A stretch of 64,000 bases of DNA from Candidatus Woesearchaeota archaeon (GTDB lineage: Archaea > Nanobdellota > Nanobdellia > Woesearchaeales > GCA-2686295): positions 1 to 64,000 of the forward strand of contig JABMPT010000013.1 in assembly GCA_013202845.1 (NCBI GenBank). Reading direction: 5' to 3'. Of the stretch, positions 1 to 64,000 are shown one piece after another (the first letter of the stretch is position 1; each line of letters begins with the position of its first letter). The position numbers and the translations under genes were made by a program. The notes below the pieces were generated by a model. That model was not told the origin of the DNA. It worked only from the letters and a program-made list of their open reading frames with translations, and made no database searches.

Positions 1-230
1 AAGCACTATACAAACAAGGAAAACTAGAAGAAGCAATAGAAGCATATGACAAAGCAATAAAACTAGACCCAAAAAACGATTACGCATGGAACAACAAAGG
101 AGTAACACTAAGAAAACAAGGAAAACTAGAAGAAGCAATAGAAGCATACAACAAAGCAATAAAGATAAACTCCTTAGATGAATTATACCAACAAAACAAA
201 GAGATAGCAGAAAAAGAACTAAGAAAATGA
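1..230 (+). CDS. TPR-repeat protein, 5' end outside window (partial)
   Basis: The reading frame is open from the window edge (frame beginning at base 3) to TGA at 228-230, leaving 75 C-terminal residues. It holds about two 34-residue TPR units with the pattern AWNNKG ... LEEAIEAYxKAI, the same repeat as in the downstream genes 887, 2746, 3456 and 4141. The C-terminus (EIAEKELRK) matches the ends of 887 (QKELRN) and 3456 (QKELND), so it is probably another member of the same tandem family. Its stop overlaps the ATG of the next small ORF (ATGA). TPR arrays bind protein partners; which partner cannot be told. Whether it carries the N-terminal tag of its neighbours is not visible. Confidence 0.85.
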   Translation, partial: ALYKQGKLEEAIEAYDKAIKLDPKNDYAWNNKGVTLRKQGKLEEAIEAYNKAIKINSLDELYQQNKEIAEKELRK

Positions 231-358
231 TTGAAGAAGGAGAACTGGAAGATATTAGAGTTACAATGAGAAATATTAGCAAAAACACTAAGTTGGCATA
301 TTCTCTAGATTATACACCTATTCATGAATATTTTGAAAGAAAAAATGCGAGGCGATAA
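227..358 (+). CDS. Small hypothetical protein (43 aa)
   Basis: ATG overlaps the stop of the upstream TPR gene as ATGA, the same junction used throughout this array, and the frame runs to TAA at 356-358, two bases before the next ATG at 361. The product starts MIEEGELEDI, and the next gene starts MAEGELEDKI, so the two share an EGELED opening. It could be a degenerate or shortened relative of the next gene, or a translational coupler. There is no membrane segment or known domain. Support comes from position and the shared opening only. Confidence 0.45.
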   Translation: MIEEGELEDIRVTMRNISKNTKLAYSLDYTPIHEYFERKNARR

Positions 359-360
359 AA

Positions 361-840
361 ATGGCAGAAGGAGAACTAGAAGACAAAATTGAAGGCATAA
401 AAGACCAAGTAAAAGAACAAGAGTATACAGCAATAGAACAAACTTATCTAGCAAGAGTCAATAAGATTACTGAAAGCGAAAAAGGACTACTTACACCAAA
501 ACAGATACAGAATCTTGCAAATATAAGAGAATCGTTCTTAACAGAAGTAGCTCAGAAAGTAGGAACATATGCTAACGAGGATGAAATAAGCAGTATACTT
601 GAAGGAAACAACGTTGACAAAACGATAATAGAGAGATGGAATAATGACAGCCAATACATCGAAGGCAAAGTTGGACAAGTAAGAGATTTGAAAGAAAGGA
701 TAAGAACCACTGAATTCGATAAAAGTGAAGCACAAAAAGTTGGAACGCAAAGGTTTAAACTGTTGGAGTACAAAAACCCTGTCTGTGATAACTACGAAGC
801 CTGGAGAAACCAAAAACAACTAATGGACATAATATCCTAA
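361..840 (+). CDS. Hypothetical charged helical protein (159 aa)
   Basis: The family is not recognised. The sequence is rich in Glu, Lys and Gln and is predicted mostly helical; no signal peptide, membrane segment or metal site is visible. It opens with EGELED, like the 43-residue ORF just upstream, from which it is separated by two bases, so it is probably co-transcribed with the upstream TPR gene. It lacks the MTLD-type tag carried by most later genes of the array. A T-rich tract follows its stop, suggesting the first transcription unit may end here. Its codon use resembles the neighbours. Confidence 0.75.
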   Translation: MAEGELEDKIEGIKDQVKEQEYTAIEQTYLARVNKITESEKGLLTPKQIQNLANIRESFLTEVAQKVGTYANEDEISSILEGNNVDKTIIERWNNDSQYIEGKVGQVRDLKERIRTTEFDKSEAQKVGTQRFKLLEYKNPVCDNYEAWRNQKQLMDIIS

Positions 841-857
841 TTTTTTTATTTTTTCTA
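839..857 (+). terminator. T-rich putative archaeal terminator
   Basis: A run of T residues interrupted by single A bases follows the stop at 840. Archaeal polymerases can terminate at such tracts without a hairpin. The 46-nt gap before 887 is the largest break in the array up to 5334, consistent with a transcript boundary. Confidence 0.4.
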
Positions 858-886
858 TAAAAAAGAGCGAGGTTAGTTGATGAAAG

Positions 887-1333
887 ATGACAATTAATGA
901 GAAATTATCGGATCCGGAACCTGAATTTGAAGAGTTAGCAAGGTTAGAGATAAAAACAAAGTCTAAAACTTATTTGTTGATTGAAAGAGCCAATTCCTTA
1001 AAAAAAGTTGGTAATGTGCAAGAAGCCATTAAAATCTACAGACAAATAATTGAAATAAACCCTGACTACAAAGAAGCTTGGAACTCAAAGGGTGAAATAG
1101 AGTATAATTTCAGAAAATACAAGCAAGCGATAATCAGCTTTGATGAAGTTCTCAGAATAGACCCTGATGATGCAAGCGCGTGGAACAACAAAGGGGTAGC
1201 ACTAAATGGATTAGGGCAACTAGAAGAAGCAATACAATGCTATGACAAAGCAATGAAAATAAACCCAGGAAACGATACCGCGTGGAACAACAAAAGAACA
1301 ACACAAAAAGAACTAAGAAATAAAAGAAGATGA
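887..1333 (+). CDS. Tagged TPR protein (148 aa)
   Basis: Residues 1-25 form the divergent first copy of the shared tag: MTIN, then EFEEL at about 14-18, then LEIKTK at about 20-25. Three TPR units follow from about residue 28, two of them with the AWNxKG signature. The C-terminus is QKELRNKRR, a tail shared with 2746. No membrane segment is seen, so it is probably cytosolic, acting as a small protein-binding adaptor. The final TGA overlaps the next start as ATGA, implying translational coupling. The tag and the tail, not just the TPRs, mark it as part of a duplicated family. Confidence 0.85.
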   Translation: MTINEKLSDPEPEFEELARLEIKTKSKTYLLIERANSLKKVGNVQEAIKIYRQIIEINPDYKEAWNSKGEIEYNFRKYKQAIISFDEVLRIDPDDASAWNNKGVALNGLGQLEEAIQCYDKAMKINPGNDTAWNNKRTTQKELRNKRR

Positions 1334-2073
1334 CCCTTGACGAAAACCTTGATTTGGAAAGAGAATTCGATGAGTTGGCAGAATTAGAGATTAAGTTAAA
1401 ACAAGTTTCAGGTGTTGATTTAGAAGGATTAAAACAACAAATTTACGAATCAGGCATTGACCACTATGCTATTCAATTAAAATCAATGCTCATAGATAAT
1501 TTACTAGAATTAACAAAGCATGAAGAGGATGGAGTTTCAAGCTATAAAACAAGTTTCACAACAGAAGAAGCAAAGGAGTTAGCTAATAAGTTGTATAATA
1601 AAATAATAGCATATGTTGCAAAAGAAATTATTGTCATGAAGCCTGAAGAAATAGAAAAAATTGACGAACTTGTAGAAACAGATGCAAGAGGATTCCTTGA
1701 CGGTGCAACTATTAGCCACACAGGTGTTGACAGAGAGGAATTTAAAGACTTACTAGTAGAAAACAGAACAAATATTTATGAAGTAATCATAAACATGAAA
1801 ATAACAAAAACTAAGAAAAAAAAACAAACAGTTAGTGAAGATCTAAAAAGTAAGAACATAACAATACTTAGATCAAGGCCTAGACCTAATTATTCTGATG
1901 AAGAACTTGAAAGACTGGAAACACAAAGAAGCAGATATGAAAATATGCTTGCAGAAGGAGTAGATAATCCTGCAGTCATTCACAGACAACTCGGAGAAAT
2001 CTATGACACACTAGGACATACAGAGCAAGCAAATAAGGAAAAACTGTTAGCTAGAAAGAAACCAGAAAAATGA
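1330..2073 (+). CDS. Tagged helical protein with lysine-rich linker (247 aa)
   Basis: It begins with the clear tag MTLDENL ... EREFDELAELEIKLK (residues 1-25). The middle (about 30-165) is helical and charged with no family recognised. A lysine-rich stretch near residues 158-165 probably forms a linker. The last 55 residues contain a single TPR-like helical hairpin (HRQLGEIYDTLGHTEQANK). Start and stop overlap both neighbours by ATGA (1330 and 2070), so it is translated within the array. It shows that the tag is not tied to a full TPR domain: the tag stays while the body differs. Confidence 0.8.
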   Translation: MTLDENLDLEREFDELAELEIKLKQVSGVDLEGLKQQIYESGIDHYAIQLKSMLIDNLLELTKHEEDGVSSYKTSFTTEEAKELANKLYNKIIAYVAKEIIVMKPEEIEKIDELVETDARGFLDGATISHTGVDREEFKDLLVENRTNIYEVIINMKITKTKKKKQTVSEDLKSKNITILRSRPRPNYSDEELERLETQRSRYENMLAEGVDNPAVIHRQLGEIYDTLGHTEQANKEKLLARKKPEK

Positions 2074-2723
2074 CCCTTGATGATGACATAAAAGATTTGG
2101 AAAAAGAATTTGACGAGTTAAAAAATGTCAAGATGAAAGTAGTTGATTCTGCCAAAAAAGAACGAAAAGCTGCTCGCAAAGAAAAGAGAAGATACCAATG
2201 GTTTGAATTCAAGCAAAAACTATCCTATGAATCTCGTGATAGAACAGTTTTAGAATGGACTACTAGAATTGCACTTTGGAGTGGTTTGGCATATGGAGCT
2301 TATAAGACACATACTGCTCTTTACGGACTTGCAAATAAATTATATGCAGGAGGATTTATGGAAATGGTTGAAAACTACAAGGAAGGCTCTGGAACATTCT
2401 TTTTTATGAGTAATTCTAACACTATGGGTTCTCCACTTGCAGAAACATCTGCATTGATTAATCATATATCTATGAATGGAGTAGGAGGAATAATAGCAGG
2501 GTTAGCAGCAGGAGCATGTGTAGGACTAGCTTTTTTAGCTGCATACTATGTAAAAGAATTAGAACTTCCTGATATTGAAGACATAACAAGCATAACACCT
2601 TTTCCTGCCCTACTTGGCGCTGCCGGAGGAGGTCTTGGAGCATTATTCTTTGGTCCAGAAGGAACAGTAGCAGGTTCTTACATAGTATCAGGATTAGCAA
2701 TCGCAAGCATGGTCAAAGAATAA
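2070..2723 (+). CDS. Tagged multi-pass membrane protein (217 aa)
   Basis: The tag is MTLDDDI, then LEKEFDEL, ending in KMKV. A strongly basic stretch (residues about 27-45) follows, then hydrophobic segments: one near 60-80, and two or three glycine/alanine-rich ones between about 135 and 215 (GIIAGLAAGACVGLAFLAAY; then ALLGAAGGGLGALFFG). The glycine-rich helices recall small channel-like or oligomeric membrane proteins, but no family is recognised. The basic stretch would keep the N-terminal tag on the cytoplasmic side by the positive-inside rule. It starts in an ATGA overlap with 1330. After its stop a 22-nt gap precedes the next tagged gene. Confidence 0.8.
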   Translation: MTLDDDIKDLEKEFDELKNVKMKVVDSAKKERKAARKEKRRYQWFEFKQKLSYESRDRTVLEWTTRIALWSGLAYGAYKTHTALYGLANKLYAGGFMEMVENYKEGSGTFFFMSNSNTMGSPLAETSALINHISMNGVGGIIAGLAAGACVGLAFLAAYYVKELELPDIEDITSITPFPALLGAAGGGLGALFFGPEGTVAGSYIVSGLAIASMVKE

Positions 2724-2745
2724 TATTAGATTATAAAATAAGAAA

Positions 2746-3459
2746 ATGACACTCGACCTAACAGTTAACGAATTAGAACAAGAATTTCAATCTTTGAAAG
2801 AAATAGAGATAAAAGTAAAGAAAACTCAAATAAATGCTCATCATAAGTCAACAATAAATGAAATACTAGGATTTCCATGGCCAGTAGCAGTTCTAATGGT
2901 ATTCATGGTTTATGAAGGAGCAACTAACTTAGTATTTAATGGCGAATATTCTCTAATAAAAAAAACATATACAAAAATAATAAACAAAAAACCTGTACAA
3001 TGGTATGACAAAGGGTTTGCACTAATAGAACGTGGGAAACTAGAAGAAGCAATCAAAGCTTATGACAAAGCAATAGAAATAAACCCAAAACACGCATTGG
3101 CATGGTATGACAAGGGATTCGCACTATACAAATTAGGGCAACTAGAAGAAGCAATACAAGCATACGACAAAGCAATAAACATAAACCCAGAATACGCGTT
3201 TGCATGGAATAACAAAGGAATAGCACTAAGTGAAATGGGGAAACGAGAAGAAGCAATAGAAGCATATGATAGAGCAATAGAAATAAACCCAGAACTCGCG
3301 TGGGCATGGAACAACAAAGGAGTTCAACTAAACAAATTAGGGCAACTAGAAGAAGCAATCAAATGCTTTGAAAAAGCAATAAGAATATCCCCAGAATACA
3401 CAGCAGCATTGAGCAACGAAAGAACAACACAAAAAGAACTAAGAAATAGAACAAAATGA
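2746..3459 (+). CDS. Membrane-anchored tagged TPR protein (237 aa)
   Basis: Domain order: tag (MTLD ... LEQEFQSL ... IEIKVKK, residues 1-27); one membrane segment at about 43-58 followed by VYEGATNLVF and GEYSLIK; then four TPR units (about 80-220) with AWYDKG or AWNNKG starts and YDKAIEINP ends; then the QKELRN tail. The membrane segment and VYEG/EYSLI block recur in 4141 and in the distant gene at 51066-51626. With basic residues before the helix, the tag should face the cytoplasm; the side on which the TPRs lie cannot be fixed. Its stop overlaps 3456 as ATGA. Codons of the TPR units are near identical to other units here, suggesting recent repeat exchange. Confidence 0.88.
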   Translation: MTLDLTVNELEQEFQSLKEIEIKVKKTQINAHHKSTINEILGFPWPVAVLMVFMVYEGATNLVFNGEYSLIKKTYTKIINKKPVQWYDKGFALIERGKLEEAIKAYDKAIEINPKHALAWYDKGFALYKLGQLEEAIQAYDKAININPEYAFAWNNKGIALSEMGKREEAIEAYDRAIEINPELAWAWNNKGVQLNKLGQLEEAIKCFEKAIRISPEYTAALSNERTTQKELRNRTK

Positions 3460-4151
3460 CCCTTGACCTAACAATTAAACAATTGGAAAGAGAATTTGAA
3501 GAGTTGGAACAGCTAGAGATTAGAATAAAAGAAGATAAACAAACAATTGAAATAAACCCTGGAGATGAACAAGCTTGGTATGAGAAAGGAATCAGACTCT
3601 CCAACCGAGTCTCCAATCTACTTCCAACCAAAGGGAGAGATGCAATAAAATGCTTTGAGAAAGTAATAGAAATAAATCCTGCAAACGAAAAAGCATGGTA
3701 CGAAAAAGCAGGAATACTACATCTTTCCGGAAAATTTAGAGAAGCTATAAGATGCTATGACAAAGTAACAGATATAAACCCCCTAAACGCAACAGCATGG
3801 CACCAGAAAGGAAATGTGTTGAGCTTATTTAGTGAAAGACGAGAAGAAGCAATAGAATGCTACAAAAAAGCAATAGAAATAGATCCAGAAAACGCAGCAG
3901 CATGGATTAACAGAGCTTCGGTTCTGCATGGGTTAGGAAAATCAGAAGAAGCGATACAGTGCTATGATAGAGCACTAGAAATAAACCCTGAACATGAAAC
4001 AGCATGGAACAACAAAGGAATAGCACTACATGACCTGGAAAGATATGAAGAAGCAATAACATGCTACAACAAAGCAATAGAGATACATCCTTCTAATGAA
4101 TTTTTTATAAGAAATAAGGAGATAGCACAAAAGGAACTAAATGACACTTGA
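3456..4151 (+). CDS. Tagged soluble TPR protein (231 aa)
   Basis: The tag (MTLDLTIK, LEREFEEL, LEIRIKE) is directly followed by five TPR units (about residues 27-225) beginning AWYEKG, AWYEKA, AWHQKG, AWINRA and AWNNKG. No membrane helix is present, in contrast to the genes on both sides. The C-terminus QKELNDT is produced by reading the first bases of the next gene in another frame: the last 11 nt (4141-4151) also encode the start of the following tag. It likely works as a partner-binding adaptor alongside the membrane-anchored siblings; this role is inferred from the family only. Confidence 0.87.
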   Translation: MTLDLTIKQLEREFEELEQLEIRIKEDKQTIEINPGDEQAWYEKGIRLSNRVSNLLPTKGRDAIKCFEKVIEINPANEKAWYEKAGILHLSGKFREAIRCYDKVTDINPLNATAWHQKGNVLSLFSERREEAIECYKKAIEIDPENAAAWINRASVLHGLGKSEEAIQCYDRALEINPEHETAWNNKGIALHDLERYEEAITCYNKAIEIHPSNEFFIRNKEIAQKELNDT

Positions 4152-5334
4152 TGAAGACGTAAACCTGGAAAGAGAATTTGAAGAGTTAGCAGAGATAGAG
4201 ATGAAAGTTCAAAAAGAAAAGTTTTCATTAAGAAAAAGAAAGATTCCAAATTGGCTACGAATAGTTATTGGCTTGTCGGCATTCTCAGCATACGAAACAA
4301 TAGACAACTTAGTGTTCGAAGGAGAACATTCAGTAATAAAAAGCATTTTTAATCTGTCAGAATCAAAAAAAACAGTTAAATTGTACGAACAAGCATTAGA
4401 ACAATCCAGGCTTGGAGAATACAATCAAGCAATCGAGAGCTTTGATAAATTAATAGAAATAAACCCACAAAATTCAATCGCATGGTCAGGCAGAGGAATT
4501 TCACTAACTAGTCTGAGAAGATATGAAGAAGCAATTAAAAACTTCAACAAAGCAATAGAAATAAATCCAGAATATGCACACGCATGGGACAACAAAGGAA
4601 CAGCACTACACAACCAAGGAAACTTAGAAGAAGCAATAGAAGCATACAATAAAGCAATAAACATAAACTCTTCTGAAAAATCATTTAAACAAAACAGAGA
4701 AGGAGCAGAGAAAAGACTTGTAGAATCATATATTAAATCAAGAAATTATAGTAAAGCGCTTTCTTATTGTAATAAAGAAATCAAATCAAGACCTGACAAT
4801 ACTTTCTTACGTGTTCTTCTTGGAGATATATACACTCATAAAGGCGATGTAGACATGGCCATTGTTACCTACAAGAGAGTTGCAGACTTAGCAGAGCATA
4901 AAAGCTTAGAGGAAAGTATAGCTTACGAAAAACTTGGTGATGTCTACGAAAAAAAGTCAAGTCAAACTGGATCTCGTGATTACTTAGAAGAAGCTAGACA
5001 TGCCTATGGTATGGCACAATATGGAAGATCTGGTAACGCCTCCTTAAATTACAAAGAAGGACTAATGGAAAGTAAGTTAGGATTGGTTAGTGAGGCCATT
5101 AAGGACTATAACTGGGCTATAAAATGTGATCCTAATTATGCAGAAGCACACAACAAACTTGGAGATGAATATATCAATAAAACTAAAACAATCTGGTTCA
5201 AGAGCAACAAAAAAAAAGAGATTTACAAAGCAATGACACACTATGATAAAGCAATAGAATTACAACCAAATAACCAAGCTTTTAGAAATGATCTAAAAAG
5301 AGCTAAGCAAATACTAGCAGAACTTGACGAATAA
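4141..5334 (+). CDS. Membrane-anchored tagged TPR protein, long form (397 aa)
   Basis: The tag (MTLDEDV, EREFEELAEIEMKV) is followed by a single membrane segment at about 42-57 and the same juxtamembrane block as 2746 (AYETIDNLVF, GEHSVIK). Classical AWxxKG TPR units follow at about 80-185, then four or five more divergent TPR units to the C-terminus (for example GDIYTHKGDVDMAIVTYKRV). It is the longest member and closes the array; a 155-nt gap follows. It overlaps 3456 by 11 nt out of frame, the longest overlap in the array. Probably a membrane-tethered scaffold; no enzymatic motif is visible. Confidence 0.87.
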   Translation: MTLDEDVNLEREFEELAEIEMKVQKEKFSLRKRKIPNWLRIVIGLSAFSAYETIDNLVFEGEHSVIKSIFNLSESKKTVKLYEQALEQSRLGEYNQAIESFDKLIEINPQNSIAWSGRGISLTSLRRYEEAIKNFNKAIEINPEYAHAWDNKGTALHNQGNLEEAIEAYNKAININSSEKSFKQNREGAEKRLVESYIKSRNYSKALSYCNKEIKSRPDNTFLRVLLGDIYTHKGDVDMAIVTYKRVADLAEHKSLEESIAYEKLGDVYEKKSSQTGSRDYLEEARHAYGMAQYGRSGNASLNYKEGLMESKLGLVSEAIKDYNWAIKCDPNYAEAHNKLGDEYINKTKTIWFKSNKKKEIYKAMTHYDKAIELQPNNQAFRNDLKRAKQILAELDE

Positions 5335-5489
5335 TAAAGCCAAAAAAAAGATCCTCGACCAAGAAATAATCTCTGTCGTCCTCTGCACTACTACACATCT
5401 TTATTAATCAACAAATCTATTCTATTTCTAGTTTGAATTAAACAGACTGATATTATCAATAATAGCGAGAGCTATATCGAGGTGGTATT

Positions 5490-5816
5490 ATGGAACAACC
5501 GCTTGAAGAAGAAATTAAGCCTAAGAAAAAGTCGAGATGGAAAGCTTTTACTTTAACAACACTAATCACAGCCAGCGCATTATTATACACTGGCGATAAA
5601 CTAGAAGTAGCACAAAGAGTAGACCGCGTGTATGAAAGAGCAAAGAACACCGTTATTTATGCGGTTTCTGGAAATCTACCTGAAAAGCCATACACCTCTG
5701 TCAGTACCCCAAAATCTTCTAATGACACAACCGCGGTCTACACTTCTCCTCAAACAGAAGATACAACTCAAGTTGAGAACAAACCTAGCTTCGATGAATG
5801 GTTAAACAAACAATAG
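5490..5816 (+). CDS. Single-pass membrane protein (108 aa)
   Basis: The start follows a GAGGTG ribosome site by 7 nt. A charged cytoplasmic N-terminus rich in Lys and Glu (about 1-18) precedes one membrane helix (about 20-36, TLTTLITASALLYTG), then a Ser/Thr-rich tail of about 70 residues that would lie outside the cell. The family is not recognised. It is the first of three consecutive small membrane proteins (5490, 5827, 6483) that are closely spaced or overlapping and probably form one operon, perhaps one complex. Confidence 0.75.
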   Translation: MEQPLEEEIKPKKKSRWKAFTLTTLITASALLYTGDKLEVAQRVDRVYERAKNTVIYAVSGNLPEKPYTSVSTPKSSNDTTAVYTSPQTEDTTQVENKPSFDEWLNKQ

Positions 5817-5826
5817 GTGATCTAAA

Positions 5827-6486
5827 ATGGGAATGAGCTTAAATAAATGGGGATGGGCAATCCTTGTAAAAGGAGGTGTCCTTACAGCAGTTTTCTTAAC
5901 ATATAGTTTTCATCCAGATATCAAGAAACTCGATTACAATATTTTCAGTAGGAATGCTCCTGTCGCAGAAAGTTTCTATCAGAACCCACCAATACTTGAT
6001 ATTAAGTGGGAAGAGAACGACAAAGGAGAAATAGAGACTTACTTAGTGAACAACTCTAGCGGCAAAAAAACAAAAGTCTTGTACGACATGCTCCCATCAA
6101 ATAAAACAATAGTCGATGCAATGCAAAAAAGGTTTGAAGACGGTTACTCAGAAGATGAAAGTATTGACGAAGTTGTCGATGAATCCTTTGATGTCTTTCA
6201 AGCTGCAACCAATGCAAAATTCAGCGAACAATACAGTGATAGCTCAATGTCTGTAAATGATATAAGTTTAGTTGTTGAACAGGATAAAAACGGAGAAAAC
6301 AACTTGTACTTGACAAACGGAGTTGCAAAAGTCAGAATAAACCAAGAATTGTTTGAAGAAGATATTGCATTGAACTTTGGCAAGTATGAAGGAATGCTTG
6401 GTGACAATGGAAAGAAGAAAGCTGCAAAGATGTTCACACAGTTTCTTGACCAAAAATATGAGCAATTTGAGAGGAATTCACAATGA
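5827..6486 (+). CDS. Membrane-anchored extracytoplasmic protein (219 aa)
   Basis: One N-terminal hydrophobic segment (about 9-28, ILVKGGVLTAVFLTYSF) is followed by about 190 acidic, mixed alpha/beta residues; the domain is not recognised. ATG at 5827 is used here; an in-frame ATG two codons later is also possible. It lies 10 nt after 5490 and overlaps 6483 as ATGA, so the three are probably translated together. The Asp/Glu-rich stretch around 98-115 (EDESIDEVVDE) could bind cations, but that is speculation. No cysteines are present, so no disulfide or metal cluster is expected. Confidence 0.75.
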   Translation: MGMSLNKWGWAILVKGGVLTAVFLTYSFHPDIKKLDYNIFSRNAPVAESFYQNPPILDIKWEENDKGEIETYLVNNSSGKKTKVLYDMLPSNKTIVDAMQKRFEDGYSEDESIDEVVDESFDVFQAATNAKFSEQYSDSSMSVNDISLVVEQDKNGENNLYLTNGVAKVRINQELFEEDIALNFGKYEGMLGDNGKKKAAKMFTQFLDQKYEQFERNSQ

Positions 6487-6722
6487 AATTAGACTTGGGA
6501 AACATTGTGCAACAAACATTCACAAGGCTGAAGAACGAGACCATAAACTACACACCACTGCCTCATATGATGGAAAATCACAGATTAAAAGCATTCATAG
6601 GTGGAACTGCTTTGGCAGGAACCTACATCATTCCAGGAGATCAACCGATTCTTACAATGCTAGCTCTTGCTTATGGCGGTGTAAAAGGTTATCAAGCAGT
6701 TCGTGACTGGGCAAATAAATAA
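6483..6722 (+). CDS. Small hydrophobic protein (79 aa)
   Basis: It starts in an ATGA overlap with the preceding gene. Two short hydrophobic stretches (about 38-53, AFIGGTALAGTYIIPG; and 57-70, ILTMLALAYGGVKG) could form a helical hairpin in the membrane. It is the last of the three-gene membrane unit 5490-6722. The family is not recognised. The downstream glgC-like gene has a possible start inside this gene, but a better start lies 44 nt after its stop. Confidence 0.7.
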   Translation: MKLDLGNIVQQTFTRLKNETINYTPLPHMMENHRLKAFIGGTALAGTYIIPGDQPILTMLALAYGGVKGYQAVRDWANK

Positions 6723-6765
6723 TTTCTACTATAATTTTTTAAATAACAACAAAATCCCATGCGTC

Positions 6766-8118
6766 ATGACATTAGATGAACGAGTTCTAGCGTTTATAAT
6801 GGCAGGTGGTAGAGGCACCAGGCTTGAAGTTTTAACTAGAGATAGATCTAAACCTGCTGTGCCTATATTAGGTCCTTATAGAATTATTGACGCAGTTGCT
6901 TCGAATGTTGCAAATTCAGATATCCCTATTATGCTTGTAGGAACTCAATTTCGACCTGTATCTTTAAACACCCATATGGGGTATAAAGAGACGTGGGGTT
7001 TTGATGGTAAAGAAAAACATATGGAAATTCTAAGTCCTTATCAAGATGAACTTGCTAATCTTTCTTTTGATGGAACTGCGGATTCTGTCAGAAAGAATAT
7101 GAGCCGAATTGAACATTACGATCCTGATACAATCATTGTCCTTGGAGGAGACCATATTTACTCTGCTAATTATACAAGTGTAATCAAAACACATAAACAC
7201 CATAGTGCTGATATGACTATTATGACTACAGGTGTTGAGAAAACTAAAGCTCCCGATTTCGGTGTTTTGAAAGTTGATGATAATGGAAGAGTTCTTGCAT
7301 TTGAGGAGAAACCAAAAGATCGAAAAATTATTGATGATTTTGAGTTAAGTGAGAGAGCTAAAGCAAATCTTGGAATTAGAGATTCAAATATTACTCATCT
7401 TGCTTCTATGGGAAATTATGTTTTTTCAAAAGATAGTCTCAAACAAGCTTTGAATCATGAAGGAACTGATTTTGGAGAGGATATAATTCCTGCTGTTCAT
7501 AGAGATAATGGAGAGATTTATGTTTATTTCTTTGATGGCTATTGGAGAGATGTTGGAAAAATTCCAGACTTTTTCGCAACAAATAGAGAGTTTGTTCATG
7601 GTACACCAATTAATCTGACTCATGCCAGGTTCAGAACTTATCTAAGAGACTTGCCTAGCGCTAGAATTATGAATGGTGCAACTGTTAAAGGAGGTTCAAT
7701 TATAACTCCTGGAAGCGAATTTTATAGAGGGTCAATAGTTAAAGGGAGCGTCTTAGGACATCAAGTAATTCTTGAAGAAGGTGCAAAGGTTTTTGACAGC
7801 ATTCTTTTTGGCGCTGATAGAAATGATTATCACAACGGATTGCTTAGAAGAGAATTCTCCACGAGAATTGGCAGACATTCAGTTGTTGAAAAAGCAATTA
7901 TAGATAAGAATGTTCAGATAGGGTCAAAAGTAGATATTAGACCTGAGAATGGAACATATGAGGAAAGAGTTAGCAGACTTGAAGAGTTAGGATTGATACA
8001 CCACGATGCGAAAAATAATGTGAGGGGAGACTTTTATCTTGATAAAGAATCCGGAATTTTAGTTATTGGTAAGCAAAATACTGATGGGTTACTAATCCCT
8101 GATGGTTATAAAATTTAA
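6766..8118 (+). CDS. glgC: Glucose-1-phosphate adenylyltransferase-like protein (450 aa)
   Basis: The N-terminal half is a sugar-nucleotide pyrophosphorylase: AGGRGTR (13-19) with the conserved lysine of RSKPAVP, LGGDHIY, FEEKPKD, and the GlgC-type motif YWRDVGKIPDFFATN. The C-terminal third is a left-handed beta-helix with hexapeptide-like turns (NGATVKGGSI, GSIVKGSVLG, VVEKAIIDKNVQIG). The length fits GlgC (about 420-450). ATG at 6766 is chosen over 6703 because the longer form would overlap 6483 and add 21 unrelated residues. The enzyme should make ADP-glucose (or a related nucleotide sugar) from glucose-1-phosphate; no glycogen synthase is in the window, so the exact sugar is open. It is convergent with serS, 5 nt apart. 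Confidence 0.85.
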   Translation: MTLDERVLAFIMAGGRGTRLEVLTRDRSKPAVPILGPYRIIDAVASNVANSDIPIMLVGTQFRPVSLNTHMGYKETWGFDGKEKHMEILSPYQDELANLSFDGTADSVRKNMSRIEHYDPDTIIVLGGDHIYSANYTSVIKTHKHHSADMTIMTTGVEKTKAPDFGVLKVDDNGRVLAFEEKPKDRKIIDDFELSERAKANLGIRDSNITHLASMGNYVFSKDSLKQALNHEGTDFGEDIIPAVHRDNGEIYVYFFDGYWRDVGKIPDFFATNREFVHGTPINLTHARFRTYLRDLPSARIMNGATVKGGSIITPGSEFYRGSIVKGSVLGHQVILEEGAKVFDSILFGADRNDYHNGLLRREFSTRIGRHSVVEKAIIDKNVQIGSKVDIRPENGTYEERVSRLEELGLIHHDAKNNVRGDFYLDKESGILVIGKQNTDGLLIPDGYKI

Positions 8119-8123
8119 AGAGT

Positions 8124-9407
8124 TTAATTCTTAACTATCTTTTTCTTCCCATTCATATACGGCTGTAGAACTTTAGGAATATTAATGCTTCCGTCCTTGT
8201 TTTGATTGTTCTCTAGTAATGCAATCATTGTTCTGGAAGTTGCTATTGCTGTATTGTTCAATGTATGTGCAAAGCCAGCAACTGTTTTTCCTTCTCCTTC
8301 CTTGTATCTTATGTTCAATCTCCTTGCCTGATAATCTGTGCAGTTTGAGTTTGATCCGACTTCTCTATATTGTCCGTCTGCCATCAATATTTCTGTGTCG
8401 TATTTTTTTGCAGCTATTATTCCTAAGTCACCTGTGCATACATTCACAACTCTATATGGTATCTCCAATGCTTTATACAAATCCTCACAGTTCTTCTGCA
8501 GTTCTTCATGTATCTTCCATGAATCTTTTGGATGGCAAAATACAAACTGCTCTATCTTGTTGAATTGATGCATCCTGAACAATCCTTTTGTGTATTTTCC
8601 ATGAGAACCTACTTCTCTTCTGAAGCATGGACTTATTCCACAGAATTTTATCGGGAACTCTTTCGCATTTAATACTTCATTCATGTAATATGCAGCCATC
8701 GGATGCTCTGATGTTGCTATTAAGTATAAATCATCCTTGTCTATCTTGTACATCACGTTCTCAAAATCATCTAGGTCAGTCACTCCTTCGTATGGTTTTC
8801 TTCTTAGCATTAATGGTGGCTCTATGACCATGAATCCTCTTTTCACCAGGAAGTCTATCGTAAATTTCTGCAATGCAAAGTCTAGCATTGCCAGATCTCC
8901 TTTGAGATAGAAGAATCCGTGACCTGCAACCTTGTTTGCTCTTTCAGAGTCTATTATTCCTAATGCTTCTGCAAGCTCAAAGTGATTCTTTGGCTTGAAC
9001 CCAAACTTTGGCAGTTTTCCAACTCTTTTCACTTCTTTGTTGTCATTCTCGTCCTTTCCCACAGGGACGCTTTCGTGCATCAGGTTTGGAATTCTTAGAA
9101 GTTCATTCCACAGACCTGCTTTCATTTTAAGTAATTCTTCTTCTTTCTTGGCTTGATCTTGTCCTACTTTCTTAACTTCTAATATCACTTTTTTGAAGTC
9201 TTTCTTCTCTTTCTTTAGCTTGTTGATTAGAAGGCTTTTTGCGTTTCTTTCTTTTCTTAGTTGCTCTACTTGATACAGTGTTTTCCTGTATTTCTCGTCT
9301 TTTTTTAGTACAGCATCAAACCTGTCCAGAATTCCTTTGTCCTTTCTCCTTGCAAGGTTCTTCCTTACCTCTGCTGTTTTTTCCCTTATCAGTCTTATAT
9401 CGAGCAT
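8124..9407 (-). CDS. serS: Serine--tRNA ligase (427 aa)
   Basis: Class II synthetase that charges tRNA-Ser. The N-terminal coiled-coil arm (about 30-100) is followed by the catalytic core with TSEHP (serine site), motif 2 (FRREVGSHGKYTKGLFR) and motif 3 (NNTAIATSRTMIALLE). It is the common SerRS type, not the rare methanogen form, and its length is usual. The start is the first ATG (MLDIRLI), which fits SerRS N-termini. The gene is divergent from 9529; the 121-nt gap between them holds promoters for both. It is convergent with glgC. Confidence 0.96.
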   Translation of the reverse strand: MLDIRLIREKTAEVRKNLARRKDKGILDRFDAVLKKDEKYRKTLYQVEQLRKERNAKSLLINKLKKEKKDFKKVILEVKKVGQDQAKKEEELLKMKAGLWNELLRIPNLMHESVPVGKDENDNKEVKRVGKLPKFGFKPKNHFELAEALGIIDSERANKVAGHGFFYLKGDLAMLDFALQKFTIDFLVKRGFMVIEPPLMLRRKPYEGVTDLDDFENVMYKIDKDDLYLIATSEHPMAAYYMNEVLNAKEFPIKFCGISPCFRREVGSHGKYTKGLFRMHQFNKIEQFVFCHPKDSWKIHEELQKNCEDLYKALEIPYRVVNVCTGDLGIIAAKKYDTEILMADGQYREVGSNSNCTDYQARRLNIRYKEGEGKTVAGFAHTLNNTAIATSRTMIALLENNQNKDGSINIPKVLQPYMNGKKKIVKN

Positions 9408-9495
9408 TTTGTAATAATATTAGTTGAAGTATATAAAATTTTTTAATTAAGAAAATAATTATTTAACCACTGCTAAGTGACGAATAAACGAAAGA

Positions 9496-9506
9496 TTTAT
9501 AAAGAA
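9496..9506 (+). promoter_or_regulatory. TATA box for the gene at 9529
   Basis: ATTTATAAAG ends about 23 nt before the ATG at 9529, which places transcription start at or just before the start codon. This predicts a leaderless or nearly leaderless transcript; no ribosome site is seen. Confidence 0.6.
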
Positions 9507-9528
9507 AAACTATGAACTCAAGTATAAT

Positions 9529-10851
9529 ATGACTCTTATAGCAAACTTTCTCAATAGAAATATTGAAAAGAAAGCTCAAAAACTAACAGACCTTCTTACA
9601 AGAGCAGAGCAAGAAACAAACGTCTACACAGAAACAGCCATAATAAAAGAGTACTTGAAAAGAGCTAACAAATTAGGATTAAAAACACACTCTCCTGAAA
9701 GAGGGCAAGAAATAATCCTAGACGACTTATTCTCAAGAGCAAATACTACATATTCAAATCAAATGACTACAAAAGGAAATCTGCCTTTAAGTAAAATCAT
9801 GTTAAAAGTAATACAAAAAATTGGTTTGCCAAACTTCGAGCAAGAAGTAAGTAAATGGTTTGTGCCAAAAGATGGATACAGGTCATTGGAAGTTGACCTT
9901 GAAGAAATAGGTATAACAAAACAAGATGTATTAGAATACTGTTTCGAAAAGAAAAAAGAACAACTAGTTGAAAAAGCTTATGATTTCTTAGAGATTGTAG
10001 AAAAAGACTTACTAGAACAAAAACTAACAACAGATCACTTCGAGATAATGGACTTTGCATTCACAGAAATAGAACAACTTGAAGATGATTTCAAGATGTA
10101 TGAAAGCGATGATTCAAATTACTTGGCATGTCAGAAGATGCTTGAAATTGGATTCAGAAGTTTAGAAAACTTCCTGTACAAACAAGATGTGACAAATTAT
10201 CCGGACGCATTATTAGACTATCTTAACAACAAGAAACTAGAGCAAAGATTCAGCAATCCAGAAGTATTATTGGACTATCTTAACAAACGGAAACTAGTGC
10301 AAAAATTCAACAAGAGAATAGATCTTAGTGAAAAGGGAGAATTAACGGCTAATTCAACACACCAATTACTAAACGGAAAAGCTCTTTCAATAGGATTAAA
10401 AGCGGTTGATTACTTTGTAAACAACGTAGCTCCAGAAGAAAGGGCAAAAGAAACCATTTACAGAGGATATCAGAATCTTAAAACAGCATTCTATGAAGAA
10501 GTAGAACAAGTGCCATACGAAGAAATGAGAACAATTCTAAAAAAGAGATTTCAAGAACTTGATGAAAAACAAAAACAAGAAATGAGCGAACAGAGAAAGA
10601 TTCTCATACAAGAAAAAGAAGAATTTTATAATGCCGCAATGGAACAAGCTAGGAATTATGACTTAACAGAAAAATCATTTCAAATATGCCAAGAGACAGC
10701 AAACCAATTCTATGAGTTTGTAATGCAATACAGAACATTATTTGACGACCAAATACCATTCATTGAAAAACAAAGCCAGAACATAAAAAGCACATTCAAC
10801 ATAACAAAAGGAAAACAAGACGGCACAATGGGCAATCTTGCACAGGCTTAG
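9529..10851 (+). CDS. Large all-helical hypothetical protein (440 aa)
   Basis: No family is recognised. The sequence is almost entirely charged helix with coiled-coil stretches (about 145-200 and 325-380) and no membrane segment. Around residues 225-260 a 19-residue unit is repeated head to tail: ALLDYLNNKKLEQRF followed by VLLDYLNKRKLVQKF, also visible at DNA level. A TATA box just upstream suggests its own leaderless transcript. It overlaps the convergent gene 10848 by 4 nt. Although it starts MTLI, the rest of the MTLD tag is absent, so it is not counted in that family. Confidence 0.75.
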   Translation: MTLIANFLNRNIEKKAQKLTDLLTRAEQETNVYTETAIIKEYLKRANKLGLKTHSPERGQEIILDDLFSRANTTYSNQMTTKGNLPLSKIMLKVIQKIGLPNFEQEVSKWFVPKDGYRSLEVDLEEIGITKQDVLEYCFEKKKEQLVEKAYDFLEIVEKDLLEQKLTTDHFEIMDFAFTEIEQLEDDFKMYESDDSNYLACQKMLEIGFRSLENFLYKQDVTNYPDALLDYLNNKKLEQRFSNPEVLLDYLNKRKLVQKFNKRIDLSEKGELTANSTHQLLNGKALSIGLKAVDYFVNNVAPEERAKETIYRGYQNLKTAFYEEVEQVPYEEMRTILKKRFQELDEKQKQEMSEQRKILIQEKEEFYNAAMEQARNYDLTEKSFQICQETANQFYEFVMQYRTLFDDQIPFIEKQSQNIKSTFNITKGKQDGTMGNLAQA

Positions 10852-11288
10852 AATCTCTTTTTCTTAAATATTAATTGATAAAGGAAAACAATTGCAGATT
10901 TTCTGAAAACACAAGCAAAATAGTTTCCTTTCCAGAAAATAATAGGAGCTATAAAGTCAAGGAACAGATGAACAACCAATCCTAATAATACTATATATAA
11001 AGGGTTATAGATAATAGAAAGTATTAGTAAACCAATCAAAGCGTCAAAAGAGTGAAAGATAAGAACAGCTTTCTTATAGATTTCTATTCTCTTATTAACA
11101 GAAATATCCTTACAATAATCATAAGACTTCTTAAGATTGAAAGTTTTGTACTTAACCAAATACCACAAAACATGATCAGCATCAGAAAGAACGCCGCCAA
11201 CAAAAACAAGTAAAGATAAAGGGCCAAAGAAAGGCCATAGAACTGCTGCGATGATTGCTGAAATTACTGTGTGAATCCAGATATCCAT
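10848..11288 (-). CDS. DUF457/YbcI-like membrane protein (146 aa)
   Basis: The start is set at MDIWIHTVIS; a longer frame to 11393 would run into tRNA-Met and a hairpin repeat and adds no recognisable sequence. Four hydrophobic segments are visible (about 5-30, 75-95, 95-110, 120-135). The motif GGVLSDADHVLWY, with His/Asp spacing, resembles membrane-bound DUF457 (YbcI/YdjM-type) proteins proposed to be metal-dependent hydrolases; another HSFDALIG element and a VHLFLDFIAP element add conserved His/Asp pairs. The substrate is unknown. It is convergent with 9529. Confidence 0.65.
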   Translation of the reverse strand: MDIWIHTVISAIIAAVLWPFFGPLSLLVFVGGVLSDADHVLWYLVKYKTFNLKKSYDYCKDISVNKRIEIYKKAVLIFHSFDALIGLLILSIIYNPLYIVLLGLVVHLFLDFIAPIIFWKGNYFACVFRKSAIVFLYQLIFKKKRF

Positions 11289-11295
11289 TTTGAAA

Positions 11296-11353
11296 CAACG
11301 CAGATACGCGTTGGAGGTATGATGCTCCCTCTGGTCACGATGCTGCGCATCTA
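11296..11353. repeat. tRNA-flanking hairpin module 7 (3' side of tRNA-Met)
   Basis: Hairpin CAACGC-AGATAC-GCGTTG (11296-11313), then GAGGTATGATG, a CTCCCTCTGGTC block, then hairpin GATGC-TGC-GCATC (11339-11351). The order matches the modules at 11488, 12770, 46566 and 47449, but here the distal end is closer to the tRNA. Confidence 0.55.
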
Positions 11354-11363
11354 TTGAAAAATA

Positions 11364-11487
11364 TGCCGAGGGGGAGATTTGAACTCCCGACATCCACGGT
11401 GCACCAACTTGATAATCATCGACAAGATTGTCTCATCGCTCAAGTGTTTATGAGCGTGGCGCTCTAACCAGGCTAAACTACCTCGGC
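11364..11487 (-). tRNA. tRNA-Met (CAU) with 49-nt intron
   Basis: On the minus strand the acceptor stem is GCCGAGG paired with CCTCGGC, discriminator A. The anticodon stem CCACG/CGTGG encloses loop bases CT-CAT-A and, after an intron at the canonical 37/38 position (11400-11448), C. Exon ends can form a bulge-helix-bulge using CACTTGA/TCAAG segments. Mature length is 75 nt. A CAU anticodon could be elongator Met, initiator or Ile2. A separate tRNA-Ile(UAU) at 46633 makes Ile2 unlikely, and the acceptor lacks the archaeal initiator start AGC. Confidence 0.85.
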
Positions 11488-11548
11488 AAACGGTTGCGTC
11501 CGTTTACACCGCAGCCTCCCTTTGGTCGGGACGCTACGCGTCATCTGA
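11488..11548. repeat. tRNA-flanking hairpin module 1 (5' side of tRNA-Met)
   Basis: Hairpin A AAACGG-TTGCGT-CCGTTT (11488-11505), spacer ACACC, block B with TCCC-TTTGGTC-GGGA, hairpin C GACGC-TAC-GCGTC (11530-11542), then TGA. It begins at the base next to the tRNA 5' end. Members with A/G changes in hairpin A keep pairing, which supports a structured element. Confidence 0.65.
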
Positions 11549-11563
11549 GAAAAAAAGTTTTCT

Positions 11564-11971
11564 TTATATATATTTAACTATTTCGTCCTTGACTTTGTCC
11601 ATCTCGCCTTCTTCATACTCTTTATCAGGCCAAGAAGACAAACCATCATCACTAAACCGTGGAATGATGTGAAAGTGCGCGTGCATAATAATCTGTCCTG
11701 CAGCTTTTTCATTATTCATACCAATATTAAAGCCATCTGCATTCGTGCCTTTCACAACCGCATTTGCAACCTTCTTCAAAACTTCCATCAAATCAGTTTC
11801 TTCAGACTTTGGAAAATCCAATAGATTCCTGCAATGATGCTTCGGAACTACCAAAGCATGGCCTTTGTTTATAGGGTGCAAATCCAGAAAAGCATAGAAT
11901 TCATCGTCTTCATAGACTTTTGTAGAAGGAATATCACCTTTCACAATCTTGCAAAAGATACAATCATCCAT
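11564..11971 (-). CDS. HIT-family nucleotide hydrolase (135 aa)
   Basis: The histidine triad HAHFHIIPR (C-terminal third) gives the family; the N-terminal DDCIFCKIVKGDIPS is typical of the HinT branch, and two cysteines (C-x2-C) there may bind zinc. HinT-like enzymes cleave purine nucleoside phosphoramidates. The ATG at 11971 is preferred because a GAGGTG ribosome site lies 5 nt before it; GTG at 11977 would give two more residues. The ribosome site lies within the last codons of the upstream HAD gene, so the two are translated from one message. Confidence 0.9.
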   Translation of the reverse strand: MDDCIFCKIVKGDIPSTKVYEDDEFYAFLDLHPINKGHALVVPKHHCRNLLDFPKSEETDLMEVLKKVANAVVKGTNADGFNIGMNNEKAAGQIIMHAHFHIIPRFSDDGLSSWPDKEYEEGEMDKVKDEIVKYI

Positions 11972-11973
11972 TC

Positions 11974-12639
11974 TCACACCTCTTTTAACTTAGCTTTTAA
12001 TTCAGAAAGGTTAGCTATCTTGAAATCATACTCTCTACTATCTCTCCTGTCAACAAGTATTGCTTTAATGCCTGCGTTCTTAGCGCCTTCAATATCCGTG
12101 GGAATGGCATCTCCAACCATGAGAACCTCTGACTTCTTCAGCTTCACTTTTTTCAAAGCTTCTGCAAAGAGCTTCTTGTCAGTTTTCAACATACCAAAAT
12201 CACAAGACAAGATTATAGCATCAAAGTATTTCTTCAAATCAAACTTATCCAATAGCTGCGGTATTGAGAGATTATCAGTGTTGGAAATCAACACTAATTT
12301 GTAATCTTTTTTCAATTCTTCCAAAACCTCTATGGTTTCAGGAAAAGGCTTGCTTAAGAAAGTGTTCTTGTTCCACATACCAACTAATTTATCATAGACA
12401 AAACCAGGCGGACTCACATCAAAAACCTGTGTAACGTTATGAAAAGCCTCTGTCAAAGTCTCAACCTTCTTGGTCATAAAAGCTTCCTCAAACTTGACTA
12501 TATAGTCAGAGAAAGGAACCTCTAATCTCAAGATTCTTTGAGCTCTTCTAGAAGGACTAGGAAACAAACCGTTTTCAACAACTGTTCCCCAGAAATCGAA
12601 CAGTATTCCTTTTAGTTTAGCTTTAGCGATTATAACCAC
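11974..12639 (-). CDS. HAD-superfamily hydrolase (221 aa)
   Basis: Motif I FDFWGTVV (nucleophile Asp near residue 15; Trp replaces the usual acid/base Asp at +2), motif II ISNTDN (about 116-121), and motif III/IV MVGDAIPTDIEGAKNAG near 178-195. The helical cap lies between motif I and II, as in class I HADs. Phosphatase or similar phosphotransfer is expected; replacement of the second Asp by Trp occurs in some HAD branches and may alter the reaction. The start codon appears to be GTG and is uncertain; MKGIL-type starts a few codons later are possible. It lies just upstream of the HIT gene. Confidence 0.8.
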   Translation of the reverse strand: MVIIAKAKLKGILFDFWGTVVENGLFPSPSRRAQRILRLEVPFSDYIVKFEEAFMTKKVETLTEAFHNVTQVFDVSPPGFVYDKLVGMWNKNTFLSKPFPETIEVLEELKKDYKLVLISNTDNLSIPQLLDKFDLKKYFDAIILSCDFGMLKTDKKLFAEALKKVKLKKSEVLMVGDAIPTDIEGAKNAGIKAILVDRRDSREYDFKIANLSELKAKLKEV

Positions 12640-12695
12640 CCATTCTTCAAAAAAATAGTTTCTTCTTTTTAAATATTCTTAAAAAACCATTGTAA

Positions 12696-12769
12696 TGGAC
12701 GAGCCGGGATTTGAACCCGAGGCCTCTTGATTGCCAACCAAGCGTTCTACCAGACTGAACTACTCGCCC
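12696..12769 (-). tRNA. tRNA-Ala (GGC)
   Basis: Acceptor GGGCGAG/CTCGTCC includes the G3-U70 wobble that identifies alanine tRNAs. The anticodon loop TTGGCAA gives GGC. T-arm CGGGTTCAAATCCCG is canonical. No intron. The module at 12770 sits at its 5' end, and tRNA-Ala(CGC) lies upstream in the same orientation. Confidence 0.95.
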
Positions 12770-12829
12770 AAACGGTGATGTCCGTTTACACCATCACGCT
12801 CCTTTCAGTCGCGATGCTTCGCATCATGA
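12770..12829. repeat. tRNA-flanking hairpin module 2
   Basis: Hairpin A AAACGG-TGATGT-CCGTTT (12770-12787), ACACC, block B (CGC-TCCTTTCAGTC-GCG), hairpin C GATGC-TTC-GCATC (12813-12825), then TGA. It lies between two tRNA-Ala genes and abuts the 5' end of tRNA-Ala(GGC). Confidence 0.65.
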
Positions 12830-12860
12830 AAAAAGTCATTTGTTTAAAAAATTATTGTTA

Positions 12861-12935
12861 TGGACTCTGTGGGATTTGAACCCACGGCCTCCCCGTTGCG
12901 AACGGAGCGCTCTAGCCGGACTGAGCTAAGAGCCC
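12861..12935 (-). tRNA. tRNA-Ala (CGC)
   Basis: Acceptor GGGCTCT/AGAGTCC again has the G3-U70 alanine identity pair. Loop TTCGCAA gives anticodon CGC. T-arm GTGGGTTCAAATCCCAC is intact. No intron. It is probably transcribed together with tRNA-Ala(GGC) through the module at 12770. Confidence 0.95.
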
Positions 12936-12992
12936 ATTTAAGTCTTGAATAATCTTGGTTTTTTAACTGTTTCTATTCTTATATAAAAAGAA

Positions 12993-13004
12993 ATATTTAT
13001 ATAG
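12993..13004 (+). promoter_or_regulatory. TATA box for the gene at 13029
   Basis: ATATTTATATAG centred about 30 nt before the ATG at 13029, with no ribosome site between, predicts a nearly leaderless transcript that may continue into the giant gene at 13701. Confidence 0.6.
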
Positions 13005-13028
13005 TATATATTATAAGATTAAAACTGT

Positions 13029-13688
13029 ATGAGAAGAGGACAGGTTACTATTTTCGCAACTCTAGGATTAGTATTGCTCATAATTGTTGGCTTCGCCTTA
13101 TTTCTACTCCGAGAAATGCCAGAGTCAGAAGATTCTTATATGGATTATGATGAAATAACACTTTTTGTGAGGGGTTGTGCAGATAGCCTTTTAGATGAGG
13201 GCTTAGAAGAGGTCAGCCTAAGAGGAGGATATCTTTACACACCTGAGCCTTACGCCTCAAGGGGGGGTTTTGAAGTGCCTTTCTTAGAGACCATAACACC
13301 AGCTTCAACCATCGAAGAGAGCATAGCTTCTTATGTCGAGGAGAAAATGGAAGAATGCTTCGAGTTGTCTGATTTTCCAGGTTTTAATATAAACTCTTTC
13401 TCTGATTTCCAAGTGCAAACAATTCTTGGAGAAGATTCATTGACAGCTACTGCTAGTTTTTTCTATGAAGATGAAGGGAAGGAGTTCTCTGTGAGCAAAA
13501 ACACTGATTTAGAAGAGCTCAGACTTGTTGCTGAAAAGATCATTAATTTACATCACTCTGAAGAAGGAATAAAGCAAGGACAATTAAACTATCTACAAGC
13601 ACAATATAATGTATATATAGGTTTTGACGAGATAACTAGTATATACTACGTTGAAAGAGGAGATTCTGTTTTCGGATTCGCAGTTTAA
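13029..13688 (+). CDS. Pilin-like RGQVTIF-type membrane protein (219 aa)
   Basis: The N-terminus MRRGQVTIFATLG, followed by a hydrophobic helix to about residue 27, has the layout of a type IV pilin-like protein: short basic leader, then helix. The ectodomain has FVRGCADSLLDEGL and GGYLYTP elements that recur in the partial gene at 61969-64000 (FVETCMYEIGKEGI, GGYIYP), so the two are homologues. It probably spans or is anchored in the membrane with about 190 residues outside. The neighbouring 2273-residue secreted protein starts 12 nt downstream, suggesting the two are made together for the cell surface. Confidence 0.7.
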   Translation: MRRGQVTIFATLGLVLLIIVGFALFLLREMPESEDSYMDYDEITLFVRGCADSLLDEGLEEVSLRGGYLYTPEPYASRGGFEVPFLETITPASTIEESIASYVEEKMEECFELSDFPGFNINSFSDFQVQTILGEDSLTATASFFYEDEGKEFSVSKNTDLEELRLVAEKIINLHHSEEGIKQGQLNYLQAQYNVYIGFDEITSIYYVERGDSVFGFAV

Positions 13689-13700
13689 GAGGAAAAAGCA

Positions 13701-16700
13701 ATGAAAAAATACTCATTAATAACAATCCTGCTGATTACCTTAGTATTAGCTTCCAGCACTGTATACGCGACACCATACGAAGAAGAAGTGAAGATGTGGG
13801 AGCAAGAGATAAGAAATGACCCTACAGTAATAAAATACATGAGCAGGGAAGAGATAAGATGGATTAACCCTGAATTAATACTAGAAGCCTTTGAAAAGAT
13901 AGGAAATGTTGATCTTAGTAATGTTCACTTCTACTATACATATGTTGGCGATGGCGAGTTTACAACTTCAAATGAATACATACGTTATTTCTATCAGAAT
14001 TGGGTTTATGAATCATTGGGTGTTGATATTAGGCATGATCAATTCAAAAACAACCCAGTGGATGTTAGCCAAAATAAGCTGGCAGCCCTAAGAGATGTGT
14101 TTGAAGGATACTTTCACACACAATTCCCAGAATTACAGGATGAAGAGAAAAGATTCAGATTCTGGGAAATCTATATCGAACACCTACTTCCAATAACATT
14201 TCAAGCCACTATAAGTGATGACGAGTCACTCTCATATTACCTGGGAATAAGTACTACAAGACTTGAGAATCGACTTGAGAAGAATCTTAAAGCAGAAGAA
14301 TTTGAAGAAATCATGGAGATTACTGAAGGAGAGATAAGTGAAAACGAGGATTTAATGGTTTTGATGTATAGCCATATCGTAAGAGAGATTGCCAAAACAG
14401 GTGTTTTCATAAACAATGACAAGTCACTTGGTGAATTTTCACGTGCAGATCTAATCCTGGCAGAAAGAGATGCTGGAACCTGGGACGAAATCCTACCAGA
14501 AGTCCCCATTAGCATAAATGCTTACCGTAAAGCCATACAAGAATATTTTGCTGCTAACCTCCCAGATGGAGAATTCATACCTTTCAAAGACCTTACTTAT
14601 CCAGAAAGGAAACTCTTAACCATATATTATAGAAACCTAGAGATTGTACTCTCTTGTATAGAAAAACCTGCTTGGGGTGGTTATTGCGGAGATCTTTATC
14701 CATTCTTCAATGATGGACAGAGGAATGATGAACACTTATATGTCTCCTATAGTAGCAAAAGGCTGAATGAAGGGTACATTGACCCTATAACAATAAGCTA
14801 CGGTTGGGGTGATAAGCCAGAGGTTGCTCTGAAAAATCTCCTTGAACTAGTTCTAGCAGGTGGTTTCAGCCATCCTTATGACCATGTAAAATTAACAATC
14901 GTTGAAAAAGAGGTTGGTTATTCACAAATAGGAACATTCTTTTATTATTTTAAAAATCCTGATAATTCTTTTCATCTAGATTATTTAAATGTTGGTTCAG
15001 ACATATCAATGACTTTCTTAAACTACGCAGAGGCAACCACGCAAACCAAAGAAGGTTTGCAAGAAGCTGGTGATACACAGGTTGAAGAAGGATTGTCTAT
15101 TGTGACAGGGCAAGTAACCGGTGAAAAAGGATTGTCTACTATAACAGGACAAGTAACCGATGAAGAAGGAGGAAATGAAGAATCGACAGAGTCATTATTT
15201 ACTTTCAACAGAGCTGAATTAGAACGTTCATCACCAAGCAACCCTTATATAATATACGAGCAAGATTGGGACGCTAAGAAATACTACGCAGTGGGAGACC
15301 TTTTAACTAATGATAAATACTTGGCAGTACAATTGTACACATCAGCGTACAAATTCTATGGTGTCATCGACCTAAACACTGGAGAGATAAAGTACGAAAG
15401 AGACCCTAGAAAACAAAAAGTAGCTGATCCGTTTAAGACACAAGCACCACCACCTAGAAGCTATGAGAGAAGCCTCTTTTTCACAGGTCCAGATGAGATA
15501 ATCCTACAAAGAAACAGCAAATTATACCAGATGGACCTAAAGACTCAAACAGAAATAGAACTAGATTTAAAAGACATTCATCCAGCTATGGGGTTTCTAT
15601 TTGCAGACCAAAAACAAAATGTTTACTATAAAACAACCAGTAAAAGATGGAACAAGTTTAATCTTAAAACTGAACAGACAAGCAGTGTGGAAAGGCTTCC
15701 TAAAGAAGTGATGAAATTTGGTTTTAGTGATGATAAAATGTTTGTAGGAGGAGATAGAGGTTTTGTATTATATTCAATAGGAGAAGGAAGCCCTAAAAGA
15801 ATGTCTGCTACTGACTATTACGGGATACCTCAATTTGATGCTAAAGGCAACACATTAGCATACGGCGCTGAAAAGAAAGGAGAACTATATTTAATAGTAC
15901 AAAACATAAATAATGGAGAAAGTGTAAATATCAATGAAGAGTTCAATATTGAAGCCACTGTTTCAAGAGAATACCAACCGGCTCTTAGCAATGATGGAAA
16001 ACACCTGTTCTTTCGAGGAAAACCACCAGGTACTCAATGGGAGAGTCTTTCTACCTATAGATATGAGATTGATACAAAAAAACTATACAAACTAAAAATA
16101 GACCCAAGCATAGACCGAGACCGAGAGAAATATAGAGCCTCATACTTTAAAGTCATCGATACCAAGAATCCTAATGAAAAACTATTATTCTACGTTTCAT
16201 CAGGCGGCGGTATGGTAGTAGGAATTAAAATAGACCTGAATAAAGACTTTGAACTTGTAGCAGATGCTGAAGAAGAAGAAAAAAAAGCCCTTAGAGAAGA
16301 ACTAATAAGAAATGTAGGAATAGCTCCAAACGGAAAAATCATTTTTACAGATGACGAGGAATGGAACTTCATAGGAATACAAACAGTTAGAAAGTATGAT
16401 ATATTTGTCAACTATGTAGGTTGGAAACTCCCAACACCAGAAGAGGTTCAACAAAACATAGCCACCCTTGAAAAAGAATTCGGAACAGAATACCCATTCT
16501 TAACAGATAAAGCTCCTCAGGGTTTCAATAAACAGTATGAAACTTATTCCAGTGCAAATAAAAAAGAATTATTATTTCCTGAAGAAGCAGCATACGTTGC
16601 TTTACTTAAAAAAGAAGAACCTTTTGATATGGTGGCGCAATTGGCTGTTATGATTAGTCAAGTGGCTGAAGTAGACTTTTCAGAAGAAACTGTTAAGATT

Positions 16701-19700
16701 GGTAGCGGGGAATGGAATTTGTATTTCAAAGGGATAGAGTCAGCTAGACGATACGATATGTTTGTCAACTATGATGCGTCTTGGAGACTTCCAACGCTGG
16801 AAGAGGTTCAACAAAACATAGCTGCCCTTGAAAAAGAATTTGGAACAGAATACCCATTCTTAACAGATAAAAAAACACGTTATATAAGTGTGTGGAAGTA
16901 TGAAACTTATTCCAGTGAGTATGGAAAAGAAGAATTATTCCCTGAGGACAATGTATATGTCGCTCTAATAAAAAAAGAAACAACAACAGATGAAGGCCTT
17001 GGCACTATCACAGGAGATGTTACTGGCGGAGAGACCTTCAGGCAATCAATTCAAGATTTAAAGGATTACTTAGAAACATATGACAAACTTCCAGATATAA
17101 CTCCTGGCATTATAAGCACTTTACAAGGATATGACGATGCAGCGTTATCAAGAGTCAGTAGCGGACAAGCAATAGTGGCATCTCAAAGGCTAAAAAACCT
17201 GCTTGTTAGTTATAAAAGAACACCATCAGATAGTATAAAAGCAGAGATTATAACAAGCAGAGATAATTTATTCTCAGAGTTAAATAAACAAGGAGAAGTA
17301 GACATGTCTAACGTTGCCTGTGAAGAGCACAATGCTAAATGGAGTTGCCGATGCAGTGACTCTGAATGGACAGCAGAACAATGCGATGCTTCAGAAGAAT
17401 GCCAGAGAGGATTATGTACTGCAGATTCTGTGAAAGATAAGTACTGCTGCAGTGACAAGACAAGAGATCAAGAATTGCTGAAGAAAATCAAACTCTTGTT
17501 ATTTGGCGAAAAACTCATAGAGAGCGATAAGCCAGTAGTGGTTAAACTTGAACCAGAAGAAAAAGCCAAGAAAGAAGCACCAAAAACTAAAGAAAAACAA
17601 CCAACAAAAGAAGAAGGGTTGACAAAAGAACAAAAAGAATTATTCAATGAGTTAGCAACTGCTCAAGAAAAAGGTGATTGGAGCAATAGAAAAAAGCTTG
17701 TCACAGAACTAAAAACAAAGCACAACATTGACCCATATGATACTAATAAGTTTGGAGAGATGGGAGATAAGAAATACTATGAGTATTGGCGAATAATCGG
17801 AGAAGGCTCAGACATTGACAAAGAAGTTGAAGCCCTGAAGAAGAAGATTGAAAAGTATAAGAAAGGAGACAAGGTTTATATCTTAAGAGATAAGAGCGGA
17901 GACTTCCATGCAGTAATAGATGATGAAGACAAAGGAAAAGTAAACATTGAAGTTGACAAGAACAATTACATGACAATAGATGCAAGCAATATCAAGGATA
18001 AAACGAAAATAACTTTTCAAAAACAGGCATGGTTTAAAAGAAACAAAGCCAAGTGGTGGAACCAATTAGGAACAATAAATATTAGAGAAGACGGCTCAAT
18101 ACCATTCCTTAAAGACCTAGATTCAGATGCAATTCCAAATTTTAAACTCATAACAAAATCATCAGCATATTACTTTGACAATCAAAAGCTAAGCACATAT
18201 ATAAGCGCAGCTGAAGAACTCAATGAGATAGAGAGGATTCAAGATTTAATAAACAAGAACTGTGCTGGAATAATGTGGAGAGGAGAGACAAGAACAAAGA
18301 ATACAAAGGAATGTAATGAACTTGCAATAGAAAGAGATAATTTCTACTTACAAGCAGCACAGAAACTAGCAGAAACACTAAAGTTTGACCTCGAAAAAAA
18401 AGAGTATAAAGCTCTAAAAGAGCAGTATAAAGAACTTCTAAAAGCGACTAAAAAGAATATGCCATTATACGACACAAGAGTAGCTTTGATTAGAAAAGCA
18501 GAGAACTTTGTGAGACCTGAGAACGAAGCCTTAAAACTAGACAAGACGAAGATAGTAATCAGCAAGGAAGAAGCAGAGAACTATGCAACACTAGCAGGTT
18601 ATCAAAAAACCGTTGACGAGTTAAACGACAAGAAAAAAATATCATCTGATGAGAGAAAGAAATACTTAGAAGCAATCGACAATAGAATCAAACTGAAAAA
18701 CGCTATGTGGGATGCCTGCTATCGCTATACTTATGATAAACCAGGTGATATGATCTGGCAAGCGTGGTGGGAATACCTATCAGAACAAGGACCAAAAGAA
18801 GAAGAAGAAAGTAAAGAAGATCAAATAATAGATAATGCAAAAGACGACGGCATAGATGTGATAATAGATGATGGTGTAAGAATAGCATCACCGGCGATAT
18901 GTGGAGCAATTATAAATGATTCAAACTATGAACAATATGTTGAAAACGAAACATTCAAATTAAAAGACTTAGACTGTTCTAACTCCGATGTTGGTCTGAG
19001 AATAGATATCTCTTCAGACAAAAAAATAATATTTGAAAATCAAACATTAATAGCAAAGCAAATAGCACTCGCAGTTTTAAGTGGAAATGTTGAGATAAGA
19101 AAATCTTCATTATCTACTACTGATTTAACTAACGGAATAGGAATATACATCAAAGAAGGCAGAGTTGTCTTAAAAGATGAATCAATTGTTGAAGCAGGTA
19201 AAGAAGCAATAATGGTTGCAAAGGATGGAATTCTAGTTATACTTAACGCAAAACTCATAGGTTCTGAATGTGATGTATACGACATAGCAGGAAAACTCCA
19301 CTTAGAACAAGGATTCAAAAAGAGTAAGATAGGTACTACTAATTCTCTTTGCTGGCAACAAAAACCAAATGAAGAAGACTGCGGCGTAACCATAACCAAA
19401 TACAACTATGATAATGATAAATACGTCAAAGATGGAAAACTTGTTTTGCCTAAAAGGCTTCTATGTGAAAATTATGAAACAGCACTAACAATAAATCTGC
19501 CAGAAGACAAGAAAATAATAATTGAAAATACAAAACTGACAGGAAAGAGAACAGGATTAATAATAAAGAATGGAATCGTTGAAATAAATGGAGGAGAGCT
19601 TAATGCCATAGGAACATGGACTGATGTTGCAACAGGTTTAGAAGTGAAAGGTGGGACTGTTTTAATTAAAGGAGCGAAAATAAGCGGAAGCAGAGGATTA

Positions 19701-20522
19701 ACTGTTGAAAAAGGAACTGTTGAAATTTTTGAATCTGAAATCATAGGAACAAAATTAGAAGGAATTTATATACTTGCAGGAGCTGTTTCTGTGAAAGGAG
19801 GAACCATCAACGGCCGTCAGAAAGGCATTGTAGTATCATTAAAAGGAGAATTAAAACTAGAAAATGACCCTGACGTAAACGGAGGTAGTTGTGACATAGC
19901 TGATTGGACCAAGAGGTTCAAACCAGACCCTGAAAAATATGAGATCAAAAATGACAGAACTTACTGCTGGAACAAAACAGAAAAAAAAGATGGAACTATC
20001 CTGGACTTAAGTGAAGCACCATTGAAACCGCCAGAAGAAACAACAGAAGAAGAAAGTGAAGAAGAAGAAATAATAACACCAATTAAATCTCCAGACGAAG
20101 ATAAGAAAGAGTTGGGTCCTGAACACGCATCTTGCCAAGCATATAATTCTGAATGGAGCTGTCAATGCAGAGTCAGTATATGGAGAGGCAGATGCACAGA
20201 AGAGAATGGTTGTAAAAAAGGACGATGCAGTGGAATAGTAAACGAATACTATTGCTGCAGTCCAGAAACATATGAAGAAGAGCAAAAGCTAATAGATTAT
20301 GACATGGAGATAACAAGCCTGTGTGGTGGGACTATATCAGAATATGAAGAAGTAGTTGAAGAGAGTGATGGCAAAGAGAAGAAAGTAAAAAAGAAAGATC
20401 CATATGAAGAAGCGGCTAAAAAGAAGAAAAACAAATTTTTCAAGAATCTTTTCAAGAATCTTTTCATTACTCAGAGACCAGGTGAAGGATTGCATGCCAC
20501 TACTAGAGTAAATAATCCATAA
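13701..20522 (+). CDS. Giant secreted mosaic protein (2273 aa)
   Basis: Signal peptide at 1-24 (LITILLITLVLASSTVYA). Regions in order: unknown N-terminal domain (about 25-455); Thr/Gly linkers with repeated TGQVTxE near 465-490 and another ITGDVTGG near 1105; a WD40/TolB-like beta-propeller stretch (about 500-866); two copies of a domain with WxLPTxEEVQQNI (about 905 and 1026) that resembles DUF1566/Lcl-type WRLPT motifs; a cysteine-rich module near 1206 (WSCRCSDSEW ... YCCS); a helical lysine-rich region; a right-handed beta-helix-like region (about 1727-2066); and a second cysteine-rich module near 2140 (WSCQCRVSIW ... YYCCS). Probably a surface adhesin or host/partner-contact protein. No catalytic site was recognised. 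Confidence 0.8.
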   Translation: MKKYSLITILLITLVLASSTVYATPYEEEVKMWEQEIRNDPTVIKYMSREEIRWINPELILEAFEKIGNVDLSNVHFYYTYVGDGEFTTSNEYIRYFYQNWVYESLGVDIRHDQFKNNPVDVSQNKLAALRDVFEGYFHTQFPELQDEEKRFRFWEIYIEHLLPITFQATISDDESLSYYLGISTTRLENRLEKNLKAEEFEEIMEITEGEISENEDLMVLMYSHIVREIAKTGVFINNDKSLGEFSRADLILAERDAGTWDEILPEVPISINAYRKAIQEYFAANLPDGEFIPFKDLTYPERKLLTIYYRNLEIVLSCIEKPAWGGYCGDLYPFFNDGQRNDEHLYVSYSSKRLNEGYIDPITISYGWGDKPEVALKNLLELVLAGGFSHPYDHVKLTIVEKEVGYSQIGTFFYYFKNPDNSFHLDYLNVGSDISMTFLNYAEATTQTKEGLQEAGDTQVEEGLSIVTGQVTGEKGLSTITGQVTDEEGGNEESTESLFTFNRAELERSSPSNPYIIYEQDWDAKKYYAVGDLLTNDKYLAVQLYTSAYKFYGVIDLNTGEIKYERDPRKQKVADPFKTQAPPPRSYERSLFFTGPDEIILQRNSKLYQMDLKTQTEIELDLKDIHPAMGFLFADQKQNVYYKTTSKRWNKFNLKTEQTSSVERLPKEVMKFGFSDDKMFVGGDRGFVLYSIGEGSPKRMSATDYYGIPQFDAKGNTLAYGAEKKGELYLIVQNINNGESVNINEEFNIEATVSREYQPALSNDGKHLFFRGKPPGTQWESLSTYRYEIDTKKLYKLKIDPSIDRDREKYRASYFKVIDTKNPNEKLLFYVSSGGGMVVGIKIDLNKDFELVADAEEEEKKALREELIRNVGIAPNGKIIFTDDEEWNFIGIQTVRKYDIFVNYVGWKLPTPEEVQQNIATLEKEFGTEYPFLTDKAPQGFNKQYETYSSANKKELLFPEEAAYVALLKKEEPFDMVAQLAVMISQVAEVDFSEETVKIGSGEWNLYFKGIESARRYDMFVNYDASWRLPTLEEVQQNIAALEKEFGTEYPFLTDKKTRYISVWKYETYSSEYGKEELFPEDNVYVALIKKETTTDEGLGTITGDVTGGETFRQSIQDLKDYLETYDKLPDITPGIISTLQGYDDAALSRVSSGQAIVASQRLKNLLVSYKRTPSDSIKAEIITSRDNLFSELNKQGEVDMSNVACEEHNAKWSCRCSDSEWTAEQCDASEECQRGLCTADSVKDKYCCSDKTRDQELLKKIKLLLFGEKLIESDKPVVVKLEPEEKAKKEAPKTKEKQPTKEEGLTKEQKELFNELATAQEKGDWSNRKKLVTELKTKHNIDPYDTNKFGEMGDKKYYEYWRIIGEGSDIDKEVEALKKKIEKYKKGDKVYILRDKSGDFHAVIDDEDKGKVNIEVDKNNYMTIDASNIKDKTKITFQKQAWFKRNKAKWWNQLGTINIREDGSIPFLKDLDSDAIPNFKLITKSSAYYFDNQKLSTYISAAEELNEIERIQDLINKNCAGIMWRGETRTKNTKECNELAIERDNFYLQAAQKLAETLKFDLEKKEYKALKEQYKELLKATKKNMPLYDTRVALIRKAENFVRPENEALKLDKTKIVISKEEAENYATLAGYQKTVDELNDKKKISSDERKKYLEAIDNRIKLKNAMWDACYRYTYDKPGDMIWQAWWEYLSEQGPKEEEESKEDQIIDNAKDDGIDVIIDDGVRIASPAICGAIINDSNYEQYVENETFKLKDLDCSNSDVGLRIDISSDKKIIFENQTLIAKQIALAVLSGNVEIRKSSLSTTDLTNGIGIYIKEGRVVLKDESIVEAGKEAIMVAKDGILVILNAKLIGSECDVYDIAGKLHLEQGFKKSKIGTTNSLCWQQKPNEEDCGVTITKYNYDNDKYVKDGKLVLPKRLLCENYETALTINLPEDKKIIIENTKLTGKRTGLIIKNGIVEINGGELNAIGTWTDVATGLEVKGGTVLIKGAKISGSRGLTVEKGTVEIFESEIIGTKLEGIYILAGAVSVKGGTINGRQKGIVVSLKGELKLENDPDVNGGSCDIADWTKRFKPDPEKYEIKNDRTYCWNKTEKKDGTILDLSEAPLKPPEETTEEESEEEEIITPIKSPDEDKKELGPEHASCQAYNSEWSCQCRVSIWRGRCTEENGCKKGRCSGIVNEYYCCSPETYEEEQKLIDYDMEITSLCGGTISEYEEVVEESDGKEKKVKKKDPYEEAAKKKKNKFFKNLFKNLFITQRPGEGLHATTRVNNP

Positions 20523-20556
20523 CTTTTCACAAAGTTTTTAAAATTACAAAAAAGAA

Positions 20557-20588
20557 GTTTTTGTCAATCAAAAACCGAAAAGTTTTTG
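20557..20588 (+). promoter_or_regulatory. Three-segment alternating hairpin upstream of gltX
   Basis: GTTTTTG (20557-20563), CAAAAAC (20569-20575) and GTTTTTG (20582-20588) can form either of two mutually exclusive 7-bp hairpins. It ends 25 nt before the gltX start. It could be a terminator of the 13701 transcript or a switch in the gltX leader; low sequence complexity limits confidence. Confidence 0.3.
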
Positions 20589-20613
20589 TATTCTTTTTTT
20601 AATTCTTTTTACA

Positions 20614-22281
20614 ATGGAAAAACTCATAGAGAAGTACGCTTTAGAGAATGCTGTAAGATACGGCGGCAAGGCTAATCCTGGCGCTGTTATCGGTTCTATT
20701 TTCAAGGAAGACCCTTCTGTTAAGAAAGATATGAAAGCTTTTTCTAAAAAAGTTAATGAGATAATAAAAAAAGTCAATTCTTTGAAATTAGATGCTCAAA
20801 AAAAGAAGCTAAAAGAATTAGCTCCAGAACTCTTAGAGAAAAAGAAGGCAAAAGAGAAAGACTTGTTCTCATCCTTCCCTGCAGAAGGAAAGGTAATAAC
20901 TGCTTTTCCCCCAGAGCCCAGCAAATATCCACATATTGGCCATGCAAAGTCATTATTAGTCAATTATGAATTCGCTAAAAGACATAAAGGAAAGTTCATA
21001 TTAAGGTTTGAAGATACAAATCCTGAACTAGCAAGGAAAGAGTTCTACAAAATTCATCTAGAAAATTACAAATGGCTTGGTGTAAAGCCTGACAAGGTTG
21101 AATACGCTTCAGACCATATGCTGGATTTCTACAAATACGCTGATAAATTAATGCATTTGGATAAAGCCTATATCTGCACCTGTAAACAAGAAAAGATAAG
21201 TGAAAATAGGAGGAAAGAAAAAGCCTGTGAATGCCGGTATAAACACATCAAGGAAAACCTCATAATGTGGAAGAAAATGCCTAGTTTCAGGGAAGGAGAA
21301 GCAATTGTAAGGATGAAGATTGCTCTGAACCATAAGAACTCTGCCATGAGGGATCCTACAATCTTCAGGATTATAAAGAAGCCACATTGCAGGACAGGCA
21401 AGAAATTCGTTGTCTGGCCTAATTATGACTTTGAAAACGCTGTGATGGATGGTTTGCAGGGAATAACCCATCGTTTCAGGAGCAAGGAGTTTGAGATGAG
21501 GAATGAACTTCAGAGATATATACAGAAATTATTGGGTTTTGAACCGACTTCAATCTACGAGTTCGCCAGATTCAATTTGGAAGGTGTTGAGAGCTCTGGA
21601 AGGAAGATCAGAGAATTGATTCAGGAGAGAAAACTCACTGGATGGGATGATCCCAGCCTCACGACGTTAGTTGCTCTGAAAAGGCGCGGATTTGTGCCTG
21701 AAGCGATAAGAAACTTCGTATTGAGCACTGGAATAACAAAGTCTGAATCGACATTGACATGGGATGATTTAATAGTCCATAACAAGCGGTTATTGGATGC
21801 TAATTGCAACCGTTATTTCTTTATTGAAGATCCTATCAGGATAAGGTTACAGGATGCTCCAAAGATGAAGGTAGAGCTTAAACTACATCCTGATTTTCCA
21901 GAAAGAGGCAAGAGGAAATTCAACACATATGACTTGTTCTATATATCATCTAAAGATATTTTGAAGTTCAAGGATAAATCATTGTATAGATTGATGAATT
22001 GCGTGAACTTTACAAAAAAGAATGGTTACTATATCTTCCAGGGAAAGAAAGTTGAGGATTACAGAAAAAAAGGTGAGATGATAATCCACTGGCTGCCTGT
22101 AATGAAAGGCCTTGTAGAAGTTGAAGTTTTAATGCCAGACAAAAAGGTTGCAGAAGGATTGGCAGAGCCATTGGTCAATGAGTTAAAAGAAAGGGATTTG
22201 ATACAGTTTGAAAGATTCGGTTTCTGCAAGCTGAATAAGAGGACCAAGAACAAGCTTTTCTTCTTGTACACACATAAATAG
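20614..22281 (+). CDS. gltX: Glutamate--tRNA ligase, archaeal type (555 aa)
   Basis: Class I synthetase charging tRNA-Glu. The archaeal N-terminal extension (EKYALENAVRYGGKANPGAVIGSIF) precedes the Rossmann core with the HIGH signature as PHIGHAKS (about residue 108) and FEDTNPE. A C-x-C-K ... C-x-C cluster near 187-205 resembles the zinc site of archaeal GluRS. The KMSKS counterpart is SSGRKIREL. The C-terminal beta-barrels are complete. Length and layout fit the archaeal GluRS/GlnRS group; in such archaea Gln-tRNA is usually made by amidation, so a GatDE or GatCAB pathway would be needed elsewhere. Confidence 0.95.
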   Translation: MEKLIEKYALENAVRYGGKANPGAVIGSIFKEDPSVKKDMKAFSKKVNEIIKKVNSLKLDAQKKKLKELAPELLEKKKAKEKDLFSSFPAEGKVITAFPPEPSKYPHIGHAKSLLVNYEFAKRHKGKFILRFEDTNPELARKEFYKIHLENYKWLGVKPDKVEYASDHMLDFYKYADKLMHLDKAYICTCKQEKISENRRKEKACECRYKHIKENLIMWKKMPSFREGEAIVRMKIALNHKNSAMRDPTIFRIIKKPHCRTGKKFVVWPNYDFENAVMDGLQGITHRFRSKEFEMRNELQRYIQKLLGFEPTSIYEFARFNLEGVESSGRKIRELIQERKLTGWDDPSLTTLVALKRRGFVPEAIRNFVLSTGITKSESTLTWDDLIVHNKRLLDANCNRYFFIEDPIRIRLQDAPKMKVELKLHPDFPERGKRKFNTYDLFYISSKDILKFKDKSLYRLMNCVNFTKKNGYYIFQGKKVEDYRKKGEMIIHWLPVMKGLVEVEVLMPDKKVAEGLAEPLVNELKERDLIQFERFGFCKLNKRTKNKLFFLYTHK

Positions 22282-22329
22282 TAATGTTTAAATACTAGTG
22301 GATTTTTAGCTTAACTGGGTGTATGAAAG

Positions 22330-22500
22330 ATGTCTGACCTATTCATAGTGAAAGCAAAGATAAAGGAAATAGCTGGTGACTTAAACGTTGCTGGAGACTT
22401 CTCAGATGTTCTAAACGATAAAGTCAAGCAACTTATTGAAGAAGCTATAAGCAGGGCAAAAGCTAACGGCAGAAGAACTCTTATGGGTAAAGACTTGTAA
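22330..22500 (+). CDS. DUF1931-like histone-fold protein (56 aa)
   Basis: ATG at 22330 to TAA at 22500; a TATA-like GTTTAAATA lies about 45 nt upstream. The sequence SDLFIVKAKIKEIAG ... ANGRRTLMGKDL has the helix-strand layout of small archaeal DUF1931 proteins (single histone-fold-like domain), including the AxANGRRT loop and terminal DL. Such proteins are thought to bind DNA. This identification is from recollection of the family. The genome segment also encodes Alba (36480). The gene is convergent with 22504, only 3 nt between stops. Confidence 0.7.
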   Translation: MSDLFIVKAKIKEIAGDLNVAGDFSDVLNDKVKQLIEEAISRAKANGRRTLMGKDL

Positions 22501-22503
22501 GAA

Positions 22504-22974
22504 CTATTTCTTAGGTGGAGGAGCTAGATTCAATAAGCCGGCAGGTTTTTCTGGAGGAGTTATTTCCTCTTTTGGAAGCTCTTTGACGTCTTCCTTTGTT
22601 TCTTCTTCTCTAGAAGGGATGTCAAAAGCTTCATCTAACTCTTTCAATTCATCATGTAAATCCTCAAATATAGGTGCAGTAATAGCTACACCATCATGCT
22701 CTAGAACATGGTCAGGCGCCTTTGGTTTTTCACCTTCTATTTTCGCTTTTAAATCTTCAATTCTTTCTTTAATAGTTGTAAGCTTTTTTTTGCTGACTTT
22801 CCCTTTTAATTTCTTAAAGATATCTTCAGCCACAGCTAAATCTTTTTTCAAATCATCCCTAGAAGTCGCATCATCAAAGCTGAATGTGTCTATATCATCT
22901 TCTTTCTTGACCACTACAGTCGTCCTACTAGCTTTTGAAGCTGCTACAAAGAAATCATTCTTAGCAAAACTCAT
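22504..22974 (-). CDS. Hypothetical acidic helical protein (156 aa)
   Basis: Not recognised. A lysine/aspartate-rich helical core (about 35-90: DDLKKDLAVAEDIFKKLKGK) is followed by an acidic, proline-rich tail ending PAGLLNLAPPPKK. No membrane segment. It starts in an ATGA overlap with 22971-23441, whose product likewise ends in a proline-rich, basic tail, so the two probably work as a pair. The low-complexity tails suggest a scaffold or tethering role; this is inference. Confidence 0.75.
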   Translation of the reverse strand: MSFAKNDFFVAASKASRTTVVVKKEDDIDTFSFDDATSRDDLKKDLAVAEDIFKKLKGKVSKKKLTTIKERIEDLKAKIEGEKPKAPDHVLEHDGVAITAPIFEDLHDELKELDEAFDIPSREEETKEDVKELPKEEITPPEKPAGLLNLAPPPKK

Positions 22975-23441
22975 TTTTTTCCGAAAAGACCCTTCTTTTT
23001 TGGTTTCTCATCAAGGTCTGGTAGCTTAAAATCATCGCCCAGCTTTGGCGGTCCAGGCATTGGTTTGCCCAAGTCAGATGGTGGAATATTAGGAGTTGTT
23101 CCTGGGATTGGAGCAGTAGGTAGTTTTGGCATGCCTCTTGGAGGTCCACCCTTGACTAAATCTGCCAACGCAACAATTCCCTCTGCAATCTTTGCGTTCT
23201 GCTCTGATATCTGCTTGAGTATCTGCGTAGGGCTTGATTCAGAGTATTCCTTGATAATATCCTCCTGTGCGCCTTCAAATATCTTTATTAGTTTATTTAT
23301 GGAAGTGTTCAAGTCATCCATTGTATCCAATAAGTTCTTGTTCTGCTTGGAATCAGGATAAGGACTCTTCTTCAGATGTTGCACTTCCCTTCTAAGCGCT
23401 TCTAATTCTTCATGGGGTAGAAGTTCGTAATCATCAACCAT
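22971..23441 (-). CDS. Conserved DPANN-type hypothetical protein with Pro-rich tail (156 aa)
   Basis: The start is set at the ATG giving MVDDYELLPHEEL because GAGGTG lies 5 nt before it; GTG at 23447 would add two residues. The N-terminal 90 residues are amphipathic helix (LLDTMDDLNTSINKLIKIFE, a coiled-coil pattern), followed by a flexible tail rich in Pro, Gly and Lys ending KKKGLFGKK. No known domain. It forms a two-gene unit with 22504. A basic, short amphipathic end may touch the membrane. Similar proteins seem common in Woesearchaeota-like genomes, but I cannot name the family. Confidence 0.75.
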   Translation of the reverse strand: MVDDYELLPHEELEALRREVQHLKKSPYPDSKQNKNLLDTMDDLNTSINKLIKIFEGAQEDIIKEYSESSPTQILKQISEQNAKIAEGIVALADLVKGGPPRGMPKLPTAPIPGTTPNIPPSDLGKPMPGPPKLGDDFKLPDLDEKPKKKGLFGKK

Positions 23442-23525
23442 ATCCACACCTCTTTTTATTAATTAGAACCATTATAGTATATAAATTTTTCTAACCACAA
23501 AACATAGTAATATAAAAAGTAAGCA

Positions 23526-23996
23526 TTATAATGTAATAATATCTGGACTTAGCATCCAACCAGAACCTGGTTCAGAGTCTTTGACCTTTCTTTCGAAGAT
23601 TGGTTCATAAATATCTCTAAGCTCAGCTCTTAACTGGTCAGGTGTTTGTCTCCTATCAAGATATGCTTCTGCAAAAGTTATTGAACCTAAAGGCTTTATG
23701 ACAATCTCAGATATAGGAACATTATGTGCGGGTTGAGACTGACCTTCCCTATACAATGGAAGAATACTTTCTTCAGGAATCTTAATTTCACCATCACCAA
23801 TTCTCCAAGACATCATTTCACGATCCTGTGTATAATCTATGTATGATTCTGTATTCATAGTTATCCTAGAATATTCCTTAGTACCCATACCAGGGTACAT
23901 CTGATTAATCAATGATTTTAAGTGTTCAGGATCATAATTCTCTCTATCTATAATATAATTAATAATTTTATTTGCATGGTCAATAATATGATTCAT
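23526..23996 (-). CDS. Hypothetical protein (156 aa)
   Basis: Not recognised. Mixed helix and strand; no signal peptide or membrane helix. A conserved-looking block SEIVIKPLGSITFAEAYLDRRQTPDQLRAELRDIYEPIF sits in the C-terminal half. A purine-rich GAGAGGTGGGGGAG precedes the ATG by about 6 nt and could act as ribosome site. It is divergent from the ribL-like gene at 24095, with a shared 98-nt AT-rich promoter region. The cytosolic location is inferred only from the absence of export signals. Confidence 0.7.
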   Translation of the reverse strand: MNHIIDHANKIINYIIDRENYDPEHLKSLINQMYPGMGTKEYSRITMNTESYIDYTQDREMMSWRIGDGEIKIPEESILPLYREGQSQPAHNVPISEIVIKPLGSITFAEAYLDRRQTPDQLRAELRDIYEPIFERKVKDSEPGSGWMLSPDIITL

Positions 23997-24094
23997 CTTA
24001 CTGCTCCCCCACCTCTCTGTAAGAAAAAGGGAATAAAGACTTATATTTAAACATTTTCAAAATGTTTAAAAAAGGTTGACTCTTTGTTCCTTAT

Positions 24095-24499
24095 ATGGTT
24101 AAAGTAATGGCTTTCGGAACTTTCGATGTCCTTCATCATGGACATGAAGAGTATTTGAGACAGGCTAAAGACTTTGGAGACTTCCTTTTAGTAGTTGTTA
24201 GCAGAGACGTTAATACTGAAAGATTGAAAGGTGAAAAACCACATCTTTCTGAGGATGAAAGGTTAAAAGCTATTTCTGAATGTGCATACGTTGACAAAGC
24301 TGTGCTTGGCAATAAAAAAGATATTTACAAGGTTGTGGTCGACGAGAAACCTGATGTTATATGTCTTGGCTATGACCAAAGAGTTGATGAAAGAGAGCTA
24401 GAAAAAGAATTACTGAGTAGAGGTTTTAAGAGTTTTAGAATCGTGAGAGCCAAAGCTTTCAAGCCTGAGTTGTATAAGAGTTCTAAATTGAAAAAATAA
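24095..24499 (+). CDS. ribL: RibL-type cytidylyltransferase / FAD synthase (134 aa)
   Basis: The nucleotidyltransferase signature GTFDVLHHGHEEYL (residues 8-21) is intact and the C-terminal ISECAYVDKAVLGNKKD and EKPDVICLGYDQ elements fit archaeal RibL, which makes FAD from FMN; related GCT/TagD enzymes use glycerol phosphate or other alcohols with CTP. C-terminal cysteines reported for methanogen RibL are not evident here, so the substrate is uncertain. The length (134) is slightly short but complete. A TTTAAAAAAGG box about 30 nt upstream suggests a short leader. Confidence 0.8.
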   Translation: MVKVMAFGTFDVLHHGHEEYLRQAKDFGDFLLVVVSRDVNTERLKGEKPHLSEDERLKAISECAYVDKAVLGNKKDIYKVVVDEKPDVICLGYDQRVDERELEKELLSRGFKSFRIVRAKAFKPELYKSSKLKK

Positions 24500-24522
24500 A
24501 AAAATTATTCTTTTGAGTATTA

Positions 24523-25092
24523 TCATATGGATATAATTCCTGCTTTATTTAATATGCGGGATTTTCCTTTTGTATATCTATCATTCTCAGGTTCCAGCGC
24601 AATAGCCTTATCCAAACACTCAAAAGCCTTGGAGTATTCTCGCATTGTAGCTAATGTTTCGCCTTTATAATACCATAAATCAGCGCAATCAGAGTTTATC
24701 TTCAAGCCTTCATCAAATGATTTTATAGCTTCTTTATAGTTTCCTTTAATCTCATAGCCAATTCCTTTTAGGATATAAACTGGATATTCTTGTGGAAGAA
24801 TATCTGAAGCTTCTTCTAGAAATTCTATGTATTCATCAATGAAGCCTTGATTTAGATAATCACCACTTTTATCAACAAGCCTATGAAATTTATACTTTTT
24901 TAGTTTTTCACTTGTTGAGTCTGGAAAAGCAACAATTTCATTGTTCTGCAAATAATAAGCTCCATCTAGCATGACTGGCACAGTTGCCTTCGAAATCATA
25001 TATGAAGCTATAAAAATAGTTCCATATTGACCTAATTTTTTTAGTGGTTTATACAAAAAATTTATTTTTTTCTCCAAATCTTCTTTTTTCAT
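24523..25092 (-). CDS. Membrane-anchored TPR protein without tag (189 aa)
   Basis: A basic N-terminus (about 1-22), one membrane segment (about 23-40, TIFIASYMISKATVPVML), then three TPR-like units (about 85-180; for example AIKSFDEGLKINSDCADLWYYKGETLA and AFECLDKAIALEP). It resembles the TPR membrane proteins at 2746, 4141 and 51066 in layout but lacks the MTLD/LEIKVK tag. An AGGTGAT ribosome site precedes the ATG. Its promoter region carries the two-half-site motif (25145-25165) shared with 51066 and the 30717 operon, so it may belong to the same regulon. Confidence 0.8.
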   Translation of the reverse strand: MKKEDLEKKINFLYKPLKKLGQYGTIFIASYMISKATVPVMLDGAYYLQNNEIVAFPDSTSEKLKKYKFHRLVDKSGDYLNQGFIDEYIEFLEEASDILPQEYPVYILKGIGYEIKGNYKEAIKSFDEGLKINSDCADLWYYKGETLATMREYSKAFECLDKAIALEPENDRYTKGKSRILNKAGIISI

Positions 25093-25125
25093 TTTTTATC
25101 ACCTAACAGTAGTTATAAGATAGGT

Positions 25126-25136
25126 ACTTAAAAAGC
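25126..25136 (-). promoter_or_regulatory. TATA box for TPR gene 24523-25092
   Basis: On the minus strand CTTTTTAAGTA, about 34-44 nt before the ATG; the same box with the same upstream bases (TAAACrCTTTTTAA) precedes the TPR gene at 51626. Confidence 0.55.
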
Positions 25137-25144
25137 GTTTAGGT

Positions 25145-25165
25145 AAAATTTCCGCAAGATTTCCG
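25145..25165 (-). promoter_or_regulatory. Shared two-half-site regulatory motif, copy A
   Basis: Minus strand: half-sites CGGAAATCTT and CGGAAATTTT separated by one base, ending 8 nt before the TATA box. Copies in the same position relative to TATA occur at 51672-51695 and 30611-30632. Position directly upstream of BRE/TATA suggests an activator site. Confidence 0.55.
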
Positions 25166-25224
25166 GTTATTTCTAATAAAAACTTATTAAACGCCGATTT
25201 CTAATGTAAATTAAATAGAAAACT

Positions 25225-25263
25225 TTAAATAACATTAAATAACTTTATTAAACATTAAATAAC
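25225..25263 (+). promoter_or_regulatory. Phased TTAAATAAC iterons upstream of toxin-antitoxin pair
   Basis: TTAAATAAC occurs at 25225, 25235 and 25255, that is at 10- and 20-nt spacing, so all copies face the same side of the helix. They end 15 nt before the antitoxin ATG. Autoregulation by the antitoxin is the usual arrangement for such pairs. Confidence 0.5.
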
Positions 25264-25277
25264 ACGAGGTGCTTAAT

Positions 25278-25520
25278 ATGGTATTGAAAACATTTAATGT
25301 TCAAGAAGAAGTATATAGCAAATACTCTAAATATTGCAAAGAAAGAGGGATAAGCATGAGCAAACAAGTAACAATGTTTATGAAAGTACAAACAGAAGAT
25401 GAACCTGAAGTGAGAGAAGAATACCTAGCGAAACTAAAGAAAATAGAGAAAGAAGGACGAATTCATATTGGCACTATTGAAGATTTTAGAAAGAGATATG
25501 GAATAAAAGAAGATGTATAA
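25278..25520 (+). CDS. RelB/RHH-type antitoxin (80 aa)
   Basis: ATG at 25278 is preceded by GAGGTG with 6 nt spacing; GTG at 25269 lies within the ribosome site and is rejected. The N-terminal KTFNVQEEVYSKYSKYCKERGISMSKQVTMFM has the strand-helix-helix pattern of ribbon-helix-helix DNA-binding proteins. The C-terminal half (EYLAKLKKIEKEGRIHIGTIEDFRKRYG) would wrap and block the toxin. It overlaps the toxin gene by 8 nt, the standard order antitoxin then toxin. Iterons upstream (25225-25263) are a probable operator. Confidence 0.75.
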   Translation: MVLKTFNVQEEVYSKYSKYCKERGISMSKQVTMFMKVQTEDEPEVREEYLAKLKKIEKEGRIHIGTIEDFRKRYGIKEDV

Positions 25521-25776
25521 ATTAGATACAAGAGATAAACTAAGCAAAAAACTAGAAAAAATAGCAAAGAAAAATCCGAAGCAACTACAAATATTGAATA
25601 AAAAAATACTTGAAATTCTTAAAAACCCTTATAGATTCAAAAAATTGAAGGAAAGTCTTAAGCATTTTAGAAGAATCCACATAGACAAACACTTCGTTTT
25701 AATATTTTCAATTGAGGAAGAAACCAAAATTGTAATTCTAGAAGACTTCGACCATCATGACAATGTATATAAATAA
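25513..25776 (+). CDS. RelE/ParE-family toxin (87 aa)
   Basis: Small basic protein with the RelE-type layout: two N-terminal helices (LSKKLEKIAKKNPKQLQILNKKILEIL), then LKHFRRIHIDKHFVLIFSI, the FRR...Y/F-V-L strand pattern of the fold, and a C-terminal DHHDNVYK where active His/Tyr residues sit in archaeal RelE proteins. RelE toxins cut mRNA in the ribosome; ParE relatives poison gyrase. The histidine-rich end favours the RelE branch, not proven. Start overlaps the antitoxin stop region. It is intact, so the module is probably functional. Confidence 0.78.
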   Translation: MYKLDTRDKLSKKLEKIAKKNPKQLQILNKKILEILKNPYRFKKLKESLKHFRRIHIDKHFVLIFSIEEETKIVILEDFDHHDNVYK

Positions 25777-25787
25777 TCCTTATCATA

Positions 25788-25799
25788 AAATTTATATAG
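25788..25799 (+). promoter_or_regulatory. TATA box for the gene at 25837
   Basis: AATTTATATAG, 38 nt before the ATG; a GAGGAG ribosome site (25824-25829 region) lies between, so the transcript has a short leader. Confidence 0.6.
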
Positions 25800-25836
25800 T
25801 AAAAGGTTAATAAAAAATAGAAAGAGGAGTTGGTGT

Positions 25837-28077
25837 ATGAAGAAAATACTTTTACTATTGATAATCTTTGTTCTAGCTATTTGGTGCGTCCAAGCACAAA
25901 TAGCATTAGATGAACCAAGATTAGAGTTATCATTATATGCCGCGATAAGTACTCCTCCACCACAAGATAGTGGTATTATGACAATAGCTACAGGAGGATC
26001 TATTGTTTTTGAATCTCTTGTATTTGGGGGAGACCCTAATTATGACTATTTCTGGGATTTCTGTGGAGATTGCGTGCCACAAGAGCATACTTGTAATAAT
26101 TGCAATCCTACAGAGTTAGTAGATCCACCAGGAGGAGTTACATTTAATTCTCCTGGAACATACACAGTAGAACTAACTGTGATTGATGATAATGGACTAG
26201 GAACTATAAAAACAGATGACTTCAGAGTCAATGTCGGAACTGACATGGCATCAATTACCTGGCCTGAGATGTACACTGGATGGCCTATGAGACCTCAAAC
26301 AGTGCATTTTGAAGCCAGTACAACAGACCCAGATAATGGATTAACGTATAATTATTTGTGGGACTTCGGAGACGGCAACACAAGCTCTGAAAATGTTCTT
26401 GGATGGGGATACTCTTCCACAGTGGATTATGGCTTTGGAGATGCAGGAACACACATTGTAACAGTGACGGTGACAAACAGTAATGCAGTTAGTGATAGTG
26501 CAACTGTAACGATCTATATTATAGAACCGACTCTTACAGAGTTTCACTGTAATCTAGAAGTTGGATCCTGCGCTGTTGAAGACATAGAACTAATGAGATT
26601 CTACAGTCGATTCAATACTCATGCACGGGGCTTTGAAGATCCTTTGAAAAATTCATATAATTATCTAGTGTGTTGCAGAGCAGGTTCATTATGGCCTGAA
26701 GTACGATCTAGTTATCCTACTGGTAAACCTGTCTTTGCAGTTTTGCAAAACGATTCTGAATCTGAAATAGGTGGGGGGCATAGAAATGGCTCAGTTGATA
26801 GTTTAAAACAAAAATATTACTATCTAGAAGGCAGCTTAGGAGAAGGAACAGAATGTCAAGCAGTTGAAGGAAAATGTTCAAATATTGTTCCTCCTGAAAA
26901 ATTTTCCTGCGTTTATGAATTTTACTATGACGAAACAATAGTTGAGCCTCCAAGCACTCATTTTGCTAACTGCTCAGAAAAGACAGATTCAAACAATTAT
27001 CCATTCCAGATGTGCTGCCAGATAGCAGAGGACTGCACAAACAACATTGATGATAACTCCAACACATGGGCAGATACTGCTGACAATGAAAATCCAACTA
27101 CTGGAGTCTGTTTAGAAGGCACTATCTGCGGTATAAGCAACCAGCTCCAATTTGATGATGATAATGATGATGCAACTATTAGTGGCTCCTGTGACTGGAT
27201 GAAACCTTCATCTGAAGGTGGAGACGGCTTCTGTACTGCAGACGGAGTTGATTGTGATTTTACAAGTATAGGAAATCCTGATCACCAATTAGTGGAAGGT
27301 TATCGCGTACAAAAGTATATTCCTGGCACTGGCTTGTGCAGGTATAAAGCATCTGCTGATGGTGTGAACATTGAGTTGGCACTACGTAATTCCCTAAACC
27401 AACCTAATCCTGCTGGCTGTCCTGATGGCGCCACGTTCAAAACTGATATTTGCAACTTAGGTCCTAGCTTTTGTCAGGAAGCCACTGACAGAAATGTTAA
27501 TATTCTAGAGCTTTACTGGAGGTGCAGATACTTCCACTGCTCTATAGGAGGAGACCCAAATAATCCATTGCCTGCTTATGTCCAGAACATGACAGAGAAC
27601 AATGTCAATACAAGGCATATCTGTGAGTTAGGATGGTACTGGAACCCTGAAAAAGTAAACCCTGACGGATCTGTTGGCGGATGTCAAGAGTCTCAAGAAT
27701 GTTTCAGTCCTTTGCAAGATTTGGACTGTGATTATGATTTCAGCGCTGGTTTTGATATTTGGATGGCTGATTTACAAGCATTACTTGATGAAATGAAAGC
27801 AGCACTAGAGAGTACTCATCCTATAGTTCTAGAAGTAAACACTGTTGCAGATTTAAGCAACCTATTCAATGATCCAAGTGTAGATTCTTATGCCAAAAAT
27901 GATATCGAAGAATGGCTTGAAACCAATCATAACTGCTTTGACTTATATCCGGTTATAAATAATCTTAACCCTGAGTGTTGCTGTCCGATATGGATTTCTG
28001 GAAGCGACCAGTATAATTATGAAGAAATAGGATATTATGTGCAGCAAGCAACTGATGCCTACACTCCACCAACCTAA
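25837..28077 (+). CDS. Secreted PKD-domain, cysteine-rich protein (746 aa)
   Basis: Signal peptide at 1-21 (LLLLIIFVLAIWCVQA). Two PKD domains follow: about 42-132 (DYFWDFCGDC ... PGTYTVELTVIDDNG) and about 140-230 (YNYLWDFGDGNTSS ... GTHIVTVTVTN). The rest (about 235-746) is rich in paired cysteines (LVCCRAG, CCQIAED, ECCCPIW) and probably disulfide-stabilised. PKD domains are beta-sandwiches common on archaeal surface proteins and mediate binding. There is no C-terminal membrane anchor or sorting signal visible. The gene is convergent with the sorting-domain protein at 28094, 16 nt apart. Confidence 0.82.
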   Translation: MKKILLLLIIFVLAIWCVQAQIALDEPRLELSLYAAISTPPPQDSGIMTIATGGSIVFESLVFGGDPNYDYFWDFCGDCVPQEHTCNNCNPTELVDPPGGVTFNSPGTYTVELTVIDDNGLGTIKTDDFRVNVGTDMASITWPEMYTGWPMRPQTVHFEASTTDPDNGLTYNYLWDFGDGNTSSENVLGWGYSSTVDYGFGDAGTHIVTVTVTNSNAVSDSATVTIYIIEPTLTEFHCNLEVGSCAVEDIELMRFYSRFNTHARGFEDPLKNSYNYLVCCRAGSLWPEVRSSYPTGKPVFAVLQNDSESEIGGGHRNGSVDSLKQKYYYLEGSLGEGTECQAVEGKCSNIVPPEKFSCVYEFYYDETIVEPPSTHFANCSEKTDSNNYPFQMCCQIAEDCTNNIDDNSNTWADTADNENPTTGVCLEGTICGISNQLQFDDDNDDATISGSCDWMKPSSEGGDGFCTADGVDCDFTSIGNPDHQLVEGYRVQKYIPGTGLCRYKASADGVNIELALRNSLNQPNPAGCPDGATFKTDICNLGPSFCQEATDRNVNILELYWRCRYFHCSIGGDPNNPLPAYVQNMTENNVNTRHICELGWYWNPEKVNPDGSVGGCQESQECFSPLQDLDCDYDFSAGFDIWMADLQALLDEMKAALESTHPIVLEVNTVADLSNLFNDPSVDSYAKNDIEEWLETNHNCFDLYPVINNLNPECCCPIWISGSDQYNYEEIGYYVQQATDAYTPPT

Positions 28078-28093
28078 GCAAGAAGTTTTTCTT

Positions 28094-30520
28094 TTACCAG
28101 GTTGTTTTTGGCTTGCCAATATGGTTTAAGGAGTAGTATGTTCTTCCCCACTCTGTGAATTCTCCACCACTAATAGCAGGTGCACTGTTACCTCCTATTT
28201 CGTACGAGTCTGTTGTACCTTCCCAGAACTCACCCTTGAATTCATTACTAGTGAAACTTGCTGGAAATGTTAGTTGCACATAACGAATTTCATTATTATC
28301 ATTAGACCATGTATAATTCACAGGTGTTTGCTGATTTGGGTCTCTTACTAGTTCTACATATGGATATTCTGGTGCTGTGTCTCCTATCATTACTTGGTAT
28401 TCTATTGCTCCATTCACATAAGGCCAGGTCATTATTGTATCTATTGTTGCATTAGTTATATCTAACATTGCTGCGCTTGGTTCCATATAGTCTCCGCTTG
28501 TGTTCCACCACACAGGTATTACACCGTTTGTAAACCTTCTTGTACCTTCACCATGGTCAAGCCAATCTAGTATTCCATAAATTTGTGTCCAGTCCATCAT
28601 TTTACGTATTTCTAAAGTATCATCTTGTGTGAATGTCAAAGGGCTCTGTTCATCCTGGTAGCTCCTCTGCTCCAATACATCAGCTCCTTTTCTTATGAAA
28701 GTATAAGCTCTTTCTGGGAAGAAATTGTCTGCTGACTCTGAGTTCTTTCCGTTTATGTCAAACAATGTTCCTTCTGGGAATGATCTTGTAATACTATATC
28801 CTGTTACAATTACACTGTCTAGTTCTCCGACGTATCCACTTGTATCTGCAAGCATCTGTCTCCATGTCAAAACATTCACTCCTGAAGTCAAGAATGTGTC
28901 TGGATAGGCTGCTTTGAATAAGAATGTTATATCTACCATTGGAGGTGCTTCTACATCTATGCCAAACTCGTTGCTTTGTGCTGTGTATTCTGCATCAGCT
29001 GCTTCCAAGACAAGCCCTGATAATGTTCCATTCCATCCTGCAGATGGAGTTACTGTTACTATCCCGTTCTCGCTTGTCTGCGATGCATTTGATAAATTCT
29101 GGATTATATAATCTAAAGTATCACCATCAACATCAGAAAAAAACGTTGATGCAGGTATCAATAATGAAGAATCTTGTGAAACGGTGTAGTTTGGCACTGT
29201 ACCAATAAATACAGGAGCATCATTAACTCCTAAAACTCTTAGCAATGTTGAATCTGTCACAGTTGTATCTGCATTGCTTGCATTAATACTAAACATGCTT
29301 TCTCCATAACCATTCTGTCTTAAGCTATCAACAAGAACTGAGTAATTATTTAAAATCAAGTTTACTAATCCTGGATTACTTTGACTTAGCAAATTAAAAG
29401 CAACATCCTGTCCTGCTGGCAATACATAATCATTCAGATTAGCTAACAAAGTGTCTATGTCTGAATCTTCGTTTATCTCAATCAAACTAGGCAAATCAAA
29501 AGCTAAAGGTGTTGCAATATAAGGAACTAGAACTCTCAAAAATAAAGAATCTCTTAAAGCACTGTCTGTTCCATCTACAATATCTATCCATGTAGATAAA
29601 GTTTCTGGCTGCACAGCTATATAACTAACAATATTCTCTTCTACATCAAAGTTAGCAGAATCTCTTGGCAGATACAGTCCAGTTTCGTCGTTGTACACAA
29701 AGTCATCCATATTCACCTGCATTGTATCACCAACATTTAACAATTGGTTTGGGATTGTATCCAAAACAGTTGGTCCAACGTTTACTTCAGCATTTATTGT
29801 TGTATCTCCATTAATAATCACTGGTAAGAGCAAGTTTGTCATGTTATCCTTTTCAAAACTTAACTGATATTGATTGTTAGTTATTCTTCCTAATGATCTA
29901 TTTACTTGTTGTGCTGTTCCACTAATGCCTAGTTTTCCACCGCTTCCGCCACCTAAAAGTATCATCTTCTTAGTCTTTATTTCATCAGGAGTAATAACAG
30001 AATAGAAGTATATTCCTGAGGCCACATTCAAACCATTATCGTTTGCTCCGCCCCACCTCGCAGTATATCTTCCTGCTCCAGGGATTTTTCCTTCCTCTTC
30101 TCCTCCAGCTACTTCTCGACCTAGAAGATCATAAATAACAAAATAACCCTTGTCTGTGGTTGAGAAGTGTATTGTTGTACTTGGATTCCAAGGGTTTGGG
30201 TAATTTTGTGACAATGAGAATGTTAGTGGAGTATAAGGATCATTAACAACTCCAACTGTTGCAATGGTTAAAGTTCCATTTCCATTATAATCAGTCCATG
30301 TGCTGTCATGAGTGACTTCACCTTGTCCTATTTTTGTAAATACATTTTCTACAGAAGCTTGTTTTTTATCTTCTACATGAACGTTTACTTGAGTATTGGT
30401 CTGGGCTACTGCTGTTGTTGCCACCACCGTCGATAGAAATAGTCCTGCAGCTGTTAATTTAACTCCTCTACTTATGCTCTTCCAGCCTTTCTTCACTCTT
30501 GAAACTAGAGTCTCAGCCAT
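28094..30520 (-). CDS. Secreted protein with FlgD/Por-type (T9SS-like) sorting domain (808 aa)
   Basis: N-terminal export region with hydrophobic core at about 21-39 (LTAAGLFLSTVVATTAVAQ). Residues about 97-193 form a clear FlgD-Ig / type IX secretion C-terminal-domain match: SLSQNYPNPWNPSTTIHF, FVIYDLLGREV, then NVASGIYFYSV and KTKKMILLGG. Normally this domain ends bacterial proteins of the Bacteroidetes/Ignavibacteria type; here it is near the N-terminus. Then come Ig/cadherin-like parts (about 255-530; VNDAPVF, FSDVDGDTLDYI) and an unassigned C-terminal region. TATA box at 30545-30555 suggests a leaderless transcript. Likely acquired from bacteria; no T9SS would be expected in an archaeon. 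Confidence 0.82.
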   Translation of the reverse strand: MAETLVSRVKKGWKSISRGVKLTAAGLFLSTVVATTAVAQTNTQVNVHVEDKKQASVENVFTKIGQGEVTHDSTWTDYNGNGTLTIATVGVVNDPYTPLTFSLSQNYPNPWNPSTTIHFSTTDKGYFVIYDLLGREVAGGEEEGKIPGAGRYTARWGGANDNGLNVASGIYFYSVITPDEIKTKKMILLGGGSGGKLGISGTAQQVNRSLGRITNNQYQLSFEKDNMTNLLLPVIINGDTTINAEVNVGPTVLDTIPNQLLNVGDTMQVNMDDFVYNDETGLYLPRDSANFDVEENIVSYIAVQPETLSTWIDIVDGTDSALRDSLFLRVLVPYIATPLAFDLPSLIEINEDSDIDTLLANLNDYVLPAGQDVAFNLLSQSNPGLVNLILNNYSVLVDSLRQNGYGESMFSINASNADTTVTDSTLLRVLGVNDAPVFIGTVPNYTVSQDSSLLIPASTFFSDVDGDTLDYIIQNLSNASQTSENGIVTVTPSAGWNGTLSGLVLEAADAEYTAQSNEFGIDVEAPPMVDITFLFKAAYPDTFLTSGVNVLTWRQMLADTSGYVGELDSVIVTGYSITRSFPEGTLFDINGKNSESADNFFPERAYTFIRKGADVLEQRSYQDEQSPLTFTQDDTLEIRKMMDWTQIYGILDWLDHGEGTRRFTNGVIPVWWNTSGDYMEPSAAMLDITNATIDTIMTWPYVNGAIEYQVMIGDTAPEYPYVELVRDPNQQTPVNYTWSNDNNEIRYVQLTFPASFTSNEFKGEFWEGTTDSYEIGGNSAPAISGGEFTEWGRTYYSLNHIGKPKTTW

Positions 30521-30544
30521 TATCGTCTAATTATGCGTTTCATG

Positions 30545-30555
30545 CTATTTAAATG
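30545..30555 (-). promoter_or_regulatory. TATA box for 28094-30520
   Basis: CATTTAAATAG on the minus strand, 25-35 nt before the ATG at 30520, with no ribosome site between: leaderless. Confidence 0.55.
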
Positions 30556-30610
30556 TTTCGGTTTAGAACTACTGTAAAGTGACAAAAAAGAATTCTTTTT
30601 CTTCAACAGT

Positions 30611-30632
30611 CGAAAATCTTCCGAAAAAATTG
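30611..30632 (+). promoter_or_regulatory. Shared two-half-site regulatory motif, copy C
   Basis: Half-sites CGAAAATCTT and CGAAAAAATT separated by one base, 8-9 nt before the TATA-like CATATAAAAAG (30641-30651). Same motif and position as at 25145-25165 and 51672-51695. It would control the 30717-32978 operon. Confidence 0.55.
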
Positions 30633-30716
30633 CATAAAGACATATAAAAAGAAGTAACTAACAATTAAGCAGCTTAAACTCAAAGAGTATGATGATAAAA
30701 CAAATTAGCGGGAGCT

Positions 30717-31616
30717 ATGAAAATGAAAATACCTGAAAAACCATTAAGAGAGATAATGCTGGATGTTCATGAAACAAGATTAAAAGATATTTATGACCTT
30801 CCAGAATCATGCACCCTAGCATATAATGACAAATCAACACAAATATGCGTGGATAACACTCCAATATATGCGTTTTTACACAATGAATTAAACGATTCAA
30901 CCTTCGTTGACAGATTATTAAACATTAGAAAAAAAACAAGAAAAAAAATAATCAATGCGCATCAAAATCCGAGTGATTACAGTTCAGAAGATTTGTTCAA
31001 TTTACAATTCGATTATGAGCTTCTTGGTTTGGATCACTTGGTTGACCCTGAAAGAATCCAGATAGAAAGCGAATGTATAAAAGACAGATACAAACAAGAT
31101 CTCGCCAAAAGGGTTTTGCTGACGCCAATATCAGGAAGAACTTTCTTTGAAGAAGTAAACATAAAGGAGCTCGAATCTTTGGGTAACATGCAAAGAAACG
31201 GGTGTCCTATGAGTGAAGAATATTTCTTCTTTCAAGATAAAGGGTTTGAATATTTCACAAAGCACACATTAACAAGAAACAAGCTAATCAGAATAATCCT
31301 TGACAATAGTAAAATAATTGATAGTCTAAAGAAAAGATATGAAGCTCTTCCAACTGTATACTCCTTTGAATCAATAAAGGATATTTACTCGGTTATAAAA
31401 GACATGAGACTTGAACAAATGAAAAGAAGATGCGTCATTGCTTCTGTTCTTAATTCTGTTGACAAGAAGAAAAGAAAATATCTCGAGTTTGCAACTTATG
31501 CTTTAGAGTACAATGAGGACAATAGGCTGCTACGTAGTGTGAGTTTCTTCCACATAATGAAAGACAAGACTATTCCAGAAAGATTCTATAAATTAATAGA
31601 AGGAAGAAGAAAATGA
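30717..31616 (+). CDS. Hypothetical protein, first gene of radical SAM operon (299 aa)
   Basis: No family recognised. Helical, charged, cytosolic; aromatic and Asp-rich stretches (FNLQFDYELLGLDHLVDPE; EEYFFFQDKGFEYF) but few cysteines. ATG at 30717 is very close to GGGAG (30710-30714), so ATG at 30723 (two residues shorter) is an equally good start. The stop overlaps the radical SAM gene as ATGA, and the HD gene overlaps that in turn, implying a fixed three-protein pathway. It could be the substrate-binding partner or an accessory enzyme. The upstream motif at 30611 links its promoter to TPR membrane genes. Confidence 0.75.
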   Translation: MKMKIPEKPLREIMLDVHETRLKDIYDLPESCTLAYNDKSTQICVDNTPIYAFLHNELNDSTFVDRLLNIRKKTRKKIINAHQNPSDYSSEDLFNLQFDYELLGLDHLVDPERIQIESECIKDRYKQDLAKRVLLTPISGRTFFEEVNIKELESLGNMQRNGCPMSEEYFFFQDKGFEYFTKHTLTRNKLIRIILDNSKIIDSLKKRYEALPTVYSFESIKDIYSVIKDMRLEQMKRRCVIASVLNSVDKKKRKYLEFATYALEYNEDNRLLRSVSFFHIMKDKTIPERFYKLIEGRRK

Positions 31617-32599
31617 CAACAAAAAGACTCCCTTATTTGACGATAGCAATTACAAACGCCTGCAACTTCAGATGCAACTACTGCAGCCCTGATGGAAAGG
31701 GTGGTTTCGGAGAAGGATTCAAAACAAAAACAAAAAAAACTAATTTCTCGGATTTAGAGAAAAAGATAAAGATTGCAGAAGAAGAAGGAATAGAAAAAAT
31801 TAGAATAACAGGAGGAGAACCTCTAGTAGTTAAGGGAATAGTTGATTTGCTCAAATTCTTGGAAAAAGAAACCAATCTAAAATACGCGCTTGCAACTAAT
31901 GGTAGCCTAGTGCATAAACACATTGATGATCTAAAATACCTATCAAGAATGGATTTGAGAATAAGCCTAGATACTTTAGATGAGAACAAATTTGATAAAA
32001 TCTGTGGAGTAAAGAACCAATACAAACAAGTAATGAGAAACATCAGAGAATTAGCTGAGCAAAAGATTCTGAATAGAGTTGCAACTGTCGTGACAAGAGA
32101 TAATGTACATGAAATTGAAGATATAATAGATTTTTGCGAAGAACTTGGAATAAATCTGAAACTTTTTGATATGTACGCTACAACCAAAACAAGAGAACTG
32201 TGGAAAAACCTTTACTCACCAATGCAAATAGCAAAAAAAGAAGTGGAAAAAAAGGCTATAAAAACCAGACAAGTGGGATACACTAAACATTTTGGAATTC
32301 CTTCATTAGAATATGAACTGAAATCAAGGACACTTATCAGAATTAAAGACAGCCAGAGTGGAACAAGATTTTCTGAAGAATTTTGCCCGGATTGTAATAA
32401 TTTACCATGCCAAGAAGGACTATACACTATCCTGTACAGTTCTGATCAAAAACTCATACCATGCAGATTGTCTCATACACATTTCAAAGCTGAAACAACT
32501 AATGAATTCAGAACAAACTTGAAAAAACTTATAAATATCTTTCAAGAAGCATATCATGACAATAAGTTTTGGAGTGACAAATATGCAGAATCCAAATAA
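31613..32599 (+). CDS. Radical SAM protein, MoaA-like (328 aa)
   Basis: The 4Fe-4S/SAM motif CNFRCNYC (Cys 17, 21, 24) and ITGGEPL (about 66-72) define the family. A C-terminal cysteine cluster (FCPDCNNLPCQEG ... LIPCRLS, about 262-290) resembles the second cluster of MoaA, but the MoaA GG C-terminus is absent, and no other molybdopterin gene is near. The reaction is therefore unknown; a radical modification of a nucleotide or a peptide is possible. It overlaps 30717 by 4 nt and the HD gene by 17 nt. The SPASM consensus is not clearly met. Confidence 0.88.
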   Translation: MTTKRLPYLTIAITNACNFRCNYCSPDGKGGFGEGFKTKTKKTNFSDLEKKIKIAEEEGIEKIRITGGEPLVVKGIVDLLKFLEKETNLKYALATNGSLVHKHIDDLKYLSRMDLRISLDTLDENKFDKICGVKNQYKQVMRNIRELAEQKILNRVATVVTRDNVHEIEDIIDFCEELGINLKLFDMYATTKTRELWKNLYSPMQIAKKEVEKKAIKTRQVGYTKHFGIPSLEYELKSRTLIRIKDSQSGTRFSEEFCPDCNNLPCQEGLYTILYSSDQKLIPCRLSHTHFKAETTNEFRTNLKKLINIFQEAYHDNKFWSDKYAESK

Positions 32600-32978
32600 A
32601 GCTTCATTCAACTTTTTCATGAAGGAGTGGGGAGATAAAAGAATAATGATTCATTCAGAATGCGTCATAGAAGCATGCCAAAATATGATAAAAGGAACTG
32701 ACTTGAAGGAAGAAGTTTTTGTAATCGCAGGCTGGGTTCATGACCTGGGAATAAAAACCGACAAAGATTCACACCATAAGATCGGATTATCGGTTCTTGA
32801 TAAATTTCTTGAAGAAAATCCTGAATTTGAAGGATTAAAGGAAGAAATTAGTGATTGCATTCTCAACCATCGTACAAAAGGAAGTCCTAAAACCATTTAT
32901 GGTAAGATATTTCAGGTTGCAGATAAAGTGGCACTTCATAACAATAAATGGATTGAATTAAAAAACTCAACATCCTAA
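32583..32978 (+). CDS. HD-domain protein (131 aa)
   Basis: The start at 32583 (MQNPNKAS) is chosen because GGAGTG lies about 6 nt before it; a longer frame from 32556 would overlap the radical SAM gene further. The HD signature is visible as H (MIHSECVI), HDLG (about 56-59), then HHKIG and LNHRTKGS, with a final VADKVALH. HD proteins are metal-dependent phosphohydrolases, often of nucleotides. As third gene of the operon it may process the substrate or product of the radical SAM enzyme. It is shorter than most HD phosphatases but the motif set is complete. Confidence 0.82.
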   Translation: MQNPNKASFNFFMKEWGDKRIMIHSECVIEACQNMIKGTDLKEEVFVIAGWVHDLGIKTDKDSHHKIGLSVLDKFLEENPEFEGLKEEISDCILNHRTKGSPKTIYGKIFQVADKVALHNNKWIELKNSTS

Positions 32979-33153
32979 CTGTTTTCCTTCACATATTTTT
33001 CTTTCACTAGTTACTGAATATAAGATATATTTCAAGTATTTGTTGTTCTCTTTTTGGATGGTTGATAGAGAGGAGTTAGATTATATTGTTAGCAGAGAAG
33101 TAGGATTGGCCCCAAAGCACGTATCCTTGCCAAGCTCACCATCCCTTAAAGAA

Positions 33154-33837
33154 TTATTGTCCTCTTTCCAACTCTCTTTGAAAAACTGTTACAATCTTAG
33201 AAGCGTCTTGTATGTAATCATCAATTTCTACTGGCTTAACTTTTTTGTTTGGTCTAAAAACAACCAACTTATCACCTTCTGCCTCTACAGTGAACTTGAC
33301 CTCCACACTACCAAAAAAGTTCAGAATATTCGACGAGAAAAGCTTTCTAATAGCCTGCTCATCCTGACCGCTCAAATAATACTTCTTAGAAAACTCAGGA
33401 TTGGACTCAAAATCAATATCTCTATAACCAAAAGTACTACCAAGCTTGTGCAAGAATGACCCTTTAGTCAAATAGAAGCTAGGAGCCATAATCCCCAAAT
33501 TAACCATGGCAACGGTCTGGTTGTAAGTTCTTGAATGCTTGCCATATCCAACACTGTATCTGTAATCAAATATACTCCAGCTTAAACTATTCCTTCTGCC
33601 TTTAAGAACATTTTTAGCTCTATGTCTATGTCCCTTCTTAAAACTCTTGAACACTAATAATTTTTCAACAAACCCATCATCTCCTTTTGGCTCAAAAGAA
33701 AAACCAATCCTGACTGCTTCTTCACTCATAGCTTGTCGTCTTTTCTTGTCAAAATAATAGGCAAGACCAAACACAAGAGCAATAATTACTAAAACAAATA
33801 GAAACGGTGAAAAAGGTAAAAACTCAAAAGGATTCAT
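33154..33837 (-). CDS. Membrane-anchored hypothetical protein (227 aa)
   Basis: A single N-terminal membrane segment (about 10-29, PFLFVLVIIALVFGLAYYF) followed by a basic KKRR stop-transfer, so the bulk (about 33-227) should be cytoplasmic. The soluble part has a repeated strand pattern (WSIFDYRYSVGYG; RDIDFESNPEFSKKYYLSGQDEQAIRKLF). The FESNPEFSKKYYLSG-type block looks conserved and occurs in bacterial uncharacterised membrane proteins, but I cannot name the family. It is separated from 33876 by 38 nt in the same orientation. Confidence 0.72.
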   Translation of the reverse strand: MNPFEFLPFSPFLFVLVIIALVFGLAYYFDKKRRQAMSEEAVRIGFSFEPKGDDGFVEKLLVFKSFKKGHRHRAKNVLKGRRNSLSWSIFDYRYSVGYGKHSRTYNQTVAMVNLGIMAPSFYLTKGSFLHKLGSTFGYRDIDFESNPEFSKKYYLSGQDEQAIRKLFSSNILNFFGSVEVKFTVEAEGDKLVVFRPNKKVKPVEIDDYIQDASKIVTVFQRELERGQ

Positions 33838-33875
33838 AGAAAAAAACTACCTTTTCACCTATAAATGTTTTTCGA

Positions 33876-34427
33876 TTAAGCGTGATAAGCAAAAGGCCTG
33901 TCATCAGAATGCTTAACAGATGTTTCATCAGCCGACGAAGAAACTTTATTCTCAAGATTTTTTTCAACAAACTTCTTATCATGCAAATCGCCTAAAACAG
34001 AAAAAAGCCTACTGACACGCCTATTAAGATCTCTCTTCAAATGATAAACAACATTATCATTAAGCAGACCATGCTTCTTAACCAATTTATGCGCAGGAGT
34101 CCCGGACTGATATTCTGTCAAGATCTGCTTTGCCTCTTTCAGGTTCATGAAACGAAAAGTCTTATAATTAATATTCCTGATACCATAAATCTTCGAAGCA
34201 ATATCTAATGTATCATAAAAAACTTCTTTAGTCTCAAAATTATTGCCCAAATCAATTATTTTTTCAACACTCTCGCCTTCCCGAAATAGCCTTGCGTAAT
34301 AGAGGATGTAAGCCTCAACATTATCAGGAGCAAGATGTCTGCGCCAACGCTTAACATTACCAAAGAAAAACCTTCTATAAGGAAAACTAGCGTCCAAAAC
34401 CTTTTTAGTTATTACAGCTGTTAACAT
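33876..34427 (-). CDS. Hypothetical protein with possible HTH (183 aa)
   Basis: Not recognised. Helical and basic. Residues about 97-136 (AKQILTEYQSGTPAHKLVKKHGLLNDNVVYHLKRDLNRR) have the spacing of a helix-turn-helix of the resolvase/transposase type, so DNA binding is possible. The N-terminal region has many aromatic/basic residues (FPYRRFFFGNVKRWRRHL). No export signal. A weak TATA-like element lies about 25 nt before the ATG. It could be the regulator of its neighbour 33154, which follows in the same direction; this is inference only. Confidence 0.65.
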   Translation of the reverse strand: MLTAVITKKVLDASFPYRRFFFGNVKRWRRHLAPDNVEAYILYYARLFREGESVEKIIDLGNNFETKEVFYDTLDIASKIYGIRNINYKTFRFMNLKEAKQILTEYQSGTPAHKLVKKHGLLNDNVVYHLKRDLNRRVSRLFSVLGDLHDKKFVEKNLENKVSSSADETSVKHSDDRPFAYHA

Positions 34428-34500
34428 TTCTGCAGATAAATATGTTTCTTCCTTTACATAAATACTTTTCTGTTCTGTAGAATATAAAACTCATGGAAAA

Positions 34501-34510
34501 GTTTATATAG
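34501..34510 (+). promoter_or_regulatory. TATA box for the gene at 34544
   Basis: GTTTATATAG, 34 nt before the ATG; GAGGG (about 34533-34537) is the ribosome site. Confidence 0.6.
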
Positions 34511-34543
34511 TAGAATAATCTTAGAACACTTCAGAGGGATAAC

Positions 34544-35953
34544 ATGAGGATGAAACTTTTAATTTTACCATTATTGCTAGTTCTGACAGTGTACTCTGTG
34601 CTTGGTGCAAGCTTTTATGTAACAAGTGAGTCCATCAAAGAAAACATCTTCATTAGTGAAGTTGCAGAATTCAATGTGACTATTGCTAACATGCTTAAAA
34701 CCGCAGACGTATTTACTTTGTCTATATTGGACACTAATTGGAACTTACTAACGACTCAGGTTTCAGTTCCAGCCGAAAGTCAAAAGTCTTTTATCATAAA
34801 AATTGACCCTGTAGCCAATATCGATATCGAGCCACATGCGTTCACAGTTAAAATAAAATCCTCTATGACAGGAAACTTCTTACAGGAAGTATTCATCGTG
34901 AATGTTAGACCTTATGATCCAATATTTGGAGAGTACAGACCTTCAGTACAATTCAGTGCAAGCATTGACAAGGAAGTCGACCCAAGAAAAAAGATTCCAA
35001 TATCAATCTATATGAGGAACAGGAATGCATTGGATATTGGAAAGGTTGAGATATATATTGAAGGAACATTGTTCTCTGAAGTGATAACAACATATCTGGG
35101 ACCATTGGAAGAGAAGAGAACAGAGTACTTGTTTGATATAGATGACCTTGAAGAACCAGGACTTCAATCATTGGACATCCAAGTAAAGGTTCAAAACATA
35201 ACAATAAGCAGATCAACTCAAAACTATGAAGTCATAGCATACTCAACCATTACCATGGATAGAAAAGATGAGATCTTCTTCTTCAAGAACAAACAAGTCA
35301 TCACCTTAGAAAATCTTGGAAACGCTGAGAAAACAAAACAAGTCAACTTGATAATGCCTTGGACCAAGAGAATATTCACAAGCTCAGAGCCAGCCTTTGA
35401 AGTTGTGAAAGAACAAAGAGAGGCATCACTTCAATGGGATATAACAATACAACCACAGGAATTAAAGACAATAACAGTTACAACAAACTATAGGATACCA
35501 ATAACAATAATAATCATAGTCTTAGCTGTGATAATATTATACTTTGTATTGAGAAGCCCTTTGATAATATCTAAAGAAGCAATTGTATCAGGCTCATCAG
35601 AGGATGGTGTAGAGAATTTAAAGATAAGATTGTTTGTGAAGAACAGATCAAGAAATACAGTTGAGAAAGTCACAGTGTTTGACAGAGTTCCTGGAATAGC
35701 AGAATTGATTAAAAAGAAAACCTTGGGAACAATCCATCCTGAAAAAGTGACAAAGCAGGAAAAGAGAGGAACATTGATCAAGTGGAACCTTGAAAACCTG
35801 GAGCCATTCGAAGAGAGAATCATAACCTATGAGATAAAGTCAAAGCTCAAGATAATAGGTAATATCTCATTGCCTGGAAGCAGATCAACCTTCTTGGATA
35901 AAAAAAACAAGGAAAGAACAATCTATTCTAATAGAGTCATGGTTTCAAACTAA
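34544..35953 (+). CDS. Surface protein, signal peptide plus C-terminal membrane anchor (469 aa)
   Basis: Signal peptide at 1-22 (LLILPLLLVLTVYSVLGA). The ectodomain (about 23-325) shows Ig-like beta-sandwich patterns of the NEW3/COG1361 type (FNVTIANMLKTADVFTLSI; KIPISIYMRNRNALDIGKVEIYI). A membrane helix lies at about 328-343 (TIIIIVLAVIILYFVL). A C-terminal part of about 120 residues follows (VENLKIRLFVKNRSRNTVEKVTVFDRVPG), resembling a DUF11-like repeat on the other side. Probably an envelope protein. A T-rich tract follows the stop. Its ribosome site and TATA box are clear. Confidence 0.8.
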   Translation: MRMKLLILPLLLVLTVYSVLGASFYVTSESIKENIFISEVAEFNVTIANMLKTADVFTLSILDTNWNLLTTQVSVPAESQKSFIIKIDPVANIDIEPHAFTVKIKSSMTGNFLQEVFIVNVRPYDPIFGEYRPSVQFSASIDKEVDPRKKIPISIYMRNRNALDIGKVEIYIEGTLFSEVITTYLGPLEEKRTEYLFDIDDLEEPGLQSLDIQVKVQNITISRSTQNYEVIAYSTITMDRKDEIFFFKNKQVITLENLGNAEKTKQVNLIMPWTKRIFTSSEPAFEVVKEQREASLQWDITIQPQELKTITVTTNYRIPITIIIIVLAVIILYFVLRSPLIISKEAIVSGSSEDGVENLKIRLFVKNRSRNTVEKVTVFDRVPGIAELIKKKTLGTIHPEKVTKQEKRGTLIKWNLENLEPFEERIITYEIKSKLKIIGNISLPGSRSTFLDKKNKERTIYSNRVMVSN

Positions 35954-35985
35954 GAATTTCTTTTTCTTTTATTAAATTTTTTAAA
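35954..35985 (+). terminator. T-rich putative terminator after 34544-35953
   Basis: Two T-rich runs directly after the stop codon, without stem. Typical of archaeal termination. It also serves the convergent small gene at 36013 if read in the other direction (A-rich). Confidence 0.4.
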
Positions 35986-36012
35986 AAAAATAAAAAAATA
36001 TTATTTATAGCT

Positions 36013-36165
36013 TTACTTAGTGACTTTATATAGTCCCATCAAGACAAACATAACAGTCCACCAGTTGATGGTCCACCAAGCAAAAACACCTAAGTCGGCT
36101 AACAAATAAAGAATACCTACTATCAGCACGACCCAACTTAACCAAACTGGACAATCTTTTCCCAT
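36013..36165 (-). CDS. Small two-helix membrane protein (50 aa)
   Basis: ATG at 36165 preceded by GGGGTGAT about 6 nt upstream; TAA at 36013-36015. The product MGKDCPVWLSWVVLIVGILY ... GLYKVTK has two hydrophobic helices (about 8-22 and 28-45) joined by LADLGVFAWWTINWW. Tryptophan-rich interfaces suit a membrane hairpin. It resembles many tiny membrane proteins in DPANN genomes; function unknown. It is convergent with 34544 and divergent from S17e. Confidence 0.65.
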   Translation of the reverse strand: MGKDCPVWLSWVVLIVGILYLLADLGVFAWWTINWWTVMFVLMGLYKVTK

Positions 36166-36253
36166 TGTATATCACCCCAAATAGTATTACTTTATAATAC
36201 TTTTGAGAACAACTTTTATAAATTTTTCGTAAAAAAACTCAAAATAGCATAAT

Positions 36254-36265
36254 CTTTATAAATAG
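36254..36265 (+). promoter_or_regulatory. TATA box for rps17e
   Basis: CTTTATAAATAG, ending 24 nt before the ATG at 36289; predicts a leaderless S17e-Alba transcript. Confidence 0.6.
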
Positions 36266-36288
36266 GTTGAAATTTGACAAAATGCAAG

Positions 36289-36477
36289 ATGGGAAGAATA
36301 AAGACACAACTAGTAAAGAGCGTTACACATAAGCTGATAGAGCAACACGGAGAAGAATTCACAAAAGAATTCGGTGAAAACAAAACATTAGTGACAAAGT
36401 TTGCTGATGTTCCGTCGAAAAAAATAAGGAACATCATAGCCGGTTACATCACAAGACTGAAGAAAAGTGGGGGATAA
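36289..36477 (+). CDS. rps17e: Ribosomal protein S17e (62 aa)
   Basis: MGRIKTQLVKSVTHKLIEQH and GENKTLVTKFADVPSKKIRNIIAGYITRL are characteristic of S17e, a small-subunit protein of archaea and eukaryotes. The start is placed at MGRIKT, matching the family; an upstream in-frame ATG at 36274 adds five residues not found in S17e and would lie at the expected transcription start. Length is normal. Alba follows after 2 nt, implying one transcript. Confidence 0.95.
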   Translation: MGRIKTQLVKSVTHKLIEQHGEEFTKEFGENKTLVTKFADVPSKKIRNIIAGYITRLKKSGG

Positions 36478-36479
36478 AC

Positions 36480-36767
36480 ATGGCAAACGAAGACAACTCG
36501 ATATTCATAGGCGGAAAACCGTTTATGAACTATGTTACAAGTGTGGTTATACAGTTTACAACTAAAGAAGCGACAGAAGTTATAGTGAAGGCTAGGGGAA
36601 AGTTCATCAGCAGAGCTGTTGATGTATCAGAAGTGGCAATGAAGAGATTTTTGAAAGACCAGTTAGAGCTGAAAGGCATAGAAATCGACTCAGAGGAATT
36701 CCAGAACAAGGAAGGAAAAGACGTAAGGGTATCAACCATCGAGATAACACTAAAACGAAAGAAATAA
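36480..36767 (+). CDS. albA: DNA/RNA-binding protein Alba (95 aa)
   Basis: The sequence IFIGGKPFMNYVTSVVIQFTT, KARGKFISRAVDVSEVAMKRFL and VSTIEITLKRK follows the Alba fold (beta-alpha-beta-alpha-beta-beta). Alba dimers coat archaeal DNA and bind RNA; acetylation of the N-terminal lysine region regulates binding in Sulfolobus. Here the lysine at the start is shifted (GGKPF). It is co-transcribed with S17e. Together with the histone-fold protein at 22330 it suggests two chromatin systems. Confidence 0.93.
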   Translation: MANEDNSIFIGGKPFMNYVTSVVIQFTTKEATEVIVKARGKFISRAVDVSEVAMKRFLKDQLELKGIEIDSEEFQNKEGKDVRVSTIEITLKRKK

Positions 36768-36828
36768 TTTTTTACTTCTAGTAAAAAATAGGAAGATATT
36801 TAAGATATCTAGTTCTATAAATCTTAAT

Positions 36829-36900
36829 GGCCCTGTGGTGTAATGGATAGCACAATCGGCTTCGGACCGGTTAATCGGGGTTCGAATCCTCGCAGGGCCA
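36829..36900 (+). tRNA. tRNA-Arg (UCG)
   Basis: Acceptor GGCCCTG/CAGGGCC with A discriminator; anticodon stem ATCGG/CCGGT around loop CTTCGGA gives TCG (codon CGA). No intron. It has no hairpin module. The gene lies 21 nt upstream of an NDH-2-like gene and argS, so tRNA-Arg and its synthetase are neighbours. Confidence 0.94.
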
Positions 36901-36921
36901 TATTACAATTCAAGAGAAAAA

Positions 36922-38055
36922 ATGACTGACAGAGTTATAATCGCAGGGGCTGGATTTGGAGGTTTAGAAACCGCTTTAAGACTTAGAGAGAAGAACAAGA
37001 AAGTAGAGATAATTGTGATTGACAAGAAATCATTTTTCACATACAAAGCTTCCCTGCACAAACTTATTTCTGGCAGGTCAAAGAAGAAAAGAATAACAAT
37101 AGAATTAGAAGAATTATTAGCAAAGCACAGGATAAAATTCTACAATGATGAAGTAATTCAGGTAAAGCCACTAGAAAAAGCAGTACTGACACTTTCCAGG
37201 AAGATAAACTTTGATTATATTGTATTGTCTTTTGGAGGAGTTACAAACTATTTCGGTGTTGAAGGTGCAAAGGAGAATTCATTTGAACTGAAAGAAGTAC
37301 TAGATTCTATGAAGATAAAAAAGCATGTCATGGAAGAAGTTGAAAAAGCAAAATATTACACTGACCGAATAAAGATAATAATCTGTGGCGCTGGATTGAC
37401 AGGTGTGGAGACTGCCGGAGAATTGGTTGACATGACTAAAGGCAAAGCCAAAATCATTCTTGCAGAAGCAAACAGCACAATAATGCCAGGATTTGACAAG
37501 AAAGTCATAGAATACGCAGAAAAGGTCCTGAAGAAAAAAGGAGTCACAATAATCAATAATGCTCACATAAAAAGAGCTGAGAAAGGAAAAATAACATTGA
37601 AGGATGGTACTGAGATGTACAGCAATGTTATGGTGTGGTGCTGCGGAATAAAGCCAAATCCATTAACTCATAAGACAGGCTTAAGAACAAATGACAGAGG
37701 CGCGATAATGGTAAACGAGTATTTACAGACAAGCCACCCTCACATATATGCAATAGGGGACTGTGCATATCTCTACAAGAACCCCCAACCGACTACAGCT
37801 CTGATTGCAATCCAGGAAGGAAAAGTAACAGCGCATAACATAAACGCAGACATAACAAAAGGTGAAAAGAAATCATTCAACGCAGAGGATTGGCCTTATG
37901 TAATAACCTTTGGAAAAGGAAAAGCTATAATGATAAAAAAGAAATCAGTCAAAACAGGATTAATTCCTGCAATAATAAAAAGATTTATAGAGAAAAACTA
38001 TTTATTTACAAGAAAGCATTGGCGCTGGCCTATCAATAAAATGGTGTTGGAATGA
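36922..38055 (+). CDS. NDH-2-like FAD-dependent pyridine nucleotide oxidoreductase (377 aa)
   Basis: Two dinucleotide-binding folds: FAD site IIAGAGFGGLETAL (about 5-18) and NAD(P)H site IIICGAGLTGVETAGEL (about 152-168). The FAD-closing motif YAIGDCAYL is near residue 275. This is the type II NADH dehydrogenase (Ndh) group that passes electrons from NAD(P)H to quinone or another acceptor at the membrane face; related are sulfide:quinone oxidoreductases, but no paired redox cysteines at their positions are evident. The C-terminal amphipathic region (IIKRFIEKNYLFTRKHWRW) could bind membrane. Overlaps argS as ATGA. Confidence 0.87.
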   Translation: MTDRVIIAGAGFGGLETALRLREKNKKVEIIVIDKKSFFTYKASLHKLISGRSKKKRITIELEELLAKHRIKFYNDEVIQVKPLEKAVLTLSRKINFDYIVLSFGGVTNYFGVEGAKENSFELKEVLDSMKIKKHVMEEVEKAKYYTDRIKIIICGAGLTGVETAGELVDMTKGKAKIILAEANSTIMPGFDKKVIEYAEKVLKKKGVTIINNAHIKRAEKGKITLKDGTEMYSNVMVWCCGIKPNPLTHKTGLRTNDRGAIMVNEYLQTSHPHIYAIGDCAYLYKNPQPTTALIAIQEGKVTAHNINADITKGEKKSFNAEDWPYVITFGKGKAIMIKKKSVKTGLIPAIIKRFIEKNYLFTRKHWRWPINKMVLE

Positions 38056-39746
38056 ATTTCAGACAAGAAGTTATAAAGATTTTAGAGAAGCATACAAATC
38101 TCAAAGCAACTCAGCTAGATAAAGTTCTGGAAATTCCTCCTTCATTACAGTTCGGAGACTATGCTTTTCCATGCTTTGTTCTTTCAAAAGAGTTCAAGAA
38201 AGCACCTCATATAATTGCAGAAGAATTGTTAAAAAAGATAAAGCCGAGTAAGAATATCAGCAAAACAGAAGTTAAAGGACCTTATCTGAACTTCTTCATA
38301 AACCGCGAAGTTCTGAACAAAGAAGTCATAGCTAAAGTCCTGAAAGAAAAGAATGATTATGGCAAAACTTCTAAGAAGAAAGAGAAGATAATGATTGAAT
38401 ACCCTGCGCCGAACACAAACAAGCCATTGCATTTAGGTCATGTCAGAAACATGCTGTTAGGAAAGAGCCTGTCAAACATATTAGAATCCCAAGGTTACAA
38501 AGTCATCCAGGTCAATCTGAACAATGATCGCGGAATTCATATCTGCAAATCAATGCTTGCCTATAAGAAATGGGGAAAGAACAAAGAGCCGAATAAGAAA
38601 TCAGATCATTTTGTAGGAGACTTCTATGTTTTATATTCAAAAAAAGTCAAGAGTGATGAAAAACTAGAGTTGGAGGCCTATGACTTGCTCAAGAAATGGG
38701 AGAAAGGTGACAAAGAGACAAGGGCTCTATGGAAAAAGATGAACTCCTGGGCTATGAAAGGCTTTGACGAAACCTACAAGACTTTCGGCATAAAGTTTGA
38801 CAAAACCTACAATGAAAGTGAACATTATGAAAAAGCAAAAGACATTGTAATGGAAGCCTACAAAAAAAGAAAATTCAAGAGGGATGATCAGAAGAACATA
38901 ATAGCAGAGCTTGAGAAGCATGGTTTGCCAAACAAGGTCTTGTTGAGAAGCGACGGAACCTCTGTCTATATGACTCAGGATATCAACCTTGCAAAACTGA
39001 AATTCGATGATTTCAAGATGGACCGCTCAATCTATGTAGTTGGCTCTGAGCAGAAACTTCATTTCAGACAATTGTTCACAATCCTGAAAAAACTTGGTTT
39101 CAAAAACACAGAAGGCCTGTATCACTTGGCATATGGAATGATATATCTGCCAGAAGGAAAGATGAAGTCAAGGGAAGGAACAGTTGTTGATGCTGACGAC
39201 TTGATTGATGAAATGACTACGATGGCCAAGAAAGAGATAAAAAAGAGGCATAAACTGGACAAAAAAGAACTGGAAAAAAGAAGCAAGCAGATTGGCATGG
39301 GTGCCTTGAAGTTCTTCATAACAAAGTACGAGCCTGCAAAAGATTTCACATTTGATCCAAAAGAATCAATATCATTTGAAGGAGAGACAGGCCCTTATAT
39401 ACAGTATGCTCATGCAAGGATAAACTCTATTCTTAAGAAAAGCTCTTATATGAGCGGTAAAGTCGATTATTCGCTGCTTAAAGCATCTGAAGAGCAGGAA
39501 TTGATAGCAATGCTTAAATCATATCCCGAAGTAGTCGAAGAAGCTGCAAGCAGTTACAAGCCATCATTGGTGGCAAGACATATACTGGATCTTGCACAGA
39601 TGTTCAACGAGTTCTATCACAAGCATCCTGTATTGAAAGCAGAGAACCATGTCAGGAACGCAAGATTGGCTTTGATACTTGCCATTAAACAGGTTCTAAA
39701 GAATGGTTTGAATATTCTAGGTATTGAAGCGCCTAATGAGATGTAA
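38052..39746 (+). CDS. argS: Arginine--tRNA ligase (564 aa)
   Basis: Class I synthetase: N-terminal tRNA-binding Add1 domain (about 1-100), HIGH signature as PLHLGHVRN (about 126-134), catalytic core, KMSKS counterpart GKMKSREGTVV (about 374-384), and C-terminal helical anticodon domain (LLKASEEQELIAMLKSYPEVV ... MFNEFYHKHPVL). Length is usual. It charges tRNA-Arg; a tRNA-Arg gene is just upstream at 36829. Translation is coupled to the preceding Ndh-like gene through ATGA. Confidence 0.97.
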   Translation: MNFRQEVIKILEKHTNLKATQLDKVLEIPPSLQFGDYAFPCFVLSKEFKKAPHIIAEELLKKIKPSKNISKTEVKGPYLNFFINREVLNKEVIAKVLKEKNDYGKTSKKKEKIMIEYPAPNTNKPLHLGHVRNMLLGKSLSNILESQGYKVIQVNLNNDRGIHICKSMLAYKKWGKNKEPNKKSDHFVGDFYVLYSKKVKSDEKLELEAYDLLKKWEKGDKETRALWKKMNSWAMKGFDETYKTFGIKFDKTYNESEHYEKAKDIVMEAYKKRKFKRDDQKNIIAELEKHGLPNKVLLRSDGTSVYMTQDINLAKLKFDDFKMDRSIYVVGSEQKLHFRQLFTILKKLGFKNTEGLYHLAYGMIYLPEGKMKSREGTVVDADDLIDEMTTMAKKEIKKRHKLDKKELEKRSKQIGMGALKFFITKYEPAKDFTFDPKESISFEGETGPYIQYAHARINSILKKSSYMSGKVDYSLLKASEEQELIAMLKSYPEVVEEAASSYKPSLVARHILDLAQMFNEFYHKHPVLKAENHVRNARLALILAIKQVLKNGLNILGIEAPNEM

Positions 39747-39868
39747 CTAGCTGCAACTGCACACTTTTGTAAACCTTTATAAAAAAATAAGCTTTCTCCT
39801 CTAAAAAAGTGTTGTATATTGCACCACTACACATAATTATATACTAGAAAACAAACAATATATTGAAA

Positions 39869-40138
39869 ATGTACGAAGTCATACCAAAAAGGGTTTCAGA
39901 TTATTCACAGTTGATGGAATATAACAGCATCCCAAGACTCATGGGTGCGCCTGAACAACCCCTTGGAAACGCACAAGCATATCTGAACGACTTAGTTTAT
40001 GATAGAGCAAGAACTCCAGAAAAACCCGCAGAAGATCTTATTTTAAGAGATATAAAAAGAATGGCCAACAAATCCACTGACTTAGACAACTATATAGTTC
40101 AAGACATTCTAAAAACTGAAGAATTATACGAAGCTTAA
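39869..40138 (+). CDS. Hypothetical protein (89 aa)
   Basis: ATG at 39869 (MYEVIPKRVSDYS); an in-frame TTG two codons earlier is possible. Charged, helical in its second half; no membrane segment. A TATA-like ATTATATACTAG about 30 nt upstream suggests a leaderless transcript, and the motif TGCACCACTACACAT at 39820 is shared with the promoter region at 5384. The gene overlaps the convergent alpha/beta hydrolase by 4 nt. Unknown function. Confidence 0.65.
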   Translation: MYEVIPKRVSDYSQLMEYNSIPRLMGAPEQPLGNAQAYLNDLVYDRARTPEKPAEDLILRDIKRMANKSTDLDNYIVQDILKTEELYEA

Positions 40139-40815
40139 ACAGTTTTCTTTAACCAAGTAATTATAACTTCATTCAAGCTTGGCTCTTTAAACATGTCAGT
40201 GCCATGACCTGCATCGTTGTAGATAAGGAATTTCTTCTCTCCAGAAGCGACTTCATGCAGTACAAAAGCATCATCTGCTGATTGCGTGTCTTTACTGCTT
40301 GTAACTGTAAAGACTGCTCGGTCATACTTCAATATATTGTCAGAAGTGGTTACACCGCGATAATTCAGGCTTGGAGACAGCAAAATAATGGATTTAATTT
40401 CTTTGTCCTGGGCAGCGTATTTCAAAGCTATATTTGCGCCGATGCTTGCACCTATTATTCCAAACTCAGAAACACCATTCTCTTCTAAATGACTCTTGGC
40501 AGCAGCGACATCTAAAACTGCTCTGCTGAATTCCACATCCGAGAACTCACGCCAGTCAAGCTCGCTCAAACCATGACCGCGCATATCAATAGCCAATACA
40601 TTGTAGCCGTTTTCATTCAACACAGGAACAAAGTCATTCCAGTCATTCTTGCCATGATTCAACATATGCAACAAGATAACTCCTTTCTCGCTTTCCGCAG
40701 GAAAGAAATTAGCAGATATCTTCACACCATCACTTGCCTTGATAAAGAAAGGATTGACATCTCCACTACAAGAACTTAACAATAACAAAGCAATTATGAA
40801 GATAATCCTTTTCAT
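40135..40815 (-). CDS. Alpha/beta hydrolase with lipobox (226 aa)
   Basis: N-terminal hydrophobic stretch followed by LSSC (about 13-16), matching a lipoprotein lipobox, so it is probably a lipid-anchored extracellular enzyme. The catalytic set is visible: nucleophile Ser in GASIGAN (about 120-126), Asp in SSKDTQSAD (about 180), and His in DAGHGTDM (about 207). The oxyanion strand is VILLHMLNHGKNDW. Probably an esterase or lipase-like hydrolase; substrate unknown. Start MKRIIF fits. The lipobox is a predicted feature in an archaeon and not proven to be modified. Confidence 0.82.
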   Translation of the reverse strand: MKRIIFIIALLLLSSCSGDVNPFFIKASDGVKISANFFPAESEKGVILLHMLNHGKNDWNDFVPVLNENGYNVLAIDMRGHGLSELDWREFSDVEFSRAVLDVAAAKSHLEENGVSEFGIIGASIGANIALKYAAQDKEIKSIILLSPSLNYRGVTTSDNILKYDRAVFTVTSSKDTQSADDAFVLHEVASGEKKFLIYNDAGHGTDMFKEPSLNEVIITWLKKTV

Positions 40816-40862
40816 AAAAAAAGGTTTAATTCTGGCTTTTTTAAAATTTACTAAAAGAACAA

Positions 40863-41405
40863 CTATAATTTTCCCTTGACTGCTTTTTCTGAAACGATTG
40901 CAGAATTACCTTTAGGATCTTCCAGAGTCATTTTAAGCTTCTCCTGACCCCACATGACCCTTGTAAGCTTCTTGACTATGTTCTTGGCCTTCTTCCTATC
41001 AGACTTGTCTTCTGCTTCATCCCTCAGTATTTCGACCTGTTTCTTCAAGCGGCTAAGAACTCCCTCAACATTGGTCACATATCCATTAGAAGCTTCCCCA
41101 GGCTCAATGCTTCCAACATGCGGGATCTTGATAGTGGCTGTGCTGGCTTTCACAATCCTAATCTTCATATCATCTTCTGAGTCAACCTCTAAAGCATACT
41201 TTACAGCTCCGTGGTCTTCTGCAGATTCAACATCTGCTTTGTGATAACCACATCCATCGCAGTCCATAGAAAACAAGTACACTTCCCCAAAGAAAGGAAT
41301 ATCTCTCTCAGTCTCTCTCAAAACCAGTTTTTTCTCATGACAAAAAGGGCATTGTTGACCTTCCATCACATTCGCTTCACCAACACTTTCTTCTTTCTTG
41401 GCCAT
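40863..41405 (-). CDS. ZPR1-type zinc finger protein (180 aa)
   Basis: CPFCHEKKLVL and MDCDGCGYHKADVE give the two C-x2-C pairs of the ZPR1 zinc finger, followed by the beta-barrel ZPR1 fold (VKASTATIKIPHVGSIEPGEASNGYVTNVEGVL). Eukaryotic ZPR1 assists folding of eEF1A and binds it; archaeal single-unit versions probably do the same for aEF1A (inference). Length fits the archaeal single-copy form. The gene is monocistronic, with an AT-rich promoter at about 41425-41450. Confidence 0.92.
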   Translation of the reverse strand: MAKKEESVGEANVMEGQQCPFCHEKKLVLRETERDIPFFGEVYLFSMDCDGCGYHKADVESAEDHGAVKYALEVDSEDDMKIRIVKASTATIKIPHVGSIEPGEASNGYVTNVEGVLSRLKKQVEILRDEAEDKSDRKKAKNIVKKLTRVMWGQEKLKMTLEDPKGNSAIVSEKAVKGKL

Positions 41406-41550
41406 GTTCTTTTTACTGAAGAATTTTATTTAAATATATTATTGTGTTAAAAGCCAATAAAATTTAAAAAGAGAAGAAACAATAACTGTTTGTCTACTTC
41501 TGGAAAAATAACTTTTAGAAAAAACAATGTAAGAAAGCAGAAGAATAAAC

Positions 41551-41946
41551 TTATTCTTCACCAATATTATTGGTGGATTTTGTCCTGAAAATCTCTGCAA
41601 AACTTGGTGTTACAACGACATAATCATCGCCAAATCCGGCAATGTCGCCTTCGATTGCATCACAGGTTTTCTTCAGTTTGTTGATAGCTCTTTTAAGCTC
41701 TACCAAGTCCTTGTCTTTCAAAGGCTTGATGTTTATCAGAGCTATTGTATAACCTTCTCTCAACGAGTCCAGAATCTCTTTGATATCTGAGAAATCTTCC
41801 ATCACAAATGGCTTTACTATGATTTTTGAAGTCTTTTCTCTTTCTGCTTCTGTGTCAATCTCTACGTACTCCTCACCACCTTCTCCTTCCTCTAAGTCTT
41901 CACTGGATTTTTTTGCAAACTTTTTCAATGAAAAAAGGCTTTTCAT
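41551..41946 (-). CDS. sepF: SepF-like cell division protein (131 aa)
   Basis: N-terminal amphipathic membrane-binding helix (KSLFSLKKFAKK), acidic linker (about 15-40), then the DUF552 core (SKIIVKPFVMEDFSDIKEILDSLREGYTIALINIKPLKD ... GDIAGFGDDYVVVTP). SepF anchors FtsZ to the membrane in archaea that lack FtsA. The glycine in DIAGFGDDYVVV lies at the oligomerisation strand. Start MKSLFSLKK is supported by the family and a GGAGGG ribosome site. Confidence 0.9.
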   Translation of the reverse strand: MKSLFSLKKFAKKSSEDLEEGEGGEEYVEIDTEAEREKTSKIIVKPFVMEDFSDIKEILDSLREGYTIALINIKPLKDKDLVELKRAINKLKKTCDAIEGDIAGFGDDYVVVTPSFAEIFRTKSTNNIGEE

Positions 41947-42009
41947 AGTGTTTCCCTCCTTAAACGTGATTAATAATTTATTTACAATACAAGTATATAA
42001 AGATTTCGG

Positions 42010-42852
42010 TTAAATTCTAAGAAAAGCCGCTCCTATAACACCAGAACAATCCCCAAGTCTGTTCTTTACAATCTTCACATTTTTAGCCATGGACTCAGGC
42101 AAATGCCTCTTGATTTCTGTGTTCAATCTTGGATATATCGGCAGATTGCTTAGGCCTCCTCCAATTACTATGATATCAGGACCCAAAGACTTGATTATGT
42201 TTACAATTCCAATCCTCAGGTATTTGTAAGTATCCTCAACTATCTGCCTTGCCACATACTCTTTTGAAGCGAATATTTTTTTTGGGTCAGGATGTTCTAT
42301 TTTTCCTCCTGCATCTGTGTATCTCTTGACAATACTCGGTCCTGAGCAAAGTTGTTCAAAACTTTTCCCTTCAATTATAATCATATAACCAAACTCTCCT
42401 GCATCGCCATTTTTCCCTCTGTAGAGTTCTCTATTGATTATTATTCCTCCACCAATACCTGTTCCTAAGATAATACCCACAACAGTCTCATAACCACGAG
42501 CAGCTCCTAATTTATGCTCTGCAAGAACAAAACAATTAGCGTCATTCTCAGGCAGCACTTCTTTATTCGTGTGTTTTTCCAGCTCTTTTACAATGTTTAC
42601 ACCATCAAGACAAGAAAGATTAGGAGAACATTTCATCAATCCTTCTCTGCTTATTATACTTGCTATGCTCAAGCCTATGAAAGGAATATCTTCACTGTCC
42701 AAAGCTTTTATCACAGAGAGAATATTGTTAATTACTACTTCTTTGCCTTTAGAAGCTTCGGTTGGTTTCCTTATGCTCTTAACAATCTTGAATTTATCAG
42801 AAACAAGTGCTCCTTCAATCTTTGTTCCACCAACGTCTACTCCTAAACGCAT
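42010..42852 (-). CDS. ROK-family sugar kinase (280 aa)
   Basis: ATP-binding DVGGTKIEGAL (6-16), catalytic Asp in ENDANCFVLAE (about 102-112), LGTGIGGGI (about 128-136), and EFGYMIIIEG. The ROK zinc motif CxCGxxGCxE is not present in its usual place after this; only SFEQLCSGPS remains, so it belongs to the zinc-less branch. It should phosphorylate glucose or a related sugar. The neighbouring genes give no clear pathway. The start MRLGVDVGG is standard. Separated by 6 nt from 42859 in the same direction, so probably co-transcribed. Confidence 0.9.
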   Translation of the reverse strand: MRLGVDVGGTKIEGALVSDKFKIVKSIRKPTEASKGKEVVINNILSVIKALDSEDIPFIGLSIASIISREGLMKCSPNLSCLDGVNIVKELEKHTNKEVLPENDANCFVLAEHKLGAARGYETVVGIILGTGIGGGIIINRELYRGKNGDAGEFGYMIIIEGKSFEQLCSGPSIVKRYTDAGGKIEHPDPKKIFASKEYVARQIVEDTYKYLRIGIVNIIKSLGPDIIVIGGGLSNLPIYPRLNTEIKRHLPESMAKNVKIVKNRLGDCSGVIGAAFLRI

Positions 42853-42858
42853 TTTACC

Positions 42859-43290
42859 TCAGATAACATCAAATTGCGCTGCATTTCCAGTTCCCGGATC
42901 TGGCTGCGACTTTACTGGTTGCGGTTGTTGCTGTTGCTGAAAACCACCTGATTGTGCAACAAATATCACCAAAGCAGAGTATCCACCGGTTTTTGCCTCA
43001 TACTCAGCCCATTCTGTGAATTTTACATCGACAACTGATTTTCCAACAATGAAAGTGTTGATTTGCTGTTCCAAATCCACTTCACTAGTTGTTGCAAATA
43101 TCTTAACCTGAACCTGTCTTGTTGAAGTACCTTCCTCATATAGAACCAATGCACTGTATCCGCCAGTTTGGTGCTGGTAATTGACCCATTCTGTGAGCTT
43201 TATGTCAACAATGTTTTTGCCAACAATGAAAGCATTAATCTGCTGCTCCAACTCAAGTTCACCAGTAGTAGCTATAACTTTAGTTTGCAT
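42859..43290 (-). CDS. Tandem duplicated Cse60-like protein (143 aa)
   Basis: Two near-equal units of about 55 residues: 2-54 (KVIATTGELELEQQINAFIV ... TGGYSALVLYEEG) and 58-112 (KIFATTSEVDLEQQINTFIV ... TGGYSALVIFVAQ). The unit pattern (LExxINxFIVxKxxVDxK) resembles the Cse60/DUF family of small sporulation-related bacterial proteins. Then a Gln/Pro-rich tail. No membrane segment or catalytic site. Start follows GGGTGAT. Function unknown; the duplication looks like an internal dimer. Confidence 0.7.
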   Translation of the reverse strand: MQTKVIATTGELELEQQINAFIVGKNIVDIKLTEWVNYQHQTGGYSALVLYEEGTSTRQVQVKIFATTSEVDLEQQINTFIVGKSVVDVKFTEWAEYEAKTGGYSALVIFVAQSGGFQQQQQPQPVKSQPDPGTGNAAQFDVI

Positions 43291-43347
43291 TAATAATCAC
43301 CCTGAAAGAAAATAAAAAGATGTGTATTTAAATGTTTTTAGAAGAGA

Positions 43348-43452
43348 TCATTTCTTTCCTTTGTAAATAGGACTCTTAGCCACATTATAATCAAAAATTT
43401 CAACGCTATCATTCGGCACTGTAAGCATCCTTAAACCAACCTCTGCCAAAAC
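43348..43452 (-). pseudogene. In-frame continuation downstream of internal TGA
   Basis: Thirty-four codons in the frame of 43453-43800, beginning GTT TTG right after TGA and ending KSPIYKGKK. Composition and charge pattern look like a C-terminus, so this is probably the separated end of that gene. An internal ATG (LRMLTV) could also start a tiny peptide. Confidence 0.4.
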
Positions 43453-43800
43453 TCAAGCAATGGAGTCAATGTTAGGATATGTATAAAATCCTTTTGCCAA
43501 AACAAGTAGTGGAGAAGAATTATAGCTTTTCTGAACATATTTCATGACAGCCATGTTAATAATTGGATAAGCTTCTTTCCTCCAGTAAATATCTAATTGC
43601 TCAAGATCATTAAAATAACTTATGCGACCTACGCTCCTGAAAAATTTAGGAAAGAAACCATTCAACCGAAAAAAAGAAAACGTGACTCCAGACCATTCGT
43701 TATAATGCGGAGCAACATCAATACCTAAACCAAAAGCATTTACTATAACCTCTAGTTTTTCAAAAGCTGCATCCCTGTGCATGTCATCTGTCTCGCTCAT
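43453..43800 (-). CDS. Hypothetical protein, possibly truncated by in-frame TGA (115 aa)
   Basis: Not recognised; mixed alpha/beta with no export signal. The frame continues past the TGA at 43453-43455 for 34 more codons (VLAEVGLRMLTVPNDSVEIF ... YKGKK) to TGA at 43348-43350 with protein-like composition. So the gene may be a longer 150-residue protein interrupted by a single stop, by mutation, assembly error or recoding. The start MSETDD is preceded by an AT-rich promoter. The sequence around the stop contains no SECIS-like hairpin that I can see. Confidence 0.6.
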   Translation of the reverse strand: MSETDDMHRDAAFEKLEVIVNAFGLGIDVAPHYNEWSGVTFSFFRLNGFFPKFFRSVGRISYFNDLEQLDIYWRKEAYPIINMAVMKYVQKSYNSSPLLVLAKGFYTYPNIDSIA

Positions 43801-43891
43801 AATGGTGAGAATTCGTTCTCAGATTTAAACTTTACCAAAAAATATAAAAATAAATCTCTTCATTAAACTTTTTAGAATTTGAGGTGTTATT

Positions 43892-44119
43892 ATGGCTAAA
43901 TACAGAATCACCTATGATCGGGATGCATGCATAGGTGCAGCAGCATGCGCAGCTTTGGATCCTAAAAGGTTTGAGATGAACGTTGATGGGAAAGCTGACT
44001 TGAAGGGTGGAAAAGAGGTCAAGCCCGGATTATGGGTTTTAGAAGTTGATAGTCTTGGTGAAGCACAAGAAGCTGCAGATGGCTGTCCTGTTGATGTTAT
44101 AAAGGTTGAAGAGTTATAG
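43892..44119 (+). CDS. Ferredoxin with CxxA motif (75 aa)
   Basis: Ferredoxin fold with iron-sulfur ligands at Cys13, Cys19 and the Cys of GCPVDVI near residue 66. The usual second cysteine of CxxCxxC is Ala16 (ACIGAAAC). Three-cysteine ferredoxins hold 3Fe-4S clusters or a 4Fe-4S with an external ligand, as with Asp in Pyrococcus ferredoxin; Ala cannot be a ligand. It would act in low-potential electron transfer. GAGGTG precedes the ATG by 5 nt. The neighbour 44132 is a DUF1858 redox protein, convergent. Confidence 0.9.
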   Translation: MAKYRITYDRDACIGAAACAALDPKRFEMNVDGKADLKGGKEVKPGLWVLEVDSLGEAQEAADGCPVDVIKVEEL

Positions 44120-44131
44120 CACTGGACCAGC

Positions 44132-44353
44132 TTATTTTTTCTTTTCTATTTGCTCATTCATCCTCGTAACAACGTCGTCGATCTCTTTCTTAGATTTTCC
44201 ATGTAGTGCTAAGCCCTGTTCTATTGTTTCAAAGAATGCTGCTCCGCAACCCACACAGTGGACTCCTTCTTCCAGTAATATTTCAACTGTTTCTGGGTGC
44301 TGCTGTGCAAGCTCACCAATCCTCATGTCCTTTGTTATCTTCTTTTTAACCAT
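44132..44353 (-). CDS. DUF1858 redox-disulfide protein (73 aa)
   Basis: The DUF1858 pattern is complete: MRIGELAQQHPETVEILLEEG, then HCVGCGAAFFETIEQGLALHG. The CVGC pair is the redox or metal site of the domain, first noted next to hybrid-cluster proteins. Probably a small redox or sulfur-handling protein. It is convergent with the ferredoxin and divergent from acylphosphatase. Confidence 0.9.
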   Translation of the reverse strand: MVKKKITKDMRIGELAQQHPETVEILLEEGVHCVGCGAAFFETIEQGLALHGKSKKEIDDVVTRMNEQIEKKK

Positions 44354-44440
44354 CTTTAACGATAGTTAAGCAAGTTATATTTAAAGTTTTTGAAAACCAA
44401 AACCACAATAAATAAAAAAGATAAAAACACACATCTAATT

Positions 44441-44719
44441 ATGAAGAAAAGACTTCATCTGACAGTTCATGGGAGAGTGCAAGGAGTTGTATTTCGTTAT
44501 TCTACAAGAAGGATTGCCAGAGAGCTAGAAATAACAGGTTTTGTCAAGAACCTGTCAGATGGAACAGTTGAAGTTATTGCAGAAGGCGAAGAAGAAAACT
44601 TGAAAACATTATTAGAGCACTGCAGAAAAGGACCTTTTTTTGCAAAGGTCATAAAAGTAGAAGAAGAATGGAGTGAATTCATAGAAGAGTTTAAAGAATT
44701 TAATATAGAATACTTCTAA
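44441..44719 (+). CDS. acyP: Acylphosphatase (92 aa)
   Basis: Hydrolyses carboxyl-phosphate bonds such as acetyl phosphate or carbamoyl phosphate. HLTVHGRVQGVVFRYSTRRIA contains the phosphate-binding loop with catalytic Arg (FRY) and GFVKNLSDGTVEVIAEG holds the catalytic Asn. The start is at MKKRLHL; a longer frame from 44390 adds a low-complexity KTKTTINKKDK stretch and is rejected. The length of 92 matches the family. It overlaps the next convergent gene by 4 nt. Confidence 0.94.
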   Translation: MKKRLHLTVHGRVQGVVFRYSTRRIARELEITGFVKNLSDGTVEVIAEGEEENLKTLLEHCRKGPFFAKVIKVEEEWSEFIEEFKEFNIEYF

Positions 44720-45135
44720 TTCGATTGAGTATCACATCCAGAATATAAAACATCAGAACAATTATGGATTATCTCAATCAATTCTTTATCTTTTTGAACA
44801 AGTCGAGCACTCGTCTGCAGTTCATCAGTAATTCTCACCTTACCATCAGCATGTATTGTTCCAACATAGCTTTTGTCAGAGAATATCATGAAGTGTCTTG
44901 GATAAAGATTATGCCTATCATTGTTTGAAGAGCATATATTTAGGTTATAATCTGCAGCCATCTTTGTTAGTTTATCTATCTTATCTTGATAAGGAAGAGC
45001 AGGTTTTTCATTCAGAATTTGATCCAAATCTCCCTCACTTATATCTGGTGAAGTTAAAGAGTTTGCCCAAGGATATATAATATTCACATAAATTGATTCA
45101 CCAATCCTCTCACGCCAATCTGAAAAAACACCCAT
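44716..45135 (-). CDS. Hypothetical protein (139 aa)
   Basis: Not recognised. Mixed helix and strand, with a block SSNNDRHNLYPRHFMIFSDKSYVGTIHADGKVRITDEL that looks like a beta-rich core. Three cysteines in the C-terminal part, no export signal. It lies directly after (2 nt) the sugar nucleotidyltransferase gene in the same direction, so the two form an operon. A role with that enzyme is plausible but not shown. Confidence 0.7.
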   Translation of the reverse strand: MGVFSDWRERIGESIYVNIIYPWANSLTSPDISEGDLDQILNEKPALPYQDKIDKLTKMAADYNLNICSSNNDRHNLYPRHFMIFSDKSYVGTIHADGKVRITDELQTSARLVQKDKELIEIIHNCSDVLYSGCDTQSN

Positions 45136-45137
45136 CT

Positions 45138-45971
45138 TTATTTCCCTCCAAAAATTTCTATAGCTTCCTGGTAAGAATCCCAGCTTCCTATATCATGGGG
45201 TTTACCAACTTCAAAAGCGTACAGTGGAACATTATTGTCGAACAAGTACTGGATAAAGTAACCAGGCGCGTCAGGAGTATTTCCCTTAGCAACCTCTTCT
45301 TCCAAGAAATTTGTTATCAAAGCGAAGTCTTCTTTTTTCAAGAAGTAAAAACCAGGACAAGTAGTTGTAACAACAGGAGCAGGAGATTTCTCTTCAAATA
45401 GAGTTACTCTTCCATCAGGATCATATTTCACTTGTGATTTGCCCTTCATCTTATCCATAGAGCCAGTATCTGTTACACCTATAACACTGGAGTTCTTATC
45501 CTGCATAAGCTTGACCATGTCACCAAGGTCCAAATCCTGAGTGGGCAACCTGTCACCTAACAAGATAATGTAATCATCAGTTAGAGCATGACTATAAGAA
45601 TCCAATCCTAAACTTTCAGAAGTTTCACTGTTCGGTCTTAAACCAGCAGCCAGACACATATCAACAACAGCCCCTCTGTTTTCACCCCAAGATTCTGAGT
45701 TATTATATTTAAGACCGATATTAAAATTATACTGTTTATGAGCTACACCCCACCACTTATCAAACTGTTGTCTGTAATAACTATTAGAAATAACCGTGAC
45801 ATCATTAACAGCAATATCACTCAATCTGTCGAGAATAAAGTTGATGAGAGGCTTCTCACCTATTGGAAGCAAAGGCTTAGGAGTATTCATCACAAAGTCT
45901 CCCTGTCCGACTTCTTTAGCTGTTTTGTACAATCTTGTACCATAACCAGCTCCTAAAATAACAGCTTTCAT
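45138..45971 (-). CDS. Sugar-nucleotide / choline-type nucleotidyltransferase (277 aa)
   Basis: NTP-transferase fold: AVILGAGYGTRLY (about 3-15) and KPLLPIGEKPLI, with catalytic Asp in LLGDRLP (about 136-142) and LFEEKSPAP. ATG at 45971 gives MKAVILGAG; a TTG two codons earlier is rejected. The protein lacks a beta-helix tail, as in RfbA/RmlA- or LicC-like enzymes; the substrate (sugar-1-P or phosphocholine-like) cannot be decided. Probably supplies activated precursors for surface glycan. Confidence 0.85.
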   Translation of the reverse strand: MKAVILGAGYGTRLYKTAKEVGQGDFVMNTPKPLLPIGEKPLINFILDRLSDIAVNDVTVISNSYYRQQFDKWWGVAHKQYNFNIGLKYNNSESWGENRGAVVDMCLAAGLRPNSETSESLGLDSYSHALTDDYIILLGDRLPTQDLDLGDMVKLMQDKNSSVIGVTDTGSMDKMKGKSQVKYDPDGRVTLFEEKSPAPVVTTTCPGFYFLKKEDFALITNFLEEEVAKGNTPDAPGYFIQYLFDNNVPLYAFEVGKPHDIGSWDSYQEAIEIFGGK

Positions 45972-46010
45972 GCACAAAAAGAAATAACAAGAGTATTTTA
46001 AGTCTTTCTG

Positions 46011-46367
46011 TTATTCAAGAATAACTTCTAAATCAGGATCATAATTAAGAGCCATTTCAGCAAGAATGCTTCTGTGACAGTCTGCAGGATCATCTTCATA
46101 GCACGCAACACGCACATCACTCTTAGAAGCTTGCTCTACTAAATCAAGAAAATCATCACATGCGCGTCTAGTAATCTCAGAGATGTATCCATCACGCAGG
46201 TTGTCAAAATTAAAATCCTTATGATAGTTATGTAACAATAGCGGAGAAGGAGACAATTGATGCTTCCAGACACCATTCTCTATCTTCGGTGCTCTCCTGA
46301 CTATATACCACACATCCTGATAAACAGGTTTCTTTGCCTCAGCTATAGACATAGTAATCAATGCCAT
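46011..46367 (-). CDS. DUF488-family protein (118 aa)
   Basis: The C-terminal motif VACYEDDPADCHRSILAEM is the DUF488 signature (C-x-E ... P-x-x-CHR). DUF488 proteins have no settled biochemical role; the paired cysteines suggest a redox or nucleic acid function. Start MALITMSIAEAKKPVYQDVW; a second in-frame ATG five codons later is possible. The upstream region carries a TATA box (46470-46480) and a strong hairpin (46411-46437), which would lie in the leader. Confidence 0.82.
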   Translation of the reverse strand: MALITMSIAEAKKPVYQDVWYIVRRAPKIENGVWKHQLSPSPLLLHNYHKDFNFDNLRDGYISEITRRACDDFLDLVEQASKSDVRVACYEDDPADCHRSILAEMALNYDPDLEVILE

Positions 46368-46410
46368 GAAAAAAGGGAATTAGAAGGATGTTAAAAAGGT
46401 ATAGAAAGTA

Positions 46411-46437
46411 GCCCCTGCTCAAAGAAAGAGCAGAAGC
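46411..46437 (-). ncRNA. Candidate hairpin small RNA or leader
   Basis: On the minus strand GCTTCTGCTC and GAGCAGGGGC pair over 10 bp (two G-U) around a TTTCTTT loop. Read as the other strand, two pairs become C/A mismatches, so the RNA strand is minus. TATA box at 46470-46480 places transcription start near 46449. A CCTTTTT run follows. It could be an independent small RNA or the leader of DUF488. Confidence 0.4.
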
Positions 46438-46469
46438 TGTGTTGTGTGCTGTACAGAGTAGATTAGTGT

Positions 46470-46480
46470 TTTATAAAGGT
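46470..46480 (-). promoter_or_regulatory. TATA box upstream of hairpin/DUF488
   Basis: ACCTTTATAAAA on the minus strand, about 25 nt before the predicted start of the hairpin-containing transcript and about 110 nt before the DUF488 ATG. Confidence 0.5.
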
Positions 46481-46490
46481 TTAGAATATA

Positions 46491-46565
46491 TGCCCCGAGC
46501 GGGATTCGAACCCACGTCCTCTGCTCGAAAAGCAGAGATGATTGGCCGGGCTACACCATCGGGGC
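46491..46565 (-). tRNA. tRNA-Glu (UUC)
   Basis: Acceptor GCCCCGA/TCGGGGC, discriminator A; anticodon stem CTCTGC/GCAGAG with loop TTTTCGA gives TTC. T-arm CGTGGGTTCGAATCCCG. No intron. It is downstream of tRNA-Ile(UAU) in the same orientation, separated by the hairpin module at 46566. Confidence 0.94.
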
Positions 46566-46623
46566 GACGGTCATTTCCGTCGATACCATAACCTCCCGTT
46601 GGTCGGGATGCCAAGGCATCTGA
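46566..46623. repeat. tRNA-flanking hairpin module 3
   Basis: Hairpin A GACGG-TCATTT-CCGTC (46566-46581), ATACC, block B TCCC-GTTGGTC-GGGA, hairpin C GATGCC-AA-GGCATC (46607-46620), then TGA. Abuts the 5' end of tRNA-Glu; lies between two tRNA genes. Confidence 0.65.
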
Positions 46624-46632
46624 ACGAAAATA

Positions 46633-46744
46633 TGGGCCTACCGAGATTTGAACTCGGGACCACTGATTATCCTAGTTTTCTATTGCTAATGGCGCAATAG
46701 GGTCATATAAGACCAGCACTCTAACCAGACTAAGCTATAGGCCC
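46633..46744 (-). tRNA. tRNA-Ile (UAU) with 37-nt intron
   Basis: Acceptor GGGCCTA/TAGGCCC, discriminator A; T-arm CCGAG-TTCAAAT-CTCGG. Anticodon stem CTGGT/ATCAG encloses CT-TAT-A, then an intron (46669-46705), then A. Exon ends fit a bulge-helix-bulge with CCTA/TAGG as central helix; an inner CTATTG/CAATAG stem completes the intron. Mature length 75. Most archaea read AUA with an agmatidine-modified CAU tRNA-Ile2 made by TiaS; a UAU anticodon is reported for a few lineages, for example Nanoarchaeum. Confidence 0.88.
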
Positions 46745-46794
46745 AGTGAAACCTTGAATTCATATTTGTTTTATAAAATTTATGATTTAAATAG

Positions 46795-46808
46795 AATATG
46801 CGGCGGCC
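46795..46808. repeat. att-like direct repeat, distal copy of tRNA-Gly 3' end
   Basis: Fourteen bases, AATATGCGGCGGCC, identical to 47373-47386, where they are the 3' end of tRNA-Gly and flank. Here no tRNA follows. The two copies bracket the nucleotidyltransferase gene at 46828, 578 bp apart. Confidence 0.6.
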
Positions 46809-46827
46809 TGGCTATCTAATATTAATT

Positions 46828-47301
46828 CTACTTTTTAGAATAAATAACTAAATGTTTATTTTTGCTATTAGGAACCATAGGAATTCCCACAAGTTCACCT
46901 AATTCTTGCATCTTAGAATCTTGCATATTTGATTTTCTAATAATAAATATTTCAACATCGTATTTACCTTCAATAAACTTCTTATTTCGATAAGCTAAAT
47001 TCATACTATTATCTGGAAAAGGTTTTCCATCTAGACTCCTATCAAGCCATTTTGGAATTTCATAATCTTCTTCAACAAATACAATAAAATCAAAATCTGA
47101 GTATAAACTACCTCTAAATCCTGGCGATTCGTATTCTCCAAAAGAATTCTTTATAGAGGAGCCAATTAAGAAAATTTTAATTATTTTTTCATCAGGTAGT
47201 AATTTTGATTTTATTTTTTCAATAGCTATATCTCTAAGAGAATCGATTTCTCCTTTTTGAAAAATTCTTTTTCGAGGTCTTTTTTTCAAATATTCTTTCA
47301 T
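46828..47301 (-). CDS. Pol-beta-type nucleotidyltransferase protein (157 aa)
   Basis: The nucleotidyltransferase motif LIGSSIKNSFG ... SDFDFIVFV (G-S, then D-x-D) is visible in the first third, with later KYDVEIFIIRK giving the third acidic residue. ATG at 47301 is chosen over an in-frame TTG at 47319. Such small NTases include minimal MNT antitoxin-like and antibiotic-modifying types; no HEPN partner is adjacent. The gene is bounded by 14-bp direct repeats made of the tRNA-Gly 3' end, so it may be cargo of an integrated element. It is more AT-rich than its neighbours. Confidence 0.75.
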   Translation of the reverse strand: MKEYLKKRPRKRIFQKGEIDSLRDIAIEKIKSKLLPDEKIIKIFLIGSSIKNSFGEYESPGFRGSLYSDFDFIVFVEEDYEIPKWLDRSLDGKPFPDNSMNLAYRNKKFIEGKYDVEIFIIRKSNMQDSKMQELGELVGIPMVPNSKNKHLVIYSKK

Positions 47302-47372
47302 ATAGATATTAAAATTCAATTTATTTATTAATATTGTTAAAGAAAAATAAAGTTACGCAGTCACAAAATAGT

Positions 47373-47386
47373 AATATGCGGCGGCC
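47373..47386. repeat. att-like direct repeat at tRNA-Gly 3' end
   Basis: The copy inside/adjacent to tRNA-Gly: ten bases of tRNA plus four of the flank. Matches 46795-46808. tRNA 3' ends are the common target of tyrosine-recombinase elements, and a XerA-like recombinase is at 51876, but no integrase lies between the repeats. Confidence 0.6.
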
Positions 47387-47448
47387 GGGATTTGAACCCG
47401 GGTCACAACGTTGGCAACGTCGAATACTAACCACTATACTACCACCGC
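47377..47448 (-). tRNA. tRNA-Gly (GCC)
   Basis: GCGGTGG pairs with CCGCCGC (one G-U); anticodon loop TTGCCAA gives GCC. T-arm CCGGGTTCAAATCCCGG. No intron. Hairpin module 4 abuts its 5' end and an att-like repeat covers its 3' end. Confidence 0.94.
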
Positions 47449-47507
47449 GACGGTTATGTCCGTCGACACCATCAGCTTCCTTTCAGTCAGCAGCCTTCGG
47501 CGTCAAC
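47449..47507. repeat. tRNA-flanking hairpin module 4
   Basis: Hairpin A GACGG-TTATGT-CCGTC (47449-47464), ACACC, block B GCT-TCCTTTCAGTC-AGC, hairpin C GCAGCC-TTC-GGCGTC (47490-47504). The G-C/A-T pair at the base of hairpin A co-varies with other copies. Confidence 0.65.
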
Positions 47508-47616
47508 TACGCCATGATTAGCAATTTAGAACTACTTTATAAAATTTATCCTGATTTCACTACGAAGATTTCTCCTCAAACTTTAAAAACAAATAATCAT
47601 TCCCATCAAAAAGGAA

Positions 47617-48345
47617 ATGAAAACATTATACAAAAGTCTCATTCTGATGCCATTAGCTTTAGTTATTGGCTATATTGCTGCAAATATAACTCTTAAACAA
47701 AGAGTCGATAGCAGGATAGAAGAAATCATCGGAGAATTTTATGAGAAAGAAGCAAAGAAGTTCCGCTCAGAATTTGTTCTAATCGGACCGGATTATGAAG
47801 TTCCTGACAGTTTTTCAGTAAACGAAACATTTCAACCAGCACACCCAGAAACCTTGGATAATTATCTGCTCTCAAAAGTAGGATTTAAGATGGAGATTCA
47901 GAATCTGAAATTTGTTGAGAGGGGTACTGATATGCCAAACCTCGGGATGTTTTATGATAAGTATGGCACAGATTATACTTTTGAAGTTAACAATTTTTCT
48001 GAAGATAATGCAATAGAGAAATTGATAATTGGTCACTATGAAAAAAATCTCACAAGTGTTGTATTGATTACAGACGAAAATCATGATGAAATACCAGACA
48101 GGATATGTGTATTTGATTATGTTAATAACACTGATATTACAATAACTCGAAACCGAGACGGAATACTCGAATATGAAAACATTAATGAAGAAGGAGCAAA
48201 AAGACTGTTTGATATGTATACATATGAATATCAGACATTCAAAAAAGAATTTAGAGTTGATGAAAGAATCTTTGAATACGAACCAAAGCTGGAGATAAAC
48301 CAGATAGACCCAAATCACCCCGGAATACCTGGCGGCATATATTAA
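47617..48345 (+). CDS. Membrane-anchored extracytoplasmic protein (242 aa)
   Basis: Not recognised. N-terminal membrane anchor or signal (about 8-26, LILMPLALVIGYIAANITL) then about 215 acidic residues with mixed fold. The second half (LTSVVLITDENHDEIPDRICVFDYVNNTDI) contains Asp/Asn-rich loops resembling calcium-binding patterns (DENHDEIPD). No cysteine clusters except one. It is convergent with 48364. A ribosome site is not obvious; the ATG follows AAAAAGGAA. Confidence 0.7.
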   Translation: MKTLYKSLILMPLALVIGYIAANITLKQRVDSRIEEIIGEFYEKEAKKFRSEFVLIGPDYEVPDSFSVNETFQPAHPETLDNYLLSKVGFKMEIQNLKFVERGTDMPNLGMFYDKYGTDYTFEVNNFSEDNAIEKLIIGHYEKNLTSVVLITDENHDEIPDRICVFDYVNNTDITITRNRDGILEYENINEEGAKRLFDMYTYEYQTFKKEFRVDERIFEYEPKLEINQIDPNHPGIPGGIY

Positions 48346-48363
48346 AACAGAAATTTATAAAAT

Positions 48364-48897
48364 TTACTTATCCTCTTCAACTAACTCTCCCTCTGACTTT
48401 ATCTCTGATTCAAAATGCTCCTCTTCCATCTCCTTCTCCAGCTCTTTCTTTCCTATCTCAAACTTAATCTCTTCATCTGGAGTTAAGTTCTTATTTAATT
48501 TCAGGAAATCCTTGTGAGTCTTGGTTTTAAGCTTTGTTTTCTTATCTTCCTCTTTTCTCTCCTGTACTTTCTTGGTTATAAGTATCATATCGGACCTTAA
48601 AATTAGATGTGACTGTGTTATGAACGCCATCAATACCAGTGCAACATAGATGAACTGCAATACTGCAGTAATGGCTATCACACTAACTCCAAAAAAAGAA
48701 ACAATGCCGTAAACCCCTGATATTGCAAAAACCTGGTTTATCAAGAAGAATATAGCTCCGACAAACAATAATTCCCAGGGTTTCCTGTCAGGATAATTCT
48801 TAGTCCTTAATAAAAATACAAAAGCATAGATTATTATGTAGAACGCCAGAAAAGTATTTACAATAACAAAAAGTCCTTCAGCGTAATTAATAGCCAT
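48364..48897 (-). CDS. Membrane protein with charged cytoplasmic tail (177 aa)
   Basis: Three hydrophobic helices (about 8-31, 43-62, 67-95) followed by a highly charged tail of about 75 residues rich in Lys and Glu (coiled-coil-like, ELEKEMEEEHFESEIKSEGELVEEDK). Resembles small DPANN membrane proteins of unknown role. The tail probably lies in the cytoplasm. It is convergent with 47617 and divergent from the tRNA-Val gene. Confidence 0.75.
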   Translation of the reverse strand: MAINYAEGLFVIVNTFLAFYIIIYAFVFLLRTKNYPDRKPWELLFVGAIFFLINQVFAISGVYGIVSFFGVSVIAITAVLQFIYVALVLMAFITQSHLILRSDMILITKKVQERKEEDKKTKLKTKTHKDFLKLNKNLTPDEEIKFEIGKKELEKEMEEEHFESEIKSEGELVEEDK

Positions 48898-48971
48898 TAG
48901 ATTATGTTTTTGTTTATAAGATATTTAAAACTTTGTCTTCACTAATGAAAAGAAAACAATTCAAAAAGCAA

Positions 48972-48983
48972 ATTTTATAAATA
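48972..48983 (+). promoter_or_regulatory. TATA box for tRNA-Val
   Basis: ATTTTATAAATA lies about 25-35 nt before the tRNA 5' end at 49007. Confidence 0.6.
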
Positions 48984-49006
48984 AAATTCTTTTCGTTTCT
49001 AATCTT

Positions 49007-49079
49007 GGGTCCATGGTCTAGTGGTTATGACGTCGCCTTTACAAGGCGAAGATCCCCGGTTCGATCCCGGGTGGACCCA
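49007..49079 (+). tRNA. tRNA-Val (UAC)
   Basis: Acceptor GGGTCCA/TGGACCC, discriminator A; anticodon stem TCGCC/GGCGA around TTTACAA gives TAC. T-arm CCGGTTCGATCCCGG. No intron. Two hairpin-A modules follow its 3' end, the second preceded by a copy of the tRNA tail. Confidence 0.95.
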
Positions 49080-49081
49080 TA

Positions 49082-49125
49082 TAACGGCATCGTCCGTTAA
49101 CACCTAGTCAGGCACAAGGCCTGAC
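49082..49125. repeat. tRNA-flanking hairpin module 5 (3' side of tRNA-Val)
   Basis: Hairpin A TAACGG-CATCGT-CCGTTA (49082-49099), ACACC, then hairpin GTCAGGC-ACAAG-GCCTGAC (49107-49125). Hairpin A is at the tRNA-proximal end as in the minus-strand cases, although this tRNA is read from the other strand. Confidence 0.6.
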
Positions 49126-49173
49126 GTGACCGAAGGAAACACCATCCTGGTCAAGCTTGATAAAGATTGTCTT

Positions 49174-49210
49174 GGGTGGACCCATACAATGGTTTGCTCC
49201 GTTGACACGC
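49174..49210. repeat. Duplicated tRNA-Val tail plus hairpin module 6
   Basis: GGGTGGACCCATA (49174-49186) repeats 49069-49081, the end of tRNA-Val, followed by hairpin A CAATGG-TTTGCT-CCGTTG (49187-49204) and ACACG. It looks like a second, degraded tRNA-plus-module unit. Confidence 0.55.
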
Positions 49211-49278
49211 AAAGGGGTTTCGCATACGCTCAAGCCCCTATAGCAACATTTAAAAACAGTTCCTGATTCACACGAAAA

Positions 49279-49533
49279 ATGGAAGGAGTTATTTCAAATT
49301 TCAGACAGGCAAGACATCACACTTATAGTAATCAGATGATTATTATAGCTGATTCTTTGAAGAATAAATTAGACGCTGAGAAGCTTGTCGGCAAGAAAGT
49401 CACTTGGAATACTGGCAAGAAAGACATTGTTGGTGAGATCAGAAGTGCTCATGGCAATAGAGGCGCTTTAAGAGTTCTTTTCGAGACTGGTATGCCTGGT
49501 CAATCTATAGGGCAAAAAGTAAAAATAGAATAA
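49279..49533 (+). CDS. rpl35ae: Ribosomal protein L35Ae (84 aa)
   Basis: GVISNFRQARHHTYSNQMII, VGKKVTWNTGKKDIVGEIRSAHGNRGALRVLFETGMPGQSIG matches the L35Ae (L33-like) family of the archaeal and eukaryotic large subunit. Length is normal. It follows the tRNA-Val modules and probably has its own promoter. Confidence 0.95.
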   Translation: MEGVISNFRQARHHTYSNQMIIIADSLKNKLDAEKLVGKKVTWNTGKKDIVGEIRSAHGNRGALRVLFETGMPGQSIGQKVKIE

Positions 49534-49540
49534 ATTTTTC

Positions 49541-49657
49541 TTATAATCCTGGTATCGGTATAGGAATTATTCCTGCTGCCACTAAGAACATGAATATTGC
49601 GCCTATAAAGAATCCTAGTATGATACCTTTGATGAAATCCGCCGGAGACATTAACAT
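49541..49657 (-). CDS. Small hydrophobic protein (38 aa)
   Basis: ATG at 49657 is preceded by GAGAGGTG with a spacing of 8 nt; TAA at 49541-49543. The product MLMSPADFIKGIILGFFIGA, then a hydrophobic stretch ending IPIPIPGL, is one membrane helix with a Pro-rich end. An internal ATG two codons on is possible. Overlooked by length cut-offs. It is convergent with L35Ae. Confidence 0.55.
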   Translation of the reverse strand: MLMSPADFIKGIILGFFIGAIFMFLVAAGIIPIPIPGL

Positions 49658-49756
49658 TGTGTTTTCACCTCTCTATTAGAATTATTTATGAAGCTCAGAC
49701 TATTTAAAACTTTCTATAGAGAGTGTTTTAGAAATCAAAAACTTTGTTTTTAGAAA

Positions 49757-49767
49757 AATTTATATAG
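49757..49767 (+). promoter_or_regulatory. TATA box for 49819-51069
   Basis: AATTTATATAG, about 52-62 nt before the TTG start; transcript with a leader of about 30 nt containing GAGGTG. Confidence 0.55.
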
Positions 49768-49818
49768 TAGTGATGGCAATTTTAACTTATAAATAAGCTT
49801 ATTTAAGAGGTGTATGGC

Positions 49819-51069
49819 TTGAAGAAAAAATTACCTGCATTATTGACGCTGTTCTTGATTATTCTTAGCATGATTCCTTTTGTAAGTGCACAACAGGGCT
49901 CTGAAGAAGCTTTTGGGCAGGTATTCGAAATGGTTATCTCTGTATTTCTGAATTTAGCAAGTAAAACTGTCACAATGCCTATATTTGGCGGAGAGGCTTC
50001 GTATCTTGCATTGTTTGCAACATGGCTTATTATCTTCTCACTTTTCTGGGTTGGCACAGGAAAGATTCCTCCATTCAAAGATTCTGGTCAGGAATATAAA
50101 GGTGCAAGAAAGATATTTGCAATATCATTATCTTTACTGGTTTCATTCGGTTCTCCACTTCCAGTTATGATCACAAATTTCATGCATTCGTGGTTCAGCA
50201 TAGCTATTTGGTATGCTTCCATATTATTTGGTATACTGCTGTTATGGGCTATTACAAGTCTTGGCAGCAGAGGATTTTCAGGCCTTTCGAAGTATGGTGC
50301 TGAGAGCAAACAGACCTGGAGAGAAGCTTCAGACATGGTTAGAGGAACTTACAGAGAAGGAAAAGCTGTCAAGAATGAAGGCTCTGCTTTAAAAGGTCTT
50401 AGAGGGCTTATAGGAAATGAAAAAGCCAGAGGTGCAAACTTAATCCAAGAACTTGAGAAATTAAAGCAGGTTATCGTTGTCTTGAGAAACACTGGTAGCC
50501 CGGAAGCAAAAGAAGAACTATTCACTTCATTGAGAACGTTTTCTACTATATTACAAGATGAAACAATGGCTAGTGTATTAGACACTAAAATAAAAGATGT
50601 CCTTCAACAGCTTCAAGAAAGAGACGGTAAGGTTATAAAAGGGTTGAATCGCTATAAAAAAGAACAAGATGATCTGAAACAACACCTCATAAATACCGTA
50701 GGAAAATCTGCTACTGAAGCTGATGCAGATGTACAGAAAGCAATCGAAGACAGCAAGAAAGTCGCTGCAATTGAAGGTGAATTGAACAACATAATAACAA
50801 CTATATCCACTGATATGCATAATGTAACAGAAGCGACAAAAGTTTTAAAGAATGCTATCGCCAACCCAAATGATGCTAATCTTGCCAATGCAGAAAATAC
50901 GATTGACAAACTCATACAACATGTCAAAGCTGAAGAAGCATGGCTTAACAAAGCAAATGCCCTAATAGAGCAGATACAAGCTTTGCTTACAAATGAACTT
51001 AAAGTCCTTACGGAAGCTTGCAAGCTTGACATGAATATTAGCAAGATTGAGAGAAAAGGATTGGCTTAG
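49819..51069 (+). CDS. Membrane protein with long helical domain (416 aa)
   Basis: The TTG start at 49819 is chosen: GAGGTG lies 6 nt before it and the product begins MKKKLPALLTLFLIILSMIP, a clear signal or anchor segment; the GTG at 49810 would sit inside the ribosome site. Four hydrophobic segments (about 5-25, 33-50, 62-82, 100-150) are followed by a 270-residue helical, coiled-coil domain rich in Glu/Lys (LIQELEKLKQVIVVLRN ... ALIEQIQALLTNEL). No known domain. The coiled coil is probably cytoplasmic. It is convergent with the tagged TPR gene 51066 (4-nt overlap). Confidence 0.78.
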   Translation: MKKKLPALLTLFLIILSMIPFVSAQQGSEEAFGQVFEMVISVFLNLASKTVTMPIFGGEASYLALFATWLIIFSLFWVGTGKIPPFKDSGQEYKGARKIFAISLSLLVSFGSPLPVMITNFMHSWFSIAIWYASILFGILLLWAITSLGSRGFSGLSKYGAESKQTWREASDMVRGTYREGKAVKNEGSALKGLRGLIGNEKARGANLIQELEKLKQVIVVLRNTGSPEAKEELFTSLRTFSTILQDETMASVLDTKIKDVLQQLQERDGKVIKGLNRYKKEQDDLKQHLINTVGKSATEADADVQKAIEDSKKVAAIEGELNNIITTISTDMHNVTEATKVLKNAIANPNDANLANAENTIDKLIQHVKAEEAWLNKANALIEQIQALLTNELKVLTEACKLDMNISKIERKGLA

Positions 51070-51626
51070 AACAATATAAACTTCTTCTTTTTACCATGAT
51101 ACATCTGATTTAGAATGTCACCTTTTCTAAGTCTATAGGATTTATTGTTTGGCTTCAAGATTATTGCCCTATCGCACGCGTCTATTGCTTCATCATATTT
51201 TTTCATTTCACTATATAGAAAGCTTATATTAATCCATATATCTGCGTAATCTTCAGGCACTTTTGGTTTATTATTCCTCTTATATGCTTCAAGTGTTGAT
51301 TTAAGAGTATTTACTTCTCTAAGCAATGAATTGTAATCATTCCTCAACTTTTTATAATTATAATCTCTAGCCAAATACTCTTCTACAGAATCATCAAGAT
51401 TGTTTTGCACTGAATTCATAACTCTTGCTTTTGTCTGGCACACCAAAGAGTACTCTCTAAAATCTGTTAGCCCACACACTCCTTCATACACTGTGAATAC
51501 TGTTAATGCTGATAACAACCACATCTGTTTAGGAATGCGTCTTCTTGATTTCTTTACTTTTATCTCTAGAGTTTCTAAATCATCGAATTCTTTTTCCAAT
51601 TCTTCAACAGTTAAATTTTGCACCAA
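51066..51626 (-). CDS. Distant tagged membrane TPR protein (186 aa)
   Basis: Begins MVQNLTVEELEKEFDDLETL then EIKVKKS, the same tag as genes 887-4141 about 46 kb away. A membrane segment (about 33-46) with VYEG and REYSLV repeats the juxtamembrane block of 2746 and 4141. A central helical part (about 60-115) and one or two TPR units (about 118-175, IWINISFLYSEMKKYDEAIDACDRAIILKP) follow. The promoter shows the shared motif at 51672-51695 plus TATA at 51657-51667. This copy shows the family is dispersed and not only a local duplication. Confidence 0.85.
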   Translation of the reverse strand: MVQNLTVEELEKEFDDLETLEIKVKKSRRRIPKQMWLLSALTVFTVYEGVCGLTDFREYSLVCQTKARVMNSVQNNLDDSVEEYLARDYNYKKLRNDYNSLLREVNTLKSTLEAYKRNNKPKVPEDYADIWINISFLYSEMKKYDEAIDACDRAIILKPNNKSYRLRKGDILNQMYHGKKKKFILF

Positions 51627-51656
51627 AACACCTCAATTATCTTAATGGATGTACTG

Positions 51657-51667
51657 TTTAAAAAGTG
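51657..51667 (-). promoter_or_regulatory. TATA box for TPR gene 51066-51626
   Basis: CACTTTTTAAAC on the minus strand, about 31-41 nt before the ATG; identical in core to the TATA box of 24523. Confidence 0.55.
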
Positions 51668-51671
51668 TTTA

Positions 51672-51695
51672 CCAAGATTTTTCGAAAGATTTTCG
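51672..51695 (-). promoter_or_regulatory. Shared two-half-site regulatory motif, copy B
   Basis: Minus strand: CGAAAATCTT, one base, CGAAAAATCTT. A further related unit, CGAAAATCCTTCAGAAAAAA, lies at 51696-51715, so the site is doubled. Just upstream of TATA as in the other two loci. Confidence 0.55.
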
Positions 51696-51766
51696 TTTTT
51701 TCTGAAGGATTTTCGACTAGTAAAAATTGTAAGTTTTGCTTAAAAGTTTTAGAACCATTATTTTTC

Positions 51767-51790
51767 ACTATTTATTGTATAAACAATATA
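51767..51790. repeat. Dyad element shared with PadR promoter region
   Basis: ACTATTTATTGTATAAACAA then TATA; matches 53831-53854 with one clear substitution in the first 23 bases. Both are near palindromic. A possible second PadR-bound site. Confidence 0.4.
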
Positions 51791-51875
51791 TTGTAAAACC
51801 AATAAATACTAAAAATATAGCTAATAAAATATTTAGTTTTTGCTTAAATTTTTTAAAAAGAAAAATCATCAAAAA

Positions 51876-52682
51876 TTATATCATATCCAAAGGACTCTTA
51901 ACCTGTCTCTTTGCAGCATCAGAAACATGAGTATATATCTGTGTCGTCGACAAATCAGCATGGCCAAGCAGCTCCTGGATTAGCCTAATATCAGTTCCAT
52001 TCTCCAATAAATGGGTTGCAAAACTATGCCTTAAAGTGTGAGGAGTAACATGTTTATTAATGCTAGAACGAGCTGCAGAAGCTGAAACAATTTGCTGTAC
52101 ATTTCTTGTAGTGAGTGCACCTCGTCTTCCAGGAAACAAATACTCTGAATCATGCTTCTCGAGATATTTCTGAAGATCCTTGACCAGCTTTTCAGACAAT
52201 ATTACTAAGCGATCTTTAGCGCCTTTTCCGCCCCTAACCCAAGCAGTTTTCTTATCCAATTCAAGTTGGTTTACCTTCATATTAACAAGCTCTGAAACAC
52301 GGATTCCAGAAGCATATAGCATCTTTAACATCAACTTACTCTTCCTGGATCCTGCATTCTTTATGATCTCCTTGACTTCTTCCTTAGAAAGCACTACTGG
52401 AAGCTGCCTGGAAATCTTAGGAGTCTTAATATTAGTAAAACCCTTTCCAAGCACTTCATTATAATAGAAAAGCAGGGCTGAACGAGCTAGATTAACGCTT
52501 CTAGGCGATAACTGCCTATCAGACATCAAATAGGCCAGATAGCTTTTAACATCATTTAAACCCACTTCTTTAGGATTTTTCTTTGCAAACAGAACAAAGT
52601 GTTTATTATACTTTAGATACGCTTTCATAGTTTCAGGGCTGTAACCCCTTAATTTTAACTCGTTTTCTAAGAGCGGGAACAT
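51876..52682 (-). CDS. xerA: Tyrosine recombinase XerA (268 aa)
   Basis: All catalytic residues are present: Arg in SGIRVSEL, Lys in GKGAKDRL, HxxR in TPHTLRHSFATHL, His in LGHADLSTT and Tyr in QIYTHVSD. N-terminal SAM-like DNA-binding domain (about 1-85). Length and core fit archaeal XerA, which resolves chromosome dimers at dif without partner. Alternatively an integrase, but no element boundaries adjoin it. An 8-bp inverted repeat (52706/52730) sits in the promoter region. Confidence 0.93.
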   Translation of the reverse strand: MFPLLENELKLRGYSPETMKAYLKYNKHFVLFAKKNPKEVGLNDVKSYLAYLMSDRQLSPRSVNLARSALLFYYNEVLGKGFTNIKTPKISRQLPVVLSKEEVKEIIKNAGSRKSKLMLKMLYASGIRVSELVNMKVNQLELDKKTAWVRGGKGAKDRLVILSEKLVKDLQKYLEKHDSEYLFPGRRGALTTRNVQQIVSASAARSSINKHVTPHTLRHSFATHLLENGTDIRLIQELLGHADLSTTQIYTHVSDAAKRQVKSPLDMI

Positions 52683-52705
52683 TGTCTACCTCTTTTTACC
52701 CTTAA

Positions 52706-52737
52706 AAACTTCGGGTAAGATACATTATGCGAAGTTT
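52706..52737. promoter_or_regulatory. Inverted repeat upstream of xerA
   Basis: AAACTTCG (52706-52713) and CGAAGTTT (52730-52737) form a perfect 8-bp dyad with a 16-nt spacer, about 24 nt upstream of the xerA ATG. It may be an operator; arms and spacing do not fit known archaeal dif sites. Confidence 0.4.
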
Positions 52738-52883
52738 AATTTATAAATATATCGTTTTTTGATATGTTTCTCGACGAGAAGCTGTTTAAAACCCCTTATT
52801 ATGCCAGAAAAGGCAGGCTTTTTGAAAGAAAAACATAATATTTAAGTATGAAAATAAACTACCTAACTAATTGGGGGGTAATA

Positions 52884-53249
52884 ATGAATGCAGAACTTGT
52901 ATTGAATCAACCAATAAATGCAGATAACCTTAAACAATTATTTGTTTTATTTGCAGAAACACATGATGCACCAACAGTAGATGGCCATTTTGAATTCTTA
53001 GAAAAAAAAGGGATAGATCGTTTACTATCACATAATACTGTCCGTCTTAACTCTTCACCAGGAGTTGAGTTCATTGTAGATCTAATTCAGATGCCAAATG
53101 AACAAGAGAAGATAGCTACAACTGAAGAATATAAACTATCAATATTTGGTTGTAATGATCATCTTTCAGGCGGTAAACCAGATGAATTAGAGGCTAAGAT
53201 ACGAGCCTACCTTAAACAAGAAGGAATAGATTACAAAGAAGTAAATTAA
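52884..53249 (+). CDS. Hypothetical protein (121 aa)
   Basis: The start is at ATG 52884 after a GGGGGG tract with 5-nt spacing; an upstream in-frame ATG at 52848 would read through the ribosome site. Not recognised: small alpha/beta protein (VEFIVDLIQMPNEQEKIATTEEYKLSIFG). No export signal or cysteine cluster. It lies between xerA and the PadR gene on the opposite strand. A TATA-like element is near 52845. Confidence 0.65.
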   Translation: MNAELVLNQPINADNLKQLFVLFAETHDAPTVDGHFEFLEKKGIDRLLSHNTVRLNSSPGVEFIVDLIQMPNEQEKIATTEEYKLSIFGCNDHLSGGKPDELEAKIRAYLKQEGIDYKEVN

Positions 53250-53306
53250 TATAACTCTTAACTGAAAACTTGTTTTTAAAACTTTTAAGCATTTCTCATA
53301 CTTTTT

Positions 53307-53765
53307 TTAACTAACTCTATAGTGCTTCCTCTGAATGACATGCTTCAGCCCATAGAAATAATTGCTGAACAATTTGTACATCAACTTCATCTCAGTTTCG
53401 CCTTCAGGGGTTAATTGGTACACCTTCTTTCGACCAAACCTCCTGTACTTGACTAATTTCTTCTTTCTCAGCTTCTTTAGTGCCGGGTAAATTGTCCCTG
53501 GAGTAAGCATCGCCCCCTTCCTCCGCCCTATTTTTTTTGCCAAGTCCTCGCCGCAAAGCCTCTTTCGGCCAACCTCGTGTAATATCAAGAAGCTCAAAAA
53601 ACCTTTGAGCTCCAGATACTCCGACTCAACCTTGTTGTCACTGGTTTTCTTAGACTGCCCTTTTGAAACTTTGTTGTCACTTCGAGTTTTCGCTGCTTGT
53701 TTCATCTTTACAGTCCTAGTTCTTCGCTTCGTTGTCTCTGTTTTAGCTCGAGTCATTAAATACAT
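53307..53765 (-). CDS. PadR-family transcriptional regulator (152 aa)
   Basis: The winged-helix core (about 48-135) matches PadR: LKGFLSFLILHEVGRKRLCGEDLAKKIG, then LTPGTIYPALKKLRKKKLVKYRR and VYQLTPEGE. The N-terminal 45 residues are strongly basic and low-complexity (KRRTRTVKMKQAAKTRS), unusual for the family; an archaeal DNA-binding extension may be intended, or the true start is later. A perfect palindrome (53801-53824) lies 36 nt upstream, most likely its own operator. Confidence 0.83.
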   Translation of the reverse strand: MYLMTRAKTETTKRRTRTVKMKQAAKTRSDNKVSKGQSKKTSDNKVESEYLELKGFLSFLILHEVGRKRLCGEDLAKKIGRRKGAMLTPGTIYPALKKLRKKKLVKYRRFGRKKVYQLTPEGETEMKLMYKLFSNYFYGLKHVIQRKHYRVS

Positions 53766-53800
53766 ATAAAGAAAATATTTTATAAATATATTGGTTATAA

Positions 53801-53824
53801 AATATATAGTTTAGACTATATATT
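53801..53824. promoter_or_regulatory. Perfect palindromic operator upstream of padR-like gene
   Basis: AATATATAGT-TTAG-ACTATATATT: 10-bp arms without mismatch and a 4-nt spacer. PadR proteins commonly bind such dyads in their own promoters. A second related element follows at 53831. Confidence 0.6.
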
Positions 53825-53830
53825 GTACGA

Positions 53831-53854
53831 ACTATTTATTGGATAAACAATATT
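53831..53854. repeat. Dyad element, copy near PadR operator
   Basis: ACTATTTATTGGATAAACAA then TATT; one substitution from the 51767-51790 copy. The inner TTTAT-TGG-ATAAA is a small dyad. Confidence 0.4.
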
Positions 53855-53947
53855 AAAAATTACGAAAAATCCATGATTTTTGACCAAAAAGAAGGTTTGA
53901 AAAAGTAAGTTAGAGCTAAGAAGGATACAAAAAACAAAAAATAGGCT

Positions 53948-54502
53948 TTATTCTATCATCTGAGAAACAGCAAGTTCAATATTAAGCACGTTTTTCCGTG
54001 CTTGCAGGTCCTTAAACACATAGTCAAGAGAGATAAACACATCACCATTGACGAGCTGCCGCACGACAGGAATGCCCTTAGCGACTATCCTGCCTATAAG
54101 TGCCTCGCATAATTCCATAGTTAAACCCAGCTTTTTAGAGAGTTTCACGACGGAAACACGGTCTTCTTCAGTATAAATACCTAAGAAAATCTCCTGTTCA
54201 CGCTTAGAAAGCTCTATCTCACTGAAATTCTGGGAGTAAAAGTGAGGATTAAGCTGCATCTGTATCTCATCCACTTTATCAGAGAGCTTATCAACTTTGG
54301 CCTCAATATTAGCAAGATATTCATAGTTTGTCTGTATCTCATTGGTATTCTGGTTTATAGAATCAAGATGCATGTCTATTTCATCTTTTGTCGACTTAAA
54401 AGCACCTTTTAAGTTGTGCTTCAAGATTGAAAAATCTTTCGTCAGTAACACCAATTTTTTAGCTAACTCTGTAAATTTCTTACTGCTAAATATGTTGATC
54501 AC
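53948..54502 (-). CDS. Coiled-coil winged-helix protein (184 aa)
   Basis: The N-terminal 90 residues are coiled coil (FSILKHNLKGAFKSTKDEIDMHL ... ANIEAKVDKLSDKVDEIQ). The C-terminal part (about 105-175) carries a helix-turn-helix candidate (DRVSVVKLSKKLGLTMELCEALIGRIVAKG) with a wing (VVRQLVNGDVFISLDY). Probably a dimeric DNA-binding protein. Start MINIFSSKK is the first ATG and is preceded by GGGGTGATC. Not a known named family. The gene is divergent from 54635 across a 130-nt promoter region. Confidence 0.75.
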   Translation of the reverse strand: MINIFSSKKFTELAKKLVLLTKDFSILKHNLKGAFKSTKDEIDMHLDSINQNTNEIQTNYEYLANIEAKVDKLSDKVDEIQMQLNPHFYSQNFSEIELSKREQEIFLGIYTEEDRVSVVKLSKKLGLTMELCEALIGRIVAKGIPVVRQLVNGDVFISLDYVFKDLQARKNVLNIELAVSQMIE

Positions 54503-54634
54503 CCCAGATAGAAATGAGCACTGATTCTTTTTTAAAGATTATTATGCTGACATTTCATATATTGCAGTGGTCAAATACTTATCTATACTTATCCATACAA
54601 TAATTTTAAAAAGAAATGAAGCTTTTTTCAGAGA

Positions 54635-55246
54635 ATGACAAAGAAAGAGCTTGCAATCACACTCTCGAAACTGGAGCTTTTCTCGTCGCCAGACGTAAGA
54701 GCAGAACAGTATCCTACAGATTCTGAAATAGCTGCAGAGATACTTTGGCAGGCTTATATGAATGGTAACATTGAAGAGAAAACAATCGCTGATCTTGGCG
54801 CAGGAACTGGAATTTTAGGTATTGGTTGCTTGTTGCTCGGAGCAAAAAAAGTTTTCTTCGTCGAGAAAGACAGGAAAGCTGTTGAAGTATTGGTAAAAAA
54901 CCTTGCAGGCACAGGATGTGAAAACTTTGAAATTGTTAATGAAGATATACAAACCTTTAACCAAAAAGTAGATGTCGTAGTGCAAAATCCACCGTTTGGC
55001 ACAAAAGAGAAGCACGCTGACATAAACTTCCTTGACAAAGCAATGCAACTAGCGCCTATCATCTACACATTCCATAAGACAGAGACAAAGGATTTTATAT
55101 ATTCTCACGTCGAGAAAGCAGGTTTCAAAACCTCACAGTACTGGGAGCTCGACTTTCCGTTGAAAAAAACAATGAAACAGCACAGGAAGAAGCTTGAAAG
55201 GATTAGAGTGAGCTGTTTTCGCATAGTTAAATTTATAAAGGAATAG
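54635..55246 (+). CDS. METTL5-like methyltransferase (203 aa)
   Basis: SAM-dependent methyltransferase: ADLGAGTGILGIG (about 49-61), then VFFVEKDRKAV, and NPPFGTK (about 112-118), the NPPF motif of amino-methylating enzymes. The LxLFSSPDVRAEQYPTDSEIAAEIL start is typical of archaeal METTL5-like proteins; METTL5 methylates adenosine in 18S rRNA in eukaryotes, so a 16S rRNA or related target is plausible. Rpo11 follows after 16 nt. Confidence 0.9.
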   Translation: MTKKELAITLSKLELFSSPDVRAEQYPTDSEIAAEILWQAYMNGNIEEKTIADLGAGTGILGIGCLLLGAKKVFFVEKDRKAVEVLVKNLAGTGCENFEIVNEDIQTFNQKVDVVVQNPPFGTKEKHADINFLDKAMQLAPIIYTFHKTETKDFIYSHVEKAGFKTSQYWELDFPLKKTMKQHRKKLERIRVSCFRIVKFIKE

Positions 55247-55262
55247 CTTTTCACGAAAAAAC

Positions 55263-55541
55263 ATGGAACTAGACTTTATTGAAGACACAAAATACAAAGT
55301 TGTTGTCGACATAAAAGGAGCGGGTCACAGCTTTGCAAACGCTTTGAAGCAGGAGATGTGGAACGACAAGGACATAAGGATTTCTGCGTATAATGTTGAG
55401 CATCCATTGATAGGAATACCTAGAATCATAGTGGAGACTCACACCGGAAAAAAAGATGTTAAGAAAGCATTTATTGACGCTGTAGGAAGATTGAAGAAGA
55501 AGAATGCTACTTTTCTGACAAAAATTAAGAAGCTTAAATAA
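55263..55541 (+). CDS. rpoL: RNA polymerase subunit Rpo11/L (92 aa)
   Basis: The Rpb11-like dimerisation domain: VVDIKGAGHSFANALKQEMW, SAYNVEHPLIGIPRIIVETHTGKKDVKKAF. Partner of Rpo3 in core RNAP assembly. Length is normal. Likely co-transcribed with the methyltransferase upstream. Confidence 0.94.
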   Translation: MELDFIEDTKYKVVVDIKGAGHSFANALKQEMWNDKDIRISAYNVEHPLIGIPRIIVETHTGKKDVKKAFIDAVGRLKKKNATFLTKIKKLK

Positions 55542-55596
55542 TTATTTCTGTTAATATCAATAAAATTTAAATAATAAAACAACCATTCCTAATACC

Positions 55597-56151
55597 ATGG
55601 AGGAAGAGGATAAAAAAACATTGTTAAGGCTTGCCCGAGAGTCTATCGAGACTTATTTCAAGAGGCAGGATCCTGACATAAACAATGTTCTGCATCTCAA
55701 CAAAGAGCAGGGCGTTTTCGTAACTCTTCATAAGCTTGGAGATCTTCGCGGCTGCATTGGTTTTCCAGAGCCTGTCATGCCTTTATTTAAAGCTGTGATT
55801 GAAGCAGCTCGGAACGCAGCTTTTTCAGACCCACGCTTTCCTATCGTAACAAGTGATGAATTAAGATCCATTCAAATCGAAATATCAGTTCTATCAGTTC
55901 CTGAAGAGATAAAAGTGGAAAACACTAAGGATTACAAGAAAGAAATAAAGATTGGAGAGGACGGCTTGATAATAAGAGGTACTTTAGGCTCAGGACTATT
56001 ACTTCCTCAAGTCGCTACAGAAAATAATTTCACAGTCTCCCAATTCTTAAATTGTTTGTGCCAGAAGGCAAGACTGCCATTCTCTGCTTGGGAAGACCCT
56101 GTTAACAAAATCTACAAGTTTCAAGCAGAAGTATTCTCAGAAGAGAAGTGA
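55597..56151 (+). CDS. AMMECR1 domain protein (184 aa)
   Basis: GDLRGCIGFPEPVMPLFKAVIEAARNAAFSDPRFP is the family signature (LRGCIG), and the rest follows the AMMECR1 fold. The conserved Cys in RGCIG may be reactive; no reaction is established for the family, though some members sit with radical-SAM (AmmeMemoRadiSam) systems. Here no such partner is adjacent. Start MEEEDKKTLL follows a weak ribosome site. Confidence 0.92.
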   Translation: MEEEDKKTLLRLARESIETYFKRQDPDINNVLHLNKEQGVFVTLHKLGDLRGCIGFPEPVMPLFKAVIEAARNAAFSDPRFPIVTSDELRSIQIEISVLSVPEEIKVENTKDYKKEIKIGEDGLIIRGTLGSGLLLPQVATENNFTVSQFLNCLCQKARLPFSAWEDPVNKIYKFQAEVFSEEK

Positions 56152-56188
56152 GAAAAACTATTTAAACCTTCGACAAATCCTGCTGTGT

Positions 56189-57259
56189 ATGAGCTCTTTT
56201 CAAGCAGCGGTGTTGAAGTACAAACAAAGCGTAGATTCTGAAATAAAGAAATTCTTTGCTGAAAAAATAAAAAAAGAGAAGGATAAGAGCTTGAAGAAAA
56301 ACTACAAACTCTTGCAAAGCTTTGTTCTTAACGGTGGAAAAAGATTGAGACCTCTGGCCTTAATGATGGCTTACAAAGGTGTTGGCGGAAAGAATAATGT
56401 CATAAGAGCGTCTTTGTCAGTAGAGTTCTTTCACAATGCAACATTGATCGAAGACGATATCATGGATGAGGATGAGTACAGAAGAAACAAACCTACCATC
56501 TACAAGCTTCTAAGAGATGAATTCCTAAACGATTACGGTGAAATAAAGTACAAAGGCTCGTTGTTTGATAGGGAGTCTTCAAGAAACGCTGTTTCAAACG
56601 CAATATTGCTGGGAAATATCCTGTATTCTGTAGGAGCAGAGTGCTTGACAAAGTTTGAAGACAAAAAAACCAGGAGAGCATTGGAGATATACAACGAAGC
56701 TTTCATAAAAGTAAATGAAGGACAGATGAAAGACATGGAGTTTGAAAAGGAGTTTGTATCTGAAGAGGATTATATTGACATGGCTGAGAAGAAATCAGCA
56801 TACCTTGTCAGGGCTTCTGTCGAGATAGGAGCAGTACTTGGAGGCGCTAGCCAGCAACAGATAAACGCATTATCAAAATACGCAATGAATGTCACACTAG
56901 CTTTCCAGATAAAAGACGACTTGATGGATATAGATCCAAACTCAAAGAAAGGTCATGAACTAGGAAGTGATATCAAGCAGGGAAAACAAACTATGTTAAT
57001 AATCAAAGCTTTAGAACTGGGTAATAAAAAAGATAAAAAAAAACTATTGAAGGTTTTAGGAAAGAATAATTCTTCTAAAAAAGAGATAAAAAAAACTATA
57101 GAGCTATTATATTCTACAGGATCTGTTGATTACTGCACAAGCTTTGCAAAGAATAAAGTCAAACAAGGAAAACAACGGCTTAAGAAAGCCAATCTGAGAA
57201 AAGAACAAGAAAACTTCTTCTTAGCATTTGCTGATTTTGTTATAAACAGAAATATTTAA
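56189..57259 (+). CDS. Polyprenyl (geranylgeranyl-type) diphosphate synthase (356 aa)
   Basis: trans-Prenyltransferase with GGKRLRPLALM (about 50-60), first Asp-rich motif DDIMDEDE (about 91-98), and second QIKDDLMDID (about 249-257). Makes the C20 or longer isoprenoid diphosphate for archaeal lipids. The lipid product length is set by residues before the first motif, not judged here. An insertion around 110-130 (NDYGEIKYKGSLFDRESSR) makes it longer than most. Convergent with uppS, 1 nt apart. Confidence 0.92.
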   Translation: MSSFQAAVLKYKQSVDSEIKKFFAEKIKKEKDKSLKKNYKLLQSFVLNGGKRLRPLALMMAYKGVGGKNNVIRASLSVEFFHNATLIEDDIMDEDEYRRNKPTIYKLLRDEFLNDYGEIKYKGSLFDRESSRNAVSNAILLGNILYSVGAECLTKFEDKKTRRALEIYNEAFIKVNEGQMKDMEFEKEFVSEEDYIDMAEKKSAYLVRASVEIGAVLGGASQQQINALSKYAMNVTLAFQIKDDLMDIDPNSKKGHELGSDIKQGKQTMLIIKALELGNKKDKKKLLKVLGKNNSSKKEIKKTIELLYSTGSVDYCTSFAKNKVKQGKQRLKKANLRKEQENFFLAFADFVINRNI

Positions 57260-57260
57260 T

Positions 57261-57971
57261 CTACTTCCCGAACCTTCTCTCTCTTTGACAGTAATCTTCC
57301 ACTGCCTCTATCAAGTCTTCTTTCTCGAATTCTGGCCAGGTTTTTTCAAAGAAGAAATATTCTGAGTAACTTGATTGCCATATCAAGAAATTAGAGGTTC
57401 GATGAGCACCACCTGTTCTTATGATCAAGTCTGGTTCATCAGTTGTATAAAGATAGTTTTGGAATATCTCCTCATTTATCTTATTCGCATCAACCTTACC
57501 ATCTTTTACATCCTGGCTTAATTTCATCACTGCATCAACTACTTCTTCTCGACCACCATAAGCGATTGCAAAATTTATTATGTAATTATTATTGTCCTTG
57601 GTTTTTTCCATAATCTCTTGAAATAAGTCATATATATCCTTTGGAAGCAAATGGATTCGTCCGATGATGTTAATCTTTATACCTTCTTTCATCACTCTTT
57701 TATCGTTTAGTAAATCTTTAAACTCCTTCCTGAAAAGTGTCATTAAGTAATTAAACTCTTTTTTCGGTCTATTCATATTCTGGATTGAGAAAGAATACAG
57801 AGTTAGCTCCTTTATTCCCAGATCTCTAACCCAAGTAAACAACTTCTCGACTTTTCTAGCTCCCCACTCATGCCCTTTCCAGGGTTTCATCATTAGTTTC
57901 TTAGCAAAGCGCCTATTCCCATCTAGAATTAATCCTAAATGCTTCGGTACTGGACTAGCCACTGGTTTCAT
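57261..57971 (-). CDS. uppS: Polyprenyl (undecaprenyl-type) diphosphate synthase UppS (236 aa)
   Basis: cis-Prenyltransferase: HLGLILDGNRRFAKK (Asp of DGNRR catalytic), GHEWGARKVEKLF, YSFSIQNMNRPKKE and IRTGGAHRTSNFLIWQSSYSEYFF. Makes the long polyprenyl carrier used for glycosylation. The start at MKPVASP is chosen; a longer frame to 58082 would overlap the divergent gene 58027 and pass the TATA box. Length fits. Confidence 0.94.
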   Translation of the reverse strand: MKPVASPVPKHLGLILDGNRRFAKKLMMKPWKGHEWGARKVEKLFTWVRDLGIKELTLYSFSIQNMNRPKKEFNYLMTLFRKEFKDLLNDKRVMKEGIKINIIGRIHLLPKDIYDLFQEIMEKTKDNNNYIINFAIAYGGREEVVDAVMKLSQDVKDGKVDANKINEEIFQNYLYTTDEPDLIIRTGGAHRTSNFLIWQSSYSEYFFFEKTWPEFEKEDLIEAVEDYCQRERRFGK

Positions 57972-58026
57972 TATAAGCTTAAAAAATAAGGAATATTTAA
58001 ATATTTTCCTAAATAAGTAGCTTCTA

Positions 58027-58680
58027 ATGGACGAATTTGAGCAACCTGAGGAGGAAAAGAAGAAAGGTCCTATAATATACATAGCAGCTGTTTTCCTTAT
58101 ATTACTACTAGTTCTTATGATATTCCCTCATTATGGTGTGAAACTCGACCCCAGACCTGACAGCATGCCAACTGTTGAAGAGGTGTTTCTATTTGAAGAT
58201 AATTTTTCAACAGAGCCAAAAAGCTTGAAGACAAGGAATGATTTCTTGGACTTTGTGGTTCCTGAAAACCCAATCATAAAGACAACTGCAAACAGAATAG
58301 CATCTTACGGTTGCAGCGGGGAAAAGGTTTGCCATGCAAAAGCAATCTATTACTTTGTCAGGGATAATTTTGAATACATTGCAGACCCTGTGAACTTTGA
58401 ATATGTTGAGATGTCCCAGGATTTCATAATATCCGGTGGTGGCGACTGCGAGTCAGGAACCTTGCTAATGGCTAATCTGATGGAAGCTGTTGGAATAGAC
58501 AGCCAGTTGGTTTTCATACCTGGGCATGCTTTTTTGAGAATAAAACTTCCAGAAGCATTGAGCAAGTACAAGCGCGATTTTTCATGGGTGTATTTGGATT
58601 GGACTTGTGACAATTGTGAGTTTGGAGAGATACCTAGAAGAAATATAGATGCATATAAAACATTTCTAGAAGTTAATTAA
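58027..58680 (+). CDS. Transglutaminase-like membrane protein (217 aa)
   Basis: One N-terminal membrane helix (about 18-34, IYIAAVFLILLLVLMIF) and an external domain with the papain-like triad: Cys in GGGDCESGT (about 140-148), His in IPGHAFLRI (about 165) and Asp in YLDWT (about 189). Such archaeal proteins may cleave or cross-link surface peptides. Two cysteines (CDNCEF) near the end may form a disulfide. Divergent from uppS over 55 nt. Confidence 0.88.
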   Translation: MDEFEQPEEEKKKGPIIYIAAVFLILLLVLMIFPHYGVKLDPRPDSMPTVEEVFLFEDNFSTEPKSLKTRNDFLDFVVPENPIIKTTANRIASYGCSGEKVCHAKAIYYFVRDNFEYIADPVNFEYVEMSQDFIISGGGDCESGTLLMANLMEAVGIDSQLVFIPGHAFLRIKLPEALSKYKRDFSWVYLDWTCDNCEFGEIPRRNIDAYKTFLEVN

Positions 58681-59219
58681 GCCTTGCAATTAGGACAAAC
58701 CTTGAGACCTGAGTCTTCTGTTAGTCTATAAGAAAAATTACCACAACTCTCGCACATACCCTCTTCGTTTCTAGTAGAAGATATTGGTTTTGATTTCATC
58801 TCCCTTAACTCTATCTTTTCAACCATTAGCTCAAATAATTGCGGTTCAATCTTGACTATGTCCTTCATTGTCAAGAAGCCAACAATCTTTTTATCCTCTT
58901 TAACAGGCAGTCTTCTTATATCACTCGCTCTCATCTCCATCATCGCATCATATATGTCCTTGTCAGGAGCTATTGTTACAAGATCTGTCTCCATGATGTC
59001 TCTGGCCAGCATCTCATCAGGATTCTTTCCTTTGGCAACTATCTTCGTAACGAAATCAAGCTCTGTGATTATACCAATTACACCATTATCTTCTTTTACA
59101 AGCAAACTGCCAACAGTGTATTTTCTCATAATCTTGGCGCATTCTGTCACAGTGTTATCTGGTCTAGTTGTGACAGGTTTTGTCGTCATAGCATCAAAAA
59201 CTTTTATTCCGGTCTTCAT
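58677..59219 (-). CDS. CBS-domain protein with C-terminal zinc ribbon (180 aa)
   Basis: A pair of CBS domains (about 8-60 and 70-120; MTTKPVTTRPDNTVTECAKIM; METDLVTIAPDKDIYDAMMEM) forms an adenosine nucleotide-sensing Bateman module, and CESCGNFSYRLTEDSGLKVCPNCKA (about 153-178) is a zinc ribbon with two CxxC pairs. The ribbon suggests a nucleic acid or partner contact controlled by nucleotide binding. It overlaps 58027 convergently by 4 nt. Confidence 0.92.
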   Translation of the reverse strand: MKTGIKVFDAMTTKPVTTRPDNTVTECAKIMRKYTVGSLLVKEDNGVIGIITELDFVTKIVAKGKNPDEMLARDIMETDLVTIAPDKDIYDAMMEMRASDIRRLPVKEDKKIVGFLTMKDIVKIEPQLFELMVEKIELREMKSKPISSTRNEEGMCESCGNFSYRLTEDSGLKVCPNCKA

Positions 59220-59260
59220 AGTAATTCGAAAAGAAAATCTATTTAAAAATTTATTGAAAA

Positions 59261-61066
59261 TCAGTAGTTAACCAACACTTCTACATCTTTTCCAAATATA
59301 TTCTTCAAGTCCTCAAATATAGGCTCCTTAATGAATACCTTTGCAGGTATTTCAACGGCTGTCAGAGCTTTTTCAAGCTCTTCCAAAGAGGATTTCTTTA
59401 TGGTTCCTAATGAACCGTCAGCTTTTATCTCTGCTGAAGAAATATCCTTATCCTCATTGTCAATGTCATGTATGATAAACGCTTGCTTTCCTAAGAGAAT
59501 CACTTCTCCGAACTTCTTGCCATGTTTCACTCTAATCTTGGTTTTTTCAAGTTCTCTTCCACGTTTTCTTTGGATATACTCCACCAAGAACCTTATAAGT
59601 TCACGAGCGTTTTTGTTGAGTTTGCTCACATCATGTTTCAATAGTTTCTTGGAATCATAATCTTTTTTTGATTTTACAACTTCCTTGAACAATCTCAAGT
59701 ATTTCTCAGGAATCATGCCTTTCTGCACAACTTCAGCCTTGAAAATAGTTATCATCTCGGAATCCTTGACTTTCTCAATACCTTCAAGTCTTAATATATC
59801 CCTTATAATAGTGACCACACTGTCATAATTATGCACGACTACATCTTCCTCTTTGATTTTTTCAATCTGTTTAAACAGTTTTTGCAGCCTCTTCAAGTAT
59901 TTCTCTGCAGAGCTCAATAATTTATCCAGTTCTGCACCTGAAACATCTTTTTTTGTACCATGCTCCAGTTCTTTTCTTACCTGGATAATGTTTTCCAGTA
60001 TCTGGACATACTCTTTTTCTAAGATTTTTTCTTTCTTTACAAACACATCCATCATCACTTCAGGAGTTTCCTTTGGTGTTGGCGGCGGTATGCCGAAAAG
60101 CATGATGGCTGCCTGTGACGGAGTCAATGTTGCATAGAACAAGTCTTCCATTCCGATATCTCTTAATTTTAATTTGATTCTCTGGATCATCTGGTCTCCT
60201 GTTGATTTGAACATATCGATTGCTTCAGGGCTTGGCTTGACCCTTCCCATATGAAGCAATTGTTTCCAAGGCATGAAAATACCCCTGTCATAGAAAGGAA
60301 CTCCATCCCTTAGGAATGTGAATATAATTGGATTAGCTTCCTTTATGTTCTCCCAGAAGTCAGTTAATATATAGACCTGGATATTCAATTTGTTCTCGAT
60401 GCCAGTCATTTTTCCAGCATCCAGACCCATGCCGATGATTATCGCTCTTAACTTATCCTTTAGCTCGGCTCTGGTCATCTTCTTGACATCTGTATCATCG
60501 ATGACTATGAAAACATCGATATCTGACTGTGGTGTTGCTCTTCCCTGAACCAATGAGCCTGCAAGCACATATGAAACAATGTACTTCTCAAACTTCTTTA
60601 GAACCATTGTCTTGTGTACTTCTGCAATCTTGATAGCTGCAAGCATACCCTTGTCAAAAACAGGTGCTGCCAAAGCCATCATCTGCAATAGTTCATATTT
60701 TGCATCGTAGCATGACTGCCATAATTCTGTAAGAATAAGAACGTCCGGCTTTAGATTCTTGTCAATTTCTTCAGCCATCTTTATGATTATAGTATGTAAT
60801 TTCTCTTTCAGTTCTTCTTTTGGCATCTTTGTACTGTCAGAATCATCAACCAAGATAAGCATGTTGATATCATCTTTTTTCTTCTCATCTTTTGAAGGAG
60901 GCATTAGAGCTATGCCCATTATATAGTCTTCAAACTTTGACAGAACTTTGTCTTTGAACTTGTCGAGCTTTGATTTTATAGCTTCTAACTTCTTTTTTGT
61001 TTCGTCAGGAATATCTTTAGGTAGGTTATCAAGTGTTTCTTTTTTCTTCTTTGCTGCCAAAGGCAT
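59261..61066 (-). CDS. Double nucleotidyltransferase-domain protein (601 aa)
   Basis: Two pol-beta-type nucleotidyltransferase parts: about 35-110 (MGIALMPPSK ... INMLILVDDSD), which lacks the GS motif, and about 160-245 (VLAGSLVQGRATPQSDIDVFIVIDD) with GS and D-x-D intact. The C-terminal 300 residues are helical with a final beta-rich part (KIRVKHGKKFGEVILLGKQAFIIHD). The first domain may be inactive and regulatory. Start: ATG at 61066 touches the AAAGGTG ribosome site; a TTG at 61060 has the genome's usual 6-nt spacing and may be the true start. Substrate unknown. Confidence 0.85.
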   Translation of the reverse strand: MPLAAKKKKETLDNLPKDIPDETKKKLEAIKSKLDKFKDKVLSKFEDYIMGIALMPPSKDEKKKDDINMLILVDDSDSTKMPKEELKEKLHTIIIKMAEEIDKNLKPDVLILTELWQSCYDAKYELLQMMALAAPVFDKGMLAAIKIAEVHKTMVLKKFEKYIVSYVLAGSLVQGRATPQSDIDVFIVIDDTDVKKMTRAELKDKLRAIIIGMGLDAGKMTGIENKLNIQVYILTDFWENIKEANPIIFTFLRDGVPFYDRGIFMPWKQLLHMGRVKPSPEAIDMFKSTGDQMIQRIKLKLRDIGMEDLFYATLTPSQAAIMLFGIPPPTPKETPEVMMDVFVKKEKILEKEYVQILENIIQVRKELEHGTKKDVSGAELDKLLSSAEKYLKRLQKLFKQIEKIKEEDVVVHNYDSVVTIIRDILRLEGIEKVKDSEMITIFKAEVVQKGMIPEKYLRLFKEVVKSKKDYDSKKLLKHDVSKLNKNARELIRFLVEYIQRKRGRELEKTKIRVKHGKKFGEVILLGKQAFIIHDIDNEDKDISSAEIKADGSLGTIKKSSLEELEKALTAVEIPAKVFIKEPIFEDLKNIFGKDVEVLVNY

Positions 61067-61195
61067 CACCTTTATTGTTGATGCTTGTATTACTACAGGT
61101 TGCTTTATAAAAGTTATGCTTAAAACATGAATAGGAAATCGAAAGTTTTATTAATGTGTTAACCCAAAAATGAATAATAAGATATTGGTGATATT

Positions 61196-61957
61196 ATGGC
61201 TAAAAAGAAAGAACTCCACGAAGTTACATCACTTGATGATTATATGGCAGATTATTATGGCGATCTGGATGAAGCATTCAAACACTATGATGCACATACA
61301 GATGAAAAAGTGCAAAAGAACCTGCGCGTAAATATATTCTTGCCTGCTCAGCAGGAAATGTATAATACAATAGCTGATGAACTTAGTAATCAGTTTGGTG
61401 ATGATCAAGCTTCAATACATGGAAAAAAGAAGGAACTGCAAGGAATAGCTGTCAAAGGAATGCTGAAATTCTTTGATAAAGCAGGTTACAAAGGTCTTGA
61501 CGAAAAAGTAAAAGAGATGGAGGAAGAGGACAAGTTCAGATATCTTTCGAATCTCTATGACCAAATTGAATTGAAACACCGAGGAGAAGAAGATTTTAAG
61601 AACGGACTATATAGTATAAGAAGCCTAATAGAAGGACATGCAAAAAATAAAAAGGCAACTGTGCTTGATCTGAAAGACAAACTTGGCAGTCAAATGGTTC
61701 AACACGCACATAGAATTCAAGGGAATTATACTGCTAAGCGTGCAGTTGAAAAACTTGGCAAATATGAAGAAAAGCCAGAACTAATCGGAGACTACTTAAA
61801 AGATAAATTAAAAGACAGAGGAGTTGAAATAAGCGATAAAACCCAGTACTCAATGCATGACTACAAAACCTTAATCAGCCTCAGGGAGCAGATGATTAAA
61901 GGAAAAGAGTTTGACGACCGCTTTGCTGTGAAATACATAGAGAAAAAAAAGAAGTAG
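61196..61957 (+). CDS. Hypothetical helical protein (253 aa)
   Basis: Not recognised. Charged, helical, soluble; repeated short helices with His residues (YDAHTDEKVQKNLRVNIFLP; IEGHAKNKKATVLDLKDKLGSQMVQHAHRIQ). GGTGAT precedes the ATG by 6 nt. Convergent with the partial gene at 61969. The C-terminus is basic (EKKKK). No sign of membrane association. Confidence 0.72.
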   Translation: MAKKKELHEVTSLDDYMADYYGDLDEAFKHYDAHTDEKVQKNLRVNIFLPAQQEMYNTIADELSNQFGDDQASIHGKKKELQGIAVKGMLKFFDKAGYKGLDEKVKEMEEEDKFRYLSNLYDQIELKHRGEEDFKNGLYSIRSLIEGHAKNKKATVLDLKDKLGSQMVQHAHRIQGNYTAKRAVEKLGKYEEKPELIGDYLKDKLKDRGVEISDKTQYSMHDYKTLISLREQMIKGKEFDDRFAVKYIEKKKK

Positions 61958-61968
61958 CTTAAATTCTT

Positions 61969-64000
61969 TTATTCAAATTCTGGCTCTAAAAGAGCCCTTT
62001 CTGAAACAGAGTAGTCGATGTAGGCATCCATCTGTTCCAAATCGTCAAAGCTTGATAAAGAATCCACATCTAAGCCAACTACATGGAAAGTAATCTTGTT
62101 CTTGTCATAATTATCTAAGGTGAATTCCCATGTGTGATTTATGTCGAATTGAACTCCTCCTTCTAAGAAAGTTGAGTTTATCTCCATGTCATCAATGTCA
62201 TCTCCGCCTGATAGAATTATCTTTTCAGGGTCATTCCCAGGTCCTAGTTCTCGCATCAAGGTTCCTTCTATAGTGTAATTGCCAGGCACTAAGTCTAGAG
62301 TGTTGGCTTGGATACCTTCAACATTTACAAACTTGATATACTCTGGTTCGCCTTCAGCAGCAACTCTTTCAAGCAATAAAAACAATTTTTCGTTATCATC
62401 TAATGCAGAAGAGGATGTTCGAAATATCCAATCACCACTTTTAATCAAAGAATGTTTTTCGATAGCGACATTGAAGGTTTTTTCTTTTATCAGCTCTACA
62501 TCGACAATTCCATCCACATCTAGGTTGGTCGAGAATGATGTTATAGAAGTCATGTATCCCTGTTTAGAAGCTGTGAAATAGCCGCCTAAACATATTGGAA
62601 GTTGTGTAATTAGTTTTGCATCATCACCTATTTTAACAGAGTTTCCTAATACGCATAGTTCTTCAAAGCAGTGGTATGAAAGTGCAACATCGCCTAATGA
62701 CTCTCCACTTACTGAGTCTTTTGTTCTTATTGTTATACCTCCTGAGTTTCTCTGTTCTAAACCACAGAAGTCAATAGAAACGTTTTCCTCTTCCTCTGCT
62801 TCTATTTCTGGCAATGGTTCTCCTATCACAGGTTCATTATTTCTAAGATTTGCTTCTAACCCAAACTGTAAAGTAAATCCTTCATTGTTGAAAGCGTTTT
62901 CATCCTCAAGGACCACAAGTACAGGATAGGATACGTCATAAGCGAATTTGTAATTATCAAATCCAAAATTAAAGAATTTGTTAGAAATCCTAAAATTCAG
63001 TTCTGGTTTTATTAATTGTCCTCCAGGCTTAACTTTTAGATACATCGGCCACCATCCCAAATAAACAAAATTGACATTATAATTATTCAATGTTGCCAGA
63101 TTTATTTTTGTGGAATTTAATAAGATCATCTTTTGATTATAAATAGCATTTATATATTCATCATCAGTAATGAAATAAGCTGAATTCTTGGCAAATAGAA
63201 CCTGCAAAGAAGGTATATAAGTCATTAACAATGTCTGCAAAGAACTCCTGACATCCTCAAGTAACCAATAATCCGGAGCTCCAAGAGTGATTTTTGAATC
63301 TCTAAAAGGCGGTAAAGTTGGATTCTCACCTATTGAACCAATAGCGATCGTCTCTCTTGTTATAGCCTCTAAGAACTTAGTTCTGTTATCAGCCCCATAG
63401 TTTACTATTTGAGTTGCTAGATCAAACATCTGTTTTAATTTCACATCCAGCTCTGCGGAATACATTGATATTTCTGAAACAACATCATTTTCATTTATAG
63501 TAACTTTGTTGTTAAGATTAACAACTATGGATGCTTCACCTATAGTTACTTTAGCAGCTATATTTTCTGACCTTGTTATATCAAATCCTCCTTCTTTGAA
63601 ATCCTCAAAATCATTAATACATGAGGGAAGATTGTTCACAATATATCTAGCTATTTGTGACTCTATTGAATTCACTGAATCTCCTGTTAAATCCGGCTTC
63701 TCACTATCAAACTGGCAACCAGATATGCAAGAATCAGGCGATTTCATATAATACCAGTAAGGAATAACCATGTCTGATCCTTCTACAAACTCAAAGCTAT
63801 TTCCTTTTGTTGGAAACCCTGGAATAGATACAATACCTGCCAGATGTGGATAAATATATCCTCCTTTCTCACCTAACTTTGAGATACCTTCTTTACCAAT
63901 TTCATACATACATGTTTCAACAAATTTCTTTATATGAGTATATTCCTGAGGAATTGTCTCTTCTGGTTCTGTTTCGTCACCAATTATTGTTGATCGGAAG
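61969..64000 (-). CDS. Pilin-like surface protein relative of 13029, 5' end outside window (partial)
   Basis: The frame stays open to the window edge at 64000; 677 codons are visible. The first ATG at 63910 is internal. FVETCMYEIGKEGISKLGEKGGYIYP near the visible start parallels FVRGCADSLLDEGLEEVSLRGGYLYTP of the 13029 gene, so the missing N-terminus probably carries an RGQVTIF-type membrane segment. The body holds a large extracellular region with beta-rich parts (NTFNVAIEKHSLIK; HTWEFTLDNYDKN) and sparse cysteines (SCISGCQF, DFCGLE). It ends LLEPEFE. Likely a cell-surface protein; enzyme motifs are absent. Confidence 0.75.
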   Translation of the reverse strand, partial: FRSTIIGDETEPEETIPQEYTHIKKFVETCMYEIGKEGISKLGEKGGYIYPHLAGIVSIPGFPTKGNSFEFVEGSDMVIPYWYYMKSPDSCISGCQFDSEKPDLTGDSVNSIESQIARYIVNNLPSCINDFEDFKEGGFDITRSENIAAKVTIGEASIVVNLNNKVTINENDVVSEISMYSAELDVKLKQMFDLATQIVNYGADNRTKFLEAITRETIAIGSIGENPTLPPFRDSKITLGAPDYWLLEDVRSSLQTLLMTYIPSLQVLFAKNSAYFITDDEYINAIYNQKMILLNSTKINLATLNNYNVNFVYLGWWPMYLKVKPGGQLIKPELNFRISNKFFNFGFDNYKFAYDVSYPVLVVLEDENAFNNEGFTLQFGLEANLRNNEPVIGEPLPEIEAEEEENVSIDFCGLEQRNSGGITIRTKDSVSGESLGDVALSYHCFEELCVLGNSVKIGDDAKLITQLPICLGGYFTASKQGYMTSITSFSTNLDVDGIVDVELIKEKTFNVAIEKHSLIKSGDWIFRTSSSALDDNEKLFLLLERVAAEGEPEYIKFVNVEGIQANTLDLVPGNYTIEGTLMRELGPGNDPEKIILSGGDDIDDMEINSTFLEGGVQFDINHTWEFTLDNYDKNKITFHVVGLDVDSLSSFDDLEQMDAYIDYSVSERALLEPEFE

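Follow-up and report, generated by a model that had tools for sequence, protein, structure and literature searches.

A short, helix-forming N-terminal tag marks the genes that lie behind a kinase-phosphatase module in these uncultured archaea, each genome carrying its own version of it, which suggests that the tagged proteins are plug-in sensors for a common signalling kinase. In ultra-small DPANN archaea few signalling systems have been described and many genes have no assigned function. If the tags are docking codes, members of signalling complexes could be named from sequence alone, many proteins of unknown function could be given a role and orthogonal peptide-receptor pairs would be available as a natural set; split receptor kinases, if true, would represent a new modular signalling architecture in archaea that are presumed to be host-dependent.

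We analysed a stretch of 64,000 nucleotides (the window) from a genome designated G000; ORFs of the window are denoted by W and their coordinate, whilst C8 and C10 are other contigs of G000. Tag A, a leader of ~25 residues at the protein N-terminus, is common to six ORFs (at 887, 1330, 2070, 2746, 3456 and 4141) and to a minus-strand ORF (51066–51626), all present as claimed by the initial annotation; the MTLD start given there, however, is not universal, with 51066–51626 beginning MVQN (TTG start) and W887 beginning MTIN. Residues M1, E11, E13, F14 and L17 are invariant in the alignment (A1). The leader is also more widespread than first noted: the A1 profile identifies it on 13 genes of the 1.2 Mb genome (E 5e-15 to 7.5e-9; 7 in the window, 3 on C8 and 3 on C10), and it heads 9 genes of G001, a species of the same genus. 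Since the contig end at which the window opens falls within the cluster, the array extends beyond what could be seen at first reading. The exact tag A sequence is restricted to these two species of one genus, weak matches elsewhere in the order (G523, G112, G089, G081) being internal or at chance level.

As a control for circularity, an HMM was built from the tags of seven TPR proteins only (Z = 20000). This profile matched the non-TPR proteins W1330 (5e-11) and W2070 (9e-8), a G001 beta-helix protein (1.5e-5) and C10:27977 (1.5e-10), C10:27618 (6.5e-8) and C10:26671 (4e-6); every match below 0.01 among 1705 ORFs was a tagged protein, aligned at its start. The recovery of non-TPR bodies by a TPR-only profile shows that the tag sharing is not circular, and contradicts the possibility that recent duplication of a single TPR gene accounts for all tag carriers. 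In the tag codons, pS is 0.64 and pN/pS 0.40: the peptide has been retained despite near-saturated synonymous sites, indicating that selection acts on the peptide, and this conservation extends to codon ~25. Tags furthermore vary together within each genome, even at unrelated loci (L or P at position 11 in G000, I or P in G001), and in three corresponding pairs of proteins the tags resemble each other no more than tags within one genome do.

Further genes at this locus bear a second tag (tag B, MxEGELExxI). At 1–230 (plus strand, as are all ORFs of the cluster and its flank) lies the 3' end of a TPR gene that the contig start truncates; judging from sequence and from synteny with G001, it probably completes the tag-B TPR gene running off contig C10 (L072:9245), a join that we infer. 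It is followed by a 43-residue ORF with the start MIEEGELED, which carries tag B (227–358; profile A4, E 5.6e-10), and by the tag-B protein MAEGELEDKIEGIK (361–840; A4, E 2.2e-9), the body of which is a homologue of the G001 kinase's C-terminal region (45% identity over 134 residues, E 1e-36). Tag A (MTINEKLSDPEPEFEELARLEIKTK) then heads a soluble TPR protein (887–1333; A1 9.5e-15, TPR_1 1.2e-26), a helical body without Pfam match (1330–2073), the last ~50 residues of which resemble one TPR-like hairpin in a single-sequence model of low confidence (pLDDT 50, uninformative), a glycine-rich membrane body (2070–2723; A1 1.2e-14, TM 138–156, no Pfam family above cut-off), a TPR protein with TM 37–55 (2746–3459; profile, Pfam, hydropathy), a further soluble TPR protein (3456–4151; profile, Pfam, structure model) and a TPR protein with a weak hydrophobic segment (YETIDNLVFEGEHSVIK; 4141–5334). 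The flank comprises membrane proteins of 108 residues (5490–5816, syntenic in G001) and 219 residues (5827–6486, conserved in 6/6 genus members) and a conserved 79-residue protein (6483–6722), with relatives by sequence similarity in the G005, G187 and G094 loci. TFB-like and exosome-like genes, archaeal in type, were also seen in loci of relatives. The unlinked minus-strand copy (51066–51626) joins tag A to a hydrophobic segment and a coil/TPR body, and is syntenic with G001:C30 (L047:1459–2343).

Different bodies thus stand behind one leader, as originally described, and comprise TPR, beta-helix, helical, small hydrophobic and glycine-rich membrane proteins; conversely, similar bodies may bear different tags, a TPR body with tag B sharing 62% identity with one that has tag A. 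The membrane anchors ascribed to TPR proteins are clear only for W2746 under a strict hydropathy cut, and weak in W4141, W51626 and the short C8 protein. The designation of these bodies as effectors appears doubtful, as they resemble sensors or scaffolds rather than enzymes. The tag itself is amphipathic, highly charged and mostly acidic, contains no Pfam domain and in the W3456 model is a separate helix (residues 7–28) with a linker between it and the TPR solenoid. By the positive-inside rule, the side of a transmembrane segment rich in lysine and arginine faces the cell interior: tagged single-pass proteins with a clear segment near the tag exhibit 3–6 such residues before it and 0–3 after, which places the tag inside the cell.

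A fixed neighbourhood, raised at the outset as a check, was found: the tag A cluster forms the end of a conserved block composed of a regulator, a malate/lactate-dehydrogenase-like protein with a propeller-like C-terminus, a PP2C phosphatase, a Ser/Thr kinase and the tagged genes. A divergent copy of the module lies elsewhere in G005, of the same genus (L154), with one tagged TM-TPR gene. The module kinases span 412–485 residues, with the sensor-like bodies encoded by separate genes. Pkinase scores above the Pfam cut-off in the G001 and G012 kinases; the G000 kinase falls below it and shows SLGSG in place of a DFG-like motif, and may be inactive. The kinase does not itself carry the tag, with 12 module kinase N-termini at the 41st–93rd percentile of background, and its homotypic recruitment through a tag of its own was rejected; the N-terminus of the dehydrogenase-propeller protein lies near the 99th percentile of tag score in G000 only.

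Across the order we observed the same module followed by genes with a common N-terminal tag that differs from genome to genome. Among gene pairs with unrelated bodies downstream of the kinase, N-terminal sharing exceeded the 99th percentile in 51 of 98, against 6 of 715 (0.84%) in control runs. Homologous beta-helix bodies carry differing tags in G001, G092, G051, G085, G479 and G112, and in G051 a TM-TPR and a beta-helix body, found elsewhere as separate tagged proteins, lie on one tagged polypeptide. The general feature is a tag per genome, not the tag A sequence. For the suggested docking or targeting peptide this means that the idea of one fixed tag is not upheld because tags turn over between genomes, whilst a docking role is plausible given the varied bodies and the fixed module neighbourhood.

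We consider it somewhat probable that the tag forms a short docking helix in the cytosol through which one kinase/phosphatase module recruits changeable sensor or scaffold bodies. The helix would bring separately encoded TPR, beta-helix, propeller and membrane proteins to the module of Ser/Thr kinase, PP2C and dehydrogenase-like propeller protein, the whole amounting to a split receptor kinase whose parts plug in; bodies borne by the membrane would face outward with the tag inside, and soluble bodies would sense or scaffold within the cell. We observe that tags are shared, that tags and bodies are exchanged as modules, that tagged genes are linked to the kinase module and that tags diverge between genomes; that the tag binds, to which partner, and that phosphorylation regulates the system is what we infer. 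In favour of docking we count the occurrence of one tag on many bodies and one body with many tags in a fixed module context, the within-genome co-variation across unrelated loci, the constraint on an amphipathic peptide that is modelled as a helix set apart by a linker, the charge distribution that places the tag inside the cell, and two fusion links: the kinase C-terminal region that recurs as a separate tag-B body (361–840) and the G051 fusion. Against it stand that the kinases lack the tag and no receptor domain for it was identified, that the G000 kinase may be inactive, that some tagged genes of G000 are far from the module (C8, C10:26.7–28.0 kb, window 51.6 kb) and that tag A and the tags of G414 and G092 match the core of other genomes weakly (leave-one-out AUC 0.78–0.88). 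Shared regulation alone could also account for the genomic linkage. Tentatively, and as possible rather than probable, the system may be extended to lineage-wide archaeal split receptor kinases, in which a private docking code in each genome co-evolves with the kinase module and repeat-protein sensors are interchangeable.

An unlikely alternative is homotypic assembly, in which the tags (a short coil plus strand) pair and gather all tagged proteins of the cell in a single complex, the kinase being recruited by one of the bodies: heptad-like spacing (I/V8, L/I11, F15 and L18 in A2), the alternating LEIKVK end, the within-genome convergence of tags, their presence in the same operons, the fusion of tagged bodies in G051 and the untagged kinase would all fit, but two helical turns are few for a coiled coil to be stable alone and tags A and B both occur in one cluster. 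Distinctly improbable is a signal for processing, turnover or localisation, in which a protease, chaperone or AAA machine, and not the kinase, would read the N-terminal mark; the tag is strictly N-terminal and the equivalent island of relatives holds AAA ATPase and transglutaminase-like genes, yet AAA genes also lie at tag-free islands in G002–G005 and the predicted helical, mostly acidic tag argues against a membrane-binding helix. A gene-level artefact without protein role (recent duplication, 5'-end gene conversion or a translation-initiation signal) is very improbable, since, for all that the genes stand in tandem with some overlaps and the bodies include several TPR paralogues, near-saturated synonymous sites and unrelated bodies rule out recent duplication or conversion, conservation ends only at codon ~25 and the pattern recurs with other tags in other families. 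A viral origin was rejected, as viral contigs searched with the N-terminal part of W4141 gave no match; a PHROGs search gave no convincing match, and PADLOC weak, generic kinase and TPR matches only.

We found no description of this tag/kinase system in the literature searched. Encapsulation peptides of bacterial microcompartment cargo are, like the tag, short N-terminal amphipathic helices on unrelated proteins; their cargo, however, consists of enzymes, which the tagged bodies are not, and no shell genes occur among the loci read. Bacterial amyloid signalling or RHIM-like motifs also place a short motif on adjacent genes with different bodies. Such motifs form amyloid and are shared with an NLR-like receptor, whereas the tag carries many charges and its model is helical, and no NLR-like receptor was found among the genes read in tagged loci. 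A fungal counterpart of these motifs has been described (PMC9815663). The effector-associated domains of prokaryotic conflict systems (Kaur et al. 2020/2021, PMC7159879, PMC8195603) resemble the tags as non-catalytic terminal elements on several unrelated bodies, present in several copies per locus and genome, closer within than between genomes and adjoining a regulatory core. These are, however, globular and mostly multi-helix domains, found also on the core component and joined to effector or signalling domains, whilst the tag is a predicted single helix of ~25 residues (W3456 model), is absent from the kinase and heads repeat or membrane proteins. Receptor-type Ser/Thr kinases carry fused TPR, WD/PQQ-propeller or PASTA domains (survey PMC1262709), and similar repeat classes are tied to a Hanks-type kinase, some across the membrane; there the sensor is part of the kinase polypeptide, whereas here the sensor-like bodies are separate, tag-sharing proteins, several per kinase.

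Seven genes of the window, six consecutive ones at 887-5334 and one at 51066-51626, had been claimed in an initial annotation to share an N-terminal leader of ~25 residues (MTLD...LExEFxEL...LEIKVK; tag A) ahead of unrelated bodies. All seven are present, and an alignment of the leaders shows M1, E11, E13, F14 and L17 to be invariant; the observation is confirmed and extended, as a profile of the leaders found 13 tag A copies in the whole 1.2 Mb assembly (G000; 14 contigs, the window being the first 64 kb of C13). Three of the six additional copies lie on contig C8 (a 398-aa and a 261-aa TPR protein and a 93-aa protein of tag plus hydrophobic segment) and three on C10 (a 300-aa protein with coil and Gly-rich membrane parts and small hydrophobic proteins of 99 and 119 aa). 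G001, of the same genus, has nine tag A genes, one with a right-handed beta-helix-like body (L046:7130-8125); elsewhere, searches of 353 genomes from the order and 371 from the phylum gave no convincing match to exact tag A. Outside the tag, the bodies form one TPR family and several groups that show no detectable similarity to that family or among themselves. An HMM built from seven TPR-protein tags alone also picks up the tags on helical, membrane and beta-helix proteins, every one N-terminal. On C8, the truncated 93-aa protein adjoins a TPR gene whose leader resembles a decayed tag (L044:17641-18448), and an aminotransferase plus an opine/saccharopine-dehydrogenase-like gene, bacterial-looking by eye, sit between two tagged TPR genes (L044:11115-13604).

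The surrounding block is contiguous in G001, where a single contig carries, in order, a regulator, a 756-aa protein, PP2C, a Ser/Thr kinase, six tag A genes, 107/217/78-aa proteins, GlgC-like and SerS. In G000 we infer that C10 is joined to C13: the right end of C10 (L072) holds an HTH regulator, a transporter, an 865-aa protein, PP2C, the kinase and three genes that open with another leader, MxEGELExxI (tag B), whilst the window begins inside the 3' tail of a TPR gene and carries two further tag B genes (a 43-aa ORF, 227-358, and 361-840). Between kinase and tag A cluster, five genes with unrelated bodies carry tag B (window 227-840 and L072:7339-9889). On C10 their products are a helical protein of 182 aa, a GXGXG-like beta-helix of 448 aa and a TPR protein whose gene runs off the contig; the rest of G000 gave no other match of equal strength. 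The 756/865-aa protein has a malate/lactate-dehydrogenase-like domain (PDB E 5e-21) and a C-terminal part read as a propeller. The 361-840 body matches the C-terminal region of the G001 kinase at 45% identity, which points to a fusion link between kinase and tagged proteins. The G000 kinase may be catalytically degraded. The G001 PP2C gene (L046:10367-11260) is two ORFs split by a stop or frameshift, either real decay or an assembly error.

The arrangement extends to other families of the order: searches with kinase and dehydrogenase-propeller profiles revealed module loci in which consecutive genes downstream of the kinase share a leader, a different one per genome. These are (L/I)ExDLExK(L/V)xx(L/M) in G070 (seven genes, among them TPR genes and one for a PD40 propeller, 1.5e-8), NKDLEELLKR in G187 (three genes, of which one is GXGXG-like and another FG-GAP-like), DDSVRxRIDSLL in G414 (seven genes), LExRLxETFQRLK in G085, KRLDxI in G092 (including a beta-helix, 5.6e-27), (L/I)E(D/E)RLxxLI in G094 and DLxELVxxEAxRR in G112; G479, G005 and G051, and perhaps G012, have a single tag-like leader after the module. 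In an unbiased comparison of the first 40 residues of kinase-downstream genes, to which several genomes supply few gene pairs, 51/98 unrelated-body pairs lay above the 99th percentile for same-locus pairs, with such pairs in 8/10 testable loci (none in G112 and G012), compared with 6/715 pairs (0.84%) in 70 other co-directional runs. A core L-E-x-x-phi-x-x-phi is partly recognisable between genomes (leave-one-genome-out AUC 0.97-1.0 in six groups; 0.78-0.88 in tag A, G001, G414 and G092), although its positions were picked by eye and cross-genome homology is therefore weaker evidence than the within-locus test. Behind a short dehydrogenase-like protein related to the module protein, G480 has a run of five genes whose starts resemble signal peptides and most of which share an EGKEVWQL-type motif (L153:5687-11728).

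Modularity runs both ways, with bodies swapping tags and tags swapping bodies: beta-helix bodies are homologous among G001, G092, G051, G085, G479 and G112 (E 9e-33 to 1e-3) behind differing leaders, one tag B TPR body shares 62% identity with a tag A TPR body, and G051 combines tag, TM-like segment, TPR and beta-helix in one chain (L157:12566-14503), whose bodies occur as separate tagged proteins in other genomes. Four same-genus species retain the 219-aa flank without tags, their island holding AAA and coiled-coil genes, and G005 has a diverged module at another location; module and tags therefore turn over rapidly. In these species (G002-G005, L083-L086) AAA ATPase and coiled-coil proteins occupy the kinase/tag block position, G005 adding a transglutaminase-like protein; the flanks are conserved and the island between them has had its content swapped.

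The simplest reading, plausible but unproven, is that the tag would be a docking helix bringing exchangeable sensor or scaffold bodies to the kinase/PP2C core. In the AlphaFold2 model of the protein encoded from 3456, the tag is a separate helix (7-28, pLDDT about 56-75) joined by a linker to a confident TPR solenoid; it is amphipathic, its helical part mostly net negative. In single-pass proteins where a clear TM is close by, the tag is on the K/R-rich side and should therefore face the cytoplasm. Tags from different loci of one genome are at least as alike as those of corresponding proteins between species, and position 11 switches cleanly between L and I in the two species, the pattern to be expected if a single evolving putative receptor served every tag of a cell; shared ancestry contributes too. 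The genomes are drafts with some inferred gene starts. The module kinases are themselves untagged. The main rival is homotypic assembly of the tags. Recent copying does not account for the shared tag, because over the core 15 codons of tag A (pS 0.64, pN/pS 0.40) silent sites are nearly randomised while the peptide is retained.

TPR and propeller domains fused to kinases are known in bacteria (PMC1262709); there the sensor is in the kinase chain, whereas in these archaeal loci the sensor-like parts are in trans. The closest behaviour is the 'EAD principle' (PMC8195603): like EADs, the tags sit at protein ends, occur many times per genome, resemble each other more within a genome and connect varied domains to a regulatory core, but in two tested features they differ, the tag being no globular domain and absent from the core component. 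Modular terminal recruitment elements are already known and the tag system adds a variant to them, though there is a fair chance that it forms a class of its own; literature searches of partial coverage returned no description of such tags or such a module. Beside the window block lies a trio of small membrane proteins (5490-6722), the 79-aa member of which (C-terminus GYQAVRDWANK) has relatives near module loci of other families (L120, L125) and in G005 (L086).
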